This document shows, piece after piece, positions 1-64,000 of a stretch of DNA of 64,000 nucleotides; positions within the stretch are counted from its first letter, which is position 1, and each line of letters starts with the position of its first letter. Position numbers and translations under genes: made by a program. Source of the DNA: Erysipelotrichaceae bacterium. GTDB taxonomy: Bacteria; Bacillota_I; Bacilli_A; Erysipelotrichales; Erysipelotrichaceae. The stretch spans positions 1 to 64,000 of the forward strand of contig SVBO01000004.1 in the NCBI GenBank assembly GCA_015058845.1, written 5' to 3'. The notes beneath the pieces were generated by a model, which saw only the letters and a program-made list of their open reading frames with translations, was not told the origin of the DNA and ran no database searches.

Positions 1-15
1 ACGCTCTTCCGATCT
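1..15 (+). other. Illumina adapter remnant
   Basis: The first 15 bases are identical to the 3' end of the common Illumina TruSeq read-1 adapter (ending CTCTTCCGATCT). Coding sequence for butyrate kinase starts immediately after it, at base 16. This is an assembly or trimming artefact, not biology. Confidence 0.93.
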
Positions 16-756
16 AAGAAGTATGGGAAACCTGCCTTCGTAGTAAATCCTCCTGATACTGATGAATTATGTGATCTAGCACGTGTGACTGGTATCAAGG
101 GTGTATATCGTAATGTACATCTACATGCTCTAAATTTAAAGGAAACTGCGATCCGCCATGCTGAATCTCAAGGTAAGAAGTATGAAGAGTGTAACTTTGT
201 AGTATGTCACATTGGTGGTGGTATCTCTATCTCTGCTCATGAGAAGGGCTTGATGATCGATGGTACTGATATCGTAGGTGGAGAAGGGCCAATGGCTCCT
301 ACTCGTTGTGGTAGTGTTCCTGTGGCTGAGTTACTACGCTATATGAAGGATAAAGATATTAAGGATGTGAAACCTTTATGTACTAAGACTGGTGGTTTTG
401 TAAGTCTTCTTGGAACTAGTGATGCTAGAGAAGTTAAGAAAATGGCTTCTGAGGGTAATAAGGCAGCAGATCGTGCTTGGAATGCTATGATCTATCAGAT
501 CACTAAGAGTATTGGGGCTATGGCTGCTGCATTACATGGTAAGGTAGATGGTATTTTACTTGGTGGTGGTATGGTACATAATGCAGATCTAGTAGAGAAG
601 ATCGAAGAGGCTTGTGGTTTCATTGCTCCTGTATATCCTTATCCAGGTGAATTTGAATTAGAGGCTATGAATGCGGGAGCAGCTCGTGTATTAGCTGGAT
701 TAGAGGTTGCTAAGAAGTATACTGGTGTTCCTCGTTGGAAAGGATTTGAGGAATAA
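16..756 (+). CDS. buk: Butyrate kinase, 5' truncated by contig edge
   Basis: Butyrate kinase (ASKHA acetate/butyrate kinase fold) interconverts butyryl phosphate plus ADP and butyrate plus ATP, the last step of one butyrate fermentation route. The visible part is the C-terminal two thirds, about 246 of roughly 355 residues. It includes the HIGGG phosphate-binding motif, the EGPMAPTR segment and the ILLGGG motif. The frame is open back to base 16, where the adapter begins, so the GTG at 85 is not the true start. A phosphotransbutyrylase gene often precedes buk but would lie outside the window. The stop overlaps the next gene by one base, which suggests an operon. Confidence 0.92.
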   Translation, partial: KKYGKPAFVVNPPDTDELCDLARVTGIKGVYRNVHLHALNLKETAIRHAESQGKKYEECNFVVCHIGGGISISAHEKGLMIDGTDIVGGEGPMAPTRCGSVPVAELLRYMKDKDIKDVKPLCTKTGGFVSLLGTSDAREVKKMASEGNKAADRAWNAMIYQITKSIGAMAAALHGKVDGILLGGGMVHNADLVEKIEEACGFIAPVYPYPGEFELEAMNAGAARVLAGLEVAKKYTGVPRWKGFEE

Positions 757-1976
757 TGCCTTTAACTAAGAAACGTTGGTTAGTCTTAGGGGCTTCCTGC
801 TTGATCAATCTATGTATTGGTTCTTTATATGCATGGAGCGTATTCGCAACTCCTATGGCTAAGTATCTAACGGAAGTTACGGGAAGTGAGATCACTTCTC
901 TAGCGATCATCTTCACTATTGCTAACTCAGTAGGTCCTATTACTATGATCTCTGGTGGCTTCTTCAATGATAAGTTAGGACCTAAGTGGGTCATCTTAGT
1001 AGGGGGTATCTTGTTTGGTGCTGGTATGATAGCATCAGGTTTCGCGAGTAGTACCACTATGTTGATCATTACCTATGGTCTGGGTGTAGGTCTAGGAGTA
1101 GGTATGGTGTATGGATGTACAGTATCTAACTCTGTGAAATTCTTCCCTGATAAGCGTGGTTTGATCGGTGGTATTGCTACTGCTTCTTATGGAATTAGTT
1201 CTGTGATCATTCCGATCATTGCGAATAGGTTGATCGAGGTATTCGATATTACGATGGCTTTCAAGGTACTCGGTGTAGCAATGTTGATCATTATCTGTGG
1301 CTGTGCTTTCTTGATCGAGACTTGTCCAGTGGGATTCGTGCCTGAGGGTTGGACTCCTCCACAAACTACTCGTAAGAATGTAGTACAAGATAAGAATTGG
1401 ACTGAGATGGTCAAGGATCCTCTCTTCTATATCATGCTACTGATGTTATGCTGTGGTGCTTTCTCTGGTCTAATGATCACATCACAGGCATCTCCATTAG
1501 CTCAACAAATGATCGGTATGAGTGCTGCACAGGCGGCTGTGGCAGTGTCTATTCTAGCTTTACTAAATACTGCTGGTAGAATATTAGCAGGATTCATATC
1601 TGATAAGATCGGTGCTGTGAATACGATCTTAGGTGTATTCTTGGTGTCTATTCTAGGTATGGGTTGTTTGTATATTTCTGGTATGGGAGATATTACTACA
1701 TTCTATCTAGGAATTTCGATCGCAGGTCTATGTTTCGGTAGTATTATGGGTATTTATCCAGGGTTCACGGCAGCTCAATTTGGAGCACGTAATAATAGTG
1801 TGAACTATGGGATCATGTTCATTGGGTTCGCAGCTGCTGGTTACTTTGGCCCTACGATCATGACGACTTTGTATAAGATAAATGGATCGTATCAAAATGC
1901 ATTCTTAGTAGCCGCTACATTAGCAGCACTAGGAGTCGTATTAACGATCACGTATAAGAAATTAAGAAAACAATAA
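756..1976 (+). CDS. MFS transporter, OxlT / carboxylate antiporter type
   Basis: A 406-residue major facilitator with about 12 predicted membrane helices. The N-terminal helix with GSLYAWSVF and the loop with GGFFNDKLGPK resemble the oxalate:formate antiporter (OxlT) and L-lactate/monocarboxylate branch of the MFS. Its ATG overlaps the butyrate kinase stop by one base (TAATG), so translation is probably coupled. The context suggests export or exchange of a short-chain acid such as butyrate, but the substrate is inferred. Ile codons show the strong G-ATC context seen elsewhere in the window. Confidence 0.85.
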   Translation: MPLTKKRWLVLGASCLINLCIGSLYAWSVFATPMAKYLTEVTGSEITSLAIIFTIANSVGPITMISGGFFNDKLGPKWVILVGGILFGAGMIASGFASSTTMLIITYGLGVGLGVGMVYGCTVSNSVKFFPDKRGLIGGIATASYGISSVIIPIIANRLIEVFDITMAFKVLGVAMLIIICGCAFLIETCPVGFVPEGWTPPQTTRKNVVQDKNWTEMVKDPLFYIMLLMLCCGAFSGLMITSQASPLAQQMIGMSAAQAAVAVSILALLNTAGRILAGFISDKIGAVNTILGVFLVSILGMGCLYISGMGDITTFYLGISIAGLCFGSIMGIYPGFTAAQFGARNNSVNYGIMFIGFAAAGYFGPTIMTTLYKINGSYQNAFLVAATLAALGVVLTITYKKLRKQ

Positions 1977-1997
1977 TTTATAGAAAGACCCCTATTT

Positions 1998-2009
1998 TGA
2001 TATGTACCC
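1998..2009 (+). repeat. IS left inverted repeat
   Basis: TGATATGTACCC, a perfect inverted match to bases 3453-3464. Confidence 0.85.
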
Positions 2010-2036
2010 AGAATTCTGGACACATAGATAAATGAT

Positions 2037-2876
2037 TTAAACAGACATGGATGTTTCCCTGTACTTAACAGGGGGCATCCATTTTGTTTTAGCTTGAATA
2101 CGTTCGTTATTATAATAATTTATATATTCATTCACCGCTATAGAAAACTTTTCAAAGGAATCATATCCCTTCTCATATCCATAATACATCTCATTCTTAA
2201 GCCTTCCGAAGAATGTTTCCATAATACTGTTATCATAACAATTTCCTTTTCTAGACATGGATTGGATAATACCATGTTCTTTTAACTGATTTCGAAAATA
2301 CTCATGTTGATATTGCCATCCTTGATCAGAATGAAAGATCAATCCCTCAACGTTAGGGAACCTCTCAAAAGCATTAGTAAGCATTCTATGGATCTGTTCC
2401 ATATTTGGACTAAGTGACAGATCGTAGGAGATTATCTCGTTTGTGTTCATATCTAAGATCGGAGATATATAACACTTCCCCCACGAAAAGTTGAATTGTG
2501 ATACATCTGTAGTCCATTTCTGTAATGGCGCTGTTGTAGAGAAATCTCTATCAATTACATTATCAGCAATCTTTCCAACTGTTCCCATATAGGAGTGATA
2601 TTTCTCTTTAGGCCTCTTTCCTAATAGTCCCATGATATGCATCAGTCTTTGTACTCGCTTATGGTTTATTTTATATCCTCTATTTACTAGCTCTTGATAG
2701 ATCCTTCTAACTCCGTATCTACGTTTATTTTGTTCGAATATTTCCTTTATTCTAACTGATAACTCTTTATTCTTGAGTGTTACTACGTCTTCTTTACCTA
2801 TTTCAAAGTAATAGGTAGATCTAGCCATTCTCATTGCTTTTAACAGATACTTTAATTGATATCCTTCTTTACGCAA
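2037..2876 (-). CDS. IS3-family transposase OrfB (DDE integrase core)
   Basis: Catalytic half of the IS transposase, with an HTH_21-type N-terminal region followed by an RNase H-fold rve domain. The DDE residues are visible in TTDVSQF, FHSDQGWQYQ and NSIMETFFGRLK, and the last helix carries YYNNERIQ. The nearest start codon is a TTG at 2876 without a convincing ribosome site. The frame is open upstream to the slippery A7G at 2944-2951, so the protein is almost certainly made as an OrfAB fusion by -1 frameshifting. Confidence 0.93.
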   Translation of the reverse strand: MRKEGYQLKYLLKAMRMARSTYYFEIGKEDVVTLKNKELSVRIKEIFEQNKRRYGVRRIYQELVNRGYKINHKRVQRLMHIMGLLGKRPKEKYHSYMGTVGKIADNVIDRDFSTTAPLQKWTTDVSQFNFSWGKCYISPILDMNTNEIISYDLSLSPNMEQIHRMLTNAFERFPNVEGLIFHSDQGWQYQHEYFRNQLKEHGIIQSMSRKGNCYDNSIMETFFGRLKNEMYYGYEKGYDSFEKFSIAVNEYINYYNNERIQAKTKWMPPVKYRETSMSV

Positions 2877-3415
2877 TTCTTGGATGATCGCTGCTTTCTC
2901 GCCTTGAGTCGCGCAGCTTCCTTTTCTTCCCTCAAGGCGATTTCTTTTTTTATGACTTCATTCTCCGCTTTGATGTATTCTATTTCTGCTCTAAGTCTTA
3001 TCAACTCTTCTCTTTCTGATTCACTAAGTGGTCTTGTATCGATCTTCTTTGGCATGGTGGACTCCTTACTTGGTCTTCCTCTTTTTATGTTTACAAGTCC
3101 ATTATACCCTAATGTTTTATATTTGCGAACCCATTGATAGAGTTGCCCATCATTAATTCCATTTGATAACGCTACTTCTTTGATTGATTTTCCAGCTATT
3201 ACTTTAGCAACTAGCTCATATCTTTCTTCTGCTGTCCATTCTTTATTATGATTCTTATGTCTTAATGCTTCTGATCCGCATGTCGTTTCTATTCTAACCC
3301 ATTTTCTTATTCCCCTACGAAACTCTTCTTGTTTTACATCTTCTGGTGTTTCCATCCATATCCCTTTTCGATATAATTCTACACATTTTCTTTTAAACTC
3401 ATAACTGTATTTCAT
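2852..3415 (-). CDS. IS3-family OrfA (helix-turn-helix, leucine-zipper protein)
   Basis: DNA-binding first ORF of the IS150-type element, 187 residues from the ATG at 3415. The N-terminus (MKYSYEFKRK) and a second HTH (ELVAKVIAGKSIKEVA...GINDGQLYQW) recognise the ends. A C-terminal coiled coil of ELIRLRAEIEYIKAENEVIKKE type mediates multimerisation. The longer reading frame begins outside the IS end and is not the real start. It ends 25 bases inside orfB, in the frame from which ribosomes slip to make the fusion. Confidence 0.9.
   Translation of the reverse strand: MKYSYEFKRKCVELYRKGIWMETPEDVKQEEFRRGIRKWVRIETTCGSEALRHKNHNKEWTAEERYELVAKVIAGKSIKEVALSNGINDGQLYQWVRKYKTLGYNGLVNIKRGRPSKESTMPKKIDTRPLSESEREELIRLRAEIEYIKAENEVIKKEIALREEKEAARLKARKQRSSKNCVKKDIN
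2899..2951 (-). promoter_or_regulatory. Programmed -1 frameshift signal of the IS
   Basis: Read on the minus strand, seven A residues plus G (2944-2951) form an A AAA AAA G slippery site in the orfA frame. Five bases later begins a 10-bp perfect stem (2931-2940 pairing with 2899-2908) around a 22-base loop. The -1 frame is stopped just upstream of the slippery site and is open from there into orfB. Confidence 0.85.
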
Positions 3416-3452
3416 AATTAAAACCCCCTCCACTGGTTTTGTCCAGTAAAGG

Positions 3453-3464
3453 GGGTACATATCA
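3453..3464 (-). repeat. IS right inverted repeat
   Basis: Inverted copy of TGATATGTACCC at 1998-2009. Confidence 0.85.
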
Positions 3465-3492
3465 GTGCCATAAGGGTCTGTTATATGAATTC

Positions 3493-4476
3493 TTATTCCC
3501 ACTCGATTGTAGCAATAGGTTTAGGTGATAAGTCATAACAAACACGACATACACCATCCACTTCAGCTAAGATACGATTAGTGATAGTTTCTAATACTTC
3601 CCAATCGATTCTAGGTACTGAACAATGCATAGCATCCACTGTATTGACAGCACGAATGATCACTGGCCAACTATCTAAACGCTTACCATCCTTAACACCA
3701 GTAGTCTTGATATCAGGAACTACTGTAAAAAATTGCCATACTTGAGTTGTTAATCCAGCCTTATCGAATTCTTCTCTAAGGATAGCATCCGCTTCACGTA
3801 AAGCATGTAGACGATCACGAGTAATAGCACCAGTACATCTTACACCAAGACCAGGTCCTGGGAATGGTTGACGATCTACCATAGCAGCAGGAAGACCTAA
3901 TGCTCTACCTACTACACGTACTTCATCTTTGAATAATAATTTAACTGGTTCTACTAGACCTTCGAACTTGAAATCTTCAGGAAGACCACCTACATTATGG
4001 TGAGCCTTAACACCCTTACTTTCAATGATATCTGGATAAATAGTACCTTGTGCTAAGAAAGAGATACCCTCTAACTTACTAGATTCTTCTTCAAATACAC
4101 GTACGAATTCTTCACCAATGATCTTACGTTTCTTTTCAGGTTCAGCTACACCAGCTAACTTATCTAAGAAACGATCAGTAGCATCGATATATACTAAGTT
4201 AGCATCTAATCCATTTTGGAATAGATCGATAACACCTTCAGATTCACCCTTACGCATTAAACCATGGTTAACATGTACACATACTAATTGCTTACCAATA
4301 GCCTTGATTAGTAAAGCAGCTACTACAGAAGAGTCTACTCCACCAGATAATGCTAATAATACCTTCTTATCGCCTACTTGTTCTCTAACTAGACGAACTT
4401 GTTCTTCAATAAATGCATCAGCTAATTCTTTAGTTGTAATTCTTTTCATTGTTTCTGGTCTAACATTTGTATCCAT
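3493..4476 (-). CDS. guaA: GMP synthase, ATP-pyrophosphatase subunit only
   Basis: Synthetase half of GMP synthase, which aminates XMP to GMP using ATP. It has the PP-loop LALSGGVDSSVVA near residue 43, the FPGPGLGVR motif, and the C-terminal dimerisation domain ending KPIATIEWE. It is 327 residues, whereas usual bacterial GuaA is about 510 because a glutamine amidotransferase domain of about 190 residues is fused in front. Here that domain is absent and no class I amidotransferase gene is adjacent. The enzyme must use free ammonia or a separate subunit, as in archaea. The start at 4476 leaves a short leader before the conserved ELADAFIEEQ helix. Confidence 0.93.
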   Translation of the reverse strand: MDTNVRPETMKRITTKELADAFIEEQVRLVREQVGDKKVLLALSGGVDSSVVAALLIKAIGKQLVCVHVNHGLMRKGESEGVIDLFQNGLDANLVYIDATDRFLDKLAGVAEPEKKRKIIGEEFVRVFEEESSKLEGISFLAQGTIYPDIIESKGVKAHHNVGGLPEDFKFEGLVEPVKLLFKDEVRVVGRALGLPAAMVDRQPFPGPGLGVRCTGAITRDRLHALREADAILREEFDKAGLTTQVWQFFTVVPDIKTTGVKDGKRLDSWPVIIRAVNTVDAMHCSVPRIDWEVLETITNRILAEVDGVCRVCYDLSPKPIATIEWE

Positions 4477-4513
4477 ATATAGTCCTCACTTTATATTAAT
4501 TAAGCAATACTAA

Positions 4514-5704
4514 CTAGTTTGTATAGTTATCGAAGTAACCTTGTACTAAAATAACTGGTGTACCCTTGTCCCCTGAACCACTTGTTAAGTCACATAGAGA
4601 ACCGATCAAGTCTGTTAATTGACGTGGAGTAGTTCCTTGAGATGCCATGTTTCCTACTAAGTTCTCATTCTTTTCACGAATGCTCTTAGAGATCGCTTCT
4701 TTTAATGCTTCACCACTTAAGTCTTTGAAGTCATTGTCTGCTAGGTACTTTAACTTTAATTCATTTGGTGTACCGATCAAGCCATCAGTAAATGCAGGTG
4801 ATACGACAGGGTCTGCTAATTCCCAGATCTTTCCTTGAGGATCTTTGAAAGCACCATCTCCATATACCATTACTTCTACAAGCTTACCTGTAGCTTCTTT
4901 GATACGTGCTTGGATGTCTAATACTAGATCCTTACATTCACGTGGGAATAGTTTAACTGCATCTTCAGTAGACTTATTAGTACCAAGTAGACCATACTTT
5001 TCGTTATAGCCACTACCATTTACTGGAGCATTCAAGATCTCATCTAAGCTACATACTTTTTCAGCTCCATTAGCTAATAAGATACGTTTTGTACGTTTTC
5101 TTGTGTGGATATCACAGTTAATTACATATTTAGTATACTCTAAGATAGTCTTTGCACGATTAGCAAATACTACTTCTACTTCACAACCTTCTGCTGTGAT
5201 GATGTCGCTGTAGTAAGCAACATAATCAATATTTGTGAATGGGTGTCTGTTTTCACCGAATAATTCACGATATCTTTCTAGTGATAATACATCACTGTAT
5301 GGGTTGATACCAGCATCATCTAGTTTATCGATGCTTACTAATTCATTACCTACTTCATCACTAGGGTAACTTAACATAAGAGTGATCTTCTTAGCACCTC
5401 TAGCGATACCCTTTAAACAGATTGCGAAGCGGTTTCTAGATAGAATTGGGAAAATAACACCCACAGTCTCCTCACCAAATTTTGCTTTCACGTCTGCTGC
5501 GATATCATCTACTGTTGCGTAGTTACCTTGTGCTCTAGCTACGATCGATTCAGTAATACCGATAACATCTCTGTCGCGTAGTTCAAATCCTTCAATTTCT
5601 GCTGCTTCAAGTACACTTGTTGAAACGATCTCAGCTAAGTTATCTCCTTTGCGGATGATCGGACAACGAATTCCTCTTGACACAGTACCGACTCTTCTAT
5701 CCAT
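4514..5704 (-). CDS. Coenzyme F420-0:L-glutamate ligase-like protein
   Basis: A protein of about 396 residues resembling the CofE/FbiB family of F420-0 gamma-glutamyl ligases. Similar regions are the N-terminal IIRKGDNLAEIV, the DVIGITESIVARAQGN segment, the VYGDGAFKDP motif and the GTPNELKLKY region. No F420 biosynthesis genes are in the window, and most Firmicutes do not make F420, so the real acceptor is unknown. The ATG at 5704 is preferred because AAAGGA lies nine bases upstream; earlier ATGs overlap that site. It lies 38 bp upstream of guaA on the same strand and may be co-transcribed. Confidence 0.75.
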   Translation of the reverse strand: MDRRVGTVSRGIRCPIIRKGDNLAEIVSTSVLEAAEIEGFELRDRDVIGITESIVARAQGNYATVDDIAADVKAKFGEETVGVIFPILSRNRFAICLKGIARGAKKITLMLSYPSDEVGNELVSIDKLDDAGINPYSDVLSLERYRELFGENRHPFTNIDYVAYYSDIITAEGCEVEVVFANRAKTILEYTKYVINCDIHTRKRTKRILLANGAEKVCSLDEILNAPVNGSGYNEKYGLLGTNKSTEDAVKLFPRECKDLVLDIQARIKEATGKLVEVMVYGDGAFKDPQGKIWELADPVVSPAFTDGLIGTPNELKLKYLADNDFKDLSGEALKEAISKSIREKNENLVGNMASQGTTPRQLTDLIGSLCDLTSGSGDKGTPVILVQGYFDNYTN

Positions 5705-5899
5705 ATATTCCATTCCTTTCAAATATCCTCTGATTTGAGATACATTTTTTTACGCAATAATTATAGTATTAAAATGGGGTATTGTAAATAAAAACATAAT
5801 AATTAGAGGTAAAAAAATGTTGAGAAATTGTTTGGGATTATTGATGGTTCTTTCTTAGTTTAAGTGTGAAACGCTTTTAGCTTTTATAAGTTTCGATGT

Positions 5900-5928
5900 T
5901 TGACTTGTGAGTACGTGTGGTATACAAT
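5900..5928 (+). promoter_or_regulatory. Sigma-A-type promoter for the 5980 gene
   Basis: TTGACT (5900-5905), a 17-base spacer and TACAAT (5923-5928), about 50 bases upstream of a gene with a good ribosome site. Confidence 0.6.
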
Positions 5929-5979
5929 TAATAGGTAAGAATTATGTATATTTATATTGTTGATATAGGAGGTAATGTT

Positions 5980-6909
5980 ATGGAACAGGCTGTTACTTGT
6001 AAGGTCGTTAGGGCTGTATTTAAGGATGATGTGATCATGCAGGGATATCATTCTTCTGAGTTTACTATCGAGGGAGATAATCCGATCACTGTGCAGGTGG
6101 AGCAAGCTGGTACGCGTGCTATTACTGTGAGTGCTGAGAATGAGGAGTATGCTTCTAATTTATGTGATGTGTTGAATAAGATGATCCGTTTGCTTATGTT
6201 ATTCGATGGTATGTTTACGGAATTAGTGTCATTCGAGACGGCTAGTGATGGATATACTCCAGAAGATGTGTTACGTAACTATGAGAGAGAGTATGTGGAA
6301 TACTATCCTTCTTATCATAGATCTGCTGGGTATTGTACAGTACCTTTGAATAAGTTATTTGAGTTTGATCAAGTATTGAATGCTAAGGTATGGGATACTT
6401 GGCAATGGATGTGTGTGGAGTTAGATGTTGTTCATCGTATGTATATGTGTGGTCTGATGGAGGGCGGTTTCCCTGTGGATCTGAAGTGTGCGTTATTGAT
6501 CCAACAAGCTGATCCACTTGTAGAGTTAGTAAGAGATCATAAGCATTACTTTGCTTCTTTAACTCCTGGTTTTGAGACTCATTCACTTATGACTTCTTTA
6601 GATGTATTGATCAGTAAGTATGGTACTGAGATCTTTGCGGAGGAGTTGAAGTATAATTATAAGGAATTTATCCGTATGTTAGAGAGTACTGGGGATAGAC
6701 TTACTCATATTAAGAGAGCTCAGAGAAATTTAGTGGTGAGTGGGGATGAGCCTATTTTGTATTCTATGAAGATGAGTTTGTTATATCGTGTGGTTATGTT
6801 TGATCTTTTGGGTATTGATAAGGGTGTTTATATGGATAGTTTAGTGGAGTGTGTGAAGTTCTGGGATAACTGGGATGGTGTGCTTACTAGGTCGTTTAAG
6901 AAGTATTAG
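5980..6909 (+). CDS. Unknown protein, tentatively ApeA/HEPN-like
   Basis: A 309-residue protein starting at the ATG at 5980, preceded by AGGAGG. I do not recognise a firm family. The layout resembles ApeA-type anti-phage proteins: a beta-rich N-terminal half of about 150 residues, then a helical C-terminal half with a DRLTHIKR segment near residue 230 and a late amphipathic helix (KMSLLYRVVMFDLLGI). The canonical HEPN R-x4-6-H spacing is not clearly met, so nuclease activity is doubtful. No signal peptide or membrane segment is seen. It is the first gene of the accessory region and has its own promoter and terminator. Confidence 0.45.
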   Translation: MEQAVTCKVVRAVFKDDVIMQGYHSSEFTIEGDNPITVQVEQAGTRAITVSAENEEYASNLCDVLNKMIRLLMLFDGMFTELVSFETASDGYTPEDVLRNYEREYVEYYPSYHRSAGYCTVPLNKLFEFDQVLNAKVWDTWQWMCVELDVVHRMYMCGLMEGGFPVDLKCALLIQQADPLVELVRDHKHYFASLTPGFETHSLMTSLDVLISKYGTEIFAEELKYNYKEFIRMLESTGDRLTHIKRAQRNLVVSGDEPILYSMKMSLLYRVVMFDLLGIDKGVYMDSLVECVKFWDNWDGVLTRSFKKY

Positions 6910-6935
6910 GAATAAGGGAAAGAATAGAAATGGGG

Positions 6936-6966
6936 AACTCCTAGGTAACAATTGCTTAGGAGTTTT
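6936..6966 (+). terminator. Rho-independent terminator
   Basis: AACTCCTA pairs with TAGGAGTT and is followed by a short T run, 27 bases after the 5980 gene stop. Confidence 0.65.
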
Positions 6967-7048
6967 AATTTATATATTGATTATTTAACACTCATATAGT
7001 ATATATTTGTTATATTGTATTATATTTTCTTAGAAAGGAATAAGTGTT

Positions 7049-7318
7049 ATGGGAAATATATTTAAATGCAATGAGATTCTAGCTTTTCATCCTGGTTATT
7101 ATATTCAGGACATTATAGAGGAAATGAATGTTAGTTATGCGGAATTCTCTGAACAACTAGGAATAGATACAGAAACACTTAAATTGCTCGTTAATGGAGA
7201 AATAAGTGTTAATGAGGAAGATGCTAGTAAGCTTTCTTGTATGCTTGGCACTAGTGCGGAACTGTGGTTAAATCTACAGAAGGAATATGACGATAAACTA
7301 AAAAGCTCTTTTCACTAA
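7049..7318 (+). CDS. HigA-type XRE-family antitoxin, orphan
   Basis: An 89-residue helix-turn-helix protein of the HigA/VapI antitoxin type. Typical features are LAFHPGYYIQDIIEEMNVS at the start, the HTH around FSEQLGIDTETLKLLVNGE, and the terminal SAELWLNLQKEYD. A good AGAAAGGAA site precedes the ATG. HigB toxins normally sit immediately upstream of higA. Here the upstream gene is unrelated and the 140-base gap cannot encode one, so this is an orphan antitoxin or a solitary regulator. Confidence 0.75.
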   Translation: MGNIFKCNEILAFHPGYYIQDIIEEMNVSYAEFSEQLGIDTETLKLLVNGEISVNEEDASKLSCMLGTSAELWLNLQKEYDDKLKSSFH

Positions 7319-7338
7319 AGAAAGAACTTCTTTTATTA

Positions 7339-10300
7339 TTAATACATTACTTCATTATCTGTCCACAATTCACATTGAACCATTACAGTCTGTACAGCAT
7401 CTTCCATGCCCTCAGGTGGATATTTATGTTGTTTAAGTAGTTTCTTGATCAACATTCTCATTCTCGCTCTAGCAGACTCTTTTTGTTGCCAGTCAACAGT
7501 CTTATTCTTACGTAATGTTTCTGTTAACTCTTTAGTAATAGCAATTAGTTCAGAGTTCTCATAGAAATCTTTGATAGCTTGTGGTTTAGTCAATGCATCA
7601 TAGAATGCCATTTCATCTTCAGATAAACCTAAAGAATCTCCTTCGGATTTAGCATCTTGAATTTGCTTTGCCATTTCCAATAATTCTCTAATGACTTCTT
7701 CATTAGTCAGCATGCCATTTAGATAAGCATTTATAGTAGTTTGAATGATCTCAGAGAACTTCTCAGACTTAACAACATTAGTCTTCTTATACACTTTGAT
7801 CTGATCTGCGATCAAACGTTTCAACATTTCTAATGCAAGGTTCTTTTCTTTTATATTAGCTACTTCTTCTAAGAATTTTGGATCAAACAAAGAGAAACCT
7901 TGTTTAATATCAGAGAATAGATTGATCACTCCGTCACTCTTAATTGATTGTTTCAACAATTCATTAATTCGTGCATTCATTTCTGGTAAAGAGATCTTTG
8001 TTCTTCCACCCTGTTCAGATAAGCGCATTACTAATACACGCACTGATTCAAAGAATGCTGCTTGATAACGTTCTTGTTCTGTTGTTAGTGAAGAACATAA
8101 TGATAATGCTTGATGTAATGCAAGAGCTTCTTTAATGAATGTTGTTTTATCTTCATTTTTCTTAGGATCTACGATGAAGTTAACTGCACCACTAATAGAT
8201 TTAGCACGTTCTAATTCTGAACCTTTCATAAACTTAGAATAATCATATCCATAGAACAAATCATTACAAATAGATAATTTTTCTAAGAATTTAGGATAAG
8301 CAGCTTTCGCAATATCCATATCTCCATAATTCTTCTTATCTCGCTTTGTATAGTCATTCATAGCCTCTTTTAAAGCAGAAGCAATACCAATATAGTCTAC
8401 AACTAGTCCGCCTTCTTTGTTCTTGTAAACACGATTTACTCTCGCAATAGCTTGCATCAAATTATGACCATTCATTGGTTTATACACATACATAGTTGCT
8501 AGAGAAGGTACATCAAAACCTGTTAACCACATGTCTACAACAATAGCGATCTTTAGTGGATCTTCATTATCTTTGAATCTTACTGCTAACTCATCTTTGT
8601 ATGCTTTTGTTTTCCCTACGATTTCTTTCCAATCTTCTGGATCCTTGTTATCAGAAGTCATTACTACAGCAACTTTGTCTTTCCAGTTTGGTCTTAATTC
8701 TAAGATCTTCTTGTAGATTTTAATTGCTATTGGTCTAGAATAAGCAACTAACATTGCCTTTCCTGTTAATTCATTTGCTCTATAATTTTCATAATGGTAA
8801 ACGATATCTTTTACCAAAGAATCTATTGTTTGATCTGCTCCTAATACAGCTTCCATTCGACTAAGTTCTTTCTTACTCTTCTGGATCACTTCTGGATCTG
8901 CATTATATGCCATAATGTCATATTCTTTATCGATCAACTTAATAATAGTTTCATCAAGTTGTAGCTTAACAACACGACTTTCATAGTAGACTGGTCTTGT
9001 TGCACCATCTTCTACAGCTTGAGTCATATCGTAAATATCAATATAATTACCAAACACTTCTACTGTACTTCTATCCTTTGATGAGATAGGTGTACCAGTA
9101 AATCCAATGTATGTAGCATTTGGTAGACTATCTCTAATAATACGAGCAGTGCCCCTTATAATTTGAGCAATATCTTCTCCTTGCTCATTCTTACTAATCT
9201 TAACTTTTTCTTCTAGTCCATATTGACCTCTATGAGCTTCATCAGCCATTACGATGATGTTTCTTCTACCTGACAAAGGTCCTGCAGACTCTTCAAACTT
9301 CTGCATTGTAGTAAAGATGATACCATTAGCTTGTCTTCCTGCTAATAACGATTTCAAGTTTTCTCTACTTGTTGCTTGGATCGGATTTTGTCTTAAGAAG
9401 TCTTTACACTTAGAAAATTGACCATATAATTGATCATCTAAGTCATTTCTATCTGTTACAACTACAATGGTTGGTGATTGTAATTGTTTCTGTAATAAGT
9501 GTGCATAGAATACCATCGATAATGATTTACCACTACCTTGTGTGTGCCAGAATACACCACCTTTACCATCCGTTACTGTTGCTTTCTTTGTAGATTCTAT
9601 TGCCTTATTAACTGCAAAGTATTGATGATATCCAGCTAAGATCTTAACTAATGCTTTCCCTTCATTAGAGAAACAAATAAAGTTCTTAATAATATCTAGT
9701 AATCTAGCTTTCTCAAACACTCCTTCAAAGAAAGTATCAAATTGAGCATATTGAGTATTCTCATAACTACCATCTTTAGTCTTCCACTCCATAAATCTTG
9801 TTTCATTAGAAGTGATAGTACCAGCCTTAGAAGTAAGTTGATCACTCATTACACAGATAGCATTATACACAAACATAGAAGGAATATCTTGCATATAATT
9901 TCTTAGTTGTAAATAGGCTTCAGAAGCATTAGTTTCGTCTCTAGAAGGTGATTTTAATTCCATTAATACTACAGGAATACCATTTAGAAATAATATAATA
10001 TCAGGACGTTTAGTGCTATTCTCAATGAAAGTCCATTGATTGGCAATAATAAAGGAATTATTCTCAATATTCTCATAGTCCACTAAATAAACAATAGTAG
10101 ACCTCTCTTCACCATTCTCACTATATCTAACTTCTATACCATTTTGAAGATAGTCCATGAATACTTGGTTCATTTGTACTAGTTCTCCATTTTCAATATT
10201 ACGAAGTTTCAATAGTGCTTCGTTTATGGCATTTATATGTATTCCCTTATTGATCCTATAGATAGATTCTTCTAGTACCCCTTCGTATAACGGGGAATGG

Positions 10301-10407
10301 AAATCTCTTTCAACATCTGGACCATAGGCATAGTTATAGTCTAAGTTATTTCTAAATAACTCAATGATCGAATTCTCGTAATCTGCCTCACTAAACATCA
10401 CTGTCAT
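7339..10407 (-). CDS. hsdR: Type I restriction enzyme, R (motor/nuclease) subunit
   Basis: The 1022-residue HsdR translocates DNA and cuts it when the recognition site is unmethylated. The PD-(D/E)xK nuclease is visible near residues 130-155 (RPDIILFLNG...VLMELKSPS). The SF2 motor has Walker A in WHTQGSGKSLS, DEAH in MADEAHRGQYG, TGTPIS, and helicase motif VI in QAIARVNRVY. The C-terminal third is helical, for binding the methylase core. The start has GGAGG nine bases upstream. It is last in the minus-strand operon hsdM-hsdS-222 aa-hsdR. Confidence 0.95.
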   Translation of the reverse strand: MTVMFSEADYENSIIELFRNNLDYNYAYGPDVERDFHSPLYEGVLEESIYRINKGIHINAINEALLKLRNIENGELVQMNQVFMDYLQNGIEVRYSENGEERSTIVYLVDYENIENNSFIIANQWTFIENSTKRPDIILFLNGIPVVLMELKSPSRDETNASEAYLQLRNYMQDIPSMFVYNAICVMSDQLTSKAGTITSNETRFMEWKTKDGSYENTQYAQFDTFFEGVFEKARLLDIIKNFICFSNEGKALVKILAGYHQYFAVNKAIESTKKATVTDGKGGVFWHTQGSGKSLSMVFYAHLLQKQLQSPTIVVVTDRNDLDDQLYGQFSKCKDFLRQNPIQATSRENLKSLLAGRQANGIIFTTMQKFEESAGPLSGRRNIIVMADEAHRGQYGLEEKVKISKNEQGEDIAQIIRGTARIIRDSLPNATYIGFTGTPISSKDRSTVEVFGNYIDIYDMTQAVEDGATRPVYYESRVVKLQLDETIIKLIDKEYDIMAYNADPEVIQKSKKELSRMEAVLGADQTIDSLVKDIVYHYENYRANELTGKAMLVAYSRPIAIKIYKKILELRPNWKDKVAVVMTSDNKDPEDWKEIVGKTKAYKDELAVRFKDNEDPLKIAIVVDMWLTGFDVPSLATMYVYKPMNGHNLMQAIARVNRVYKNKEGGLVVDYIGIASALKEAMNDYTKRDKKNYGDMDIAKAAYPKFLEKLSICNDLFYGYDYSKFMKGSELERAKSISGAVNFIVDPKKNEDKTTFIKEALALHQALSLCSSLTTEQERYQAAFFESVRVLVMRLSEQGGRTKISLPEMNARINELLKQSIKSDGVINLFSDIKQGFSLFDPKFLEEVANIKEKNLALEMLKRLIADQIKVYKKTNVVKSEKFSEIIQTTINAYLNGMLTNEEVIRELLEMAKQIQDAKSEGDSLGLSEDEMAFYDALTKPQAIKDFYENSELIAITKELTETLRKNKTVDWQQKESARARMRMLIKKLLKQHKYPPEGMEDAVQTVMVQCELWTDNEVMY

Positions 10408-10423
10408 ACTACTAAACCTCCAA

Positions 10424-11092
10424 CTAAGTTAAATACTCATCACCAATTAATAATCTTAGTTCGCCATTTTCTCTTTTTGTTACTACTGCTTCCTCAATAG
10501 TAGGATTCTTTAACTTTTTCAAGAAATTAAATGGACCAACTATAGAAAATACAAATACTGGCGACTTAGTGCCATCTGTTAACGTTATCGTTAATATAAG
10601 TGTATTATCCGCAAGCATTTGAAGTAACTCTGCTTTCCCATTAACATTGCCATTTTCATAGTTTGTATTTTGTGCGAAAGAAAATATACAAAGTATAAAC
10701 TCTTTCTTTATTTGTTCATTTACTTGTATTCCATATTCTTGAAAGAAGCTATCTAATTCTTTGTTCCACTCAGACTCTTTTATACCCGCATTATTCAGTT
10801 TATATCTTTTGGCAGGTTTCTTTTTCTTGTTAACAACATCATAACTAGCTGTAGACCTTATAACTTTAGGAGCAATAACCTCTAACTGTTTTATAGCATC
10901 CATCGTCTTCCCATGTTCTCTAGTGCGATGTGCAATCAAATTACAATACTCAGAAATAATAATATATTTTGATTCATCAACATATTCACGTATGAATATT
11001 AGAAAACCAAGAATATCAAATTCATCAAACAATCTGTTCTCTATTAGATATTTATAATGATTAAATATTACTAATTCTTTATTTTGAAACAT
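10424..11092 (-). CDS. Unknown protein embedded in the Type I R-M operon
   Basis: A 222-residue protein with no family I recognise. It has a helical N-terminal part (MFQNKELVIFNHYKYL), a lysine-rich middle near residues 85-100 (NKKKKPAKRYK), and a C-terminal half that may be alpha/beta. No membrane segment or integrase motif is visible. The start is supported by GAAAGGAG nine bases upstream. That ribosome site lies just outside the invertible hsdS segment, so the gene would be co-transcribed with hsdM and hsdS in either orientation. It ends 16 bases before hsdR. Confidence 0.7.
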   Translation of the reverse strand: MFQNKELVIFNHYKYLIENRLFDEFDILGFLIFIREYVDESKYIIISEYCNLIAHRTREHGKTMDAIKQLEVIAPKVIRSTASYDVVNKKKKPAKRYKLNNAGIKESEWNKELDSFFQEYGIQVNEQIKKEFILCIFSFAQNTNYENGNVNGKAELLQMLADNTLILTITLTDGTKSPVFVFSIVGPFNFLKKLKNPTIEEAVVTKRENGELRLLIGDEYLT

Positions 11093-11116
11093 AGAATAGT
11101 ACTCCTTTCTAATAGA

Positions 11117-11773
11117 GTAAACAATAATTTAGAGCAACAAATGCAAGCTCTATACAAGTCTTGGTTTGTTGATTATGAACCTTACAATGGTACAAAACCA
11201 GCAAACTGGAAAAAAACAGATATATATTCAATCTCAAACATAATTTATGGTGCTCCTTTTGCTTCTAAATTGTTTAATACTGAAGGATTAGGCAAACCCA
11301 TCATTCGTATTCGTGACTTAAAAGAGCAAGCGTTTGTTACATACACCACAGAAGAACATCCTAAAGGTCACTTAATCCAACCCGGTGATATTGTAGTTGG
11401 AATGGATGGTGAGTTCAGACCATATCTTTGGGGTAATGAGGAGGCTTGGCTTAATCAACGAGTATGTATTTTCGAGAACAAGCGACCTAATGGAAAAGCA
11501 TTTCTCTTATGCACAATAAAACCCTTGCTGAATCATATTGAACAAACTCAAGTAGCAACTACGGTCATTCATATTGGCAAAAAAGATTATGATGCTTTTG
11601 AAATCTTTCTTCCTGATGAAGATTCTCTCAATCGTTTTGATGAGATAACAACGCCTATGGTAGAGCAGATTGTGAACTATCGTTTGGAAAACAAACGACT
11701 CTCAAATCTTCGAGATATATTACTTTCAAAACTGATGTCAGGCGAAATAAACGTATCTGACCTTGATTTCTAA
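11117..11773 (+). CDS. hsdS: Inverted silent 3' half of hsdS (second TRD)
   Basis: C-terminal half of a Type I specificity subunit, lying opposite to the rest of the operon. It begins in the central conserved region (NNNLEQQMQALYKSWFVDYEP), continues through one target recognition domain, and ends in the distal conserved helix (YRLENKRLSNLRDILLSKLMSGE). It has no credible start codon or ribosome site; the only upstream start is a TTG at 11084 in non-homologous sequence. Its stop overlaps the stop of the opposing N-terminal half. Inversion between the 15-bp repeats would fuse it in frame to that half, giving HsdS of about 396 residues. Confidence 0.85.
   Translation, partial: VNNNLEQQMQALYKSWFVDYEPYNGTKPANWKKTDIYSISNIIYGAPFASKLFNTEGLGKPIIRIRDLKEQAFVTYTTEEHPKGHLIQPGDIVVGMDGEFRPYLWGNEEAWLNQRVCIFENKRPNGKAFLLCTIKPLLNHIEQTQVATTVIHIGKKDYDAFEIFLPDEDSLNRFDEITTPMVEQIVNYRLENKRLSNLRDILLSKLMSGEINVSDLDF
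11118..11132 (+). repeat. hsdS inversion repeat, copy A
   Basis: TAAACAATAATTTAG, matched perfectly in inverse orientation at 11778-11792. It encodes the NNNL residues of the central HsdS repeat in the same reading frame as copy B. Confidence 0.85.
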
Positions 11774-12327
11774 GCCACTAAATTATTGTTTATACTTTTG
11801 TTTATTAATATTTTATTGCAAATAGCATCCAAAATACTAACAATTTTATTTTGTATATTAATTTCTAGTAGTGGAAAATCAAGATCAACAAAATCTTTTT
11901 GATATAAGTGCGGTATTACACTTCCTTCTGTTCTCATTGTGATGAAATCTTTAAAATAATTTGAACAAAAATAATAATAAATAAATCGAGTATTAATTAT
12001 TTCTGGCCTCAAGTTTCTTATCACGAAAATACCAGATGCTACAGTTGTTGGTATATCTAAAGTTGTAATATAACCAATCTTACCTATAGTTCCATCTTTT
12101 GATATCAATATATCTTCTGGTTGAAGCATAATCTCAGGAGATTCGTCATATCGTTCTTTAGAAATAAAGCCCGCTTTATTCCAATCAATTCCATTTTCCG
12201 TTAATGATTCTCCATTGATAATACGAAATCCGCTTTTATCAAGATACTCTTTCTTTTTTAGTCCTTTCCAACCAATTCTCCCCTTTATATATAAATAATC
12301 ACCAAGCTTTACCGTTTTAAATTTCAT
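11770..12327 (-). CDS. hsdS: Type I R-M specificity subunit, N-terminal half (one TRD)
   Basis: The first half of HsdS, 185 residues with a single target recognition domain (KLGDYLYIKGRIGWKGLK at the start) and the beginning of the central conserved helix (NKIVSILDAICNKILINKS). It stops two codons after the inversion repeat, whereas full HsdS proteins are about 380-440 residues. The ATG overlaps the hsdM stop by about 11 bases, so translation is coupled. As it stands it could act as a half-subunit that dimerises to read a palindromic site, or the system may be off. Confidence 0.85.
   Translation of the reverse strand: MKFKTVKLGDYLYIKGRIGWKGLKKKEYLDKSGFRIINGESLTENGIDWNKAGFISKERYDESPEIMLQPEDILISKDGTIGKIGYITTLDIPTTVASGIFVIRNLRPEIINTRFIYYYFCSNYFKDFITMRTEGSVIPHLYQKDFVDLDFPLLEINIQNKIVSILDAICNKILINKSINNNLVA
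11778..11792 (-). repeat. hsdS inversion repeat, copy B
   Basis: Inverse copy of TAAACAATAATTTAG at 11118-11132, within the 3' end of the expressed hsdS half. Confidence 0.85.
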
Positions 12328-13846
12328 ACCCTATTGCCCCCAACTTCTTACGAATCTCTTCCTCAAGTTCATGAGACTTAGCAAATAGATCAGATAACTC
12401 AGAAGTTAATCTAGTCATCTTCTCTTCAAATGGTTCTCCATCATCTTCTTGTTCTTCAATACCAACATATCTACCAGGAGTTAAGATATAATCTTGCTTA
12501 GCAATATCAGCAGTCTCAACAACAGCACAGAATCCCTTCTTATCTTCTAAAATACCATTCTGGAAGTCTTCAAAAGTCTTTGCAAGTAAATCAATATCTC
12601 CTAACGAACCATCTTCTTGAATACCTTCCGTTAGATCACGATGCTTTCTATCTACCATCTTACCCATCTTACGAGCATCAATAAATAGTGTCTTCCCCTT
12701 TTGTTTTTTATTCTTACTAATAAACCATAATGTTACTGGAATAGTCACACTATAGAATAACTGTGTAGGCATTGCTACAATACCCTCTACAAGATCTGCT
12801 TCAATAATATTCTTACGGATATCCCCTTCACCACTTGTTTGAGACGATAATGCGCCATTTGCTAATACTAAACCAATCTTACCATTAGGAGCTAAATGAT
12901 GAATCATATGTTGGATCCACGCAAAGTTAGCATTACCTGCAGGAGGTACACCATATTTCCATCTAATATCATCTTGCAATTGATTTTGACCCCAATTTGA
13001 TAGATTAAACGGTGGATTTGCCATAATGAAATCTGCCTTTAAATTCTTATGAAGATCATTGAAGAATGTATCTGCATGATGTGGTCCGAAGTTAGCATCA
13101 ATACCTCTAATAGCCATGTTCATTTTAGCCATCTTCCAAGTATCTGCATTAGACTCTTGTCCATATACAGAGATCCTGTTTCTATTACCACTATGAGCTT
13201 GTAAGAACTTAACAGATTGTACAAACATTCCACCCGAACCACAACACGGGTCATATACTCTACAGTCTTCAAAAGGCTTTAGAATAGCTACAATAGTCTT
13301 AACAATGCTAGATGGTGTATAGAATTCTCCACCCTTTACTCCTTCATAAGCAGCAAATTGTTGAATACAATATTCATATGTTCTACCTAATAGATCTTTA
13401 CTTCCATCGGTATCTTCCATATTCATATTAGTAAATAAGTCTACAACTTCACCTAATACTCTTTTATCCAAATCTGGGCTAGCATAGTTCTTAGGCAATA
13501 CATTCTTTAAAGTTTTATTCTCGTTCTCAATAGCTCTCATTGCGCTATCAATAACTGTACCAATTTCTGGCGTGTGAGCAGCTTCTGAAATAGTAGACCA
13601 TCTTGCTTCCTTAGGTACATAAAAGATGTTTTCGGAAATGTATGCATCTACATCATCTTCAAAGCCATCACCATCAGCAACTAGTTCGTTATACTTCTTT
13701 TCAAATGCTGTTGAAATATATTTTAGAAATATTAAACCTACGATTACTTTACGATACTCAGCAGCTGGAATGTGTCCCCATAGTACACATGCAGCATCCC
13801 ATATCTGTTTCTCAAACCCTAGATTAGCATTATTTACTTCTGCCAT
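12317..13846 (-). CDS. hsdM: Type I R-M DNA adenine methyltransferase subunit
   Basis: HsdM, about 509 residues, an N6-adenine methyltransferase that works with HsdS. The N-terminal HsdM helical domain is followed by the SAM motif VYDPCCGSGGMF near residue 200 and the catalytic NPPF in IMANPPFNLSNWG. The C-terminal coiled coil contacts HsdS. The ATG at 13846 is chosen because AAGGTG lies just upstream; the GTG at 13855 overlaps that site. It is first gene of the operon. Confidence 0.95.
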   Translation of the reverse strand: MAEVNNANLGFEKQIWDAACVLWGHIPAAEYRKVIVGLIFLKYISTAFEKKYNELVADGDGFEDDVDAYISENIFYVPKEARWSTISEAAHTPEIGTVIDSAMRAIENENKTLKNVLPKNYASPDLDKRVLGEVVDLFTNMNMEDTDGSKDLLGRTYEYCIQQFAAYEGVKGGEFYTPSSIVKTIVAILKPFEDCRVYDPCCGSGGMFVQSVKFLQAHSGNRNRISVYGQESNADTWKMAKMNMAIRGIDANFGPHHADTFFNDLHKNLKADFIMANPPFNLSNWGQNQLQDDIRWKYGVPPAGNANFAWIQHMIHHLAPNGKIGLVLANGALSSQTSGEGDIRKNIIEADLVEGIVAMPTQLFYSVTIPVTLWFISKNKKQKGKTLFIDARKMGKMVDRKHRDLTEGIQEDGSLGDIDLLAKTFEDFQNGILEDKKGFCAVVETADIAKQDYILTPGRYVGIEEQEDDGEPFEEKMTRLTSELSDLFAKSHELEEEIRKKLGAIGYEI

Positions 13847-13953
13847 TTTGATCACCTTCCGTACTTTTTTGGTTTATATATATAATTATATCGTATATTT
13901 TTTAGTAAAAGTAGGATTTTATTGACTATTATTAGAAATATATTATTTGTTAC

Positions 13954-13986
13954 TGAAAAACAACACCAATTTACATTAGTGCTGTT
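13954..13986 (-). terminator. Terminator of the HAD gene
   Basis: A 12-bp stem with two G-U pairs (13975-13986 with 13959-13970), a four-base loop and TTTT on the minus strand. A second hairpin (AATGGG pairing CCCATT, 14022-14048) lies between it and the HAD stop. The remaining AT-rich sequence to 13846 should hold the hsdM promoter, which I could not define. Confidence 0.65.
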
Positions 13987-14057
13987 CTTTCTGATTTTGC
14001 ATATACGATTCATACACGACAAATGGGTCGACATATTATCGGCCCATTAAATAACAA

Positions 14058-15230
14058 TTAGTCTTTCTCAAACATAGCACAAACTTTTATTACACTTTCT
14101 TTTGCTAGCATTTCTTTGGATAATAGTCTTTTATAAAACTTTTTGATATCAGCATCATTTAAGATTAGATTAACTTGTCTATTATTAATTGCAATCTCGA
14201 ACAATGCTTCTTTCTCAGGAATAGACCAATCATTAAATCTATCTAATTCGCCAATAATTGTATGTGTGCTCGCAAAGCTAGTACTATTTTCTAGAGAAAT
14301 AATTAAATCCGTCTTTTGTTGTTTTTCTTCTCCTGTTGCTTTATCAGCATTTAGGTATTCTTTGTAATTACCGAAATGTATTTCTTCTAATGACTCATTA
14401 GCAGCGGTACGATCAATAATCTTTTTTACCAAGTTATCCAACTCCGTATTTTCGGAATAGTTTGCTTCTGCAAAATAATTGATCCGCCTATCACGCATCA
14501 TCTTGTAGACTTTTGTTTTATCTTTTGTACTATGACTATAGACTCCGATCGAATACCCTCCGTTATCGTTTACAAGCTTCATACATGGTATATCTGTATC
14601 ACTATCTCCAATATAAATCATATTTCTGAATGGCACTCTAATTTCATTAGGTTGAAAGTGATCATTTATACCTGGATCGTTCACATCTAAAACCCCTTTT
14701 TCAATTCTAAATAAAAATTGGGTTTTATTTGTATAATTAACAACTTGAGCAGGCCATATAGCTACACCTCTATCATTATAGTAATATGAACTGGCATAGA
14801 TTCTTTCAAACGCACCAGCTCTTGCTACCGAAGTGCCTTCAATCATTTCTTTTAATCCTGAAGAAATAATATAATGTTCAACAATTACACCTTTGCTTCT
14901 ACCATATGCACGAATTCTCTCGAACCACCCTTCAACACCAGGAAAAAGTTTTACTTTTTTACCATACTCATATAACGTTTGCTTATTAAAAACAAAGTTA
15001 CCTTCTGCCTCTTGCAACATTTTGAACATATAAGCAAGATTTTGATCCATATCATTATTCGCTGCAATACCATTGGATTCCTTCCAGAAATCACTCGTAT
15101 CATATCCAATTGCTTGAATATACCCTTGCGCTTGCATGTCATTCGGTGTCAGTGTTTTGTCGAAGTCATAACAAATCGCCAACACTGGCATCATTTCTTT
15201 TGTTTTTCTTTCGAATTTCTTTTGGTTCAT
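14058..15230 (-). CDS. HAD-superfamily phosphatase with extra C-terminal region
   Basis: A 390-residue haloacid dehalogenase-like hydrolase. Motif I is CYDFDKTLTP near residue 20, motif II is IISSGLKEM, and motif IV is GDSDTDIPCMK near residue 208, giving a phosphoserine-phosphatase-like fold. The last 110 residues (roughly 280-390) are helical and not part of the catalytic fold. It is strongly supported by AAGGAGAACAC before the ATG. It lies between the R-M operon and AbiE and has low GATC density like the other island genes. Its substrate is unknown. The divergent sRNA promoter is about 200 bases upstream. Confidence 0.75.
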   Translation of the reverse strand: MNQKKFERKTKEMMPVLAICYDFDKTLTPNDMQAQGYIQAIGYDTSDFWKESNGIAANNDMDQNLAYMFKMLQEAEGNFVFNKQTLYEYGKKVKLFPGVEGWFERIRAYGRSKGVIVEHYIISSGLKEMIEGTSVARAGAFERIYASSYYYNDRGVAIWPAQVVNYTNKTQFLFRIEKGVLDVNDPGINDHFQPNEIRVPFRNMIYIGDSDTDIPCMKLVNDNGGYSIGVYSHSTKDKTKVYKMMRDRRINYFAEANYSENTELDNLVKKIIDRTAANESLEEIHFGNYKEYLNADKATGEEKQQKTDLIISLENSTSFASTHTIIGELDRFNDWSIPEKEALFEIAINNRQVNLILNDADIKKFYKRLLSKEMLAKESVIKVCAMFEKD

Positions 15231-15427
15231 GTGTTCTCCTTTTCTTCTTAACCTAGAAATAATTTATATATAGAAAATGAGACTACCAATTATTTACCAT
15301 TTTATACTCTTGTTATGATATTAACTATATTTCCAATATCATAATACTTGTTGCCTTATTTAAGAATAATTAATCATAAAATTACCCCTTTCTAAAAAAC
15401 TAATTCAGCGCAAATTCTTGCACTATC
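15231..15427. other. AT-rich divergent intergenic region
   Basis: This separates the HAD start from the sRNA promoter. It should contain the HAD promoter, reading left. I see no ORF and no clear repeat apart from local AT-rich palindromes such as GATATTaactatatttccAATATC. Confidence 0.4.
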
Positions 15428-15456
15428 TTGAAAAAGTTTGGGATAACAAGTATAAT
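15428..15456 (+). promoter_or_regulatory. Near-consensus promoter of a small RNA
   Basis: TTGAAA (15428-15433), exactly 17 bases, then TATAAT (15451-15456). No ORF follows on this strand before the terminator at 15509-15546. Confidence 0.75.
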
Positions 15457-15462
15457 CAATTT

Positions 15463-15546
15463 GTAATAACGAAATACTTGGGTAGTCCTATACCCCAACT
15501 TTTCTATCGCATATTTGAGGGCCTAATCTCGAATATGCTTTTTTTT
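15463..15546 (+). ncRNA. Predicted small RNA of about 84 nt
   Basis: Transcription from the 15428 promoter should begin near 15463-15465 and end at the T run at 15539-15546. The RNA would have a 5' hairpin (TTGGG pairing CCCAA around 15478-15498, with a bulge) and an 11-bp terminator stem. It has no start codon with a ribosome site. Its 3' end faces the 3' end of the minus-strand unknown gene at 15563. I do not recognise an Rfam family. It may be a regulatory or defence-linked RNA, but its role is unknown. Confidence 0.6.
15509..15546 (+). terminator. Strong terminator of the sRNA
   Basis: GCATATTTGAG (15509-15519) pairs over 11 bp with CTCGAATATGC (15528-15538), followed by eight T residues. 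On the other strand no U run follows, so it acts on plus-strand transcripts. Confidence 0.85.
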
Positions 15547-15562
15547 GGATTCAAGAAGAATA

Positions 15563-15946
15563 CTATGCAAGTAATGTTGCCTTATTAAGATCAAACAACA
15601 TTAAAGAATATTCTGGAATAAGAACTCCATTCACACGGTATGAAGATGTTTCCAAATCCCAATCCATAAATCGTTCTATTGTGCTTAATAGATCACGTGC
15701 ATTCCAACGAACCGAATAGATACTTCTTGCATTTTCTTTGTAAAATGATACTGACTTATCTTCATTCTCTTCACACACTTGAACTGCTATCTGCTTATTT
15801 ACATCATCTATTAATAACCGAACAAATGTAGGATATCCTAACTTCATGATCACCGATTTATTGAAAGTAATCCCATGATTAGTTATAGAAGCATACGGAA
15901 ATCCTTCACTAAAATCAAATGTTTTAAAAGTAGATAAATCAATCAT
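15563..15946 (-). CDS. Hypothetical protein (127 aa)
   Basis: A small soluble protein starting at the ATG at 15946, with AAGGAGGT at a good distance. The N-terminal part (GFPYASITNHGITFNKSVIMKLG) alternates short beta strands and one helix, resembling accessory proteins of mobile regions in Firmicutes; the rest is mixed. No catalytic motif is evident. A promoter-like TTGTGT-17-TAATAT lies upstream on the minus strand. It lies between the sRNA terminator and the AbiE operon and may belong to either. Confidence 0.65.
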   Translation of the reverse strand: MIDLSTFKTFDFSEGFPYASITNHGITFNKSVIMKLGYPTFVRLLIDDVNKQIAVQVCEENEDKSVSFYKENARSIYSVRWNARDLLSTIERFMDWDLETSSYRVNGVLIPEYSLMLFDLNKATLLA

Positions 15947-16102
15947 AATAACACCTCCTTTTCTCCGTTTTAATATTACCACACAACACATAATTACACA
16001 ACTTTTTTCTCGCTTTTTGCTTTGAATTAATTTCTAATTAATTTTTTTGTTGTTTTTATTTATAAGAACCATTCCTCTATTATCACTACCACAACCACAC
16101 AC

Positions 16103-17035
16103 CTATTCCCCTATCTTTCTCAACACTCTACTAACTTTCTCAAACACCCTCAAAGCATCATCAAAACTCTGCTTCTCATCTGTATAAAGCAAACTTCTAT
16201 GTAGACCCTCGTATATCCTTCTTGTTTCCACACTAAAACAGTGCTTCCAACTCTCAAAATCATATATACCAGTCGGATCATACACTATATCTATATTTCT
16301 CTTCTGTAAATAAAAGTAATCAGTCTCTTTCGTAAGTCTAACAATCCATTTTAACTCATCTTTATCTTCAAGAAGTCTTTTTATTTCTGGTAAGTGATAT
16401 AGCCTTGTAACATCATAAATATGTCTCACTTTATTACCAAGAGTACCACATAGTGCATGTCTCTTCACAGACATAAGCTTATCAATAAATGTTCTTTCAA
16501 TATTTAAAACATTCAAAGTTACTTCTTCTAATCCAAATCTCTTGATATCATCTTGTCCATCATGTAATTCTAAGAACTCATGTATATAAGACTTAAATGA
16601 TTTCTTACTATATGGATCAGGTCGAACACTACTTCCTATCTCAAGTTTAACTCTATTATCCTTATTACCAAACCACACATACATACTCTTAGATCTATTA
16701 GAACGTTCATGTGCTATCTTCTCTGTACTTGCTGTATTAGTCATTTTTTCTTCAATTCTCTTGATCTTCTTATCGCACACCTTATCGCTTAACTCCATCC
16801 CTAAGAATGTTAGATCAATATCTTCAGAAAATCTCTCGATAGATCCAGGATAACATTTACTTAATGATGTTCCACCTTTAAATATACATTGATCTACATA
16901 TTCACTATCTGCAAGATTCTTTAGTAACAAAACTATGTAATAATCTCTTTCAACCGCTGATTCAGGTAAATGCATATAATCTGCAACAATGGACACTAAA
17001 GCTTTAAATTCCTCTAAATGTTTGTGCAAGTTCAT
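16103..17035 (-). CDS. abiEii: AbiEii/AbiGii-type nucleotidyltransferase toxin
   Basis: Toxin of a type IV abortive-infection toxin-antitoxin pair, 310 residues. The nucleotidyltransferase core is visible as FKGGTSLSKCY near residue 55, followed by RFSEDIDLTF, which supplies the G-[GS] and DxD metal-binding residues. A further KLEIG strand and a helical C-terminal region follow. Family members inhibit translation, in characterised cases by modifying tRNA. The start overlaps abiEi by 32 bases and has GGAGG before it, so the two are translationally coupled. Confidence 0.88.
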   Translation of the reverse strand: MNLHKHLEEFKALVSIVADYMHLPESAVERDYYIVLLLKNLADSEYVDQCIFKGGTSLSKCYPGSIERFSEDIDLTFLGMELSDKVCDKKIKRIEEKMTNTASTEKIAHERSNRSKSMYVWFGNKDNRVKLEIGSSVRPDPYSKKSFKSYIHEFLELHDGQDDIKRFGLEEVTLNVLNIERTFIDKLMSVKRHALCGTLGNKVRHIYDVTRLYHLPEIKRLLEDKDELKWIVRLTKETDYFYLQKRNIDIVYDPTGIYDFESWKHCFSVETRRIYEGLHRSLLYTDEKQSFDDALRVFEKVSRVLRKIGE

Positions 17036-17717
17036 GTAGTTCCTCCATTCTTGGATACTTATAATTAGATAATGCAGATAAATATTTATCTAAAGTATTC
17101 TGTACATTGTAATAACATAATATCTCTCTCAAAAAAGCAATCGTAGACTTCTTATAAGACACCTTAGAGATCACCTTTTCAAAAACATCTTCACGATAGT
17201 ACTCTGCTAATGTATTACAATATTTCAAGAATGCTAAATAGTTAATATCCTCGATCTCATAGAAATTCTGTAACACATCTAACCCCTGGATCATATCTTC
17301 AACATCCTGTGTAAACTCTAATTCTACCTGTTTAATAGAAACATTACGAATAGTCTTTGTGAAACCATCTAAAGTAGAAGATAGTACTTGTACTGTCTTA
17401 GCTACTTGTGTCGTTAGATTAAGCCTATTATATAACGCATATCCAATCACTGTACCTGTATTATTCTTTGTAAAAGATTCTATGATCTGTTCTTGTGAAG
17501 GAGGTATTATTCCATATTTACTAGATTTAGGCTTATAGTAGATCCCTCTAGCTGCTTTTGCTAGTTCACCATCTTTATACATTCTCTCTAACATCTTATA
17601 GTAAGCTACTTCTGATATATCTTTAGACATACTTTCTTTATATACTTTACTAGCAAATATCAATTCATTCTCTTTGTAATACTGAATAGCCTTTCTAAAA
17701 GCTGTATTGCTCTTCAT
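17004..17717 (-). CDS. abiEi: AbiEi-type antitoxin / transcriptional autorepressor
   Basis: Antitoxin partner of AbiEii, 237 residues. An N-terminal winged-helix region (FASKVYKESMSKDISEVAYYKMLERMYKDG) precedes the RGIYYKP turn seen in this family, and the C-terminal domain is mixed helical. Characterised AbiEi proteins bind inverted repeats at their own promoter. A matching palindrome overlaps the -35 element here (17767-17795). GGGGG lies a few bases before the ATG as ribosome site. Confidence 0.85.
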   Translation of the reverse strand: MKSNTAFRKAIQYYKENELIFASKVYKESMSKDISEVAYYKMLERMYKDGELAKAARGIYYKPKSSKYGIIPPSQEQIIESFTKNNTGTVIGYALYNRLNLTTQVAKTVQVLSSTLDGFTKTIRNVSIKQVELEFTQDVEDMIQGLDVLQNFYEIEDINYLAFLKYCNTLAEYYREDVFEKVISKVSYKKSTIAFLREILCYYNVQNTLDKYLSALSNYKYPRMEELHELAQTFRGI

Positions 17718-17743
17718 ATGTAATTCCCCCTTTCTTCATGTTT

Positions 17744-17795
17744 ATTCTAATTATACGCACATCAAATGTCAAGTAAATTTTATTTTCACTTGACA
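17744..17795 (-). promoter_or_regulatory. abiE promoter with palindromic operator
   Basis: On the minus strand: TTGACA (17767-17772), 17 bases, TAGAAT (17744-17749). A perfect 8-bp inverted repeat, TGTCAAGT (17767-17774) and ACTTGACA (17788-17795), overlaps the -35 box. It is a good candidate for the AbiEi binding site. Confidence 0.65.
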
Positions 17796-18048
17796 TCTTG
17801 CTGTATCATTTCCGTATTTTTTCAGCACTCCAAGCCTACTAAAAAGTTGCACATTCAAGCAAAAAGTCCCTTGAAAAATATACAATTTACCCATAAAACT
17901 CCCTTGAAAAAGTTGTAATCATATTATTCCATTTGCATTTCTGATACTCATACATCCAATACATTATTCCTACATCGTTCCCAAAATCCCAAAAAACTAC
18001 CTAAAATAACCGTTATATCATTCCCAAAACAACAATAATCGTAAGCAA
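17796..18048. other. Non-coding AT-rich gap
   Basis: About 250 bases between the abiE promoter and the PII-gene terminator. It is rich in repeated CCCAAAA/TTCCC words and holds no ORF, RNA or clear repeat that I can support. It may mark the right edge of the defence island. Confidence 0.35.
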
Positions 18049-18075
18049 CAAAAAAGACCTAGCCCCACTAGATCT
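18049..18075 (-). terminator. Terminator of the PII/DUF1538 operon
   Basis: AGATCTAG pairs with CTAGGTCT (one G-U) and is followed by TTTTTT on the minus strand. The stop codon of the PII-like gene lies inside the stem. Confidence 0.7.
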
Positions 18076-18727
18076 TGATCGCCTTCTCCACAGGCACACT
18101 CCACATTACACCACGCGCCTCTGACTTCAACCCATACACCAAATTTACCTCATGCAAGATCCGCCTACTCACCTCTACAGGAGCCATAATAAACAACATC
18201 TCCCGCTCCTCATCCTCGATCACATTCACCAACTCTCGCATCCACTCATTCTCAATGATCCTACCTCGAATAATAGTACCACCCGTAGCCCCAGCCCTCT
18301 TAGCCACACTCATCACACGATCCGAATACCCTTGCACCACATTCACCATAACTAACGATTGCCCATGCACATTTCTCATCAACATCTCCTCATCTCTTTC
18401 CATATCCTCCACCCCACGACTCACGATCCCCATAGCTAACCTATTCATCGCTTCTAACTCTAACACCATCAAGATCCCTTTATACCTAACACTTACACGC
18501 TCCTCAAAACCTCTTATAATACTCTGTACACTAGGTAATGTCGCAAGTGAGAACACAATATCCTTCCCATTATGTCCCAACCCAAAAATATCCATCATCT
18601 CCGTAGGTGCAGTACCTTCCCCCACACTTTGAAAATGCAAACGAACAGAATGCCTCTCTAACTCCTCTACCAATCTCTTCCCTCTATCTAACTCCACGAT
18701 CGATACTAACAATCGAATAGCCTCCAT
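18068..18727 (-). CDS. PII-like signalling protein with two repeats
   Basis: A 219-residue protein that looks like two successive PII (GlnB/GlnK)-type halves. The first begins at residue 1 (LVSIVELDRGKRLVEEL), the second near residue 125 (SLVMVNVVQGYSDRVMSVAKRAGATGGTIIRGR). The AGATGGTIIRGR segment matches the PII region before the T-loop. PII proteins sense nucleotides or 2-oxoglutarate and regulate membrane transporters. The ATG has GAGGTGAT upstream and directly follows the DUF1538 stop, so it probably regulates that membrane protein. Confidence 0.78.
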   Translation of the reverse strand: MEAIRLLVSIVELDRGKRLVEELERHSVRLHFQSVGEGTAPTEMMDIFGLGHNGKDIVFSLATLPSVQSIIRGFEERVSVRYKGILMVLELEAMNRLAMGIVSRGVEDMERDEEMLMRNVHGQSLVMVNVVQGYSDRVMSVAKRAGATGGTIIRGRIIENEWMRELVNVIEDEEREMLFIMAPVEVSRRILHEVNLVYGLKSEARGVMWSVPVEKAIKI

Positions 18728-20248
18728 TTATATCACCTCACTTCCAAAGAATATAATGTCATCTTCTACAGCCAAAAACTCCTCACTCACCCGTTTCCAT
18801 CTTAGACGATGTCTCAAACTACTACCTAATCCCAACACCTGGATCGTGATCAGTGGTGTCATGGCGATCATAGCCACTACCCCAAACGCATCTCGCATCA
18901 CATTTCCCCCAAGCATCTCACAAGCACCAAGCGCAAAAGGTAAGATAAAAGTAGTAGCCATTGGACCACTCGCCACTCCTCCCGAATCAAATGCGATCCC
19001 AGTATAAATAGAAGGAACAAAGAAAGAGATCGTAAGTGACAAAGCATAACCCACTACTAAGAATGGCAACAATGAAATACCCGTTAGCACTCGCACCATA
19101 GCGATTCCCACAGAGAATGCCACTCCTATTGAAAGAGCTAGTCCAATAGAATGCTGACTTACAGCCCCATTAGTCACCTCTGCTACCTGTTTCTTTAAAG
19201 TATGCACCGCTGGTTCTGCCGTAACCACAAAGTATCCGATCACCATACCAATAGGTATCAGTAACTGTGCATACCGACTACCCGCTATCCCAGCTCCCAT
19301 CAACCTACCCACAGGCATAAACCCAACATTTGCTGCCGTGAGAAACAACACTAATCCTAAGTACGTATACAAGAACCCAACACTACTCTTAACGATCTGC
19401 CTAACCTGATACTTCCTAGTCCAAACTTGAAATAACACAAACACACCGATCATAGGTACAAAAGCAAGAAACACTTCATAAGCATAATGAGGTAGCTCAT
19501 GAGTTAGTAACATAAATGCCCCTTGTGTATCTAAGATCACCGGTAACACAGTCTTTGTTAATTCTGCTTGTGTGGGATAGAACATACTTAGCAATAAGAC
19601 CGCTAGAATAGGCCCAATACTACACAAAGCCACTAACCCAAACGTATCATCCGAAGCCTTCTTATCCTTATTCACACTCGCCATACCCTTACCAAGTGCC
19701 ATAATGAACGGCACAGTGATCGGACCAGTCGTAACACCACCCGAATCAAATGCAGTCGGTATAAAGTCATCTGGTACTTGAGATGCTAAGATCATAATAC
19801 CTACATAGAATACCAACAACAACTTTGCCAGTGGTATATTCTTACGGATCCGAAACTGCGATATTGCTAAGAATACACCCACACCGATCCCTACGCTCCA
19901 TATCAGTACATGATTAGGAATAGAAGGTACCTGTTCAGCCAATACCGTAAGATCAGGCTCTGCTATCGTCATCAAGATCCCTAATACCAAACAGAGCCAT
20001 AAAGCCCAAAGCATACTCTTTGAACGTTTCACTACCTTACCGATCCCCTCCCCCAACAATTCCATCGAGATCGCTGAACCTACAGTAAACAAACTCATTC
20101 CAAGTACTAGCATCATACTACCAAACAGAAATAATACCAATATCCCTGTATGCAGCGGAATGATCGTAATACTTAACACTAATACGATCAAAGTGATCGG
20201 TAGTACAGATTGCAAAGATTCCTTCAATGCCCCTACAATATTACTCAT
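18728..20248 (-). CDS. DUF1538 membrane protein (two repeats)
   Basis: A 506-residue polytopic membrane protein with two copies of DUF1538. Each repeat contains the pattern FDSGGV-[TA]-[TS]-GP (near residues 168 and 418), framed by hydrophobic helices, about 12-14 in total. Members are uncharacterised transporters or channels. Here the partner is a PII-like protein encoded immediately downstream. GGAGG lies seven bases before the ATG. The substrate is unknown. Confidence 0.82.
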   Translation of the reverse strand: MSNIVGALKESLQSVLPITLIVLVLSITIIPLHTGILVLFLFGSMMLVLGMSLFTVGSAISMELLGEGIGKVVKRSKSMLWALWLCLVLGILMTIAEPDLTVLAEQVPSIPNHVLIWSVGIGVGVFLAISQFRIRKNIPLAKLLLVFYVGIMILASQVPDDFIPTAFDSGGVTTGPITVPFIMALGKGMASVNKDKKASDDTFGLVALCSIGPILAVLLLSMFYPTQAELTKTVLPVILDTQGAFMLLTHELPHYAYEVFLAFVPMIGVFVLFQVWTRKYQVRQIVKSSVGFLYTYLGLVLFLTAANVGFMPVGRLMGAGIAGSRYAQLLIPIGMVIGYFVVTAEPAVHTLKKQVAEVTNGAVSQHSIGLALSIGVAFSVGIAMVRVLTGISLLPFLVVGYALSLTISFFVPSIYTGIAFDSGGVASGPMATTFILPFALGACEMLGGNVMRDAFGVVAMIAMTPLITIQVLGLGSSLRHRLRWKRVSEEFLAVEDDIIFFGSEVI

Positions 20249-20274
20249 CCATGATCCTCCTATATCTTCTTAAA

Positions 20275-20313
20275 GAAAAAACTCGAACTACCATACTAAC
20301 TAGGCTATTCGAG
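20275..20313 (-). terminator. Terminator of the TPR-protein gene
   Basis: CTCGAA pairs with TTCGAG, extended by further imperfect pairs, and is followed by TTTTTT on the minus strand. Confidence 0.65.
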
Positions 20314-20371
20314 CTTCTTTACAACTATTCCTTTGGATAATTCTATTATACCATACTTTGCCACTAATTCA

Positions 20372-21376
20372 TTATTCAATACTCTCTAATTTCTTACGGA
20401 TTTCTGGATTACCTGTCATTTGATAAGCGATCGCTATACAATACTTAGCACCATCCTTTTGACCCTGTTCTAAGAAATGCTGTCCATACGCAAGAGCGAT
20501 CTCTACATTCTGTTTAAATGTATCAATAGATAACCCAATACTCTCTTCGATCTCTTCCTTACTTCCAAAGTGTAATTCTCTCCCTTGGATCTTAGAGTTG
20601 ATATACGCTATCTCACCCTGTGCCACCTTACTATCCTCATACTGAGTACTTACCATATAACACATGATCGCTTCAGGGTACTTCTCCTTTTCTATAAAGT
20701 AATATCCCATATTACGATAACATCTAGCTATATGAGATACATGGAAAGCATACTTATGTGTTTCTTTAGTAAGTCTAGCAAACTCTTCCATCTCTCCAGT
20801 AGCCTTAAATGTCTCAATATATTCAAACAGAATATTACAGTTAGTAGGCGCCCAACGTCTAGCCTTCTCTAGCACCTCTCTAGCCTCTACATATTGCCCA
20901 TTCTCCACCAAATTACTACCATGTTGTAGATAGATATCTGCGAAAGGATAGTCTGCTTTACGTACCTTTTTGCTAGGTCTATGATAATAAATATAAAGCA
21001 CTTCCTCAAAGAACTCTTTGAAAGTATAATACTCACTTACCGCATCGTTAGCAAACAATGGATGTTGCTCTGCCTTCTCTACTAACTCAGCACTGATCTT
21101 TAAAGCAGCATCGATCTCGTTCTCACGCACATGAATGCGACTCTTCTCTAGATCCACATAAATATCACTACGATCATCCTTTAAAGCACGTACCAATTCC
21201 TCTTTCTTATCCTCTGGTATTACCTCCGCAAACATTCTCCCACAAGCTCGTAAGAGTTCTGTAGCCATCTCATGATCCTTGTACTCCTCCATCTTAGCTT
21301 GTAGATACACGATATCTTTCTCTGCATCTCCACTCATACCACTCTTGATCTCTTCTACGATCTCTTCAAAAGTCAT
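20372..21376 (-). CDS. Tetratricopeptide-repeat protein, unknown role
   Basis: A 334-residue soluble helical protein with several TPR-like units, such as DIYLQHGSNLVENGQYVEARE and ARCYRNMGYYFIEKEKYPEAI. There is no signal peptide and no enzyme domain. TPR arrays usually bind partner proteins; the partner is not evident. It lies between a histone-like gene upstream and the DUF1538/PII pair downstream, with terminators on both sides, so it is probably a single-gene unit. Confidence 0.7.
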   Translation of the reverse strand: MTFEEIVEEIKSGMSGDAEKDIVYLQAKMEEYKDHEMATELLRACGRMFAEVIPEDKKEELVRALKDDRSDIYVDLEKSRIHVRENEIDAALKISAELVEKAEQHPLFANDAVSEYYTFKEFFEEVLYIYYHRPSKKVRKADYPFADIYLQHGSNLVENGQYVEAREVLEKARRWAPTNCNILFEYIETFKATGEMEEFARLTKETHKYAFHVSHIARCYRNMGYYFIEKEKYPEAIMCYMVSTQYEDSKVAQGEIAYINSKIQGRELHFGSKEEIEESIGLSIDTFKQNVEIALAYGQHFLEQGQKDGAKYCIAIAYQMTGNPEIRKKLESIE

Positions 21377-21396
21377 AATGATCCCTCCTTCAAGAA

Positions 21397-21420
21397 AACT
21401 CGCTAGATCCCTAACGAGTT
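21397..21420 (-). terminator. Terminator of the lysine-rich protein gene
   Basis: AACTCGT pairs with GCGAGTT around TAGGGATCTA, followed by TTCT on the minus strand. Confidence 0.55.
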
Positions 21421-21427
21421 CACAATA

Positions 21428-21937
21428 TTATTTCTTAGTTGTTTTCTTTGTTGTAGTCTTCTTGGTAGTCGTTTTCTTAGTACTACTTGTTTTCTTAGAA
21501 GAACTAGAAGACTTCTTGGTAGTACTACTCTTCTTAGTAGTAGTCTTCTTAGTTGCCTTCTTAGCACTATCCACTAGAATATCCCCTAGCTTATCCATAA
21601 GACCAGCTTCCTCAGCCTTCTCCCCTAAACCAGAAAGAATACCCATTACATCAGACTCTTTCCCCTTCTTAGTCACAGTATACCCACGAGCCTCTAGAAT
21701 AGAGATCAAAGCAGCATCTTCCTTCTCCCTAGCCTCATCATCATTCTTACTATCACCCAGACCACTCATAGCCTTCAATAAGAACTCAAGCCCACTATTA
21801 TCAGACTTCTTCTCATCCTTCTTCTCGCTCTTAGTCCCCTTAGCTAACATACCCGCTACAGAAGCTAGCGTATCCTCATCCACATACTCCTTTGCCGTAT
21901 TTAATAGTTTCAATAATTCTAATGTATTATTTGCCAT
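21428..21937 (-). CDS. Lysine/threonine-tailed histone-H1-like protein
   Basis: A 169-residue protein with an N-terminal helical part (MANNTLELLKLLNTAKEYVD) and a middle with leucine/glycine helices (MGILSGLGEKAEEAGLMDKL). The last 45 residues are almost only Lys, Thr and Ser in KKTTT and KKSSS repeats. Such tails occur in bacterial histone-H1-like and AlgP-like DNA-binding proteins. The ATG at 21937 is preferred because GGAG is nine bases upstream; the ATG at 21946 touches it. Its function is inferred to be nucleic-acid binding. Confidence 0.65.
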   Translation of the reverse strand: MANNTLELLKLLNTAKEYVDEDTLASVAGMLAKGTKSEKKDEKKSDNSGLEFLLKAMSGLGDSKNDDEAREKEDAALISILEARGYTVTKKGKESDVMGILSGLGEKAEEAGLMDKLGDILVDSAKKATKKTTTKKSSTTKKSSSSSKKTSSTKKTTTKKTTTKKTTKK

Positions 21938-22117
21938 ATCGATCATCTCCTTATGTACACTATAACAGAAAGAAGATGATTGGTAAAGATATACCCCCTA
22001 GGAATACTTACAAAATGTAAGGATAATGTAAATAAATCCACTCTTTTACTGACAAATAAAATACATATATGATAGAATAATAGTACTATGTATTAAGTAT
22101 TTAAAGGGGTTATAATT

Positions 22118-23263
22118 ATGTTTGATACTATTATTGTAGGTTGCGGATTCGCAGGGGCTGTAGTAGCTAGAGAGCTTGCGGAACGTGGTAACCAAAACGT
22201 TTGTATATTAGAAAAAAGATCTCATGTAGGTGGTAATTGCTATGATGAATATGATGAACATGGCATTCTGATCCACAGTTATGGACCACATATCTTCCAC
22301 ACAAGTCTAGAACATGTATATGCGTACCTATCACGCTTTACAGATTGGTATCATTTCAGACATGAGGTAGTTACGAATATCCATGGTACATACATGCCAG
22401 TACCATTTAACCTAAATACACTCGTACAAGTATATGGGGAAGAGAAAGCTAGTGAATTACGTGAGAAGTTAGTGAGCACGTATGGAATGGATAGTAGAGT
22501 TCCTATCTTGAAATTAAGAGAGAATAGTGATCCTGATATCCAAGCGATCGCTGAGTTCGTGTATCAGAATATCTTCTTGTATTATACTATGAAGCAATGG
22601 GGACAAAAGCCAGAGGATATCGATCCAAGTGTCACTGCTCGTGTACCCGTATGGATCAGTGAGGATAACGGATATTTCCCAGATAAGTATCAAGGTATGC
22701 CGTTAGAGGGCTTCACTCCATTATTCAATAAGATGTTAGATCATCCTAATATCACTATTAAACTAAACAGTGATGCGAATACATTATTAACACTACAGGA
22801 TGGTCAAGTATACTATGAAGGCCAACCATTCACAGGCAAAGTCATCTTCACAGGACCGATCGACGAGTTCTTTGACCATTGTTATGGAAGACTCCCATAT
22901 CGTTCATTACACTTCGCATTCGAACACCATGATATCGATGAATACCAACCAAACTCAGTAGTCAACTATACAGTCAGTGAAGACTATACACGTATTACAG
23001 AGTTCAAGAAGTTAACTGGTCAAGTGAAGAGTGGTACTACAATCATGAAGGAATATCCATTAGCGTATACAGGGGAAAATGGACAGATTCCGTACTATGC
23101 GATCATGAATGAGAAGAATTTGGAATTATATGCTAAGTATACTAAGTTATTGGAAGAGTATCCTAATTTCTATCTACTAGGACGCTTAGCAGAGTATAAA
23201 TACTATAACATTGATGCTATTGTAGATAAGGCTTTATCATTAGCTGATATGTTGTTAGGATAG
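22118..23263 (+). CDS. glf: UDP-galactopyranose mutase
   Basis: Flavoenzyme of 381 residues that converts UDP-galactopyranose to UDP-galactofuranose for surface glycans. The FAD-binding GCGFAGAVVARELAERG is at the N-terminus, followed by CILEKRSHVGGN and SYGPHIFHTS. The substrate-binding arginine region and C-terminal GRLAEYKYYNIDA match the family at full length. AAAGGGG precedes the ATG. It is nine bases upstream of a GT2 gene, which together suggest addition of a galactofuranose-containing polymer. Confidence 0.95.
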   Translation: MFDTIIVGCGFAGAVVARELAERGNQNVCILEKRSHVGGNCYDEYDEHGILIHSYGPHIFHTSLEHVYAYLSRFTDWYHFRHEVVTNIHGTYMPVPFNLNTLVQVYGEEKASELREKLVSTYGMDSRVPILKLRENSDPDIQAIAEFVYQNIFLYYTMKQWGQKPEDIDPSVTARVPVWISEDNGYFPDKYQGMPLEGFTPLFNKMLDHPNITIKLNSDANTLLTLQDGQVYYEGQPFTGKVIFTGPIDEFFDHCYGRLPYRSLHFAFEHHDIDEYQPNSVVNYTVSEDYTRITEFKKLTGQVKSGTTIMKEYPLAYTGENGQIPYYAIMNEKNLELYAKYTKLLEEYPNFYLLGRLAEYKYYNIDAIVDKALSLADMLLG

Positions 23264-23272
23264 GAGGTCATT

Positions 23273-24298
23273 ATGAAGTTATTATCAATTGCTATACCTT
23301 CTTATAATTCACAAGACTATATGGCTAACTGTATCGAATCCTTATTAGTAGGAGGGGAGGATGTAGAGATCTTAGTGGTGAATGATGGGTCTAAGGATGA
23401 TACAGCTCGTATTGCGGATGAATATGCTGCTAAGTATCCTACGATCGTACGTGCGATCCACCAGGAGAATGGGGGGCATGGCGAGGCAGTGAATGCAGGC
23501 TTACGTAATGCTACTGGTCTATACTATAAAGTAGTAGATAGTGATGACTGGGTAGATGCTGAAGCTTATAAACAGATCTTAGCTTTACTTAAGAAGATGG
23601 TAGAGGAAGAGGCTGGTCTAGATATGCTGATCTCTAACTATGTATATGAGAAACAAGGGGCATTACATAAGAAAGTGATCCACTATCGTTCTGTATTACC
23701 TAAAGATACACTATTTACATGGGATGAGATCGGTACCTTCCAGAAGGGGCAATATATCCTAATGCACTCTGTGATCTATCGTACACAGATGCTGAAAGAG
23801 TGTAACTTACAATTACCTAAACATACCTTCTATGTAGATAATATCTTTGTATATCAACCATTACCACATGTGAAGAAGGCTTATTACTTAGATGTTGATT
23901 TCTATCGTTACTTTATTGGACGTAATGATCAATCGGTAAATGAGAAGGTCATGATCAAGAGATTAGATCAGCAGATGCGTGTGAATAAGTTGATGATGAG
24001 ATATTATGATTTATCTAATGATACAGATGTACCAAATGCTAAGTTACGTGCTTATATGTATAGTTACCTAGAGATCATTACTTGTATTTCTTCTATGTTA
24101 GCTATCATTTCTCATGATCAGGAGAATCTACAGAAACGTAATGAGTTATGGGATTATTTAAAGCAAGTGAGTCCTGGTATGTATCAGAAGCTTCGTTATG
24201 GTCTATTTGGTCGTGTTATGAATGTGCAATCAAAGATCGGATATATGTTCTCAGAGGCTTTCTATAAGCTTGCTCAGAAGATATATGGGTTTAACTAA
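23273..24298 (+). CDS. Family 2 glycosyltransferase
   Basis: A 341-residue GT-A fold enzyme. SIAIPSYNSQDY opens the domain, VNDGSKDDTA binds nucleotide sugar, VDSDDW supplies the metal-binding DxD, and the C-terminal part is helical. It has no clear membrane segment, so it is likely cytosolic or peripheral. It is co-transcribed with glf (AGGAGG in the 9-base gap), which makes a galactofuranosyltransferase role plausible but unproven. Confidence 0.88.
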   Translation: MKLLSIAIPSYNSQDYMANCIESLLVGGEDVEILVVNDGSKDDTARIADEYAAKYPTIVRAIHQENGGHGEAVNAGLRNATGLYYKVVDSDDWVDAEAYKQILALLKKMVEEEAGLDMLISNYVYEKQGALHKKVIHYRSVLPKDTLFTWDEIGTFQKGQYILMHSVIYRTQMLKECNLQLPKHTFYVDNIFVYQPLPHVKKAYYLDVDFYRYFIGRNDQSVNEKVMIKRLDQQMRVNKLMMRYYDLSNDTDVPNAKLRAYMYSYLEIITCISSMLAIISHDQENLQKRNELWDYLKQVSPGMYQKLRYGLFGRVMNVQSKIGYMFSEAFYKLAQKIYGFN

Positions 24299-24302
24299 TA
24301 TA

Positions 24303-24333
24303 AAGGCTTTATTCTTGTAGAATAAGGTCTTTT
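24303..24333 (+). terminator. Terminator of glf-GT2
   Basis: AAGGCTTTATTC and GAATAAGGTCTT form an imperfect stem with a TTGTA loop, followed by TT. Confidence 0.55.
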
Positions 24334-24343
24334 CTTATTATTC

Positions 24344-24377
24344 AAAAGAAAACTAAGTGCAGTTTCCTACACTTAGT
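24344..24377 (-). terminator. Terminator of the hypB operon
   Basis: ACTAAGTG pairs with CACTTAGT, followed by TTTTC on the minus strand. Confidence 0.65.
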
Positions 24378-24383
24378 CATGTA

Positions 24384-25028
24384 CTATTTATTAGAGAATA
24401 GATCGATCACTGGCTCTAGACCTTCTCCCTTATAAGCTGAGCAAGTATATATCTTAGCCTTTGGATTTAGGCTATGGATATCTCTTTCAAATCTTTCTAC
24501 ATCAAAATTAGTATATGGTTGTAAGTCGATCTTATTGATCAATACTACATCCGCAGTTTGGAATAACAACGGATACTTAAGTGGCTTATCATTCCCCTCA
24601 GTGACACTTGCTACTCCAATACGTAAATGTTCTCCTAGCATGAATTCTGCTGTACATACTAGATTCCCAATATTATCAATGATCACTGTATCGATGCCCT
24701 CTAGATCTAATTCATCTAAAGCTTTCTCGATCATATCTGCTTCTAAGTGACATGCTCCCTCAGTATTTAACTGGATCGTACGTACTCCCATCTCTTCCAT
24801 ACGCTTCGCATCCATAGCTGTATATAAGTCACCTTCGATCACAGCTACCTTACTCTTATCTACTCTAGAATCTGCTAATACTTTTTCTAATAAAGTAGTC
24901 TTACCAGAACCAGGTGTACCTAGTAGATTGATCATACGGATCCCTTTGTCTGTTAAGTATTGTTTATTCTTAGCAGCCATTTCATCATTCTTATTTAATA
25001 CATTCACATTTACACTGATCGTCTTCAT
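24384..25028 (-). CDS. hypB: HypB-type nickel GTPase
   Basis: A 214-residue G3E-family GTPase that delivers nickel to metalloenzymes. P-loop [11 protein letters not shown] is near residue 37, [13 protein letters not shown] follows, and the nickel-site residues are present in [10 protein letters not shown] and [14 protein letters not shown] is the G4 motif. It lacks the N-terminal His-rich tail of storage-type HypB. It is last in an operon with hypA and a ferredoxin-like gene. No hydrogenase is in the window, so the client enzyme is unknown. Confidence 0.92.
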
Positions 25029-25030
25029 TA

Positions 25031-25285
25031 CTACTCTCCTTTAAAAGTCTTCACATACATTTGAGAAGGTCCTTGTAAGCTATCATCTCTCTCTAACTTA
25101 ATGATCGCTTCTTCCATACAAGTACCTTTACGTAAGATCTCGAAATAAAAGTTTAATTGTCCTTCATGGATCCCAGCATATGGCCCAACCGCTAAGATGA
25201 TCTCATATACCTTCTCTATCTCATTATCTTCTGCTGCTTCAGATACGATATCCATGATCTCTCGACACACAGCCCCCTCATGCAT
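25031..25285 (-). CDS. hypA: HypA-like nickel chaperone lacking the zinc domain
   Basis: An 84-residue protein beginning MHEGAV, which keeps the nickel-binding Met-His-Glu terminus of HypA. The body matches the HypA alpha/beta core ([19 protein letters not shown]). Usual HypA is about 113-118 residues with two CxxC pairs forming a zinc ribbon. Here no such cysteines exist, yet the last strand (MYVKTFKGE) is retained, as if the zinc loop were excised. It is two bases from hypB and next to the ferredoxin gene. Confidence 0.82.
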
Positions 25286-25286
25286 A

Positions 25287-26450
25287 TTACTTCACCTGTG
25301 ATCTCTTCTTAGTCTTCACGAACACATCACGTTCATCCTTGACCATTTCACGTACATTGAATTTACATTGTGTGACACATTGCCCACAACCCACACACTT
25401 AGCATAATCAAAGACTAACTTCTTAGTAGTCTTATCATAATACGTAGCCTCTGTTGGACAATATCTACCACATAGATTACATCCCACACAAGCACTCTCA
25501 TTGATCATTTGAGGTTTATAGAAAGAGCGTGCATGGATCTTACTGAGTCCTCCTTCTCTCCATCCACTATATAACAAGCAACAGTCTGGACAACAGTTAC
25601 ATACGATGATAGCATCGTTACTAGCATCGTTCTTATAGTGAAAGGCTGTATGGATACAACCTTTCTTTTCAAATTCATTCATCATTTCTAATGCTTCTTC
25701 ATATGGTACATGACGAGCAACACCATTATTAACTACTTGCTCTGCTAATGCACCTAAAGAGATACAGCCCTCTACTGGTAGACCTTGTTCACAATCTTCT
25801 CCTGATGTCATTTTCTTATAAGAACGACAGAAACAATTCATAACTGCGATCTCATCTTTGTTCTTTTCTAATAGTTTATAGATATCACCTGCTGGATGGA
25901 TCTCTTGTTGAGATTCTAATGGTTTATTCAGTGTTACTTCTTTCTTTTCTCCTGTGCTTACATAAGTAGATACGCGTGGTGGTACACCTTTCTTGATCTT
26001 CTGTGTGGCTCTATAGTCATTTAAGAAAGCATATGGAAATTTATTCTTTTCCTTTAATACAGCCCAGAACTCCATGAATTTCATTAAGATCGCTTTACGT
26101 TTCTCATTCACTGGTCCACTTGTATAGAACTCTACCCAACCAGGATAAATAGGAGATAGTCCATATAAATGACGTTCTTCATTATTCTTTGGATGCATGA
26201 AGCTCATAGTTAAGATCTCTGCCCAATAAGCATTCCACTCTTCTTGATCTCCTCCATACATTTCATGATAGATCTCTTGTAATTGATCAACTGTATGGTA
26301 ATCAGTTCCTACTTTCAATAAGTAATCTAGCATCTTCTCATCCATAGCTAAGTTAAACATTTCAATGATAGGCTTCTTAGCAGGAATAGCTGCACTAGAC
26401 ATGGAATTCATCTTATTGATCAGTAACTTTACTTTCTCTTCAGGTAACAT
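25287..26450 (-). CDS. Iron-sulfur protein with two C-terminal [4Fe-4S] motifs
   Basis: A 387-residue protein. The N-terminal 180 residues are helical, a cysteine-rich middle holds NCFCRSYKK, GEDCEQG and VCNCCPDCC, and the C-terminus is a 2[4Fe-4S] ferredoxin (CVGCNLCGRYCP then CVGCGQCVTQCK). It is first of the operon with hypA and hypB and ends adjacent to hypA. An electron-transfer or metal-centre assembly role for a nickel enzyme is inferred from the neighbours. There is no signal peptide. Confidence 0.8.
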   Translation of the reverse strand: MLPEEKVKLLINKMNSMSSAAIPAKKPIIEMFNLAMDEKMLDYLLKVGTDYHTVDQLQEIYHEMYGGDQEEWNAYWAEILTMSFMHPKNNEERHLYGLSPIYPGWVEFYTSGPVNEKRKAILMKFMEFWAVLKEKNKFPYAFLNDYRATQKIKKGVPPRVSTYVSTGEKKEVTLNKPLESQQEIHPAGDIYKLLEKNKDEIAVMNCFCRSYKKMTSGEDCEQGLPVEGCISLGALAEQVVNNGVARHVPYEEALEMMNEFEKKGCIHTAFHYKNDASNDAIIVCNCCPDCCLLYSGWREGGLSKIHARSFYKPQMINESACVGCNLCGRYCPTEATYYDKTTKKLVFDYAKCVGCGQCVTQCKFNVREMVKDERDVFVKTKKRSQVK

Positions 26451-26596
26451 AACATTTCCTCCATATAGGTTATCGATTAACTCTTGTAATAATTTCCGAT
26501 TCTATTTTACCACACCTTATTTACGATATTCAAGGGTTCTATTGATTGTCAAAGGATGTGTTGTGTGATATAGTACTACATATTGGAGTTGGTTAA

Positions 26597-27172
26597 ATGA
26601 AGAAGGATAAGGTAATACAGTTCTTTGATATGTGTGCTGAGAGTTGGGATAATAATATCATTCGTAATGAAGATGTGATCAAGAGTATTCTAGAGAATGC
26701 ACATATAGAAAATAATATACAGGTGTTAGATGTAGCGTGTGGAACTGGTGTCTTGTTTCCTGATTATTTAAGTAGAGGAGCTTGTATTACTGCGATCGAT
26801 ATTTCTAGTGAGATGGTGAAGAGAGCTAAGTCTAAGTATCCTGGTGTGGATGTGATCTGTGGTGATGTGGAAGAGTATGTGTTTGATAGGAAATATGATG
26901 TAGTGATGGTGTATAATTCTATTCCTCATTTTACAGATCCTTATAGATTAGTAGCTTGTTTAGCTAATATACTTGTTGTAGGGGGTAGGATATCTATTGC
27001 ACATGGTATGAGTCGAGAGTGTATCTTGAATAGGCATGCCGGTAGTGCTAGTGAGGTATCTGTTCCACTACTTGAATGGGAGGAGTTAGCGAGGATATTA
27101 GATCCTTTCTTTGAGATAGAGACTTGTATTTCTAATGAGCATATGTATCAGGTTGTAGGTGTTAAGAGATAA
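26597..27172 (+). CDS. Class I SAM-dependent methyltransferase
   Basis: A 191-residue Rossmann-fold methyltransferase. SAM-binding motif I is VLDVACGTGVLFPDY near residue 48, an acidic end of beta-2 is ITAIDISSEM, and motif III is ICGDVEEY. GGAG is eight bases before the ATG. The closest types are Methyltransf_11/25 small-molecule enzymes; the substrate is not evident. It is a single gene between divergent neighbours. Confidence 0.85.
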   Translation: MKKDKVIQFFDMCAESWDNNIIRNEDVIKSILENAHIENNIQVLDVACGTGVLFPDYLSRGACITAIDISSEMVKRAKSKYPGVDVICGDVEEYVFDRKYDVVMVYNSIPHFTDPYRLVACLANILVVGGRISIAHGMSRECILNRHAGSASEVSVPLLEWEELARILDPFFEIETCISNEHMYQVVGVKR

Positions 27173-27192
27173 GTAAAAGGTAGTGACTATGA

Positions 27193-27837
27193 TCAATTTC
27201 TATGCTTTTTCTGTATGGTATTATAGAGAAATACAGATAGTAATACCAATGCTATTTCAGTAATGAGAGAAAGTCTAAAAGGGAGTGAATCTACATTTTC
27301 TACACTCATTCCCATAATAGAGAATAGAATTATAGAAGGGAACAACCCTAACAATGAGCCTAATAGATATTTCTTATAGTTGATCCCACTAGCACCCATA
27401 TACATACTTACTAAATCGCCAGGTAGCATTCCAATAATTCTGACAAAGAATGCGACAAAAACTTCATTCTTATTTGATATATTACGTAGAACCACTAGTT
27501 TATGATTCTTTTGAATAAGTCTATCTAAGATACTTTTCCCTGCTCTTTTCCCGATCATGAATGGAATTGAGATCATAAGTATCGTACCTATGCTATTGAC
27601 TAAGAGGGCTACAGGAAATGGAAACATGATCCCACTTGCTACATATAATAATCCACCATATATCACAACACTGACACTCTTGATTGAGAATAATAAAAGC
27701 ATTACCAAAATTGCTAATAATGTATTATTCGGTGTATAATTTATAATGTTTTCAACAGTAAACTTATCTCGATTTACAAGACATAATAATATAAATACTA
27801 CCCAAATGATCCCCATCCAGATCTTCTTGTGCTTCAT
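27193..27837 (-). CDS. VTT-domain (TVP38/TMEM64/DedA-like) membrane protein
   Basis: A 214-residue membrane protein with about six hydrophobic segments. The VTT core includes VVIYGGLLYVASGIMFPF, GKRAGKSILDRL and RIIGMLPGDLVSMYMGASG. Members act in lipid scrambling or flipping and envelope homeostasis. It has no operon partner here. The start at 27837 is followed by a short positive segment and a first helix, consistent with a membrane-inserted N-terminus. Confidence 0.82.
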   Translation of the reverse strand: MKHKKIWMGIIWVVFILLCLVNRDKFTVENIINYTPNNTLLAILVMLLLFSIKSVSVVIYGGLLYVASGIMFPFPVALLVNSIGTILMISIPFMIGKRAGKSILDRLIQKNHKLVVLRNISNKNEVFVAFFVRIIGMLPGDLVSMYMGASGINYKKYLLGSLLGLFPSIILFSIMGMSVENVDSLPFRLSLITEIALVLLSVFLYNTIQKKHRN

Positions 27838-28027
27838 TCTACTGTCACCTACACTTTTTTAATTTTGACGCCTGTAATCGTAACAACTAATTATCAAACC
27901 ATTATGGTAAATCATGTGAGTATAATGTGAAAGTAAACAAGTGAAACAAACACCTCTATTTTGTGTTTGACTCTATTTTATAATGTACTTATAATACCTT
28001 TAAAATAATTAAAAAGGATGTTTGCTT

Positions 28028-28831
28028 ATGAATCTCTTATTCTCGATTAATCAAAAGTGTATCGACCTATTGTTGAATTGTATGAAGTCTATTTCTTTAC
28101 ATGGTGGTGCGGATAGTTATGATGCTTATATTCTGCATTCTGATCTTGGATTTAAAGATAAAGACTATATTAAACAACATTGTCCTAATAATTTCATTTG
28201 TCATTTTTTAGTTGTAGATACAGATTTATTTGAAGGGTTCCCCACTACGATGAGATATCCTTTACAGATCTATTATCGATTAGCTGCTGCTGAATTATTA
28301 CCAAAAGATCTAGATCGGATCTTATATTTAGATGTGGATACTATCATTATCAATCCTCTTATAAAGTTATATTATTCAGACTTTAAGGGCAATATTTTTA
28401 TGGCTTGTACACACACAAAGAAAAGATTAACTAGAATTAATCAGGTACGTTTAAATATTTCCAAAGATGTTCCTTATATTAATACTGGTGTTATGATGAT
28501 GAATCTTGCAATGATGCGTGATATTGTTTGTTTGAATGATATTCGTGAGTATGCTATGCAAATGCAAGATGTGCTTGTGTTGTTTGATCAAGATATTTTG
28601 ACTGCATTATATGGACATAAAGTACTCTTGATCGATCCTTTGAAATATAATATTAGTGATAGAGACATTAAATTGCATAATGCAAAGATCTCCAATAAGA
28701 AGATCGATATAGAATGGGTCCGTGATAATAGTGTGATCATACATTATTATGGTAGAAATAAGCCTTGGAAGAAGCATTATATTGGTATCTTAGATGTATT
28801 CTATTATGAGTTAATCAATACTAATAGTTAA
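28028..28831 (+). CDS. Family 8 glycosyltransferase
   Basis: A 267-residue GT8 (LgtC/GatI-like) retaining transferase. The DxD motif is in RILYLDVDTIIINP near residue 100. YINTGVMMMNL and FDQDILTALYG follow, and the C-terminal IIHYYGRNKPWKK loop is typical. The ATG at 28028 has AAAGGA upstream; an earlier TTG is less likely. It probably adds galactose or glucose to a surface polymer, but no other glycan genes adjoin it. Confidence 0.9.
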   Translation: MNLLFSINQKCIDLLLNCMKSISLHGGADSYDAYILHSDLGFKDKDYIKQHCPNNFICHFLVVDTDLFEGFPTTMRYPLQIYYRLAAAELLPKDLDRILYLDVDTIIINPLIKLYYSDFKGNIFMACTHTKKRLTRINQVRLNISKDVPYINTGVMMMNLAMMRDIVCLNDIREYAMQMQDVLVLFDQDILTALYGHKVLLIDPLKYNISDRDIKLHNAKISNKKIDIEWVRDNSVIIHYYGRNKPWKKHYIGILDVFYYELINTNS

Positions 28832-28836
28832 TAAAG

Positions 28837-28869
28837 AATACCCCCTCTCTAATTTAGAAAGGGGGTATT
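28837..28869. terminator. Bidirectional terminator between GT8 and acetamidase
   Basis: AATACCCCCT pairs with AGGGGGTATT around a 13-base loop. T-rich sequence lies on both sides, so it can end both converging genes. Confidence 0.8.
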
Positions 28870-28873
28870 TATT

Positions 28874-29752
28874 CTATAACACTTCTTTACAAATGCTCTT
28901 AGGTATACGCATAGAAACAGTTCTCTCTGGATCTACTACTTGACAGAATTGTAAGTGTCCTGTTGCACTTAGTAACATACCTGCTTCGTTTAGAGTATAT
29001 CCTAGATGTTTCTGTAACACTTCATTCATGGCTTTTGTACAAGAATATACTGCTTTCTCAAGGTCTTCGTTAGAAGAGATAGTATAGATATAGTCTTGAT
29101 CTTCTAATCTAGGTTCAGTGATACTTACTCCCTTGATCACGCTGAATCTAACTGTAACTCTAGCTCCAATCTCTACACCACTGACCATGATCTCTCCATC
29201 TCCCATACAGGCATGGACATCTCCACAAGCAAAGTATGCTCCATCGTGGAATACTGGTAGGTATAATGTAGCTCCTTCAGTAATACGAGTGTTATCCATA
29301 TTACCTCCATGTTTACCAGGTGTTCCACATGGGATAGGCTCTCTAGCTGGTGCTACACCAATTACACCGATCATTGGATTTAGTGGTAATCTTAGATCAT
29401 TGAAATGGCAATATCCATCTTCTACCTTGATCTTCTTAACTTGACTATCTACTACATCTACCCCTAATACTCCATTTTCTGGTAGGCAGCACATTGTACC
29501 TTCATTATCTAGATCGATCTTCAAGATCTCTACTTTAAGGACGTCTCCTACTTCTGCGCCTTCTACGTATACTGGACCTGTTGCTGGATTGATGTGATCC
29601 CAGTCTAAGTGATCGAATACATAGTCTTCAGATGTGATCTGGTTATTGAAGCAGTCTCTTGTATAGAATGTGATCTCTTCGTTACAGTTTACATGTTGGA
29701 TGTTTTCGTTTCTTTCGCCTAATGCGAATACGCATGTGTCTTTGATGATCAT
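28874..29752 (-). CDS. Acetamidase/formamidase family protein
   Basis: A 292-residue FmdA/AmdA-type amidohydrolase that releases ammonia from short amides. Recognisable segments are GPVYVEGAEVGDVLKVEIL, the metal-binding GDVHACMGDGE (near residue 181), and GKHGGNMDNT. The length is typical of the shorter bacterial group. It is a stand-alone gene. The exact amide is unknown. Confidence 0.88.
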   Translation of the reverse strand: MIIKDTCVFALGERNENIQHVNCNEEITFYTRDCFNNQITSEDYVFDHLDWDHINPATGPVYVEGAEVGDVLKVEILKIDLDNEGTMCCLPENGVLGVDVVDSQVKKIKVEDGYCHFNDLRLPLNPMIGVIGVAPAREPIPCGTPGKHGGNMDNTRITEGATLYLPVFHDGAYFACGDVHACMGDGEIMVSGVEIGARVTVRFSVIKGVSITEPRLEDQDYIYTISSNEDLEKAVYSCTKAMNEVLQKHLGYTLNEAGMLLSATGHLQFCQVVDPERTVSMRIPKSICKEVL

Positions 29753-29844
29753 ATGTTGTACTCCTTTGTGTTAGTTTTTCTTATTATATCATAGGAATGG
29801 GGAGTGTGGTATAATGAGAATAAAGATAGTTAGGGGGGATGGGT

Positions 29845-31275
29845 ATGTTACGTAAGTTTATAGTATTACTTCTATGTATGATGTTGAGTGGTTGTACACA
29901 GCAACAGGGGAATGGTGAGAATACTACTGTTAGTACTATTAGTACTATCTCAAATAAAAGACAAGATACTATTGAAGAAAGAACGAATGCCTTTTTTGAC
30001 AAAAAATACAACACATTAATACAAAATTATACTAACTCTCCGTATTCTAGTCACATTGCTGTAAATATAAATTACCCGAATGATATATTACACATGTATA
30101 TGACTTCGGAGAATGATGAGAATGATATACAATATTTATTACATTATGATATTATCGATCATACACACGAAGTAGATATATATAATTATCATTTTTATTA
30201 TCTAACTCAAGGTAATATTCGTTGTATTAAGGCAACCTTCCATATTGAGTTTACAGAGTTCTACGACGATTTCATTTATGACATTTTCAATATTACAATT
30301 CTTACACAAGACAACGTAGAATTAAAAGTTAAGTATGATATGAAGAAGCAAGAGTTCTATGATGCTAGTGAAGGGGCATTAGAAAATGATGTGATGAATT
30401 TCAACAAAGGAATGAAAGATAGTTTGTTATTACATTGTATATCTTTAATTCATAGTTTACGAAAACAGTATGCTATCATTGAAGCTTATACCGTTGAATA
30501 TGAGAAATACATAACTCATAAAGATAATATAATGGAAGATGCTTTTAATTTATCCATTAATCTTCCTAGTATCAATCTGTATATTCCAAAGAAAGAAATA
30601 AAAACAAGTGCACTTCTAAATGAACAGCAATTCCGTTTTAGGGTCAATTTCGATTATAAGAATTCTGGTTCTTTACGCGACGTTCAATATATTCTATATC
30701 ATATTGATGATACATTTAACGATCCTAGCGAAGTGTTTGATTCAAATGAATTTATTGCACCACTTCTTTTCGTAACAAATCGTTATTCTTGTATAGGTGG
30801 TTATTGCACTGATTATGAGGATATTTGGATGAAAGAGAATTTTACTGGTGATGGTATTTATTATGGTATATATACTATCACTGATTATAAGAAAGCAGTT
30901 AAGGATGTTCTAGGAATTGATTCTACCTACACTTTAAGTACTGGTCAAAATAATCAAGGGTATTATGAGGACAAAGATATTGGTGCTTTTTTTGTAAGAA
31001 GTTACGCTGGTGATGGTCCTACCATTCCATATGGATTGTATGTTACAGATTCCAAAGAAGAAAATGGTATTCTAACACTTACTTATAAGAAATATGATCT
31101 AGAAGAATATATTGGTGATCAATACTGTCCTTCTATTGATGCATGTGATCATCCAGTTTCCTATTATGAAGAGCACTACAGGGATATAGTCTTGACTCAT
31201 CCTACTTGGACTGCAACACTGAAATATAACCCAGAAAAAGACCTATACCAAATATTATCTATATCTAAAGAATAA
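29845..31275 (+). CDS. Unknown lipoprotein (476 aa)
   Basis: The signal peptide MLRKFIVLLLCMMLSGC ends in an LSGC lipobox, so it should be anchored on the outer face of the membrane. The mature part is Asn/Asp/Tyr-rich with no family I recognise. The ATG at 29845 is preferred over 29839 because the latter touches the GGGGGG ribosome site. The gene has low G-ATC usage, unlike its neighbours, and may have been acquired. Its function is unknown. Confidence 0.75.
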   Translation: MLRKFIVLLLCMMLSGCTQQQGNGENTTVSTISTISNKRQDTIEERTNAFFDKKYNTLIQNYTNSPYSSHIAVNINYPNDILHMYMTSENDENDIQYLLHYDIIDHTHEVDIYNYHFYYLTQGNIRCIKATFHIEFTEFYDDFIYDIFNITILTQDNVELKVKYDMKKQEFYDASEGALENDVMNFNKGMKDSLLLHCISLIHSLRKQYAIIEAYTVEYEKYITHKDNIMEDAFNLSINLPSINLYIPKKEIKTSALLNEQQFRFRVNFDYKNSGSLRDVQYILYHIDDTFNDPSEVFDSNEFIAPLLFVTNRYSCIGGYCTDYEDIWMKENFTGDGIYYGIYTITDYKKAVKDVLGIDSTYTLSTGQNNQGYYEDKDIGAFFVRSYAGDGPTIPYGLYVTDSKEENGILTLTYKKYDLEEYIGDQYCPSIDACDHPVSYYEEHYRDIVLTHPTWTATLKYNPEKDLYQILSISKE

Positions 31276-31296
31276 GCTACCATACGGTAGCTTATT
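31271..31296 (+). terminator. Terminator of the lipoprotein gene
   Basis: AATAAGCTACC pairs perfectly with GGTAGCTTATT; the stop codon lies within the stem. Confidence 0.7.
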
Positions 31297-31326
31297 TATA
31301 TTCTCCAATCACTGCCTGGAATATCT

Positions 31327-31359
31327 AAAAAAGACCCAGTTCCCACAGAAACTAGGTCT
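31327..31359 (-). terminator. Terminator of the first CaCA antiporter
   Basis: AGACCTAGTT pairs with AACTGGGTCT (one G-U), followed by TTTTTT on the minus strand. Confidence 0.7.
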
Positions 31360-31365
31360 ACAACA

Positions 31366-32283
31366 CTATCTAATAAACAAGAACACAGTATATGCTACAT
31401 ACACTAGCATACAAACAATACCCTCACCCTTATTCATCTCATGCTTAGTCTTAGCAAACACAAATAACAACATAGCACTACCTAACATAAACATAGCATC
31501 TACTAAAGACTCACTTAACACATTCAATGGAGAGATCACAGCAGACATACCTAGAATCAATAAGATATTGAAGATATTAGAACCCACTGCATTACCAAGT
31601 GCTAGAGCACTCTCCCCCTTCTTAGTAGCTACCACTGAAGTAACTAACTCAGGTAAAGATGTACCCACAGCCACGATCGTTAATCCAATGAAGTTTTGGC
31701 TTAAACCAAACATAGTCGCAATAGCAGTAGCAGCATCGACCACTAGATCACCACCATACACAACACCGATCAAACCACCAATAATATACACAAAACTCAT
31801 AGGTAAAGAAATAGTCTTAACATCTTCTCCCTCTTCACGATTCTGTAAAGCAGATCTTACCATCATGAAAATGAATAGAACCATACCTACTAGTAAAATA
31901 CAACCTTCCACACGACTTAATTTGTTATCAAGCATCATGAAGCATAACACAATAGAGATCAAGATATTGATAGGTAGATCTCTATTAGCAATATCCTTAT
32001 TTACAGCAAACTTTCTAAGGAATGCACACATACCCACAACTACCATACTATTGAAGACGTTAGAACCAATGACATTACTGATCGCAATATCGTTACTTCC
32101 TGCTAAAGCAGCATTTACACTTACACTTAATTCTGGTGCACTTGTTCCCATAGCTACGATAGTAAGACCAATGATCACAGTAGGAACTCTCATGATCTTA
32201 GCAAGAGATGAACTACCTTCTACGAAGAAATCAGCACCCTTGATCAATAATACAAAACCAATTAATAATTTTACGAAATCCAT
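31366..32283 (-). CDS. CaCA-family cation antiporter, copy 1 (YrbG-like)
   Basis: A 305-residue inner-membrane cation/sodium exchanger with about ten helices. The two alpha-repeat signatures are AMGTSAPELSVSVNAAL near residue 45 and AVGTSLPELVTSVVA near residue 205, each followed by a GSN motif (VIGSNVFN and AVGSNIFN). The start MDFVKLL at 32283 is chosen because the longer frame runs through the riboswitch terminator. Upstream lies a yybP-ykoY manganese riboswitch, so manganese export is the likely role. It is closely similar to the next gene, a tandem duplication. Confidence 0.88.
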   Translation of the reverse strand: MDFVKLLIGFVLLIKGADFFVEGSSSLAKIMRVPTVIIGLTIVAMGTSAPELSVSVNAALAGSNDIAISNVIGSNVFNSMVVVGMCAFLRKFAVNKDIANRDLPINILISIVLCFMMLDNKLSRVEGCILLVGMVLFIFMMVRSALQNREEGEDVKTISLPMSFVYIIGGLIGVVYGGDLVVDAATAIATMFGLSQNFIGLTIVAVGTSLPELVTSVVATKKGESALALGNAVGSNIFNILLILGMSAVISPLNVLSESLVDAMFMLGSAMLLFVFAKTKHEMNKGEGIVCMLVYVAYTVFLFIR

Positions 32284-32305
32284 AGTTTTACCCTTTCTAG
32301 CGATT

Positions 32306-32420
32306 AAAAAAAGACTCTTATCGCTCATAAGATAAAAGTCTCGTTATCTTTCAAATAGTAACCGGTGGAAACCACGTGCTGACGACTACTATTACACTAA
32401 AAGTGCAAACTACTCCCTTT
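32306..32420 (-). promoter_or_regulatory. yybP-ykoY manganese riboswitch 1 with terminator
   Basis: On the minus strand the conserved yybP-ykoY elements appear in order: GGGAGTAG (32410-32417), GTCGTCAG, CCACCGGTTACTA and ACGAGACTTTT (to about 32334). The 3' strand of the aptamer, AGACTTTTATC, can instead pair with GATAAGAGTCT to form an 11-bp terminator ending in TTTTTTT (32306-32341). Manganese binding should therefore prevent termination. Family assignment is from memory of the consensus. Confidence 0.85.
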
Positions 32421-32433
32421 TATATCGAGAAAG

Positions 32434-32462
32434 ATTCTAACATTTCTAACCATGAAATTCAA
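32434..32462 (-). promoter_or_regulatory. Promoter of riboswitch/antiporter copy 1
   Basis: TTGAAT, 17 bases, TAGAAT on the minus strand; the riboswitch begins about 15 bases downstream. Confidence 0.65.
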
Positions 32463-32525
32463 TAATAAATTAATATTTTCTTAACCTTCCATTTACATTA
32501 TCCTTACAATCCTCTTAAAGGATAT

Positions 32526-32555
32526 AAAAATGTGATGACCCTTGATCATCACATT
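32526..32555 (-). terminator. Terminator of the second CaCA antiporter
   Basis: AATGTGATGA pairs perfectly with TCATCACATT, followed by a T run on the minus strand. Confidence 0.8.
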
Positions 32556-32563
32556 CTAAATAC

Positions 32564-33481
32564 CTATCTAACAAATAAGAATACAGTATACGCTACATAT
32601 ACTAGAATACAAATAATACCCTCACCCTTATTCATCTCATGCTTAGTCTTAGCAAATACATATAGAAGACCACCTGTAGCTAGCATAATGATACCATCTA
32701 CTAAAGACTCACTTAACACAGTTAACGGTGAGATCACAGCAGACATACCCAGAATAAATAGGATATTGAAGATATTAGAACCTACTGCATTCCCAAGAGC
32801 CAATCCACTCTCTCCCTTTCTAGTAGCCACTACTGAAGTAACAAGTTCAGGCAAAGAAGTACCCACAGCTACGTTCGTTAATCCAATGAAGTTTTGACTT
32901 AATCCAAACATAGTGGCAATAGCTGTAGCAGCATCTACTACTAGATCACCACCATACACAACACCGATCAAACCACCAATAATATATACAAAGCTCATAG
33001 GAAGAGAAATAGTCTTAACATCCTCTCCCTCTTCACGATTCTTTAAAGCAGATCTTACCATCATAAGAATGAATAGAACCATACCTACTAATAGAATAAT
33101 ACCCTCTATTCTACTTAAAGTACCATCCATAATCATGAAGCATAGAATGATAGATACTAAAATATTGATAGGAAGATCTCTGTTAGCAATATCCTTATTA
33201 ACAGCGAATTTTCTTAGAATAGCACATACACCTACCACGATCATACCATTAAAGATGTTAGAACCAATGACATTACTAATAGCAATATCGTTATTACCCG
33301 CTAGAGCAGCATTGATACTCACGCTTGCTTCTGGTGCACTTGTACCCATAGCTACGATAGTTAGACCAATGATCACTGCTGGGATCTTCATGATCTTTGC
33401 TAATGAGGAACTACCTTCTACAAAGAAATCTGCTCCCTTGATCAATAATACAAATCCAATTAATAGTTTTACGAAATCCAT
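32564..33481 (-). CDS. CaCA-family cation antiporter, copy 2 (YrbG-like)
   Basis: A 305-residue paralogue of the 31366-32283 protein, same length and nearly the same sequence. It has the same signatures (AMGTSAPEASVSINAAL and AVGTSLPELVTSVVA). A notable change is LTNVAVGTS where copy 1 has LTIVAVGTS, next to the second alpha repeat; copy 1 has PELSVSV where this has PEASVSI. It has its own promoter, riboswitch and terminator, so the whole transcription unit was duplicated. Confidence 0.88.
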   Translation of the reverse strand: MDFVKLLIGFVLLIKGADFFVEGSSSLAKIMKIPAVIIGLTIVAMGTSAPEASVSINAALAGNNDIAISNVIGSNIFNGMIVVGVCAILRKFAVNKDIANRDLPINILVSIILCFMIMDGTLSRIEGIILLVGMVLFILMMVRSALKNREEGEDVKTISLPMSFVYIIGGLIGVVYGGDLVVDAATAIATMFGLSQNFIGLTNVAVGTSLPELVTSVVATRKGESGLALGNAVGSNIFNILFILGMSAVISPLTVLSESLVDGIIMLATGGLLYVFAKTKHEMNKGEGIICILVYVAYTVFLFVR

Positions 33482-33507
33482 AGTTATAACCCCTTTCCCA
33501 GCGATAA

Positions 33508-33622
33508 AAGAAAAAGACTCTTATCGCATAAATCGATAAAAGTCTCGTTATTTCAAACAGTAACCGGTGGAATTCACGTGATGACGACTACTATTACACC
33601 AAAGGTGCAAACTACTCCCTTT
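33508..33622 (-). promoter_or_regulatory. yybP-ykoY manganese riboswitch 2 with terminator
   Basis: Same organisation as riboswitch 1: GGGAGTAG, GTCGTCAT, CCACCGGTTACTG and ACGAGACTTTT. The AGACTTTTATCG strand competes into a terminator with CGATAAGAGTCT and TTTTTC (about 33508-33545). Loop sequences differ from copy 1 while the conserved core is kept, which supports function. Confidence 0.85.
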
Positions 33623-33634
33623 TATTACAATCAC

Positions 33635-33663
33635 ATTCTAACATGTATTGTTTTTCATTTCAA
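33635..33663 (-). promoter_or_regulatory. Promoter of riboswitch/antiporter copy 2
   Basis: TTGAAA, 17 bases, TAGAAT on the minus strand, at the same distance from the aptamer as in copy 1. Confidence 0.65.
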
Positions 33664-33699
33664 TAATGGTGCTTTACATTTTACAATCTCTTTACAAAA

Positions 33700-33732
33700 C
33701 AAAAAGTGCGATAACTCATCATTACCGCACTT
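33700..33732 (-). terminator. Terminator of lysS
   Basis: AAGTGCGGTAA pairs with TTATCGCACTT around a short loop, followed by TTTG on the minus strand. Confidence 0.7.
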
Positions 33733-33753
33733 CTATATACTATTTCTTGATTC

Positions 33754-35295
<1,542 letters not shown>

Positions 35296-35319
35296 TTATA
35301 CAACACAAAAGAATAAAAC

Positions 35320-36117
35320 TTATCCACGCATCTGATATTGAACTCTCACTTTATCAGCGATCAACCCAATAAACTCACTATTCGTTACCTTTCCCTTATC
35401 CACATCGATTGCATTTCCAAATGTCTTATACAAAATATCTCCCCTAGTTCTCGTAAAACAGATCTCAATCGCATTTCGGATCGCTCTTTCTACACTTCCT
35501 GGAGTTGCATCATACTTCTGGGCAATACTTGGATATACGCTCTTGGTAATATAATGTAACATACTAATATCCTCGATCGCTAATAAGATCCCATCTCTTA
35601 AATACTGGTATCCCTTCACATTCGTAGGCATCCCTAACTCTAATAAAACCTTAGTCACCTCTTGTATCAAAGCATGCTCATGACTCACACGTTCCTCGAT
35701 CCGCTCTTCTTCCTTCTGGACCTTATTTCCATCCTTGAGAATATGTTCTATCCTACGTACTACATGTTCGATATCATACGGTTTCATAATGTAGTAATCT
35801 ACCCCTAGATCAAAGCTATAATTCACTGTAGTGCCTAGTGTGATAGAGGATGTGATGACGATGAATGGTTCTTTGGATAATGATAGTTTAGATAGATTCT
35901 CTAGTAATGAGATCCCATCTCCCTTGGGTAATAATAGATCCATGATGAGTATATCTGGTGTATATTCTTCAATAGCTTGTATTACTTCATTTCCATTGGT
36001 AATGATCTTAACTAATTCTACACGAGGATGCTCAGATAAATACACTTGAAATTGTTCGGTAATTCCTTCCTCAGCATCGACCAATAACATTCTTAATTTC
36101 TTTTTTTCTGGATTCAT
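35320..36117 (-). CDS. spo0A: Sporulation master regulator Spo0A
   Basis: Response regulator of 265 residues. The receiver domain has the acidic pocket near residues 14-17 (VDAEE) and the phosphorylated Asp in ILIMDLLLPKGDG near residue 60. The C-terminal Spo0A DNA-binding domain is clear: GYQYLRDGILLAIED, SVYPSIAQKYDATPGSVERAIRNAIE, and TNSEFIGLIADK. The ATG at 36117 gives the usual length; longer frames are upstream sequence. An exact 0A box lies about 100 bases upstream. Together with cotJABC it supports a sporulating lineage. Confidence 0.95.
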   Translation of the reverse strand: MNPEKKKLRMLLVDAEEGITEQFQVYLSEHPRVELVKIITNGNEVIQAIEEYTPDILIMDLLLPKGDGISLLENLSKLSLSKEPFIVITSSITLGTTVNYSFDLGVDYYIMKPYDIEHVVRRIEHILKDGNKVQKEEERIEERVSHEHALIQEVTKVLLELGMPTNVKGYQYLRDGILLAIEDISMLHYITKSVYPSIAQKYDATPGSVERAIRNAIEICFTRTRGDILYKTFGNAIDVDKGKVTNSEFIGLIADKVRVQYQMRG

Positions 36118-36220
36118 GGTGTTACCTGACCTTTCCTTCATTGTCATTATACTTGTTAGTAATGAATAGACATGGAAGTGAACAGGAACTGAAATGGAAT
36201 TAAGGAAAATATTTCCATTA

Positions 36221-36228
36221 TTCGACAA
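36221..36228 (-). promoter_or_regulatory. 0A box (Spo0A~P binding site) upstream of spo0A
   Basis: TTGTCGAA on the minus strand, an exact match to the core Spo0A site (TGNCGAA), lies between the spo0A start and the upstream gene. A TATAAT-like -10 lies between it and the start. It suggests autoregulation. Confidence 0.6.
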
Positions 36229-36230
36229 TG

Positions 36231-36250
36231 AAAAGGAGGTTTCCCTCCTT
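36231..36250 (-). terminator. Terminator of the response-regulator gene
   Basis: AAGGAGG pairs with CCTCCTT, with TTTT following on the minus strand. Confidence 0.65.
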
Positions 36251-36251
36251 A

Positions 36252-37064
36252 TTAGTACATATCTGATAACTCATTATGATAGCGTGAGATCAAGGCACTA
36301 CACCTTGCCTCTGCCCAACTATACTCACTTAAATACTCTCCTAAGAAGATCTTAGCAGTAGCTTCATTTCCTGCAAGTAACTCATATAGATCACAATCAA
36401 ACTTCTCTGTATCGATCCGCTTAACTCCTCTAGAAGAAATGATCAGATCTCTGACTCCTGCCTTCTCTAACTCATCTTGTAGGGTCTTCACGATCTTACT
36501 ACATAGATTCTGAGTTGCTTCATCATTAGGTCGATCTTCCCATAAAGTAGCAATGATCTGATCAGTAGTCACTGTACCCCCTTGGCGATCTATTAGTAAG
36601 GCCATGAGTTCTTTAGCCTTATTACTCTTGAACATAATAGGCTTTCCATTTACAAAGAAATCGAAATGACCAAAGGTCCTAGCAAACAACCTAGGAGAAT
36701 TCCGTTTACTTAGTAACATCGCACTCTCGATCGCATAGCGCAATTCTTCTTGTGTATAGGGTTTAAATAGATAGCCTGCTGCATTGAGTTTGATCGATGC
36801 CATGGCATAGTCTTCCTTATTACTCATGAATACTAATGCGATATCCTTATGAATACTTCTTAACTTGGTAGCTAGTTCTATCCCATTCATCTCTTGCATC
36901 TCTACATCAATGAAGGCGATATCTAAAGGATGGGATAGAGCAAATACTATAGCAGCATTAGGGCTTGTGAATGCTTCTAACATACTGATCGATGCATTGG
37001 CTTTTAAAGCTTTCTCAAAGACTGTAAATTCTTGGATCTCATCATCTATAAATATCGCTCTCAT
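36252..37064 (-). CDS. Response regulator with OmpR/SARP-type C-terminal domain
   Basis: A 270-residue regulator. The receiver has AIFIDDEIQEF at the start and the phospho-Asp in DIAFIDVEMQEMNG near residue 54. The output part (FGHFDFFVNGKPIMFKSNKAKELMALLIDRQG) is a winged helix of the Trans_reg_C/SARP kind. No kinase gene adjoins it, so the signal is unknown. It lies directly upstream of spo0A but is separated by a terminator. Confidence 0.82.
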   Translation of the reverse strand: MRAIFIDDEIQEFTVFEKALKANASISMLEAFTSPNAAIVFALSHPLDIAFIDVEMQEMNGIELATKLRSIHKDIALVFMSNKEDYAMASIKLNAAGYLFKPYTQEELRYAIESAMLLSKRNSPRLFARTFGHFDFFVNGKPIMFKSNKAKELMALLIDRQGGTVTTDQIIATLWEDRPNDEATQNLCSKIVKTLQDELEKAGVRDLIISSRGVKRIDTEKFDCDLYELLAGNEATAKIFLGEYLSEYSWAEARCSALISRYHNELSDMY

Positions 37065-37079
37065 ACATCTCTCTCCCCT

Positions 37080-37754
37080 CTATTTCAATATCTCTAATAA
37101 TTCTCTAATATCATGGATCACATACGTACACGGCTTGGTATTCTCTTTATAATACGGATCATACCAACATGTATCAATATTCGCATTGATCCCTCCTTGG
37201 ATATCACTAGACAAGGAATCTCCTATGATAATAGTAGACTCATCTGTATATCCGATCTTCTCCTTAATATACATAAAATACTCTCTATGAGGCTTCTGAT
37301 ATCCAATTTCCTCGGAAATAAATACTCCTTTTAAATAAGGCATAAGCCCACTCTTATCAAGTCTACTAGACTGTGTACTAGCTACACCATTGGTCACAAT
37401 ATATACATCCGCCCGTTTGCTTAACTCTACGATCACATCATAGGCATGGGGCAACATATATCCCCCCTGCGCTAACTGTTCTTGGAAATCTTCTTCAAAG
37501 GTACTGGGTACATGGTGATAATTCAGTTCGTCAAAGGTATTACGAAACCTTCTTTGTAATATCTCTTCCTTAGAGATCTTTCCTTCTTCAAAAGCCTTCC
37601 ATAGAGCTATATTATGTCTATGGTATACAGCATATACCTCATCATTATATTCTAATCCATAAGCATGAAACGTCTTTCTAAGAGATTCTTGCTCATTAGT
37701 ATGAAAGTCTAAGATCGTGTCATCTGCATCGATCAAGATCGTTTGATACTTCAT
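37080..37754 (-). CDS. YjjG-type HAD nucleotidase
   Basis: A 224-residue HAD hydrolase of the YjjG/YfnB 5'-nucleotidase group. Motif I is LIDADDTILDF, motif II is YIVTNGVAS, and motif IV is IGDSLSSDIQGG. Members remove phosphate from (non-canonical) pyrimidine nucleotides. The ATG at 37754 follows GAGGTGGTAGGT; a longer frame overlaps cotJC and is rejected. It is downstream of cotJC on the same strand. Confidence 0.85.
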   Translation of the reverse strand: MKYQTILIDADDTILDFHTNEQESLRKTFHAYGLEYNDEVYAVYHRHNIALWKAFEEGKISKEEILQRRFRNTFDELNYHHVPSTFEEDFQEQLAQGGYMLPHAYDVIVELSKRADVYIVTNGVASTQSSRLDKSGLMPYLKGVFISEEIGYQKPHREYFMYIKEKIGYTDESTIIIGDSLSSDIQGGINANIDTCWYDPYYKENTKPCTYVIHDIRELLEILK

Positions 37755-37827
37755 ACCTACCACCTCTTCACTGTTACTATAATATAAATCTAGCAGAAAT
37801 ACCAGTAGTATCATCAAAGAAAAGAAA

Positions 37828-38445
37828 CTACTGACGAGTAGCTTCTTTACTAGGATCAAAGGATGGATTATAGGCATAGTAATTATTCGCATTCAATCTC
37901 TCTTGCACTCTTGATAGAGCATCCCCAAAGCGTTGGAAATGTACAACTTCTCTTTCTCTTAAATAGCGTATTGGTTTACAGATATCCTCATCATTGACCA
38001 GTCTTAGTATATTGTCATACGTTGTTCTAGCCTTTTGTTCTGCTGCTAAGTCTTCTATTAGATCTGTGATCGGATCTCCTTTAGATTGAAAGTACGTAGC
38101 AGTAAATGGCATGCCTCCTGCACTTTGTGGATAGACGCCTAATGTATGATCTACAAAGTAGGTATCAAAGCCTGCTGCCTTGATCTCTTCAATATCTAAT
38201 CCTTGTGTTAATTGGTATAACATGGCTGAGATCATCTCTACATGTGCTAACTCCTCTGTCGCTATATCTGTTAATAGAGCCTTCCCCTCATTGAAGGGGA
38301 TCGTATATCTTTGACTCATATATCGATTCGCTGCTGCTAGTTCACCATCTGGTCCCCCTAATTGTGTAATAATGATCTTAGCTGCCTTAGCATCCTGTTT
38401 CTTAATATCCACTGGAAACTCTAATTTCTTCTGATAGATCCACAT
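37828..38445 (-). CDS. cotJC: Spore coat protein CotJC (manganese-catalase family)
   Basis: A 205-residue di-manganese catalase-like protein of the spore coat. The metal-ligand helices are visible as GGPDGELAAANRYMSQRY, DIATEELAHVEMISAML, EDLAAEQKARTTYDNI and REREVVHFQRFG. It is the last gene of cotJABC, which is sigma-E dependent in Bacillus. The cotJB stop lies three bases upstream. Confidence 0.94.
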   Translation of the reverse strand: MWIYQKKLEFPVDIKKQDAKAAKIIITQLGGPDGELAAANRYMSQRYTIPFNEGKALLTDIATEELAHVEMISAMLYQLTQGLDIEEIKAAGFDTYFVDHTLGVYPQSAGGMPFTATYFQSKGDPITDLIEDLAAEQKARTTYDNILRLVNDEDICKPIRYLREREVVHFQRFGDALSRVQERLNANNYYAYNPSFDPSKEATRQ

Positions 38446-38448
38446 AAA

Positions 38449-38700
38449 CTATATCTCTCTTTCCCATGGCCATGGACCATTGATATATGTGTTATAGTTC
38501 TTATCCTCTAGACCATAGATCGTAAGAGGACCATATCTAGCCTCATACTCCCTCACAGCACTCTCTCTTAACTCCTCCAACTGACTAAAGTATTCCAATG
38601 CCTTCTTGTTATCTGGATATACATCTAGATATAGACCCACATCGATCATGGCGAAATCGATCATCTGGATCTTTAGTAACGCTTGTCTAGCTGTATTCAT
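38449..38700 (-). CDS. cotJB: Spore coat protein CotJB
   Basis: An 83-residue partner of CotJC. Typical features are LLKIQMIDFAMIDVGLYLDVYPD and the C-terminal YGPLTIYG...WPWE. It overlaps the cotJA stop by four bases (ATGA), so the two are coupled. Confidence 0.93.
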   Translation of the reverse strand: MNTARQALLKIQMIDFAMIDVGLYLDVYPDNKKALEYFSQLEELRESAVREYEARYGPLTIYGLEDKNYNTYINGPWPWEREI

Positions 38701-38855
38701 TTACTACATCCTCCCATAAATGGTTTATCGAGTTCTTGGAACAGAGTTCCTTTATAGAACCCCTTATCGATCGGATAGATGTTACAGAACTTCTGTGGGA
38801 TCACATATGCCATAGCTAATACTTGCTTTTGAGTATATTCATCGGTATAAAACAT
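38697..38855 (-). CDS. cotJA: Spore coat protein CotJA (52 aa)
   Basis: A short gene easily missed. It translates to a 52-residue protein beginning MFYTDEYTQKQ, with AMAYVIPQKF and the signature FQELDKPFMGG near the end, typical of CotJA. AAGGTGAT precedes the ATG and the TGA overlaps the cotJB start. It completes a canonical cotJABC operon. Confidence 0.92.
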   Translation of the reverse strand: MFYTDEYTQKQVLAMAYVIPQKFCNIYPIDKGFYKGTLFQELDKPFMGGCSK

Positions 38856-38926
38856 CACTATCACCTTGCCTTTCATAATATATATATGGAAGTAATAGAT
38901 AATGAGATGGTTATATGTACCAAAAG

Positions 38927-38953
38927 AAAAGAAGTGTCTGCTATAGACACTTC
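38927..38953 (-). terminator. Terminator of the SNF2 helicase gene
   Basis: GAAGTGTC pairs with GACACTTC around a seven-base loop, followed by TTTTC on the minus strand. Confidence 0.75.
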
Positions 38954-38957
38954 CCTG

Positions 38958-41900
38958 TTACATAAATAGATCTAAGATATCCTCACGACTCATCTTCGTA
39001 ATAATACCCTCATTCTCATTGATTAAAGCATCCGATAACTCTTTCTTCTTGCCTTGTAAGTTCAGGATCTTCTCTTCAATACTATTACGTACGATCAACT
39101 TAAATACCTGTACCTTCTTATTTTGGCCATAGCGATGCGCTCTATCTGTTGCTTGGTTTTGAGCAGATAGATTCCACCATGGGTCAAAGTGGATCACTAC
39201 TTCAGCAGAAGTTAAGTTCAGACCAGTTCCTCCTGCCTTTAAAGAGATCAGGAATACTTGGGTATCATCTTGGTTAAAGGCATTGACCATCTCTTGTCGT
39301 TTATTCTTACTGCTCTCTCCTGTTAACATATAGAATGAGATATTCTCTTGTAGAAGTTGATCAGCAATAATATCTAGTAAGGATGTGAATTGAGAGAAGA
39401 TCAGTACTTTCTTACCTGTTTCCTTACAGTTTTGTACGATCTCCATACATGCTTGTAGTTTAGCTGCTTGGCCTGTATAGTTCTCATATAGTAACTGTGG
39501 TGCACAGCATAATTGACGTAGCTTTGTAAGCATAGCAATGACTAGGATCTTATTCTTGATCTTATCTCCTACGAATTGTGTTTCTAGGTCTTTACGGATC
39601 AAGCTTAAGTTCGCATCATATAGTTTCTTACTCTCTTCATCAAAGTCTACTAGGATCGTAGATTCGATCTTATCTGGTAATTCTTTCAAGACATCTTTCT
39701 TAACACGTCGTAATACGAATGGTTCTACCATTCTTCGAAGATCTTCTAAGGCTTCAGTATCATCATACTTAATGATCGGATTCTCATAGAACTTCTTGAA
39801 GTAATTGTAATCGAATAAGTATCCTGGCATTAGGAAGTCAAAGATCGACCATAGTTCACTGATACTATTCTCGATCGGTGTTCCTGTTAATGCGAATTTA
39901 TACTTACTCTTGATCATCTTTACACTTTCCGCATTCTTCGTATATTGATTCTTAATGAATTGGGCTTCATCAATGATCAAATATTCGAATGTACGATCTT
40001 CATAGTGCTCGTAGTCACGTTTTAAGTAATCATAGGATGTTATGTATACTTGAGCATCAGTATCAGCTTTGATCAAGCGTATGCGTTCTTCTTGATTTCC
40101 CATGATGATATTCATCTTGATGTTACTAGAGAACTTCTTGATCTCACTTTCCCAGTTCAGGATCAAGGAAGCTGGGCAGACTACTAGACTCTTCTTAGTT
40201 GGATCTGAGGCTGCGTCTTCTAATAGGGCTATGATCTGGATAGTCTTACCGATACCCATATCATCGGCTAAGATACCACCAAAGCCAAAGGTAGCCATGG
40301 TCTTAAGCCATCTGTATCCTTCCTTTTGGTAGTTACGTAGGATCTTCTTCATACTAGCAGGAATAGGATAGTCATTATCTCCTACGTTATTCATAGACTT
40401 TACTAATTGTTTATAATAAACATCTCGATCTAGATCAATGTTACGATAGTTCTTTAAAGTAGAATCTAGGGTTAGTGAACGGTAGGCAGGTACACTTAAT
40501 GTGCCTCCTTCCCACTCCTCATCCTTTAAATGTAAGCTATCTACTACAGAAGAGATTGCTTCCATGGATTCATTGGCTAATTGTAAGATAGAACCATCTT
40601 TTAATTTATAGTACTTACGTTTTTCTTTATAGGCTTCTAAGATCCCTTGTAGTTCCTTAGAATCTACTACATCTCCTGTAAAGTCTAGTTTTAATAGATT
40701 ACTTTCGATCTTAACACCTACACTGAAGTTTACACGCTTCAAGATATTGATCTTACATACCTTGTCACTTGCATAGATCTCACACATATTCGCCATTTCA
40801 CTAATCCCATTGCTTAAGAAGTCATAGATATCATCCATAGATTTCTTGATCATGAATGACCCCTTTAATGGATCGATACTTGTTATATATTTCTTCAGAG
40901 CAAGTCTAGCTTTTGTTTCTTCTCGTACATCTCTTCCTGTTCCTTGGTTATCATCTTTAAATGCGAGATACTTTGCATTCTCACCATAATAATGCATTAG
41001 GAAACCGTGTACGATATTGTTACTGAAGTCGATGTATAGTCGATTGGTTACTGTGTTTGGCGAGTATTCTTCTACATCTCCTAGGAATTGGATATAGCCT
41101 TGTACTTCTACTAATACAGAGTTATAGAAGTCTTGCATCTTTTCTTTCTCAACGACTAGTTCACTGTGTGTATTGAAGTATGTTAGTAGTCGTTTACAAG
41201 CATCATGGAATAGTGCAGAGCAGTAGTAGATGTTGTTTCCACAGATGTAGTATCCATACATACTTCCACTAATATATTGCATAGGTTTGCGTAATCGTAG
41301 AACAAAGTTATCTTCCTTCTCTTCGATCACTAAGGAGATATGAGGAAGGATACTATGTACATGAAGCGGTTCTTCTTTTCCTTGACTCTTGTAGTTGATC
41401 TTATCCTTTACGAATCTCCAGAAGAATTCATCGAAGGCACTTGGGTTTAGGTACATGTGCTTGGCGTTGATATTCTTTTCAGCATATGTTTCATTGATCT
41501 TACGATTCTCGAATTCACGTAGTAAGAATAGTAATAGTTCTGGATTAGTGAATGCTTCTGTATGGTGGATGAATGATAGTTCTTTCCCATAAGAGATGCT
41601 CTTTCGCTCTTGTAAGGCATGTACGAAGTCTTCTAAGCTACGTACGATGTATTGTTTCTTGTTATGTTGTAATTTAAAGAATACGTATACATGTTTATCG
41701 ATCTGTTCTAATTGTGGGATGATAGTTACATCGATGTGTTGGTCTTGTAACATCAATGATTTCTCATAGTCATTAGAATAGAAGCGGATGAGTTGTTCAG
41801 CATCACTGACTAGTTGATCTGGTTTTGGTTCTTCTAGTGTTTCTTCTGGGTGTTCTTTGTAGTATGCGGCAATGAGTGCTGCTGCCATGTGTGGGCAGAT

Positions 41901-42158
41901 CTCATTGTTCTTTGTGAGTACTACACAGTCACAGTGGAAGCGAATGAACTTTTGTTTCTCTTCGTCAAATGTTGCGATAGCAGTATACTTAGTACGTTTT
42001 GTTTCACTTATTTCCCCTATTAATAGTGAACAGTTCGTATGTTTATTGTACTGTACTGTTATGTTCTTGATCAATCCATTTTTATAGATCTCGATCCCCT
42101 TTTGATAGATTCCTTTGTTATTGACATGGGATTGGATTTCTTTTAAGTCTAGTCTCAT
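38958..42158 (-). CDS. SNF2-family helicase with SWIM zinc finger
   Basis: A 1066-residue Swi2/Snf2-type DNA translocase. A SWIM-like zinc motif is near residues 75-90 (FHCDCVVL...CPHMAAALIAA). A bacterial SNF2-associated region follows, then the motor: GGILADDMGIGKTIQ (Walker A), IIDEAQFIKN (DEAQ box), LTGTPIENS and, near the C-terminus, TDRAHRYGQ. Such proteins are common in Firmicutes and may act in repair or transcription. It is a single-gene unit. Confidence 0.93.
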   Translation of the reverse strand: MRLDLKEIQSHVNNKGIYQKGIEIYKNGLIKNITVQYNKHTNCSLLIGEISETKRTKYTAIATFDEEKQKFIRFHCDCVVLTKNNEICPHMAAALIAAYYKEHPEETLEEPKPDQLVSDAEQLIRFYSNDYEKSLMLQDQHIDVTIIPQLEQIDKHVYVFFKLQHNKKQYIVRSLEDFVHALQERKSISYGKELSFIHHTEAFTNPELLLFLLREFENRKINETYAEKNINAKHMYLNPSAFDEFFWRFVKDKINYKSQGKEEPLHVHSILPHISLVIEEKEDNFVLRLRKPMQYISGSMYGYYICGNNIYYCSALFHDACKRLLTYFNTHSELVVEKEKMQDFYNSVLVEVQGYIQFLGDVEEYSPNTVTNRLYIDFSNNIVHGFLMHYYGENAKYLAFKDDNQGTGRDVREETKARLALKKYITSIDPLKGSFMIKKSMDDIYDFLSNGISEMANMCEIYASDKVCKINILKRVNFSVGVKIESNLLKLDFTGDVVDSKELQGILEAYKEKRKYYKLKDGSILQLANESMEAISSVVDSLHLKDEEWEGGTLSVPAYRSLTLDSTLKNYRNIDLDRDVYYKQLVKSMNNVGDNDYPIPASMKKILRNYQKEGYRWLKTMATFGFGGILADDMGIGKTIQIIALLEDAASDPTKKSLVVCPASLILNWESEIKKFSSNIKMNIIMGNQEERIRLIKADTDAQVYITSYDYLKRDYEHYEDRTFEYLIIDEAQFIKNQYTKNAESVKMIKSKYKFALTGTPIENSISELWSIFDFLMPGYLFDYNYFKKFYENPIIKYDDTEALEDLRRMVEPFVLRRVKKDVLKELPDKIESTILVDFDEESKKLYDANLSLIRKDLETQFVGDKIKNKILVIAMLTKLRQLCCAPQLLYENYTGQAAKLQACMEIVQNCKETGKKVLIFSQFTSLLDIIADQLLQENISFYMLTGESSKNKRQEMVNAFNQDDTQVFLISLKAGGTGLNLTSAEVVIHFDPWWNLSAQNQATDRAHRYGQNKKVQVFKLIVRNSIEEKILNLQGKKKELSDALINENEGIITKMSREDILDLFM

Positions 42159-42397
42159 AAGTGCTCCCCCCTCTGTTATTTATTCACATATTATACGCTC
42201 TTTTTTATTTTTTTTGAATTACTTTTTTGATTTTTTTGTGGTGTTTTCAAATTATTTCACGATTTCTTCTTTTTAGTTTGTACGTACTATGTATGATTTA
42301 TACTGATTTAGTCATATGGTCAACTAGGAGTATATAGAGAAGAAGGTAGTAAATACTAGTAGAAGAATGGGGGGGTGGTGATTGTGTGTAGGGGAAT

Positions 42398-42422
42398 CAA
42401 AAAAGAGCCCTAAGGCTCTTAA
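42398..42422 (-). terminator. Terminator of the ATP synthase operon
   Basis: AAGAGCC pairs with GGCTCTT around a short loop, followed by TTTTTT on the minus strand, just after the atpC stop. The 240 bases between it and the SNF2 start hold only T-rich sequence, with no gene seen. Confidence 0.8.
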
Positions 42423-42427
42423 TTGTT

Positions 42428-42820
42428 TTATTTACCTGAAACGTTGATACGAGTCATAGCTCTCTTAAGAGCTAATTCTGCACGTTGCAAGTCGATATTA
42501 GGCTTTTTATCTGCGATCCTTTCTTCAGCACGTTGTTTAGCACTGATTGCACGTTCTACGTCGATCTCTGAGCTATGCTCACAAGTATCAGTTAAGATCG
42601 TAGCTTGGTTATTTCTGAAATATAGCAATCCGCCGTTGACAGCATATTCTTGTCGTACACCGTTCTCAATTGTAGACATTTTACCGATATCCAACATGCA
42701 TACAAGAGGAACGTGGTTAGTTAATACTCCTCGAGCGCCGTCAGTAGTCACTACATTAAGAATGCTTGTTTCTACTTCTCTGTATAAGCCTTGAGGTGTA
42801 ATAATCTTAACACTAAACAT
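42428..42820 (-). CDS. atpC: ATP synthase epsilon subunit
   Basis: A 130-residue central-stalk subunit. The beta-sandwich domain has GLYREVETSILNVVTTDGARGVL near residue 10, and the C-terminal two-helix part is RAISAKQRAEERI...LALKRAM. It is last of the operon, three bases after atpD. Confidence 0.95.
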   Translation of the reverse strand: MFSVKIITPQGLYREVETSILNVVTTDGARGVLTNHVPLVCMLDIGKMSTIENGVRQEYAVNGGLLYFRNNQATILTDTCEHSSEIDVERAISAKQRAEERIADKKPNIDLQRAELALKRAMTRINVSGK

Positions 42821-42823
42821 GAA

Positions 42824-44227
<1,404 letters not shown>

Positions 44228-44238
44228 CTATCCTCCTA

Positions 44239-45096
44239 CTACAGAGCATTCGCGCCGCCGACAATTTCAGTAATTTCTTGAGTAATTGCAGCTTGACGAG
44301 CCTGATTAAATTTAAGTGTAAGTGTATCGATCAATTCAGATGCGTTATCAGTTGCAGTTTCCATAGCCATTCTTCTAGAAGCTTGTTCACTTGTCTTAGT
44401 TTCAAGATAGTAGCTATAGAATAAAGACTTAACATACATCGGAATTAAATCATTTAGAATTGCATCCGCACTTGGTTCGAACAATGTTTCCATTACATAA
44501 CCAGTAGTTTCTTCCTTCTTACCTAAGCTTTCTCTAGTAACAGGAAGTAATTGTACATGGTTAGGAACGAATGATACAGAGTTAGCGAACTTTGTATAAA
44601 CGATACGGATACTAGTGATCTCTTTCGCAACATAACGATTCAATACACTTGTCATGATCCTTGCTAGATCAAGATAACTTACAGTATCACTTGAGATCAA
44701 TTCGTTCTCAATGTTGAAGTTTCTTGCTTTAAGCCAAGGTAGACCTTTAGAACCGATTACCATAAGTGGAGCTTCAGGATTAACACCGATCTCTTGTAAA
44801 TATCTTAATTCATTAGAGTTATAACCACCACATAATCCCATATCAGAAGTGAAAAGGATTGTTAGAGGGTTAGTATCCTCTTGATGTACAAGATATTGGT
44901 TTTCAATTTCAGCGTTATCAAGAAGAATTTGTGAAATAGTTTCTTTTAAGTAATAAGCATATTCACGGTTGTTTTCCATCATCTTCTTTTGTTTTTGAAG
45001 CTTTGTTGTAGCAATTAGTTCCATTGCTTTTGTGATCTTCTTAGTAGATTTAACGGAACGAATACGACTCTTTAAAGCTTGTTTACTTTGAGCCAT
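44239..45096 (-). CDS. atpG: ATP synthase gamma subunit
   Basis: The 285-residue rotor shaft of F1. The long N-terminal helix (RIRSVKSTKKITKAMELIATTKLQK) and C-terminal helix (RMAMETATDNASELIDTL...FNQARQAAITQEITEI) form the coiled coil, with DMGLCGGYN in the Rossmann part. It sits two bases after atpA. Confidence 0.96.
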   Translation of the reverse strand: MAQSKQALKSRIRSVKSTKKITKAMELIATTKLQKQKKMMENNREYAYYLKETISQILLDNAEIENQYLVHQEDTNPLTILFTSDMGLCGGYNSNELRYLQEIGVNPEAPLMVIGSKGLPWLKARNFNIENELISSDTVSYLDLARIMTSVLNRYVAKEITSIRIVYTKFANSVSFVPNHVQLLPVTRESLGKKEETTGYVMETLFEPSADAILNDLIPMYVKSLFYSYYLETKTSEQASRRMAMETATDNASELIDTLTLKFNQARQAAITQEITEIVGGANAL

Positions 45097-45098
45097 AA

Positions 45099-46619
45099 TT
45101 AGTCACCATTAAGCATTTTATACTTTTCTAGATAAGCACTGATTGCTTCGCGTAACTTCGCGTCTAATTCCTTACTAAGAAGCCCTGTTTCATTAAGTTC
45201 ATCAAGAATTTCAGGGTGAGAAGTACGGATTTCGTTATGTAATCCTGCTTCGAAGTCTTGAACTTTTTCTACTGGAATGCTACGTAAGAACTTGTTCTTT
45301 GCAGCAAATAGAGATACTACCATTTCTCCTACACTCAATGGAGAATATTGACCTTGCTTTAATAGCTCAGTTAAACGAGCACCATGGTCAAGAGCTGCCT
45401 TAGTTGCAGCATCAACGTCACTACCGAATTGAGCGAATGAAAGCATTTCACGGTATTGAGCTAATTCTAGCTTTAATGCACCAGATACAGCCTTCATAGC
45501 CTTAGTTTGTGCAGAGCTACCTACACGTGATACAGATAGACCTGAGTCTACTGCTGGACGAACACCAGAGTTGAATAATTCTGTTTGTAAGAAGATTTGT
45601 CCGTCTGTGATAGAAATAACGTTTGTAGGGATATAAGCTGAGATATCACCTGCTTGAGTTTCGATGATAGGTAATGCTGTTAATGAACCGCCACCTAGTT
45701 CATCATTTAACTTAGCTGCACGTTCTAATAAACGTGAATGTAAGTAGAATACGTCACCAGGGAACGCTTCACGTCCTGGAGGACGCTTTAATAATAATGA
45801 TAATGTACGGTATGCAACGGCATGCTTAGATAAATCATCGTATACGATTAATACGTGCTTGCCTTGTTCCATCCATTCTTCACCAATAGCACATCCTGCA
45901 TATGGTGCGATATATTGTAATGGAGCTAATTCAGAAGCTGTAGCAGCTACTACAGTTGTATATTCCATAGCACCATTTACTCTTAATTTTTCTACGATTT
46001 GAGCAACAGTTGAAGCCTTTTGACCAATTGCTACATAAATACATAGAACATCGTTACCTTTTTGGTTTAAGATAGTATCGATAGCGATAGCTGTCTTACC
46101 AGTTTGACGGTCACCGATGATCAACTCACGTTGACCCTTACCGATAGGGATCATTGAGTCAATGATCTTGATACCAGTTTGTAAAGGTTGATGTACACTC
46201 TTACGTGTGATTACACCAGGTGCAACACGTTCGATAGGACGGAACTTATCGCTTGCGATAGGAGCTCCACCATCGATTGCTTGTCCTAATGAATTAACTA
46301 CACGTCCAAGTAGAGCATCGCCTACTGGTACTTCAATGATACGATTTGTACGTTTTACTTCGTCGCCTTCTTTGATTAAAGAGTCACTTCCAAGTAATAC
46401 CGCACCTACATGGTCTTCTTCTAGGTTCATTACCATTCCATAAATATCGTTAGGGAATAATAATAATTCTCCGGCCATGGCTTTTTCTAAACCTTGGATC
46501 AATGCAATACCGTCACCTACACGAATTACGTATCCAACATCGTTAGCCTCTAAACGATCTTCATAATGTTTGATCTGTTCTTTGATAAGGGCACTGATCT
46601 CTTCAGGTCTTAGTTCCAT
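45099..46619 (-). CDS. atpA: ATP synthase alpha subunit
   Basis: The 506-residue non-catalytic F1 subunit. P-loop is [13 protein letters not shown] near residue 170; [32 protein letters not shown] and the signature region [17 protein letters not shown] follow. It is adjacent to atpH with no gap. Confidence 0.97.
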
Positions 46620-47162
46620 TTAATCACCTGCTTTCTTCAATAATTCACTCTTCAATGAAGTAATACGGTGTTGTAATGAACCATCAATTACATTGTCACC
46701 GACTACTACTTTAACACCACTAATTAAGTTAGCATCTAATCTATTAGTAAGATCTAGAGTAACTCCTAGCTTTTTACCTACAGTTGCTTCGATTGCATCC
46801 TTTTGTTCAGCACTTAACTCATTTACAGAGTATACGATACCTTCAGATACATTCTTAGCTTCATTACATAATGTATTGAATGCTGTTGAGATCTTCACGA
46901 TGTTTCCTATTCTTTTCTTATCTAATAATAAGAATAAGAAGTTCATTAAATCACGATCGATCTTATTTTCAAATACACCACGAAGTACTGCTTGCTTCTC
47001 TTCTAAAGTAATACGATAGTGAGAGAAGAATGCTAAATACTCCTTATTTTTGGCAAATACGGACTTAACAAAGCGCATTTGTTCTTGCCAGTTATCTGCA
47101 CACTGTTTTTCGCACGCTAATTCGAATAAGGCTGTTGCATATCTAGAACTAACAGTTTCCAT
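46620..47162 (-). CDS. atpH: ATP synthase delta (OSCP) subunit
   Basis: A 180-residue peripheral-stalk subunit. SSRYATALFELACEK opens the N-terminal helical bundle, and the C-terminal part (LISGVKVVVGDNVIDGSLQHRI) matches the OSCP signature. The start overlaps the atpF stop. Confidence 0.95.
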   Translation of the reverse strand: METVSSRYATALFELACEKQCADNWQEQMRFVKSVFAKNKEYLAFFSHYRITLEEKQAVLRGVFENKIDRDLMNFLFLLLDKKRIGNIVKISTAFNTLCNEAKNVSEGIVYSVNELSAEQKDAIEATVGKKLGVTLDLTNRLDANLISGVKVVVGDNVIDGSLQHRITSLKSELLKKAGD

Positions 47163-47671
47163 TATGCATTAACATCCTTTACAAATTGTTCGATAGCCAA
47201 ACGATCATCTTCAGAAGTTGTCTTTTCAGCTAATAACTTTTCAGTTGCTGCCATAGCTACTTCTACGATCTCCTTAGCCACACCTTGACGCATTGCGTTC
47301 TTTTCATATTCGATTTCACGACGTGCTGCATCCAGCTTCGCTTCTGCTTCTTCTTTTGCTTCTTTCAACAGTGTTTCTTTTAACTGTGTACTTTCGCGTT
47401 TTGCTTCCTCAACTAATTCGCGTGCTGTATTTCCTGCTTCTTTAATGAAAGCTTTTGCTTCATCGTTCATCTTTTCTGCTTCAGCTCTTAAAGCATCTGC
47501 TGCAGATAGTTGAGTTTGAGCATATTCAGCTCTCTTTTCTAAGAAACTTTTAGCAGGATTCCATAAAAACTTCACAACGAAGAATAATAATACTCCGGTA
47601 GAAGCCCATTGTACGAGCATTGTGATCAGATTGGGAAATAATTGCCCTTGAATATCAAAACTAAGCTCCAC
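47162..47671 (-). CDS. atpF: ATP synthase b subunit
   Basis: A 169-residue membrane-anchored stator. One N-terminal membrane helix (LVQWASTGVLLFFVVKFLW) is followed by a long charged coiled coil. AGGAGG precedes the start. Confidence 0.94.
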   Translation of the reverse strand: MELSFDIQGQLFPNLITMLVQWASTGVLLFFVVKFLWNPAKSFLEKRAEYAQTQLSAADALRAEAEKMNDEAKAFIKEAGNTARELVEEAKRESTQLKETLLKEAKEEAEAKLDAARREIEYEKNAMRQGVAKEIVEVAMAATEKLLAEKTTSEDDRLAIEQFVKDVNA

Positions 47672-47747
47672 TGCGTTTCACCTCCTGCATAATAATAGAT
47701 CTTAATAAAAATTCAAACAATTTAATTTTTTTACTATAAACGATCTA

Positions 47748-47972
47748 CTAGAATACGAAGATTAACATGAATGCAATTAACATACCATAGATGGCACATG
47801 TTTCTGCAAGGGCACAACCCATTACTAGAGTAGTACGGATCTTACCTTCTGCTTCAGGGTTCTTACCTACAGCCTCAACAGCCTTAGAAGCAGCTAAACC
47901 TTGTCCAATACCTGTCCACATACCTGTCATGATTGCCATACCAGCACCAATAGCGATTAAACCTTTTTCCAT
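47748..47972 (-). CDS. atpE: ATP synthase c subunit, sodium-type signature
   Basis: A 74-residue hairpin of two membrane helices joined by a GKNPEAEGK loop; the c-ring rotates in Fo. Helix 1 contains GIGQG and helix 2 contains ALAETCAIYG, so a Gln, a Glu-Thr pair and a Tyr occupy positions that coordinate sodium in characterised Na+ ATPases. Proton types usually have ExLP in helix 2. Sodium coupling is an inference. Confidence 0.95.
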   Translation of the reverse strand: MEKGLIAIGAGMAIMTGMWTGIGQGLAASKAVEAVGKNPEAEGKIRTTLVMGCALAETCAIYGMLIAFMLIFVF

Positions 47973-48007
47973 AAAAATCTTTTTTCCTCCTTATGTTTTT
48001 AAAATTA

Positions 48008-48703
48008 CTAATCTTCTGATGGAAGATTGTTTCCAATAAATACTTGTGTCAATGTGATAAAGATAAACATCTGAATAAATCCAGAGAATACATCGAAATA
48101 TGCATGTAAGAACGGTGCAAGTAATGGTCCAACGAAGTTGAATGTACCGATAACTGGTACCATACTACTTACCCAACCTGTAAATGCATAAACCAATGTT
48201 AAAATAATCGTTCCGCTCAGTAAGTTACCAAACAAACGTAGTGACATAGAGATTAACGGAGCAATCATACCGAAGAAATTCGGAATTACAAATGGTGGAA
48301 TAGGATCGAAGAATCCCTTGATATAGTCTCCCCAACCATTCGTCTTGATAGCTTCTCTTTCTTTTAATACGAATGTAATAAAAGCAAGTGACAATGTCAC
48401 ACTGTAGTTAGCCGTTGGTGCAGGGAAACCAGTTAACCCGAACCAGTTGCAGACTACAAGATACATAGCTAGCGCTAAAATGTACGGAGCCAATGTTTTA
48501 GCTCTTTCCTTACTTGTGTTTTGAACAACCATACCATCAACAGTATCTACAAGAATCATAGCCACATTAACTAATCCCTTTGGTTGATCCATAACTTCTG
48601 CTTTCTTAAATGCGTTACCGCACATATAGCAGAACACACAAAGAATAGCGGTGATCACTACAATGTAAAGAATATCCGCTTGTATAGTAATTACTTGACC
48701 CAC
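48008..48703 (-). CDS. atpB: ATP synthase a subunit
   Basis: The 231-residue stator channel subunit with about five membrane helices. The essential arginine lies in SMSLRLFGNLLSG near residue 150, and the last helices carry AYFDVFSGFIQMFIFITL. It abuts the atpI-like gene. Confidence 0.95.
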   Translation of the reverse strand: MGQVITIQADILYIVVITAILCVFCYMCGNAFKKAEVMDQPKGLVNVAMILVDTVDGMVVQNTSKERAKTLAPYILALAMYLVVCNWFGLTGFPAPTANYSVTLSLAFITFVLKEREAIKTNGWGDYIKGFFDPIPPFVIPNFFGMIAPLISMSLRLFGNLLSGTIILTLVYAFTGWVSSMVPVIGTFNFVGPLLAPFLHAYFDVFSGFIQMFIFITLTQVFIGNNLPSED

Positions 48704-49071
48704 TAAATTTGGCGTATCTCATCTCTCCTTTCCTTTAATCTTTGCAGTAGGGTCGCTCCATAAATATATATGTTATGAAACAATAACCCAAAGGCTGCGC
48801 CGAACACATTGACAAAGTCCGGATATACACAACCTATGTAAAGCGGCGCTGCAAAAACACCGAAATTACCAATAAAATATAACATAAACAATCCGCCATT
48901 GACTTGCTTATTCATGACCATCAAACTAAACACCTGATTCATCATATAATAATGGAACAAGCCAAAGCACGCACCAATCAGTAAACCATTTCCAATATCA
49001 TAACGTATACCATACCCTAACAAAACATGTATAGCAACGAATACGATCATTCCCTTATATTCCTTAATCAC
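48703..49071 (-). CDS. atpI: ATP synthase subunit I-like membrane protein
   Basis: A 122-residue protein with about four membrane helices (IVFVAIHVLLGYG, GLLIGACFGLFHYYMM, FMLYFIGNFGVFA, VFGAAFGLLFHN). AtpI-like proteins help assemble the c-ring or import magnesium. The GTG at 49071 overlaps the atpZ stop (GTGA) and has AAGG upstream; a longer frame runs antiparallel through atpZ and is rejected. An ATG at 49050 is a possible alternative. Confidence 0.75.
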   Translation of the reverse strand: MIKEYKGMIVFVAIHVLLGYGIRYDIGNGLLIGACFGLFHYYMMNQVFSLMVMNKQVNGGLFMLYFIGNFGVFAAPLYIGCVYPDFVNVFGAAFGLLFHNIYIYGATLLQRLKERRDEIRQI

Positions 49072-49265
49072 TTTTTCACTTTTCCTTTTCCGACATAATA
49101 TAGATATGAAAAGGCAAGCACAGTTCCACAAAGCAATCCTATCGTCATAAAGACTGGTAAAGTGCCCATAGTTCCATCTAGTAAATATCCAACATACAAG
49201 CAACTACCAATACATCCAATAATAGTGATCCCAAGTGTTATTCCCTTTTCAATATCACGTAACAT
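49068..49265 (-). CDS. atpZ: AtpZ/AtpI-like small membrane protein
   Basis: A 65-residue protein with two membrane helices (GITLGITIIGCIGSCLYVGYLLD and LPVFMTIGLLCGTVLAFSYLYYV), typical of AtpZ/Fo-assembly proteins at the head of atp operons. Its ATG directly follows the upp stop. Confidence 0.75.
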   Translation of the reverse strand: MLRDIEKGITLGITIIGCIGSCLYVGYLLDGTMGTLPVFMTIGLLCGTVLAFSYLYYVGKGKVKK

Positions 49266-49886
49266 CTATTTTGTCCCGAAAATACGATCTCCAGCATCTC
49301 CTAGACCTGGAACAATATATCCTTTCTCATTTAACTTCTCATCAAGAGCCGCTAAATATATATCAACATCAGGATGATCTTTCTCGATCTTAGAAACACC
49401 CTCCATGACACCCACTAAACACACTAAATTGATCTTCTTTACACCACGTTTTTTCAACATAGTAATAGCCGCACTAGCAGAACCCCCTGTAGCTAACATA
49501 GGATCTACTACATATACCACTGAATCAGCAATATTATGAGGCAACTTACAGAAATACTCATGTGGTTGTAAAGTCTCTTCATCTCTATATAGACCAATAT
49601 GCCCGATCTTAACAGTAGGAATGATATTCGCGATACCATCTACCATACCAAGACCCGCTCTTAGAATAGGTACTAATACGATATCCTTTGCTAACATTTG
49701 TGTATTACAAGTAGCTACCGGAGTTTCGATCACTACATCTTTCATAGGAAGATCACGAGCAATCTCGTATGCCATAAGACCACCGATCTCACTCAAGTTT
49801 TGACGAAAATCCTTCGTACATGTATCCTTATCACGCATGATCGCTAATTTATGCGTAATAAGTGGATGTTTTAATACTGTTAACAT
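49266..49886 (-). CDS. upp: Uracil phosphoribosyltransferase
   Basis: A 206-residue salvage enzyme forming UMP from uracil and PRPP. The PRPP loop is [15 protein letters not shown] near residue 128 and the uracil-binding part is [13 protein letters not shown] at the C-terminus. Its position just ahead of the atp operon is conserved in Firmicutes. Confidence 0.97.
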
Positions 49887-49904
49887 AGTACCCCTCCTTA
49901 CAAA

Positions 49905-50336
49905 TTAAGCTTCTAACTTATTGATCCTACGAACATGACGTTCGCCTTCAGAGAATGGAGTATTTAACCAAACAGTTACGATCTCCTTCATCAAATGTTC
50001 ACCGATAACGAATTGCCCCATAGCCAGTACATTCGTATTGTTATGTTCTCTTGTTAAACGTGCACACATAACATCAGATACAAGCGCACAACGTACCCCT
50101 GGCACCTTGTTTGCCGCGATGCTCACACCAATACCAGTAGAACAGATCACGATACCACGATCATTCTTTCCTTCTGCTACACTTTGTGCAGCTGGTTTCG
50201 CATGATCTGGATAGTCACAACTTGTCTTATCATGACAACCAAAATCTTCTACTTCATGCCCTTGTTCGATCAAGAACTTCTTTAAACTTTCTTTATATTC
50301 AATACCACCATGGTCACATGCAATCGCAATCTTCAT
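49905..50336 (-). CDS. rpiB: Ribose-5-phosphate isomerase B
   Basis: A 143-residue LacAB/RpiB enzyme interconverting ribose 5-phosphate and ribulose 5-phosphate. ACDHGG opens the active site, the catalytic Cys is in ICSTGIGVSI near residue 66, and REHNNTNVLAMG is the family signature. Confidence 0.95.
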   Translation of the reverse strand: MKIAIACDHGGIEYKESLKKFLIEQGHEVEDFGCHDKTSCDYPDHAKPAAQSVAEGKNDRGIVICSTGIGVSIAANKVPGVRCALVSDVMCARLTREHNNTNVLAMGQFVIGEHLMKEIVTVWLNTPFSEGERHVRRINKLEA

Positions 50337-50339
50337 AAG

Positions 50340-50945
50340 TTATTCTCCTTTCAGTGAATACTTGATCCTATCGATACTGATCGGACCTTCTCTTAATACA
50401 CACATCTCATCCTGCGTTACATCAATGATCGTAGAAGGTCTAACTCCATGAGCCTCTCCTCTTACGATAGCATCGATACGTCCATCTAACTGTGCCAACA
50501 CCTCTTTATCATCATGCCCTGGCAAGTGATCACTTAGATTGGCACTAGTAACTAATAAAGGCTTCCCAACTAATTCTAATAAAGATAACACAAAGCTATC
50601 ATCGGGAATACGGATCGCTACAGTCATAGAACCATTTGTCACATATCCAGGAACACTCTCTAACTTATTCATCACAAGTGTCAAAGCCCCAGGCATCCAC
50701 TTCTCCATGATCTTTGTACTTCTCTCATCGCACACCGCGACCCTCTTAGCTTGATCCACATTACGTACCATCATTGGGAAAGGTTTCAACTCTGATCTAC
50801 CCTTAGCCTCTTTCATACGTAAAATAGCCTCTTCATTGTCGTACACGCATGCCAGTCCATAAACTGTATCCGTTGGAAAAGCAACAAGCTTCCCATCACG
50901 CAACAAAGCGGCAATCTCCTCGATCTTCGCTCTCTCCATAACCAT
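50340..50945 (-). CDS. ywlC: L-threonylcarbamoyladenylate synthase (Sua5/YrdC)
   Basis: A YrdC-domain protein of about 201 residues that makes threonylcarbamoyl-AMP for tRNA t6A. LVAFPTDTVYGLAC is the substrate pocket, KPFPMMV follows, and PLLVTSANLSD and STIIDVT occur later. It lacks the extra C-terminal Sua5 domain of longer members. The start is uncertain: ATGs at 50945 and 50939 both fit, and the frame extends further without a ribosome site. Confidence 0.9.
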   Translation of the reverse strand: MVMERAKIEEIAALLRDGKLVAFPTDTVYGLACVYDNEEAILRMKEAKGRSELKPFPMMVRNVDQAKRVAVCDERSTKIMEKWMPGALTLVMNKLESVPGYVTNGSMTVAIRIPDDSFVLSLLELVGKPLLVTSANLSDHLPGHDDKEVLAQLDGRIDAIVRGEAHGVRPSTIIDVTQDEMCVLREGPISIDRIKYSLKGE

Positions 50946-51138
50946 TGTTTCCACAGCGCCACATCTCCTATTTCTAGTTTCAAACAACACCATTTCACAT
51001 AAGCGTATCAAACGCCAACCCCTTAATTTAGAGTAACTAAAAAACACCTAGTTATCTCCATATAAGAATACCACAAAAGCCTTTTAAAATAAATACCTTT
51101 TATGCACTAATCTTAAAATTAACATATTCTTTACACGC

Positions 51139-51522
51139 TTATTTTCTAAACATTTCCACAAACCACGACTCCTGTTCCACTCTTACCTTACAATTGTCCC
51201 CAAAAGTCCCTTTGATCACTAACTTCCCCTTTTTATCAAAATACAACCTCAATGTATCCCCTTTCATTTCCACATATTCGATATATTCACTTAAGAATCT
51301 CTCTTTAGATAACCATATCACCTCATACAAAGAACCCTCATCTACCCCATCACCAAGCTCTTCATAAAGCTGCATGACACGTTGTTTCTCACTAATGACA
51401 TGGATACTTGGTGTTGAGAAGATGATCTCGAATGTGAGGGGAGAGACTCTGCTTTGGATACTGCTTTTGAAGTAGAATAGACTGCTTATTAGGAATACTA
51501 GATAGTATCGTTTACGAATCAT
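51139..51522 (-). CDS. Hypothetical protein with N-terminal membrane anchor
   Basis: A 127-residue protein beginning MIRKRYYLVFLISSLFYF, an uncleaved signal or anchor. The rest is a small extracellular domain with no family I recognise. In Bacillus spoIIR occupies this place between prmC and ywlC, but this sequence does not resemble SpoIIR. The ATG at 51522 has GGGTGG upstream. Confidence 0.6.
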   Translation of the reverse strand: MIRKRYYLVFLISSLFYFKSSIQSRVSPLTFEIIFSTPSIHVISEKQRVMQLYEELGDGVDEGSLYEVIWLSKERFLSEYIEYVEMKGDTLRLYFDKKGKLVIKGTFGDNCKVRVEQESWFVEMFRK

Positions 51523-51572
51523 AAAAGCCACCCTTTCTAGACAAAGGATGGCTTATATATACACATTTAAAC

Positions 51573-52427
51573 TTACTTAAAATCGACAAATAACATACGG
51601 TCTTTGCCATACATATCCTGAAGTACTTCACACTTCGCTTGTGGAAATCTTGTAGTAGCTTCTTGAAGCAATGCTTCCTTTTGATCATACCCGATCTCAA
51701 AGGCCATTAAAGCATGTTCCTTGAGTACTAAATGACAAGTATCGAATACCTTCTTATAGAAGTATAGACCATCATTTCCACCAAACAATGCAACATTTGG
51801 TTCATAGTCCTTCACAGTAGCCTCGATCTCTTGGGTAGAGGGAATATAAGGTGGATTACATACTAACACATCTACCTTGATCCCTTGATCAATAAATGGT
51901 TGTAACATATCTCCACATACAAAGTCTACCTCTGCTTCTAAAGTAGTCGCATTCTCCTTAGCTACCACTAATGCCTCAGCACTAATATCTCCTAGAGTCA
52001 CTTGTAAACTAGGTTCTTCTAACTTCAAAGATAACCCAATAGCCCCACTACCACAACCTACATCGATCAATGTTAATGGTTCTTCTCTATGCCCCGTTCT
52101 CTCATCTACAGCCACTAGTACATTAGAAACTAATTCTTCTGTTTCAGGACGTGGGATCAATACATCTTGATTTACCTTGAACTTACGTCCATAGAACCAT
52201 TCATATCCTAAGATATATTGCATAGGTTCATCCTTCAACATACGCTCTACACCACTCTTATAAGACTCATATACCTCATCAGGCATCTCACTCTCATAAT
52301 TCATATAAAGATCTACACTCTCTAATTGAGCGATCTCCATCATGAATAACTTAGCAAGTTGCATAGATTTCTCTGCTGCTTCTAGTTGCAGTTCAGCTTC
52401 TCTGACAGCGCTCTTATAGGTTGCCAT
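51573..52427 (-). CDS. prmC: Release factor glutamine methyltransferase
   Basis: A 284-residue SAM enzyme that methylates the GGQ glutamine of release factors. The SAM motif is LIDVGCGSGAIGLSL and the catalytic motif is VCNPPYIPS near residue 190. It overlaps prfA by 14 bases, the usual arrangement with its substrate's gene. Confidence 0.95.
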   Translation of the reverse strand: MATYKSAVREAELQLEAAEKSMQLAKLFMMEIAQLESVDLYMNYESEMPDEVYESYKSGVERMLKDEPMQYILGYEWFYGRKFKVNQDVLIPRPETEELVSNVLVAVDERTGHREEPLTLIDVGCGSGAIGLSLKLEEPSLQVTLGDISAEALVVAKENATTLEAEVDFVCGDMLQPFIDQGIKVDVLVCNPPYIPSTQEIEATVKDYEPNVALFGGNDGLYFYKKVFDTCHLVLKEHALMAFEIGYDQKEALLQEATTRFPQAKCEVLQDMYGKDRMLFVDFK

Positions 52428-53499
52428 TTTGTTCTCCTGAGATCTTTAAACGTTCATCTTCTTTTAGTAGAGCAGCGATGATATCATCTAACTTACCTTC
52501 TACGATACGATCTAATTGTTGGATCGTTAAGCCGATACGGTGGTCAGTTACACGATTTTGAGGATAGTTATAAGTACGGATCTTTTCACTTCTATCTCCA
52601 GTACCGATCTTACTACGTCTTTCAGCACCCTTTTCAGCTTCAGCCTTTTGTTGATAGTAATCATATACTCTTTGCTTGATCAAACGCATAGCAGTATCAC
52701 GGTTCGCATGTTGGCTACGACCATCTTGACAGTTTACTGTAATACCAGTAGGTAAGTGTACGATACGTACAGCAGAGTCTGTCTTATTGATATGTTGTCC
52801 ACCAGCTCCACTTGCTCTATGTGTTTCGATTGTTAAGTCAGCTGGATCGATCTCGATATCTACATCATCTGTATCTGGTAATACTAATACTGTCGCAGTA
52901 GATGTTTGGATACGTCCTTGTGATTCTGTCTTTGGTACACGTTGTACACGGTGTGCTCCTGATTCAAACTTTAGTTCTCCATATACACCTTCTCCATGGA
53001 TCATGAATGAGATCTGAGAGAATCCTCCCGCTTCACCATCCATAGCATCGACAACTTCTACCTTCCATCCCTTACTTTCAGCATAACGAGAATACATACG
53101 GAACAAGTCACCAGCAAAGATATTACCTTCATCTCCCCCAGCAGCTCCACGGATCTCAACTACAGCATCTTCGATATCATTAGGATCCTTAGGGATCAAT
53201 AGAACACGTAATTGTTCTTTGAATTGTTCCATTTGTGGTTCTAATTCAGCGATCTCCATTTCAGCCATTTCCTTGATCTCTTGATCGCCATCTTTCAATA
53301 ATTCACAAGCATCATTATACGCATCACGAACCTTCTTGAAACGTTCATATGTTTCTACTTGTTGACGCATAGATGCTTGTTCCTTAGAGATCTTAGCCAT
53401 ACGACGAGGATCTCTCATTACTTCTTCACTCATTAATAAGTCATTTAATTCATTATAGTGTGCTTCGATCTTATCTAAGCGCTCGATCATTGCTTGCAT
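52414..53499 (-). CDS. prfA: Peptide chain release factor 1
   Basis: The 361-residue RF1, which ends translation at UAA and UAG. The catalytic GGQ is in SGAGGQHINKTDSAV near residue 235. The N-terminal coiled coil and the VQRVPKTESQGRIQTS region match the family. It is the substrate of PrmC encoded just downstream. Confidence 0.96.
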   Translation of the reverse strand: MQAMIERLDKIEAHYNELNDLLMSEEVMRDPRRMAKISKEQASMRQQVETYERFKKVRDAYNDACELLKDGDQEIKEMAEMEIAELEPQMEQFKEQLRVLLIPKDPNDIEDAVVEIRGAAGGDEGNIFAGDLFRMYSRYAESKGWKVEVVDAMDGEAGGFSQISFMIHGEGVYGELKFESGAHRVQRVPKTESQGRIQTSTATVLVLPDTDDVDIEIDPADLTIETHRASGAGGQHINKTDSAVRIVHLPTGITVNCQDGRSQHANRDTAMRLIKQRVYDYYQQKAEAEKGAERRSKIGTGDRSEKIRTYNYPQNRVTDHRIGLTIQQLDRIVEGKLDDIIAALLKEDERLKISGEQNGNL

Positions 53500-53510
53500 G
53501 ATTCTACCTC

Positions 53511-54119
53511 CTATTTATTACGTGATATTCTCTTATATAAAGGATGTTCCTTTACTTCATGACAGTGTCTACAACGTGGTTCATAGCTCTCACTAGCACC
53601 TACTAATACGATCGGATCAGTGTAAGCAGCAGGCTCTTGGTTTACTAAACGTTGTGTTCTAGTAGCAGGGGCTCCACATTTGACACATACAGCCGTTAAC
53701 TTAGTCACGAATTCTGCTCTTGTGATCAATTGAGGCATGATCCCAAATGGCTCTCCTCTAAAGTCCATATCTAGCCCAGCAGCCATGACACGTTTACCCT
53801 CTAAAGCTAACTGTTCACAGATCTCTACTACAGTATCTCCAAAGAATTGTACTTCATCAATAGCTACCACTTCAGTGTCTTCTGTTACATGCTCTAGGAT
53901 CTCTTTCGGATCTTTGATCGGAATACTTTTGATCTTTAATCCACTATGAGATACTACATCTTCTTCACTGTAACGGTTATCGATATCTGGCTTGAATACT
54001 AATATTTTCTTCTTAGCATAGGCTAATACATTGATACGACGGATCAATTCTTCTGTTTTACCAGCAAACATACATCCACTGATCACTTCGATCCATCCTG
54101 GTCGATATTGATGATACAT
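53511..54119 (-). CDS. tdk: Thymidine kinase (type II)
   Basis: A 202-residue enzyme that phosphorylates thymidine with ATP. P-loop [11 protein letters not shown] is near residue 15, AIDEVQFF contains the catalytic Glu region, and [13 protein letters not shown] plus CRHCHEV form the zinc-binding lasso. It is upstream of prfA by 11 bases. Confidence 0.96.
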
Positions 54120-54211
54120 ACTACTCTCTCCTTTTTAATACTACAACATATATATTTTATCATACTTGGTAGTGCGTTGACTACCTTTATAGAGTGAAAT
54201 TCTTACAAAAG

Positions 54212-54236
54212 AAAAAGGTGGTTTCGCCACCTTTTT
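54212..54236. terminator. Terminator after rpmE
   Basis: AAAAAGGTGG pairs perfectly with CCACCTTTTT; symmetric, with T runs on both strands. Confidence 0.8.
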
Positions 54237-54239
54237 GCA

Positions 54240-54446
54240 TTACTTTCCAAGTCCGTATTTTTTGTTAAACTTTTCAACTCTTCCGGCAGCAGCAGCGAAA
54301 CGTTGCTTTCCTGTGAAGAATGGATGACAGTTGCTGCAAGTATCTACACGAAGCTCTTTCTTGATTGAACCTGATTCGAATGTAGCACCACAAGATGTGC
54401 AAGTAACTGTGATCTTGTTGTAAGTTGGATGAATACCGTTTTTCAT
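54240..54446 (-). CDS. rpmE: Ribosomal protein L31 (zinc form)
   Basis: A 68-residue L31. [11 protein letters not shown] at the start and [11 protein letters not shown] later are signatures. Four Cys (CTSC near residue 14 and CSNC near residue 35) form a zinc ribbon, so it is the zinc-binding paralogue. The ATG at 54446 has GGAAGGAGG upstream; the longer frame is not used. Confidence 0.96.
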
Positions 54447-54631
54447 CTGTAGAGTCCTCCTTCCGCCTTGAATACTCTGCGTATCCAAAGTAAGTTGCCA
54501 TGCAATAATATCACGAAACTGTCAATAATACAATACTTTTTTGAATATTTACTTAAAAACTTTTACTGAATATTTCTACTACTCAAACTCAACTTATTCA
54601 GTGTATTAAACACTGTTGCATATGCATCACT

Positions 54632-55450
54632 TTATAGAACATCAATAATGAATCTACTAGTTACTTCTACTAATTCCTCCATTTGATGAGGCTCATTCGT
54701 CCATGCTCCAAAGCCATGATTGGCTCCCTCTACTACATGTTGTAAGAAGTTAGCGTTTGGATTAGCGTGACTTGCTACCTCATTCAATGTTTCTAGCGGA
54801 ATGATGTCATCTTTACTACCACATACCATAACTACATTGCCTTCAAATTCTGCTAAGTAATCACATGCTCTAGATGCCATACATTGCTCAAAGAACTCTA
54901 CTCCTAAAGGAATAATACGATCATCAAAGGTATTCGGATATAAGAATACACCCTCTCTTCTAGCGATCTCTAGGCAGTTATTTAACCACTCTATATTTCC
55001 AAGGTTCCCATGTGTACCACTCATACCATTCATAGCAGCTGGGGCCCATAAGCCCATTGTCTTGATCTCTGGGTGTCTTTTCGTATAGTGTAATACGATC
55101 TTGCCTCCCATACTATAACCGATCATACCGATCCTATTTGGATCAATAGAATATGTCGTACACATGTGTTCTAGTAATGTATCTAGATTATCCATATCAT
55201 TCTCTAGATTATTATAACGATGATCTTCTAAGGAATCATTACATCCTGGGAAGTCACCTCTGATCGTTGCGATGCCTGCTTCACTTAGTTTCTCTGCTAA
55301 CATCTTATACGTACCATTCTCGTGTCTAGTAGCACAGAAGCCATGAGCCATTAGGAATAATGGCATGTTCTCTTGGCCTTCTGGTAGTGTGATCGTACAT
55401 GGGATCGTGGTATTTCTCTTAGATACTAATTCGATATCAAATGTTTTCAT
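54632..55450 (-). CDS. Alpha/beta hydrolase (peptidase S9 / esterase-like)
   Basis: A 272-residue hydrolase. The nucleophile elbow is GYSMGGK near residue 116, the oxyanion region is MAHGFCATRHE near residue 34, the acid lies in GSKDDIIP and the catalytic His in EGANHGFG. It has no signal peptide. It is most like cytosolic esterases of the dienelactone-hydrolase/S9 group; its substrate is unknown. Confidence 0.85.
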   Translation of the reverse strand: MKTFDIELVSKRNTTIPCTITLPEGQENMPLFLMAHGFCATRHENGTYKMLAEKLSEAGIATIRGDFPGCNDSLEDHRYNNLENDMDNLDTLLEHMCTTYSIDPNRIGMIGYSMGGKIVLHYTKRHPEIKTMGLWAPAAMNGMSGTHGNLGNIEWLNNCLEIARREGVFLYPNTFDDRIIPLGVEFFEQCMASRACDYLAEFEGNVVMVCGSKDDIIPLETLNEVASHANPNANFLQHVVEGANHGFGAWTNEPHQMEELVEVTSRFIIDVL

Positions 55451-55516
55451 TATCTTCCACCTCTTTGTTAGTATTATATCATAAATAAAAGAGGACCTAC
55501 ATAGATCCTCTTCATT

Positions 55517-56113
55517 CTACTGCATGAATCTTTCTAATTCCTCTAACTCCATACGTCCTTCAAACTTATTTACTACTTCTCCATTCTCTACTTTGATCGT
55601 TAATGGAATACTGTATAGATCTAAGTACTCTACAAGCTCTGCTTTGCGTGTACTTGTGTCTGTATCGAGCATTACTACAAAGAAGGTAATATTAGGTCTA
55701 GTCGATAAATAGTCCTCTAATAGCGTTTTCTGAGCCTTACAGTGAGGGCATTGTGTGGTACCTAATATAGCATAGAAACTATATCCTTCTTCTATAGAAC
55801 TAATCAGATAGTTAGAAGTAACTGGGGCCAACATAGAGCCAGTTTCTTCGACTATTGTTGTAACTATAGGTGTGGTAGTAGTGACTGGTGTAGTAGTGGT
55901 TGTGATCGGTGTTGTTGTGGTAACAGGAGTAGTAGTCACTGGCTTTGTAGTCGTGGTTACTACGGGAGTTGTAATGGTAGTGGTGATAGCTGTTGTGCTT
56001 GTACTACTACTGGAATTAGTGTTAGTACTACCTTGTTGTGTGGTACAAGATAGTAATGTGAATATAATAGAAATACTTAAAATAATACGGATTATTCTAC
56101 TGTTTCTCTCCAT
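55517..56113 (-). CDS. Thr/Pro-rich lipoprotein with thioredoxin-like domain
   Basis: A 198-residue lipoprotein. The signal ends in TLLSC. A spacer of about 65 residues follows, made of PVTTTT and PITTTT repeats, then a thioredoxin-like domain with CPHC ([19 protein letters not shown]) near residue 125 and a cis-Pro-like [11 protein letters not shown]. The repeat acts as a stalk and may be glycosylated; the domain should handle disulfides outside the membrane. Its ATG overlaps the murA 3' end. Confidence 0.78.
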
Positions 56114-57354
56114 ACTTTTGCTCCTAGGGCTACTAACTTACCTTGTAAGTCATCATACCCTCTATCAATATGGAACAGACCATCGATCTCTGTAACACCC
56201 TCTGCGATCAATCCAGCGATCACTAAGGATGCTCCACAGCGTAGATCTGTAGCCTCTACACTAGTACCTTGTAGATGAGCTCCTCCATGGATATGAGCTA
56301 CTGGAATATTTACTTCGATATCAGCACCCATTTTCCCTAATTGTTCACAGTGTTTGAATCTAGATACATAGATCGTTTCTGTGACTTTAGATCTACCTTC
56401 TGCAATACTTAATAATGTTGTTAATGGTTGTTGAAGATCTGTGGCAAAGCCTGGATATGGTAATGTTTTGATATCTACGCCTTGTAATGGTTTACCTCCA
56501 CGAATGATTACGTAGTCTACTCCTACCTCTAACTCTACACCCATTTCTTGTAGTTTAGAGATCAGTGCTTCTAAGTGTTGTGGGATCACATTCTCGATGC
56601 GTACTTCTTTCGCAGCTGCAGCTGCCATGATCATATACGTACCCGCTTCGATACGATCTGGAATGATCTCATGGAAACAACCATGTAAGTGTTCTACCCC
56701 ATCGATCGTAATGATACCTGTACCAGCACCACGTACATGAGCTCCCATCTTATTTAAAAGAGTCGCTACATCGATTACTTCTGGTTCTTTCGCAGCATTC
56801 TCAATGATCGTACGTCCTTCTGCATATACAGCTGCTAACATGATGTTGATCGTTGCCCCTACAGAGGCGATATCTAGATAGATCTTGTTTCCGATCAAGC
56901 GATCTGCTTTGAGATAGTAGGATCCTTTCTCATAGTTGATCTTTGCTCCTAGTGCTTCAAAGCCTTTTAGGTGTAGATCGATCGGACGTGGTCCTAGGTC
57001 ACAACCTCCAGGCATTTTGATCTTTACTTCTTTATATTTACCAAGTAGAGCTCCCATGAAGTAATAAGATGCTCTTAGTTTATTTACGTTGTCACTAGCT
57101 AGTGGTAGGCTTTCCATTTTAGAGGGGTCAATGATCATATGCCCTTTACTAGGGAAGTGTACCTCTACGTTTAGTTCTTTTAATAGTAATGCTAAGGAAG
57201 CCACATCAGCGATCTCTGGAACACCTACGATCGTGATAGGTCCTTCTGCTAGGATAGATGCTGGAATCAGTGCTACTGTTGCATTCTTAGCACTAGAGAT
57301 CCTTACGGTACCATTTAGTTTATGGCCACCTTCAATTTTCAATACTTCTTTCAT
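56092..57354 (-). CDS. murA: UDP-GlcNAc 1-carboxyvinyltransferase
   Basis: A 420-residue enzyme for the first committed step of peptidoglycan synthesis, adding enolpyruvate to UDP-GlcNAc. The catalytic Cys attacked by fosfomycin is in [13 protein letters not shown] near residue 118. [13 protein letters not shown] and [11 protein letters not shown] are further signatures. It has one of the highest GATC densities here: about 27 sites in 1.23 kb by eye. Confidence 0.95.
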
Positions 57355-57416
57355 CCCAAGAACCTCCTTATCTATTATATTGTATCAGAAATATAACATC
57401 TTGTGCGAAAATAGTG

Positions 57417-57442
57417 AAAAGAGGGAGCATTTTCCCCCTCTT
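57417..57442 (-). terminator. Terminator of rpoE
   Basis: AAGAGGG pairs with CCCTCTT, followed by TTC on the minus strand. Confidence 0.65.
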
Positions 57443-57453
57443 ACTTTACTCTC

Positions 57454-57828
57454 CTAGTAATCATCGTCATCAGAAAGATTAGATGGGAAAACTTCTTTTT
57501 CGTCATTTTCTCCCTCATCTAGATCATTCTCTGAATCTTCATCTAGGAATTCATCCTCATCATCATCTAGATCTAGGATGTCACTTAGATCCTTGTGTGT
57601 TTCATTGAAAGTACGACGAGAGCGTAGATCCCACTTACCATCTTCTACTAAAGCGAAACGGGCATCTAGACTTAAGTTAGCGTAGAATGTAGCTAATTTG
57701 TTAGCTGCTACAGCCTCGCTATATCCCATGACCTCTACTACCTCTTCCCATAATTTCTTGAAAGTAATAGCTTTTTTCTTTTTACCTAATAGTTCGAAAG
57801 CTACATCCGTCATTGAACGAATAACCAT
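57454..57828 (-). CDS. rpoE: RNA polymerase delta subunit
   Basis: A 124-residue delta factor of Firmicute RNA polymerase. The N-terminal HARE-HTH domain (MTDVAFELLGKKKKAITFKK) is followed by a highly acidic, disordered tail of Asp and Glu (residues 85-124). It promotes recycling and core specificity. AAGGAG is at a good distance from the ATG. Confidence 0.93.
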   Translation of the reverse strand: MVIRSMTDVAFELLGKKKKAITFKKLWEEVVEVMGYSEAVAANKLATFYANLSLDARFALVEDGKWDLRSRRTFNETHKDLSDILDLDDDEDEFLDEDSENDLDEGENDEKEVFPSNLSDDDDY

Positions 57829-57863
57829 TGTTAATTTCTCCTTCTTATTGCTTAAGTGTATTG

Positions 57864-58289
57864 TTAAGAAATACTATCCCAAAATAGATCCCATTTAATT
57901 TCTATCACATCGATCTGTTCATTGCCATCATGTAATTCATAGCATACTAATAGATGGTGTTTAGATCTAGTGATCTTTAATGCTCTGCTTCTTAATAGCA
58001 TATTTCCAAATGGGGTAGTGATCTCCACATCTGTCCATGTGTTTAGTACTAGATTTAATGTTGAGCGAGTTTCTGCTTGGCACTGCATTTGAACGCTTTG
58101 TCCATCATAGATGATCGTGAACTTGGATTTGTTCTCATCCCAATATTGTAATGTTAATGTATCATCCTCTTCTGTAAGTGCAGCTATATAACTCTTCTTC
58201 TCATCGATATCTCTTTGCGTATTGCTACGTCTAGTCATTTGTATTTTGCATTTCTTCATTTCATCACTCATTTCCATAGCATTATACAT
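57864..58289 (-). CDS. DUF1934 (YwiB-like) beta-barrel protein
   Basis: A 141-residue protein whose core looks like the DUF1934 calycin-type barrel (LQYWDENKSKFTIIYDGQSVQM and GNMLLRSRALKI). In Bacillus ywiB lies close to rpoE, as here. No enzyme motif is visible. The start is unsure: several ATGs occur in the first 15 residues and none has a strong ribosome site. Confidence 0.7.
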   Translation of the reverse strand: MYNAMEMSDEMKKCKIQMTRRSNTQRDIDEKKSYIAALTEEDDTLTLQYWDENKSKFTIIYDGQSVQMQCQAETRSTLNLVLNTWTDVEITTPFGNMLLRSRALKITRSKHHLLVCYELHDGNEQIDVIEIKWDLFWDSIS

Positions 58290-58364
58290 ATTACTGTGTA
58301 TTTTGGCAAGACTATCTTTTGAAAAGTTTTATTTTGTAAATACTTCTTATGGGAGGTGAGTGTG

Positions 58365-60248
58365 ATGCGGAGGTTGGTGAGATATTCTCTTTTCGGTATT
58401 CTTACTTGTTATAGTTTATTGCTAAGTGTGTATTTACTGGCATATGTCTTACCTTTGCCACAACTGGGAGAGAGTGAGAGGATCGAGTTTCTAGATCGTA
58501 ATGGGGATGTGTTCTTTGAATCTAATTTTGATAAGAAGAGTACTTGGATCGACTATGAGGATATTCCTTCTAATTTAATAGATGCTTTCATTGCTATTGA
58601 AGACCGGAGGTTCTATCAGCATTATGGCCTAGATCCATTCAGGATCGCTAAGTCATTACTAGTGAATCTGCAAAGTGGTAGTATCAAACAAGGGGGATCT
58701 ACGATCACGCAGCAATATGCTCGAAATTTATTCTTAGATCAATCTAAGACACTTACTCGTAAGTTGTATGAGTCTTTCTATGCTATGCAGATCGAGATGC
58801 ATTATAACAAGGAACAGATCATAGAGGGGTATTTGAATACCTTATATTTTGGGCATGGTATATATGGTATCCAGAAAGCTTCACAATATTACTTCGATAA
58901 GGAGCCTTTTGAGTTATCTTTCAGTGAGATTGCTTTGTTAGTAGGTGTTTGTAATGCACCTGCGTATTATTCTCCGTATTTACACGTAGAGAATGCTCGT
59001 AGTAAACAGTTGCAAACTTTGTATACTTTATATTCTCAGGGTCTTATGAGTGAGGAGGAATATTTGGTAGAGAGGGAAAAGGAGCTTGTGGTGTATGATC
59101 ACTCTTCTGATCAGGTATTACCTGATCATTCTTCTTTCTACAAGGATTGTGTGATCTATGAGTTATCTAAGTTAGGGTTCTTAGAGGGGAATACATTAGA
59201 TCATGGGTTAATTGTATATACCTATTATTCCCCCGAAGTATCTGCGATCTTGAATCGTTCTATTACGGCACATGTTCCCAGTCATAGTGATATTCAGGTA
59301 AGTGGTATTATATCAGAGCCGTATAGTGGAGAAGTGTTAGCGATCCAGGGAAGTACTGATTATACTAAGAGTCAGTATAATCGGGCTTTATATTCTTCTA
59401 GACAAATAGCTTCTACGATCAAACCTTTGTTGTACTACTTAGCATTAGAGAGTGGTTTCACGCCTTCTACTACTTTTCTATCACAACCTACTTCATTTCG
59501 GATCGGAGAGAATGAGGTGTATTCTCCTACGAACTTTGATGATATATATGCGTATCGTGAGATCCCTATGGTACATGCTTTAGCGGTTTCGGATAATATA
59601 TATGCTGTTAAGACACATTTATTCCTAGGAAGTGATATTTTGTATAATGCTTTACGTTCTCTAGGATATGATCAGAGTGAGAATATTGCTTCTTTGGCAC
59701 TGGGGTCTATCGATATGTCAGTATTTGAATTGAATCAACTGTATTCTTTATTTGCTAGTGAGGGGTTATACTCTGAGTTATCGTTCATTGATACGATCAC
59801 AGATCGAAGAGGAAATATTCTCTACCAAAGAGATTTTGAGCCTCATAGGCTACTACATCATGATACAACCTTGATCATGAATCAGATGTTACGTGCTCCT
59901 TTTGATATTCATAATCAAGGATATACTACACCTTCTTTATTAGGATTTGAGCCTAGAGTGATTACAGGGGCTAAGTCTGGTACATCTTTATGGGATAGTT
60001 GGATCTCAGGATTCAATCCTGATTATTCTGTTACGATTTGGAATGGATATGATGAGAATAAGAAGATGAATGATTCTTCCCTGCGTAGGGTTTCTAGGCT
60101 AGTGTATCGAGATATCTTCAATATGTTGTATTCTAAGGATGAGGTAGGACCTTGGTATGTTAGGAGTGATGGTTTGATCGAGGTACGGATCGATCCGAAG
60201 AGTGGTCTTCCTGATAGTGAGGGGAGTATATATTGGTATAAGCGATGA
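58365..60248 (+). CDS. Class A penicillin-binding protein
   Basis: A bifunctional peptidoglycan glycosyltransferase/transpeptidase, 627 residues. One N-terminal anchor helix precedes the GT51 domain with AIEDRRFYQHYGLD and QGGSTITQQYARN. The transpeptidase has the serine motif STIK, then SDN, then KSGT, so all three catalytic motifs are intact. The ATG at 58365 has GGAGGT seven bases upstream. It is shorter than typical PBP1a. It starts the plus-strand group up to 63.9 kb. Confidence 0.93.
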   Translation: MRRLVRYSLFGILTCYSLLLSVYLLAYVLPLPQLGESERIEFLDRNGDVFFESNFDKKSTWIDYEDIPSNLIDAFIAIEDRRFYQHYGLDPFRIAKSLLVNLQSGSIKQGGSTITQQYARNLFLDQSKTLTRKLYESFYAMQIEMHYNKEQIIEGYLNTLYFGHGIYGIQKASQYYFDKEPFELSFSEIALLVGVCNAPAYYSPYLHVENARSKQLQTLYTLYSQGLMSEEEYLVEREKELVVYDHSSDQVLPDHSSFYKDCVIYELSKLGFLEGNTLDHGLIVYTYYSPEVSAILNRSITAHVPSHSDIQVSGIISEPYSGEVLAIQGSTDYTKSQYNRALYSSRQIASTIKPLLYYLALESGFTPSTTFLSQPTSFRIGENEVYSPTNFDDIYAYREIPMVHALAVSDNIYAVKTHLFLGSDILYNALRSLGYDQSENIASLALGSIDMSVFELNQLYSLFASEGLYSELSFIDTITDRRGNILYQRDFEPHRLLHHDTTLIMNQMLRAPFDIHNQGYTTPSLLGFEPRVITGAKSGTSLWDSWISGFNPDYSVTIWNGYDENKKMNDSSLRRVSRLVYRDIFNMLYSKDEVGPWYVRSDGLIEVRIDPKSGLPDSEGSIYWYKR

Positions 60249-60282
60249 ATTATGATACAATGTAGACAAGGATGTGAGTTTT

Positions 60283-61659
60283 GTGTTACGCAAGAAAATA
60301 CATGTAAGTACACTAGTACTAACTGGTCTATATAATATCGTTCTGGGTCTTTTGTCGATCCGTCGTCCTATCTCATTCATTACGATCTTGTATTATTCTT
60401 TATCGATCGGTCTTCCCATTTTAGGTCTGTACCAGATGGTATCTGCTTATTTCTCAAAGAATGTGAAGCGTTATAAGTATGCTTCCATTATAGATGGTCT
60501 AGCTATATTCATAGCGGGTATCGTTGTTTACAGACATCCTAGAGATGTGCTTTCTATTACTCCTTTGGTGCTTGGGATCTATGGTATATTGAAGGCTCTT
60601 ATTTGTTTCTTTAATTTCTATGTGTATTATACTGATCGTTTAAAAGGACAGTTATTTATCTTACTTGAAGCTATCATATACTTCATTATTTCTTTGTTAC
60701 TGATCATTAATCCGATCTATCCAGCTTCATTAGTCTTATATGTATTAGGTATATACTTCATTACATATGGCATCGTTCAACTAGGGAATGCGTTCCAGGC
60801 ATTGTTTCCAAATCGTAGGAAACATAAGATCAAGATGACTATGCCGATCTTCATGAACTTCCTGATGCCACAGAAGTTAGTATACTATATCAATCGTGTG
60901 TTGAATGAGCAGGGTGCTAAGAGTGAGGTGCTTACTTCTTACAAAGAGAATCAGTCTTATGATATGGAGATCTTGATCCATTTGGGTGTACAGGGGTTTG
61001 ATTCTGTGGGACATGTGGATGTAGCCTTTGGTAATATTGTGATCTCTTATGGCTGTCATGATCATCATAATACGAAGTTTGGTGGAGCTTTAGGAGATGG
61101 GGTGATCCATTTCAATGAGAAGTCTAAGTATTTGAACTTCGTGATCAATGAGCGCAATAAACAGTTGATCGGTTTCGGGATCTCTTTGACAGAGTCTCAA
61201 AAGAGGAAGATCAAGGAGACTTTATTAGATATGGCTAGTCGTTTTGAAGATTGGAATACGGACTATGATAAGCGTGAGATGGGTCTTCCTTACTTAGGAG
61301 AATGTCGTAATTATGCTAGTTTACTATCTAAGTTCTGTCGTACTAAGTTCTTTAAATTTACTAGTGGTCAGTTTAAGACGTACTTCATTATGACTACGAA
61401 TTGTGTGTTACTAGTCGATACTTTGCTTGGTAAGAGTGGAGTGGATCTTTTAAAGATCAATGGTATCGTGACTCCTGGAGCATATTGTGAGTTCTTGAAT
61501 AATGAGTTCTCACTTGCTCATAGTAATGTGGTCTCACGTAGAGTATATACTGCTAGTGATGTGGTGATCACGGAGGATCCTATGGTAGATGTGATCCATG
61601 ATATGCACTCACCACTCGATTTCATTAATGATTATATATTTAAGGATGTGGATGTATGA
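60283..61659 (+). CDS. DUF308/HdeD-like membrane domain fused to an Lnb-like domain
   Basis: A protein of about 458 residues with two parts. The first 175 residues have about six membrane helices in two repeats, like HdeD/DUF308. The C-terminal 260 residues show a papain-like permuted pattern: GHVDVAFGNIVISYG with His, then ECRNYASLL and TTNCVLLVDTLLG with candidate Cys, and NGIVTPGAYCEFL. This resembles DUF4105/Lnb lipoprotein N-acyltransferases. The GTG at 60283 has AAGGATGTGAG upstream; a GTG at 60274 is an alternative. It overlaps the sirtuin by four bases. Confidence 0.65.
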   Translation: MLRKKIHVSTLVLTGLYNIVLGLLSIRRPISFITILYYSLSIGLPILGLYQMVSAYFSKNVKRYKYASIIDGLAIFIAGIVVYRHPRDVLSITPLVLGIYGILKALICFFNFYVYYTDRLKGQLFILLEAIIYFIISLLLIINPIYPASLVLYVLGIYFITYGIVQLGNAFQALFPNRRKHKIKMTMPIFMNFLMPQKLVYYINRVLNEQGAKSEVLTSYKENQSYDMEILIHLGVQGFDSVGHVDVAFGNIVISYGCHDHHNTKFGGALGDGVIHFNEKSKYLNFVINERNKQLIGFGISLTESQKRKIKETLLDMASRFEDWNTDYDKREMGLPYLGECRNYASLLSKFCRTKFFKFTSGQFKTYFIMTTNCVLLVDTLLGKSGVDLLKINGIVTPGAYCEFLNNEFSLAHSNVVSRRVYTASDVVITEDPMVDVIHDMHSPLDFINDYIFKDVDV

Positions 61660-62378
61660 GTAAGATAGATATTTTACAGAAGTGGATCGATGAAAGTACT
61701 AATATCGTATTCTTTGGGGGTGCTGGTGTTTCTACGGAGAGTGGGATCCCTGATTTCCGATCTTGTGATGGTCTATATTCTATGAAGTATGAATACCCAC
61801 CAGAAATGATCCTTTCCCATTCTTTCTATATAGCACATCCCGAAGAATTCTATCGTTTCTATAAAGAGAAGATGTTGTATTTAGAGGCTGTTCCTAGTAT
61901 TCCACATCAGTTCTTGAAGAGATTAGAAGACAGTGGTAAGTTGAAATGGATTATTACCCAGAATATCGATGGTCTACATCAAGCTGCTGGTTCTGTGCAT
62001 GTATTAGAGTTACATGGTAGTGTGCATAGGAATTATTGTGAGAGGTGTGGTAAGTTTCATGGGGTCAGTTCTATTATTGAAAGTGTAGAGATCCCATATT
62101 GTGAATGTGGTGGTAGGATCAAGCCTGATGTGGTATTATATGAAGAGGGTCTAGATCCTAGTGTGATCGATAGATCTATCCAGGCGATTCAAGATGCTGA
62201 TCTGTTGATCGTTGGGGGTACGAGTTTGAATGTTTATCCTGCTGCTGGTTTCTTAGATTATTTCCAAGGAAATAAGATGGTCCTTATCAATAAGAGTATT
62301 ACTCCTAGAGATCATATAGCAGATCTTGTGATCCATGATCCTTTAGGAGAAGTAGTTTCTAGTTTATATATTAAGTAG
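61656..62378 (+). CDS. cobB: NAD-dependent protein deacylase (sirtuin)
   Basis: A 240-residue Sir2 enzyme that removes acyl groups from lysines using NAD. GAGVSTESGIPDFRS binds NAD, TQNIDGLHQAAG follows, HGS contains the catalytic His, and CERCGKFHG with YCECGG supplies zinc. The ATG overlaps the previous stop (ATGA), so expression is coupled to the membrane fusion protein. Confidence 0.95.
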   Translation: MSKIDILQKWIDESTNIVFFGGAGVSTESGIPDFRSCDGLYSMKYEYPPEMILSHSFYIAHPEEFYRFYKEKMLYLEAVPSIPHQFLKRLEDSGKLKWIITQNIDGLHQAAGSVHVLELHGSVHRNYCERCGKFHGVSSIIESVEIPYCECGGRIKPDVVLYEEGLDPSVIDRSIQAIQDADLLIVGGTSLNVYPAAGFLDYFQGNKMVLINKSITPRDHIADLVIHDPLGEVVSSLYIK

Positions 62379-62386
62379 GTGATTAT

Positions 62387-63898
62387 ATGGAATATTTTTG
62401 GTATTTCCTTGCTTCTTTAGGAGCAGGGATCGGTACTGGTCTAGCAGGTCTATCGGCAGCTACTGTCATGGTCCCAATGTTGATCGTACTTTGTCCTTCC
62501 TTTGCAGGAGAGAGTGGTGCTTATCATGCTACTGCCATTGCCCTAGCTTCTGATATTCTTGGTTCTGCTGTCACTTCTTGGGTGTATTATAAGCACAAGA
62601 ATATTGATCTTAAGCGTGGTGGGCTTATGATGGTATGCATTCTACTTATGTGTATTGCCGGTAGTTATGTGGCATATTCTGCAGGTAGTGTGGTGCTTGG
62701 TAACTTCTCATTATTCTTAACATTAGCTATAGGTATACGGTTTCTTGTGAAACCAGATACACAACGTAAGGATACAGCTGCTAAGGGTAGTAAGCTTGGG
62801 ATCAAGGAGATCATCATCTCTTTGTTCTTTGGTCTTACGATCGGATTTGGTGCTGGCTTCGTTGGTACTGGTGGGGGTATGATGATGTTAGTAGTATTTA
62901 CAGTATTCTTAGGGATGGAACTTAAGACAGCTGTGGGTACTAGTACATTCATTATGACTTTCACAGCTTTGATCGCTTCAGTTAGCCACGTAGCGATCGA
63001 TATGACAATCTTACTAGAAAGAATAGATGCTCTGGTTATTTGTATCGTTACAGCTACTATAGCTTCATTAGTATCTGCACGTTTCGCCAATAAGGTTAGT
63101 AATCGTACTGTTGGGCTTGCTACAGGTATCGTATTGACGCTTCTAGGGACTTCTATGATCATTTTGAAGTATTGGGATGTATTCACTACGTATGCACTAT
63201 TCAATCAAGTATTATCATGTTGTAAGGGGTTCTTGACCTATATTCTGCTCGGTGCATTTGTCTTGATCGTATCTAACTTTCTATTCAAGATCCCTCGATT
63301 TATATTCCGTAAACTTCTACATATCGTTGCATTCACTTCAGTGATCGTAATGGTCTTATATGCAGATAATGGTTGGGCTGCTGCGATCACATCATTGTTA
63401 TTTGCTATTGTTGTATATCCGATCTTATTATTATTTGAAAGTAATCCTTTGTATGATCAAGTGTTAGTACAGAAGAAGAAAGGTGAGATCAAGCTTAGTT
63501 TATTGATCTTATTTGTGAGTATGGCTGTTATTATAGCGATCACTTGGGGAATATTCGATAAGCAATATATTACGATCGCTACTTTATTGATCTGGGGCAT
63601 GGGTGATGCTATGGCGGCTCTTGTGGGGATCCCTTATGGGAAACATGTGATCAAGTGGAAATGTGCCGATGGTAAGAAGTCTTGGGAAGGTAGTATTGCA
63701 ATGTTCTTTACAGCATGGTTCTTCGGCTTTATCTCTCTATATCATCTATCTCCTTATTCTCTGATCATTTCAATTATATATGCTTGTATAGCTGCTGTAG
63801 TGGCTTCGATCGTGGAGCTTGTATCACGTAATGGAAATGATACATGTAATGTACCTGGTGCTGTATCGCTTTTATTGCTTGTGTTATCAATGTTTTAA
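62387..63898 (+). CDS. TauE/SafE transporter fused to a dolichol-kinase-like domain
   Basis: A 503-residue polytopic membrane protein. Residues 1-265 match TauE/SafE anion exporters, including GAGIGTGLAGLSAATVMVP and GAGFVGTGGGMMML. Residues 290-503 match the CTP-dependent DGK1/SEC59/VTE5 family, with RKLLHIVAF near residue 303, GDAMAALVGIPYGKH near residue 405 and KKSWEGS. No stop or frameshift separates them. AGGTGATT precedes the ATG. It is nine bases from the sirtuin. Confidence 0.82.
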   Translation: MEYFWYFLASLGAGIGTGLAGLSAATVMVPMLIVLCPSFAGESGAYHATAIALASDILGSAVTSWVYYKHKNIDLKRGGLMMVCILLMCIAGSYVAYSAGSVVLGNFSLFLTLAIGIRFLVKPDTQRKDTAAKGSKLGIKEIIISLFFGLTIGFGAGFVGTGGGMMMLVVFTVFLGMELKTAVGTSTFIMTFTALIASVSHVAIDMTILLERIDALVICIVTATIASLVSARFANKVSNRTVGLATGIVLTLLGTSMIILKYWDVFTTYALFNQVLSCCKGFLTYILLGAFVLIVSNFLFKIPRFIFRKLLHIVAFTSVIVMVLYADNGWAAAITSLLFAIVVYPILLLFESNPLYDQVLVQKKKGEIKLSLLILFVSMAVIIAITWGIFDKQYITIATLLIWGMGDAMAALVGIPYGKHVIKWKCADGKKSWEGSIAMFFTAWFFGFISLYHLSPYSLIISIIYACIAAVVASIVELVSRNGNDTCNVPGAVSLLLLVLSMF

Positions 63899-63931
63899 AG
63901 ACGTGAGTAAGGGGTTTGTGAATTCAAAAGA

Positions 63932-63956
63932 AAATGCCCTGTATAAGGGCATTTTT
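63932..63956 (+). terminator. Terminator of the PBP-sirtuin-TauE group
   Basis: AAATGCCC pairs with GGGCATTT around GTATAA, followed by a T run. The remaining 44 bases show nothing I can assign. Confidence 0.8.
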
Positions 63957-64000
63957 AAGTATTTCTATCTAAATGTAAACATCATTCCCATAACGATGAA

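Follow-up and report, generated by a model that had tools for sequence, protein, structure and literature searches.

In the pneumococcal ivr/cod/SpnIII locus (PsrA/CreX/IvrR), inverted repeats lie within hsdS between the TRDs and a piece of hsdS faces the opposite direction. We count this locus, together with the REBASE class of duplicated inverting hsdS genes (PMC7394358), among the systems closest to a type I restriction-modification locus located in a stretch of 64,000 nucleotides from an Erysipelotrichaceae bacterium (contig SVBO01000004.1, positions 1 to 64,000), which is referred to here as the window. The window locus has the same placement of inverted repeats, an opposite-facing hsdS piece and the same 15-bp repeat class as ivr/cod/SpnIII, and its relatives carry a locus-encoded tyrosine recombinase. 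Unlike ivr/cod/SpnIII, it lacks a recombinase and a full-length hsdS, and its one unit carries only one pair of short repeats. Most likely, the window locus is a single-unit form of this inverting class of type I restriction-modification systems that has been shortened, has no recombinase and is at present OFF.

Organization of the window locus

Pfam and PADLOC identified hsdR, hsdM and hsdS in one operon. The gene for the type I DNA methyltransferase subunit, hsdM (12317-13855, minus strand; Pfam N6_Mtase, 351 bits, and HsdM_N), is upstream of hsdS, and its product shares 85-87% amino acid identity with the closest relatives in other loci. The gene for the restriction subunit, hsdR (7339-10407, minus strand; HSDR_N, SWI2_SNF2 and T1RH-like_C), is downstream. 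The hsdS 5' half in the expressed position (11770-12327, minus strand; 185 aa; Methylase_S, 57 bits) contains one TRD and the beginning of the central helix, and its C-terminus, KSINNNL-VA*, lies two codons beyond a 15-bp repeat, exactly as the initial annotation had it. The 3' half (11120-11773, plus strand; 217 codons; Methylase_S, 31 bits; PADLOC Specificity_I, 192 bits) is an opposite-facing cassette which contains the second TRD and the C-terminal helix, starting with NNNLEQQMQALYKSWF and ending with LMSGEINVSDLDF before its stop codon. No other HsdS was found in the whole assembly, where these two halves are the only Methylase_S matches. The proposed one-cassette arrangement lacking a full hsdS stands.

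The 15-bp repeat, TAAACAATAATTTAG, is present at the distal site (11118-11132, plus strand) and, inverted, at the proximal site (11778-11792, minus strand), which we call R1 and which is in frame in the 5' half. The two copies are identical at 15/15 positions and the repeat is in frame within both hsdS halves, as had been claimed. Inversion of the predicted invertible segment of 675 bp (11118-11792) in silico reproduced the anticipated product, a single ORF for a 396-aa, two-TRD HsdS ending at 11137. Across the 1.75 Mb of the assembly, no further copy of the 15-mer with up to one mismatch was found; a control by dinucleotide shuffling, confined to the window and allowing 2 mismatches, gave an expectation of 0.6.

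The 3' half contains no stops and its GC content at the three codon positions (48/31/28%) is coding-like and similar to that of hsdM. Both halves differ from their nearest relatives chiefly at synonymous sites, and as these are saturated, pN and pS are given instead of a dN/dS ratio. The 5' half shares 88% amino acid identity with that of L010, a locus described below (pN 0.07, pS 0.79), and the 3' half 64-66% with its counterpart in a full HsdS from the locus L074 (pN 0.22, pS 0.87). The undecayed condition of the 3' half suggests that the OFF state is of recent fixation or that flipping goes on, and it speaks against long-term locking.

The span 10424-12327 also takes in a gene which is unrelated to HsdS and not part of it, a 222-aa accessory gene (orf222; 10424-11092, minus strand) in the slot between hsdS and hsdR. 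No match to orf222 was found in Pfam, PADLOC or NCBIfam, no significant match in PHROG, and no relative among 273 family genomes, viral contigs or plasmids. An assignment of orf222 as a recombinase or regulator was rejected, given that it has no family match and that its single-sequence AlphaFold model (mean pLDDT 44.7) is too poor for use. Elsewhere in the window, an AbiEi/AbiEii-like type IV toxin-antitoxin pair (16103-17717) and a HAD-family gene matching the PADLOC candidate PDC-S34 (14058-15230) are located close to the operon, which suggests a defence island. An ORF at 3493-4476, which we take to resemble the stand-alone ATP-pyrophosphatase domain of GMP synthase, is accompanied by IS3-type transposase ORFs (2037-3502) and an F420 ligase-like gene (4514-5722).

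Related loci and their two-unit plan

HsdM searches of the family, the order, the class and viral contigs yielded about twenty informative loci. Their standard plan is hsdM-unit 1-tyrosine recombinase-unit 2-(accessory gene)-hsdR, in which each unit consists of a 5' half, a site, a 3' half and an inverted site. The sites are 14-15 bp long and vary little (TAAACAATAATTTA, TAAACAAGAATTTA, TAAACGATAATTTA and others), and up to four of them, alternating in orientation, were detected in recombinase-bearing relatives. A unit is called ON if both of its halves face in one direction and OFF if its 3' half is reversed. A genome scan also identified L010, on an Oscillospiraceae MAG, which has the same hsdM type and the same 5' half joined to a different 3' half. 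The 15-bp site of L010 is identical to that of the window and arranged in the same way, and it is followed by a tyrosine recombinase and, at the contig end, the first part of a second hsdS. From this sequence identity with a sister locus that has an adjoining tyrosine recombinase, we conclude that the 15-bp repeat is a real recombination site.

Two or more units are present in the recombinase-bearing loci L033, L034, L036 and L057-L060, all with unit 1 OFF and unit 2 ON, in L011, L038, L044, L047 and L068, all with unit 1 ON and unit 2 OFF, in L205 (two units ON, one OFF) and in L203 (IMGVR_UViG_3300026522_000617). At least one full HsdS is kept in nearly all two-unit loci; L203 has a recombinase with both hsdS units OFF and represents a natural half-only state. 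Six hsdM contigs (L031, L032, L061, L064, L065 and L067) end at the site or within about 25 nt of it, and in the genome G285 the hsdM contig stops at the site while the segment between the sites forms a separate 3.3-kb contig (C38, locus L222). Such breaks, which an assembler puts out when both orientations are present, are indirect evidence of inversion, which is likely to be active in the relatives.

The slot directly before hsdR often holds a varied accessory gene, such as one with an FRG domain, one with GIY-YIG and DUF4357 domains, or one of unknown type (window, 10424-11092; L057, 10840-12108; L063, 10641-11933; L033, 9585-10433), and accessory genes before hsdR are also present in L011, L047, L058, L059 and L068. 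In L038 (6712-7980), the TRD which is N-terminal in the window (11773-12330) is found at the C-terminal TRD position with 62% identity, which suggests movement of TRDs between positions. A scan of viral contigs with the 15-mer pattern gave scattered single matches only and was uninformative. A phylum-wide scan with the OFF-junction pattern returned two-unit loci elsewhere and no further single-unit locus; a match in the genome G643 was set aside as an apparent chance match.

Origin, switching and product of the single unit

We consider it probable that the window locus is a shortened two-unit inverton from which the recombinase and the second unit have been excised, and which was left OFF with rare or absent flipping. 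The ancestor would have been a two-unit inverton with a tyrosine recombinase between its units. Recombination between two same-facing sites would have removed the recombinase together with parts of both units, and the one remaining unit, in the OFF state, would have become joined directly to the accessory gene and hsdR. In the present orientation, the cell would make only the 185-aa half-HsdS, in which case the restriction-modification system is most likely silent or of reduced activity. The geometry would allow an inversion that restores the 396-aa HsdS, but without a recombinase acting in trans we expect this to happen rarely or not at all.

From the sites, frames, gene content and architecture of the relatives, all of which can be read directly, we infer the excision history, by way of loci of other species, as well as the OFF phenotype and the locking. 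Given the alternating direction of the sites, site 1 is same-facing with site 3, and site 2 with site 4, in the four-site relatives, and recombination of either pair would excise the recombinase with unit parts. In most relatives, site 2 is followed by a leader with a GTGGGTGGCGGGAGTTAAT-like hairpin and then by the recombinase, and site 4 is followed by a short stretch that includes an RBS and the start codon of an accessory gene or hsdR. By its outer flank, the distal site of the window is R4-like, being followed by CTCTATTAGAAAGGAGTACTATTCTATG, a junction with an RBS and then the ATG of orf222 and with no hairpin-like recombinase leader. This junction of the site-4 type looks like the outcome of an excision between direct site copies; as orf222 is without relatives, the R4-type assignment rests on form (RBS, spacing and missing leader) and not on homology. 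A further locus with a single unit, this one ON, is present on a viral contig (L063), which ends after an FRG-domain gene and before any hsdR. This gene follows the distal site and has 43% identity to the FRG gene located downstream of site 4 in L057. In pneumococcus, the tvr locus excises a circle that carries the recombinase and pieces of hsdS, and the authors of that study noted that loss of the circle could fix a shortened locus (PMC6265443). Fixation of an excision is the simplest reading of the single-unit state, and what had been presented as a free-standing new switch design appears instead to be one unit of a two-unit, recombinase-driven inverton with the rest missing.

The stop codons at the cassette end bear on what the OFF state produces. 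At 11770-11773 the stops of the two strands overlap, the TAA of the 3' half at 11771-11773 (plus strand) and the TAG of the OFF 5' half at 11772-11770 (minus strand). Two-strand overlapping stops at a fixed distance from the repeat are seen in the window (11770-11778) and at the cassette 3' ends of relatives (L010, L033, L034, L036, L057-L060, L063, L068, L070, L203 and L205). With stop codons on both cassette strands, the length of the half-HsdS from an OFF gene is set; in 18 of 20 OFF 5' halves the reading frame closes two codons past the repeat, and in the others three codons (one) or six codons (one) past it, the OFF half of L058 stopping earlier than others. Overlapping opposite-strand stops require the last sense codon of the cassette to end in T or C, which is so in 22/22 cases. 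Twelve of these are Leu codons, a type that ends in T or C in only about 20% of its occurrences in the hsdM and hsdR genes of the same loci. The naive product is 6e-10, or 8e-7 with one cassette per locus, both figures ignoring shared ancestry. The pattern suggests that selection has acted either to fix where the half-HsdS ends or to keep a flank bound by the recombinase.

Among features of phase-variable type I systems, inverted repeats in hsdS with in-frame exchange are present in the window (fused ORF, 396 aa), whereas there is no recombinase gene and, in place of a full-length expressed hsdS with extra pieces, there are two halves only. A recombinase gene is typical of inverting type I loci and not universal, pneumococcal G54 being without one. 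Neither a recombinase nor a remnant of one was found in the hsd locus or the window, in agreement with the initial annotation, and there were no extra HsdS traces in the locus. The search for a recombinase acting in trans, which the initial annotation had proposed, was made in the genome assembly (a draft of 64 contigs and 1.75 Mb, 97% complete, from which a recombinase may be missing). A serine recombinase was discarded as candidate, no resolvase being found in the genome. Four tyrosine recombinases are present, and none is of the hsdS-locus type, to which they are at most 29% identical, the best match being a XerC/D-like enzyme. Two of the four have XerC/XerD-like scores, below the curated cut-offs of those models, and the remaining two are of 305 aa and 423 aa, the former scoring far below the XerC/XerD models.

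A working one-cassette switch, in which a recombinase encoded elsewhere or in the unassembled 3% inverts the 675 bp and keeps ON and OFF cells mixed, would account for the identity of the sites and the intact, coding-like halves. The 305-aa enzyme, distant as it is from XerC/XerD, could be such a recombinase; the single-unit state occurs both OFF (window) and ON (L063), and the contig ends near the site and the separate 3.3-kb contig of G285 point to inversion in relatives. We nevertheless hold a working switch to be conceivable but rather unlikely, since the genome encodes no close relative of the hsdS-type recombinase and the window contig assembles through both sites without a break, contrary to several relatives. 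Moreover, in pneumococcus the inversion at a 15-bp repeat strictly needs the locus recombinase CreX and ceases without it, whereas longer repeats recombine without it (PMC6620402). With only 15-bp repeats and no cognate recombinase, slow or no flipping is predicted for the window locus, which may be stuck in the half-gene state. The same breaks in contigs of relatives, along with the draft state of the assembly, could be taken to mean that a true two-unit inverton was misjoined at its repeats by short-read assembly. Such an artefact is highly improbable, as assemblers usually work with k-mers longer than the 15-bp repeat, the assembly has no leftover contig with the site, this recombinase type or another HsdS, and the single-unit form is found again in L063.

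The half-HsdS could itself be a working product, two copies of which mark a palindromic two-part site together with HsdM, so that the two orientations give two specificities. Engineered half-HsdS proteins do dimerise and methylate palindromic sites (PMC6158711; EcoR124I NT, PMC2877798), NgoAV alternates between a full and a truncated HsdS that differ in specificity (PMC7394358), L203 holds only half-HsdS genes beside its recombinase, and the constant OFF-half end and T/C codon endings fit a selected product. We regard this as improbable for the window half, which stops inside the central helix (after NNNL-VA) and is without the EQQ..LYKSWF segment, the EQQMQALYKSWF segment being on the inverted cassette. 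It has an N-terminal TRD with an incomplete central conserved region, which makes dimer activity doubtful, and the EcoR124I NT (1-215) and CC398 halves keep the whole region. Two-unit loci nearly always retain at least one full HsdS, and a tidy stop may just prevent junk extensions or serve recombinase binding. Of the dimerising half-HsdS in the initial annotation, the conserved end position of OFF halves speaks for it and the truncated helix against it. It is similarly unlikely that, across the family, OFF is a selected second product in which half-HsdS pairs with itself and acts with HsdM on a palindrome, with the window as a minimal two-state version; if true, each flip would alternate asymmetric and symmetric targets across the family. 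The excised, OFF and largely locked single unit is thus the reading that we prefer.

Comparison with described systems

No description of a single-unit, recombinase-less form was found in the open-access literature, and the two-strand stop feature of the cassette ends was not found in the literature searched. In the pneumococcal tvr/SpnIV locus, the circle with the recombinase and parts of hsdS can be excised between same-facing repeats (PMC6265443), and a hairpin precedes the recombinase gene, as is apparently so in the relatives of the window locus, which have four sites including same-facing pairs. The tvr/SpnIV locus has direct repeats and toxin-antitoxin-like regulators, whereas the window has kept one inverted pair only and has neither same-facing site copies nor a recombinase. 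In LreRMII of L. reuteri (hsdR-hsdS-recombinase-hsdS-hsdM; PMC6122466), two hsdS units are placed round a recombinase, as in the relatives; unlike the window, both its hsdS genes are full length and the recombinase is present.

NgoAV, EcoDXXI delta-C and EcoR124I NT resemble the window in producing no more of HsdS than its N-terminal half, but NgoAV switches through a G-tract and not by inversion. EcoR124I NT (residues 1-215, PMC2877798) and the CC398 half (PMC6158711) keep the whole central conserved region, within which the window half ends. The window locus plausibly shows how recombinase-driven shuffling of hsdS can end, in that the shuffling sites can also delete the recombinase, with a frozen single unit remaining.
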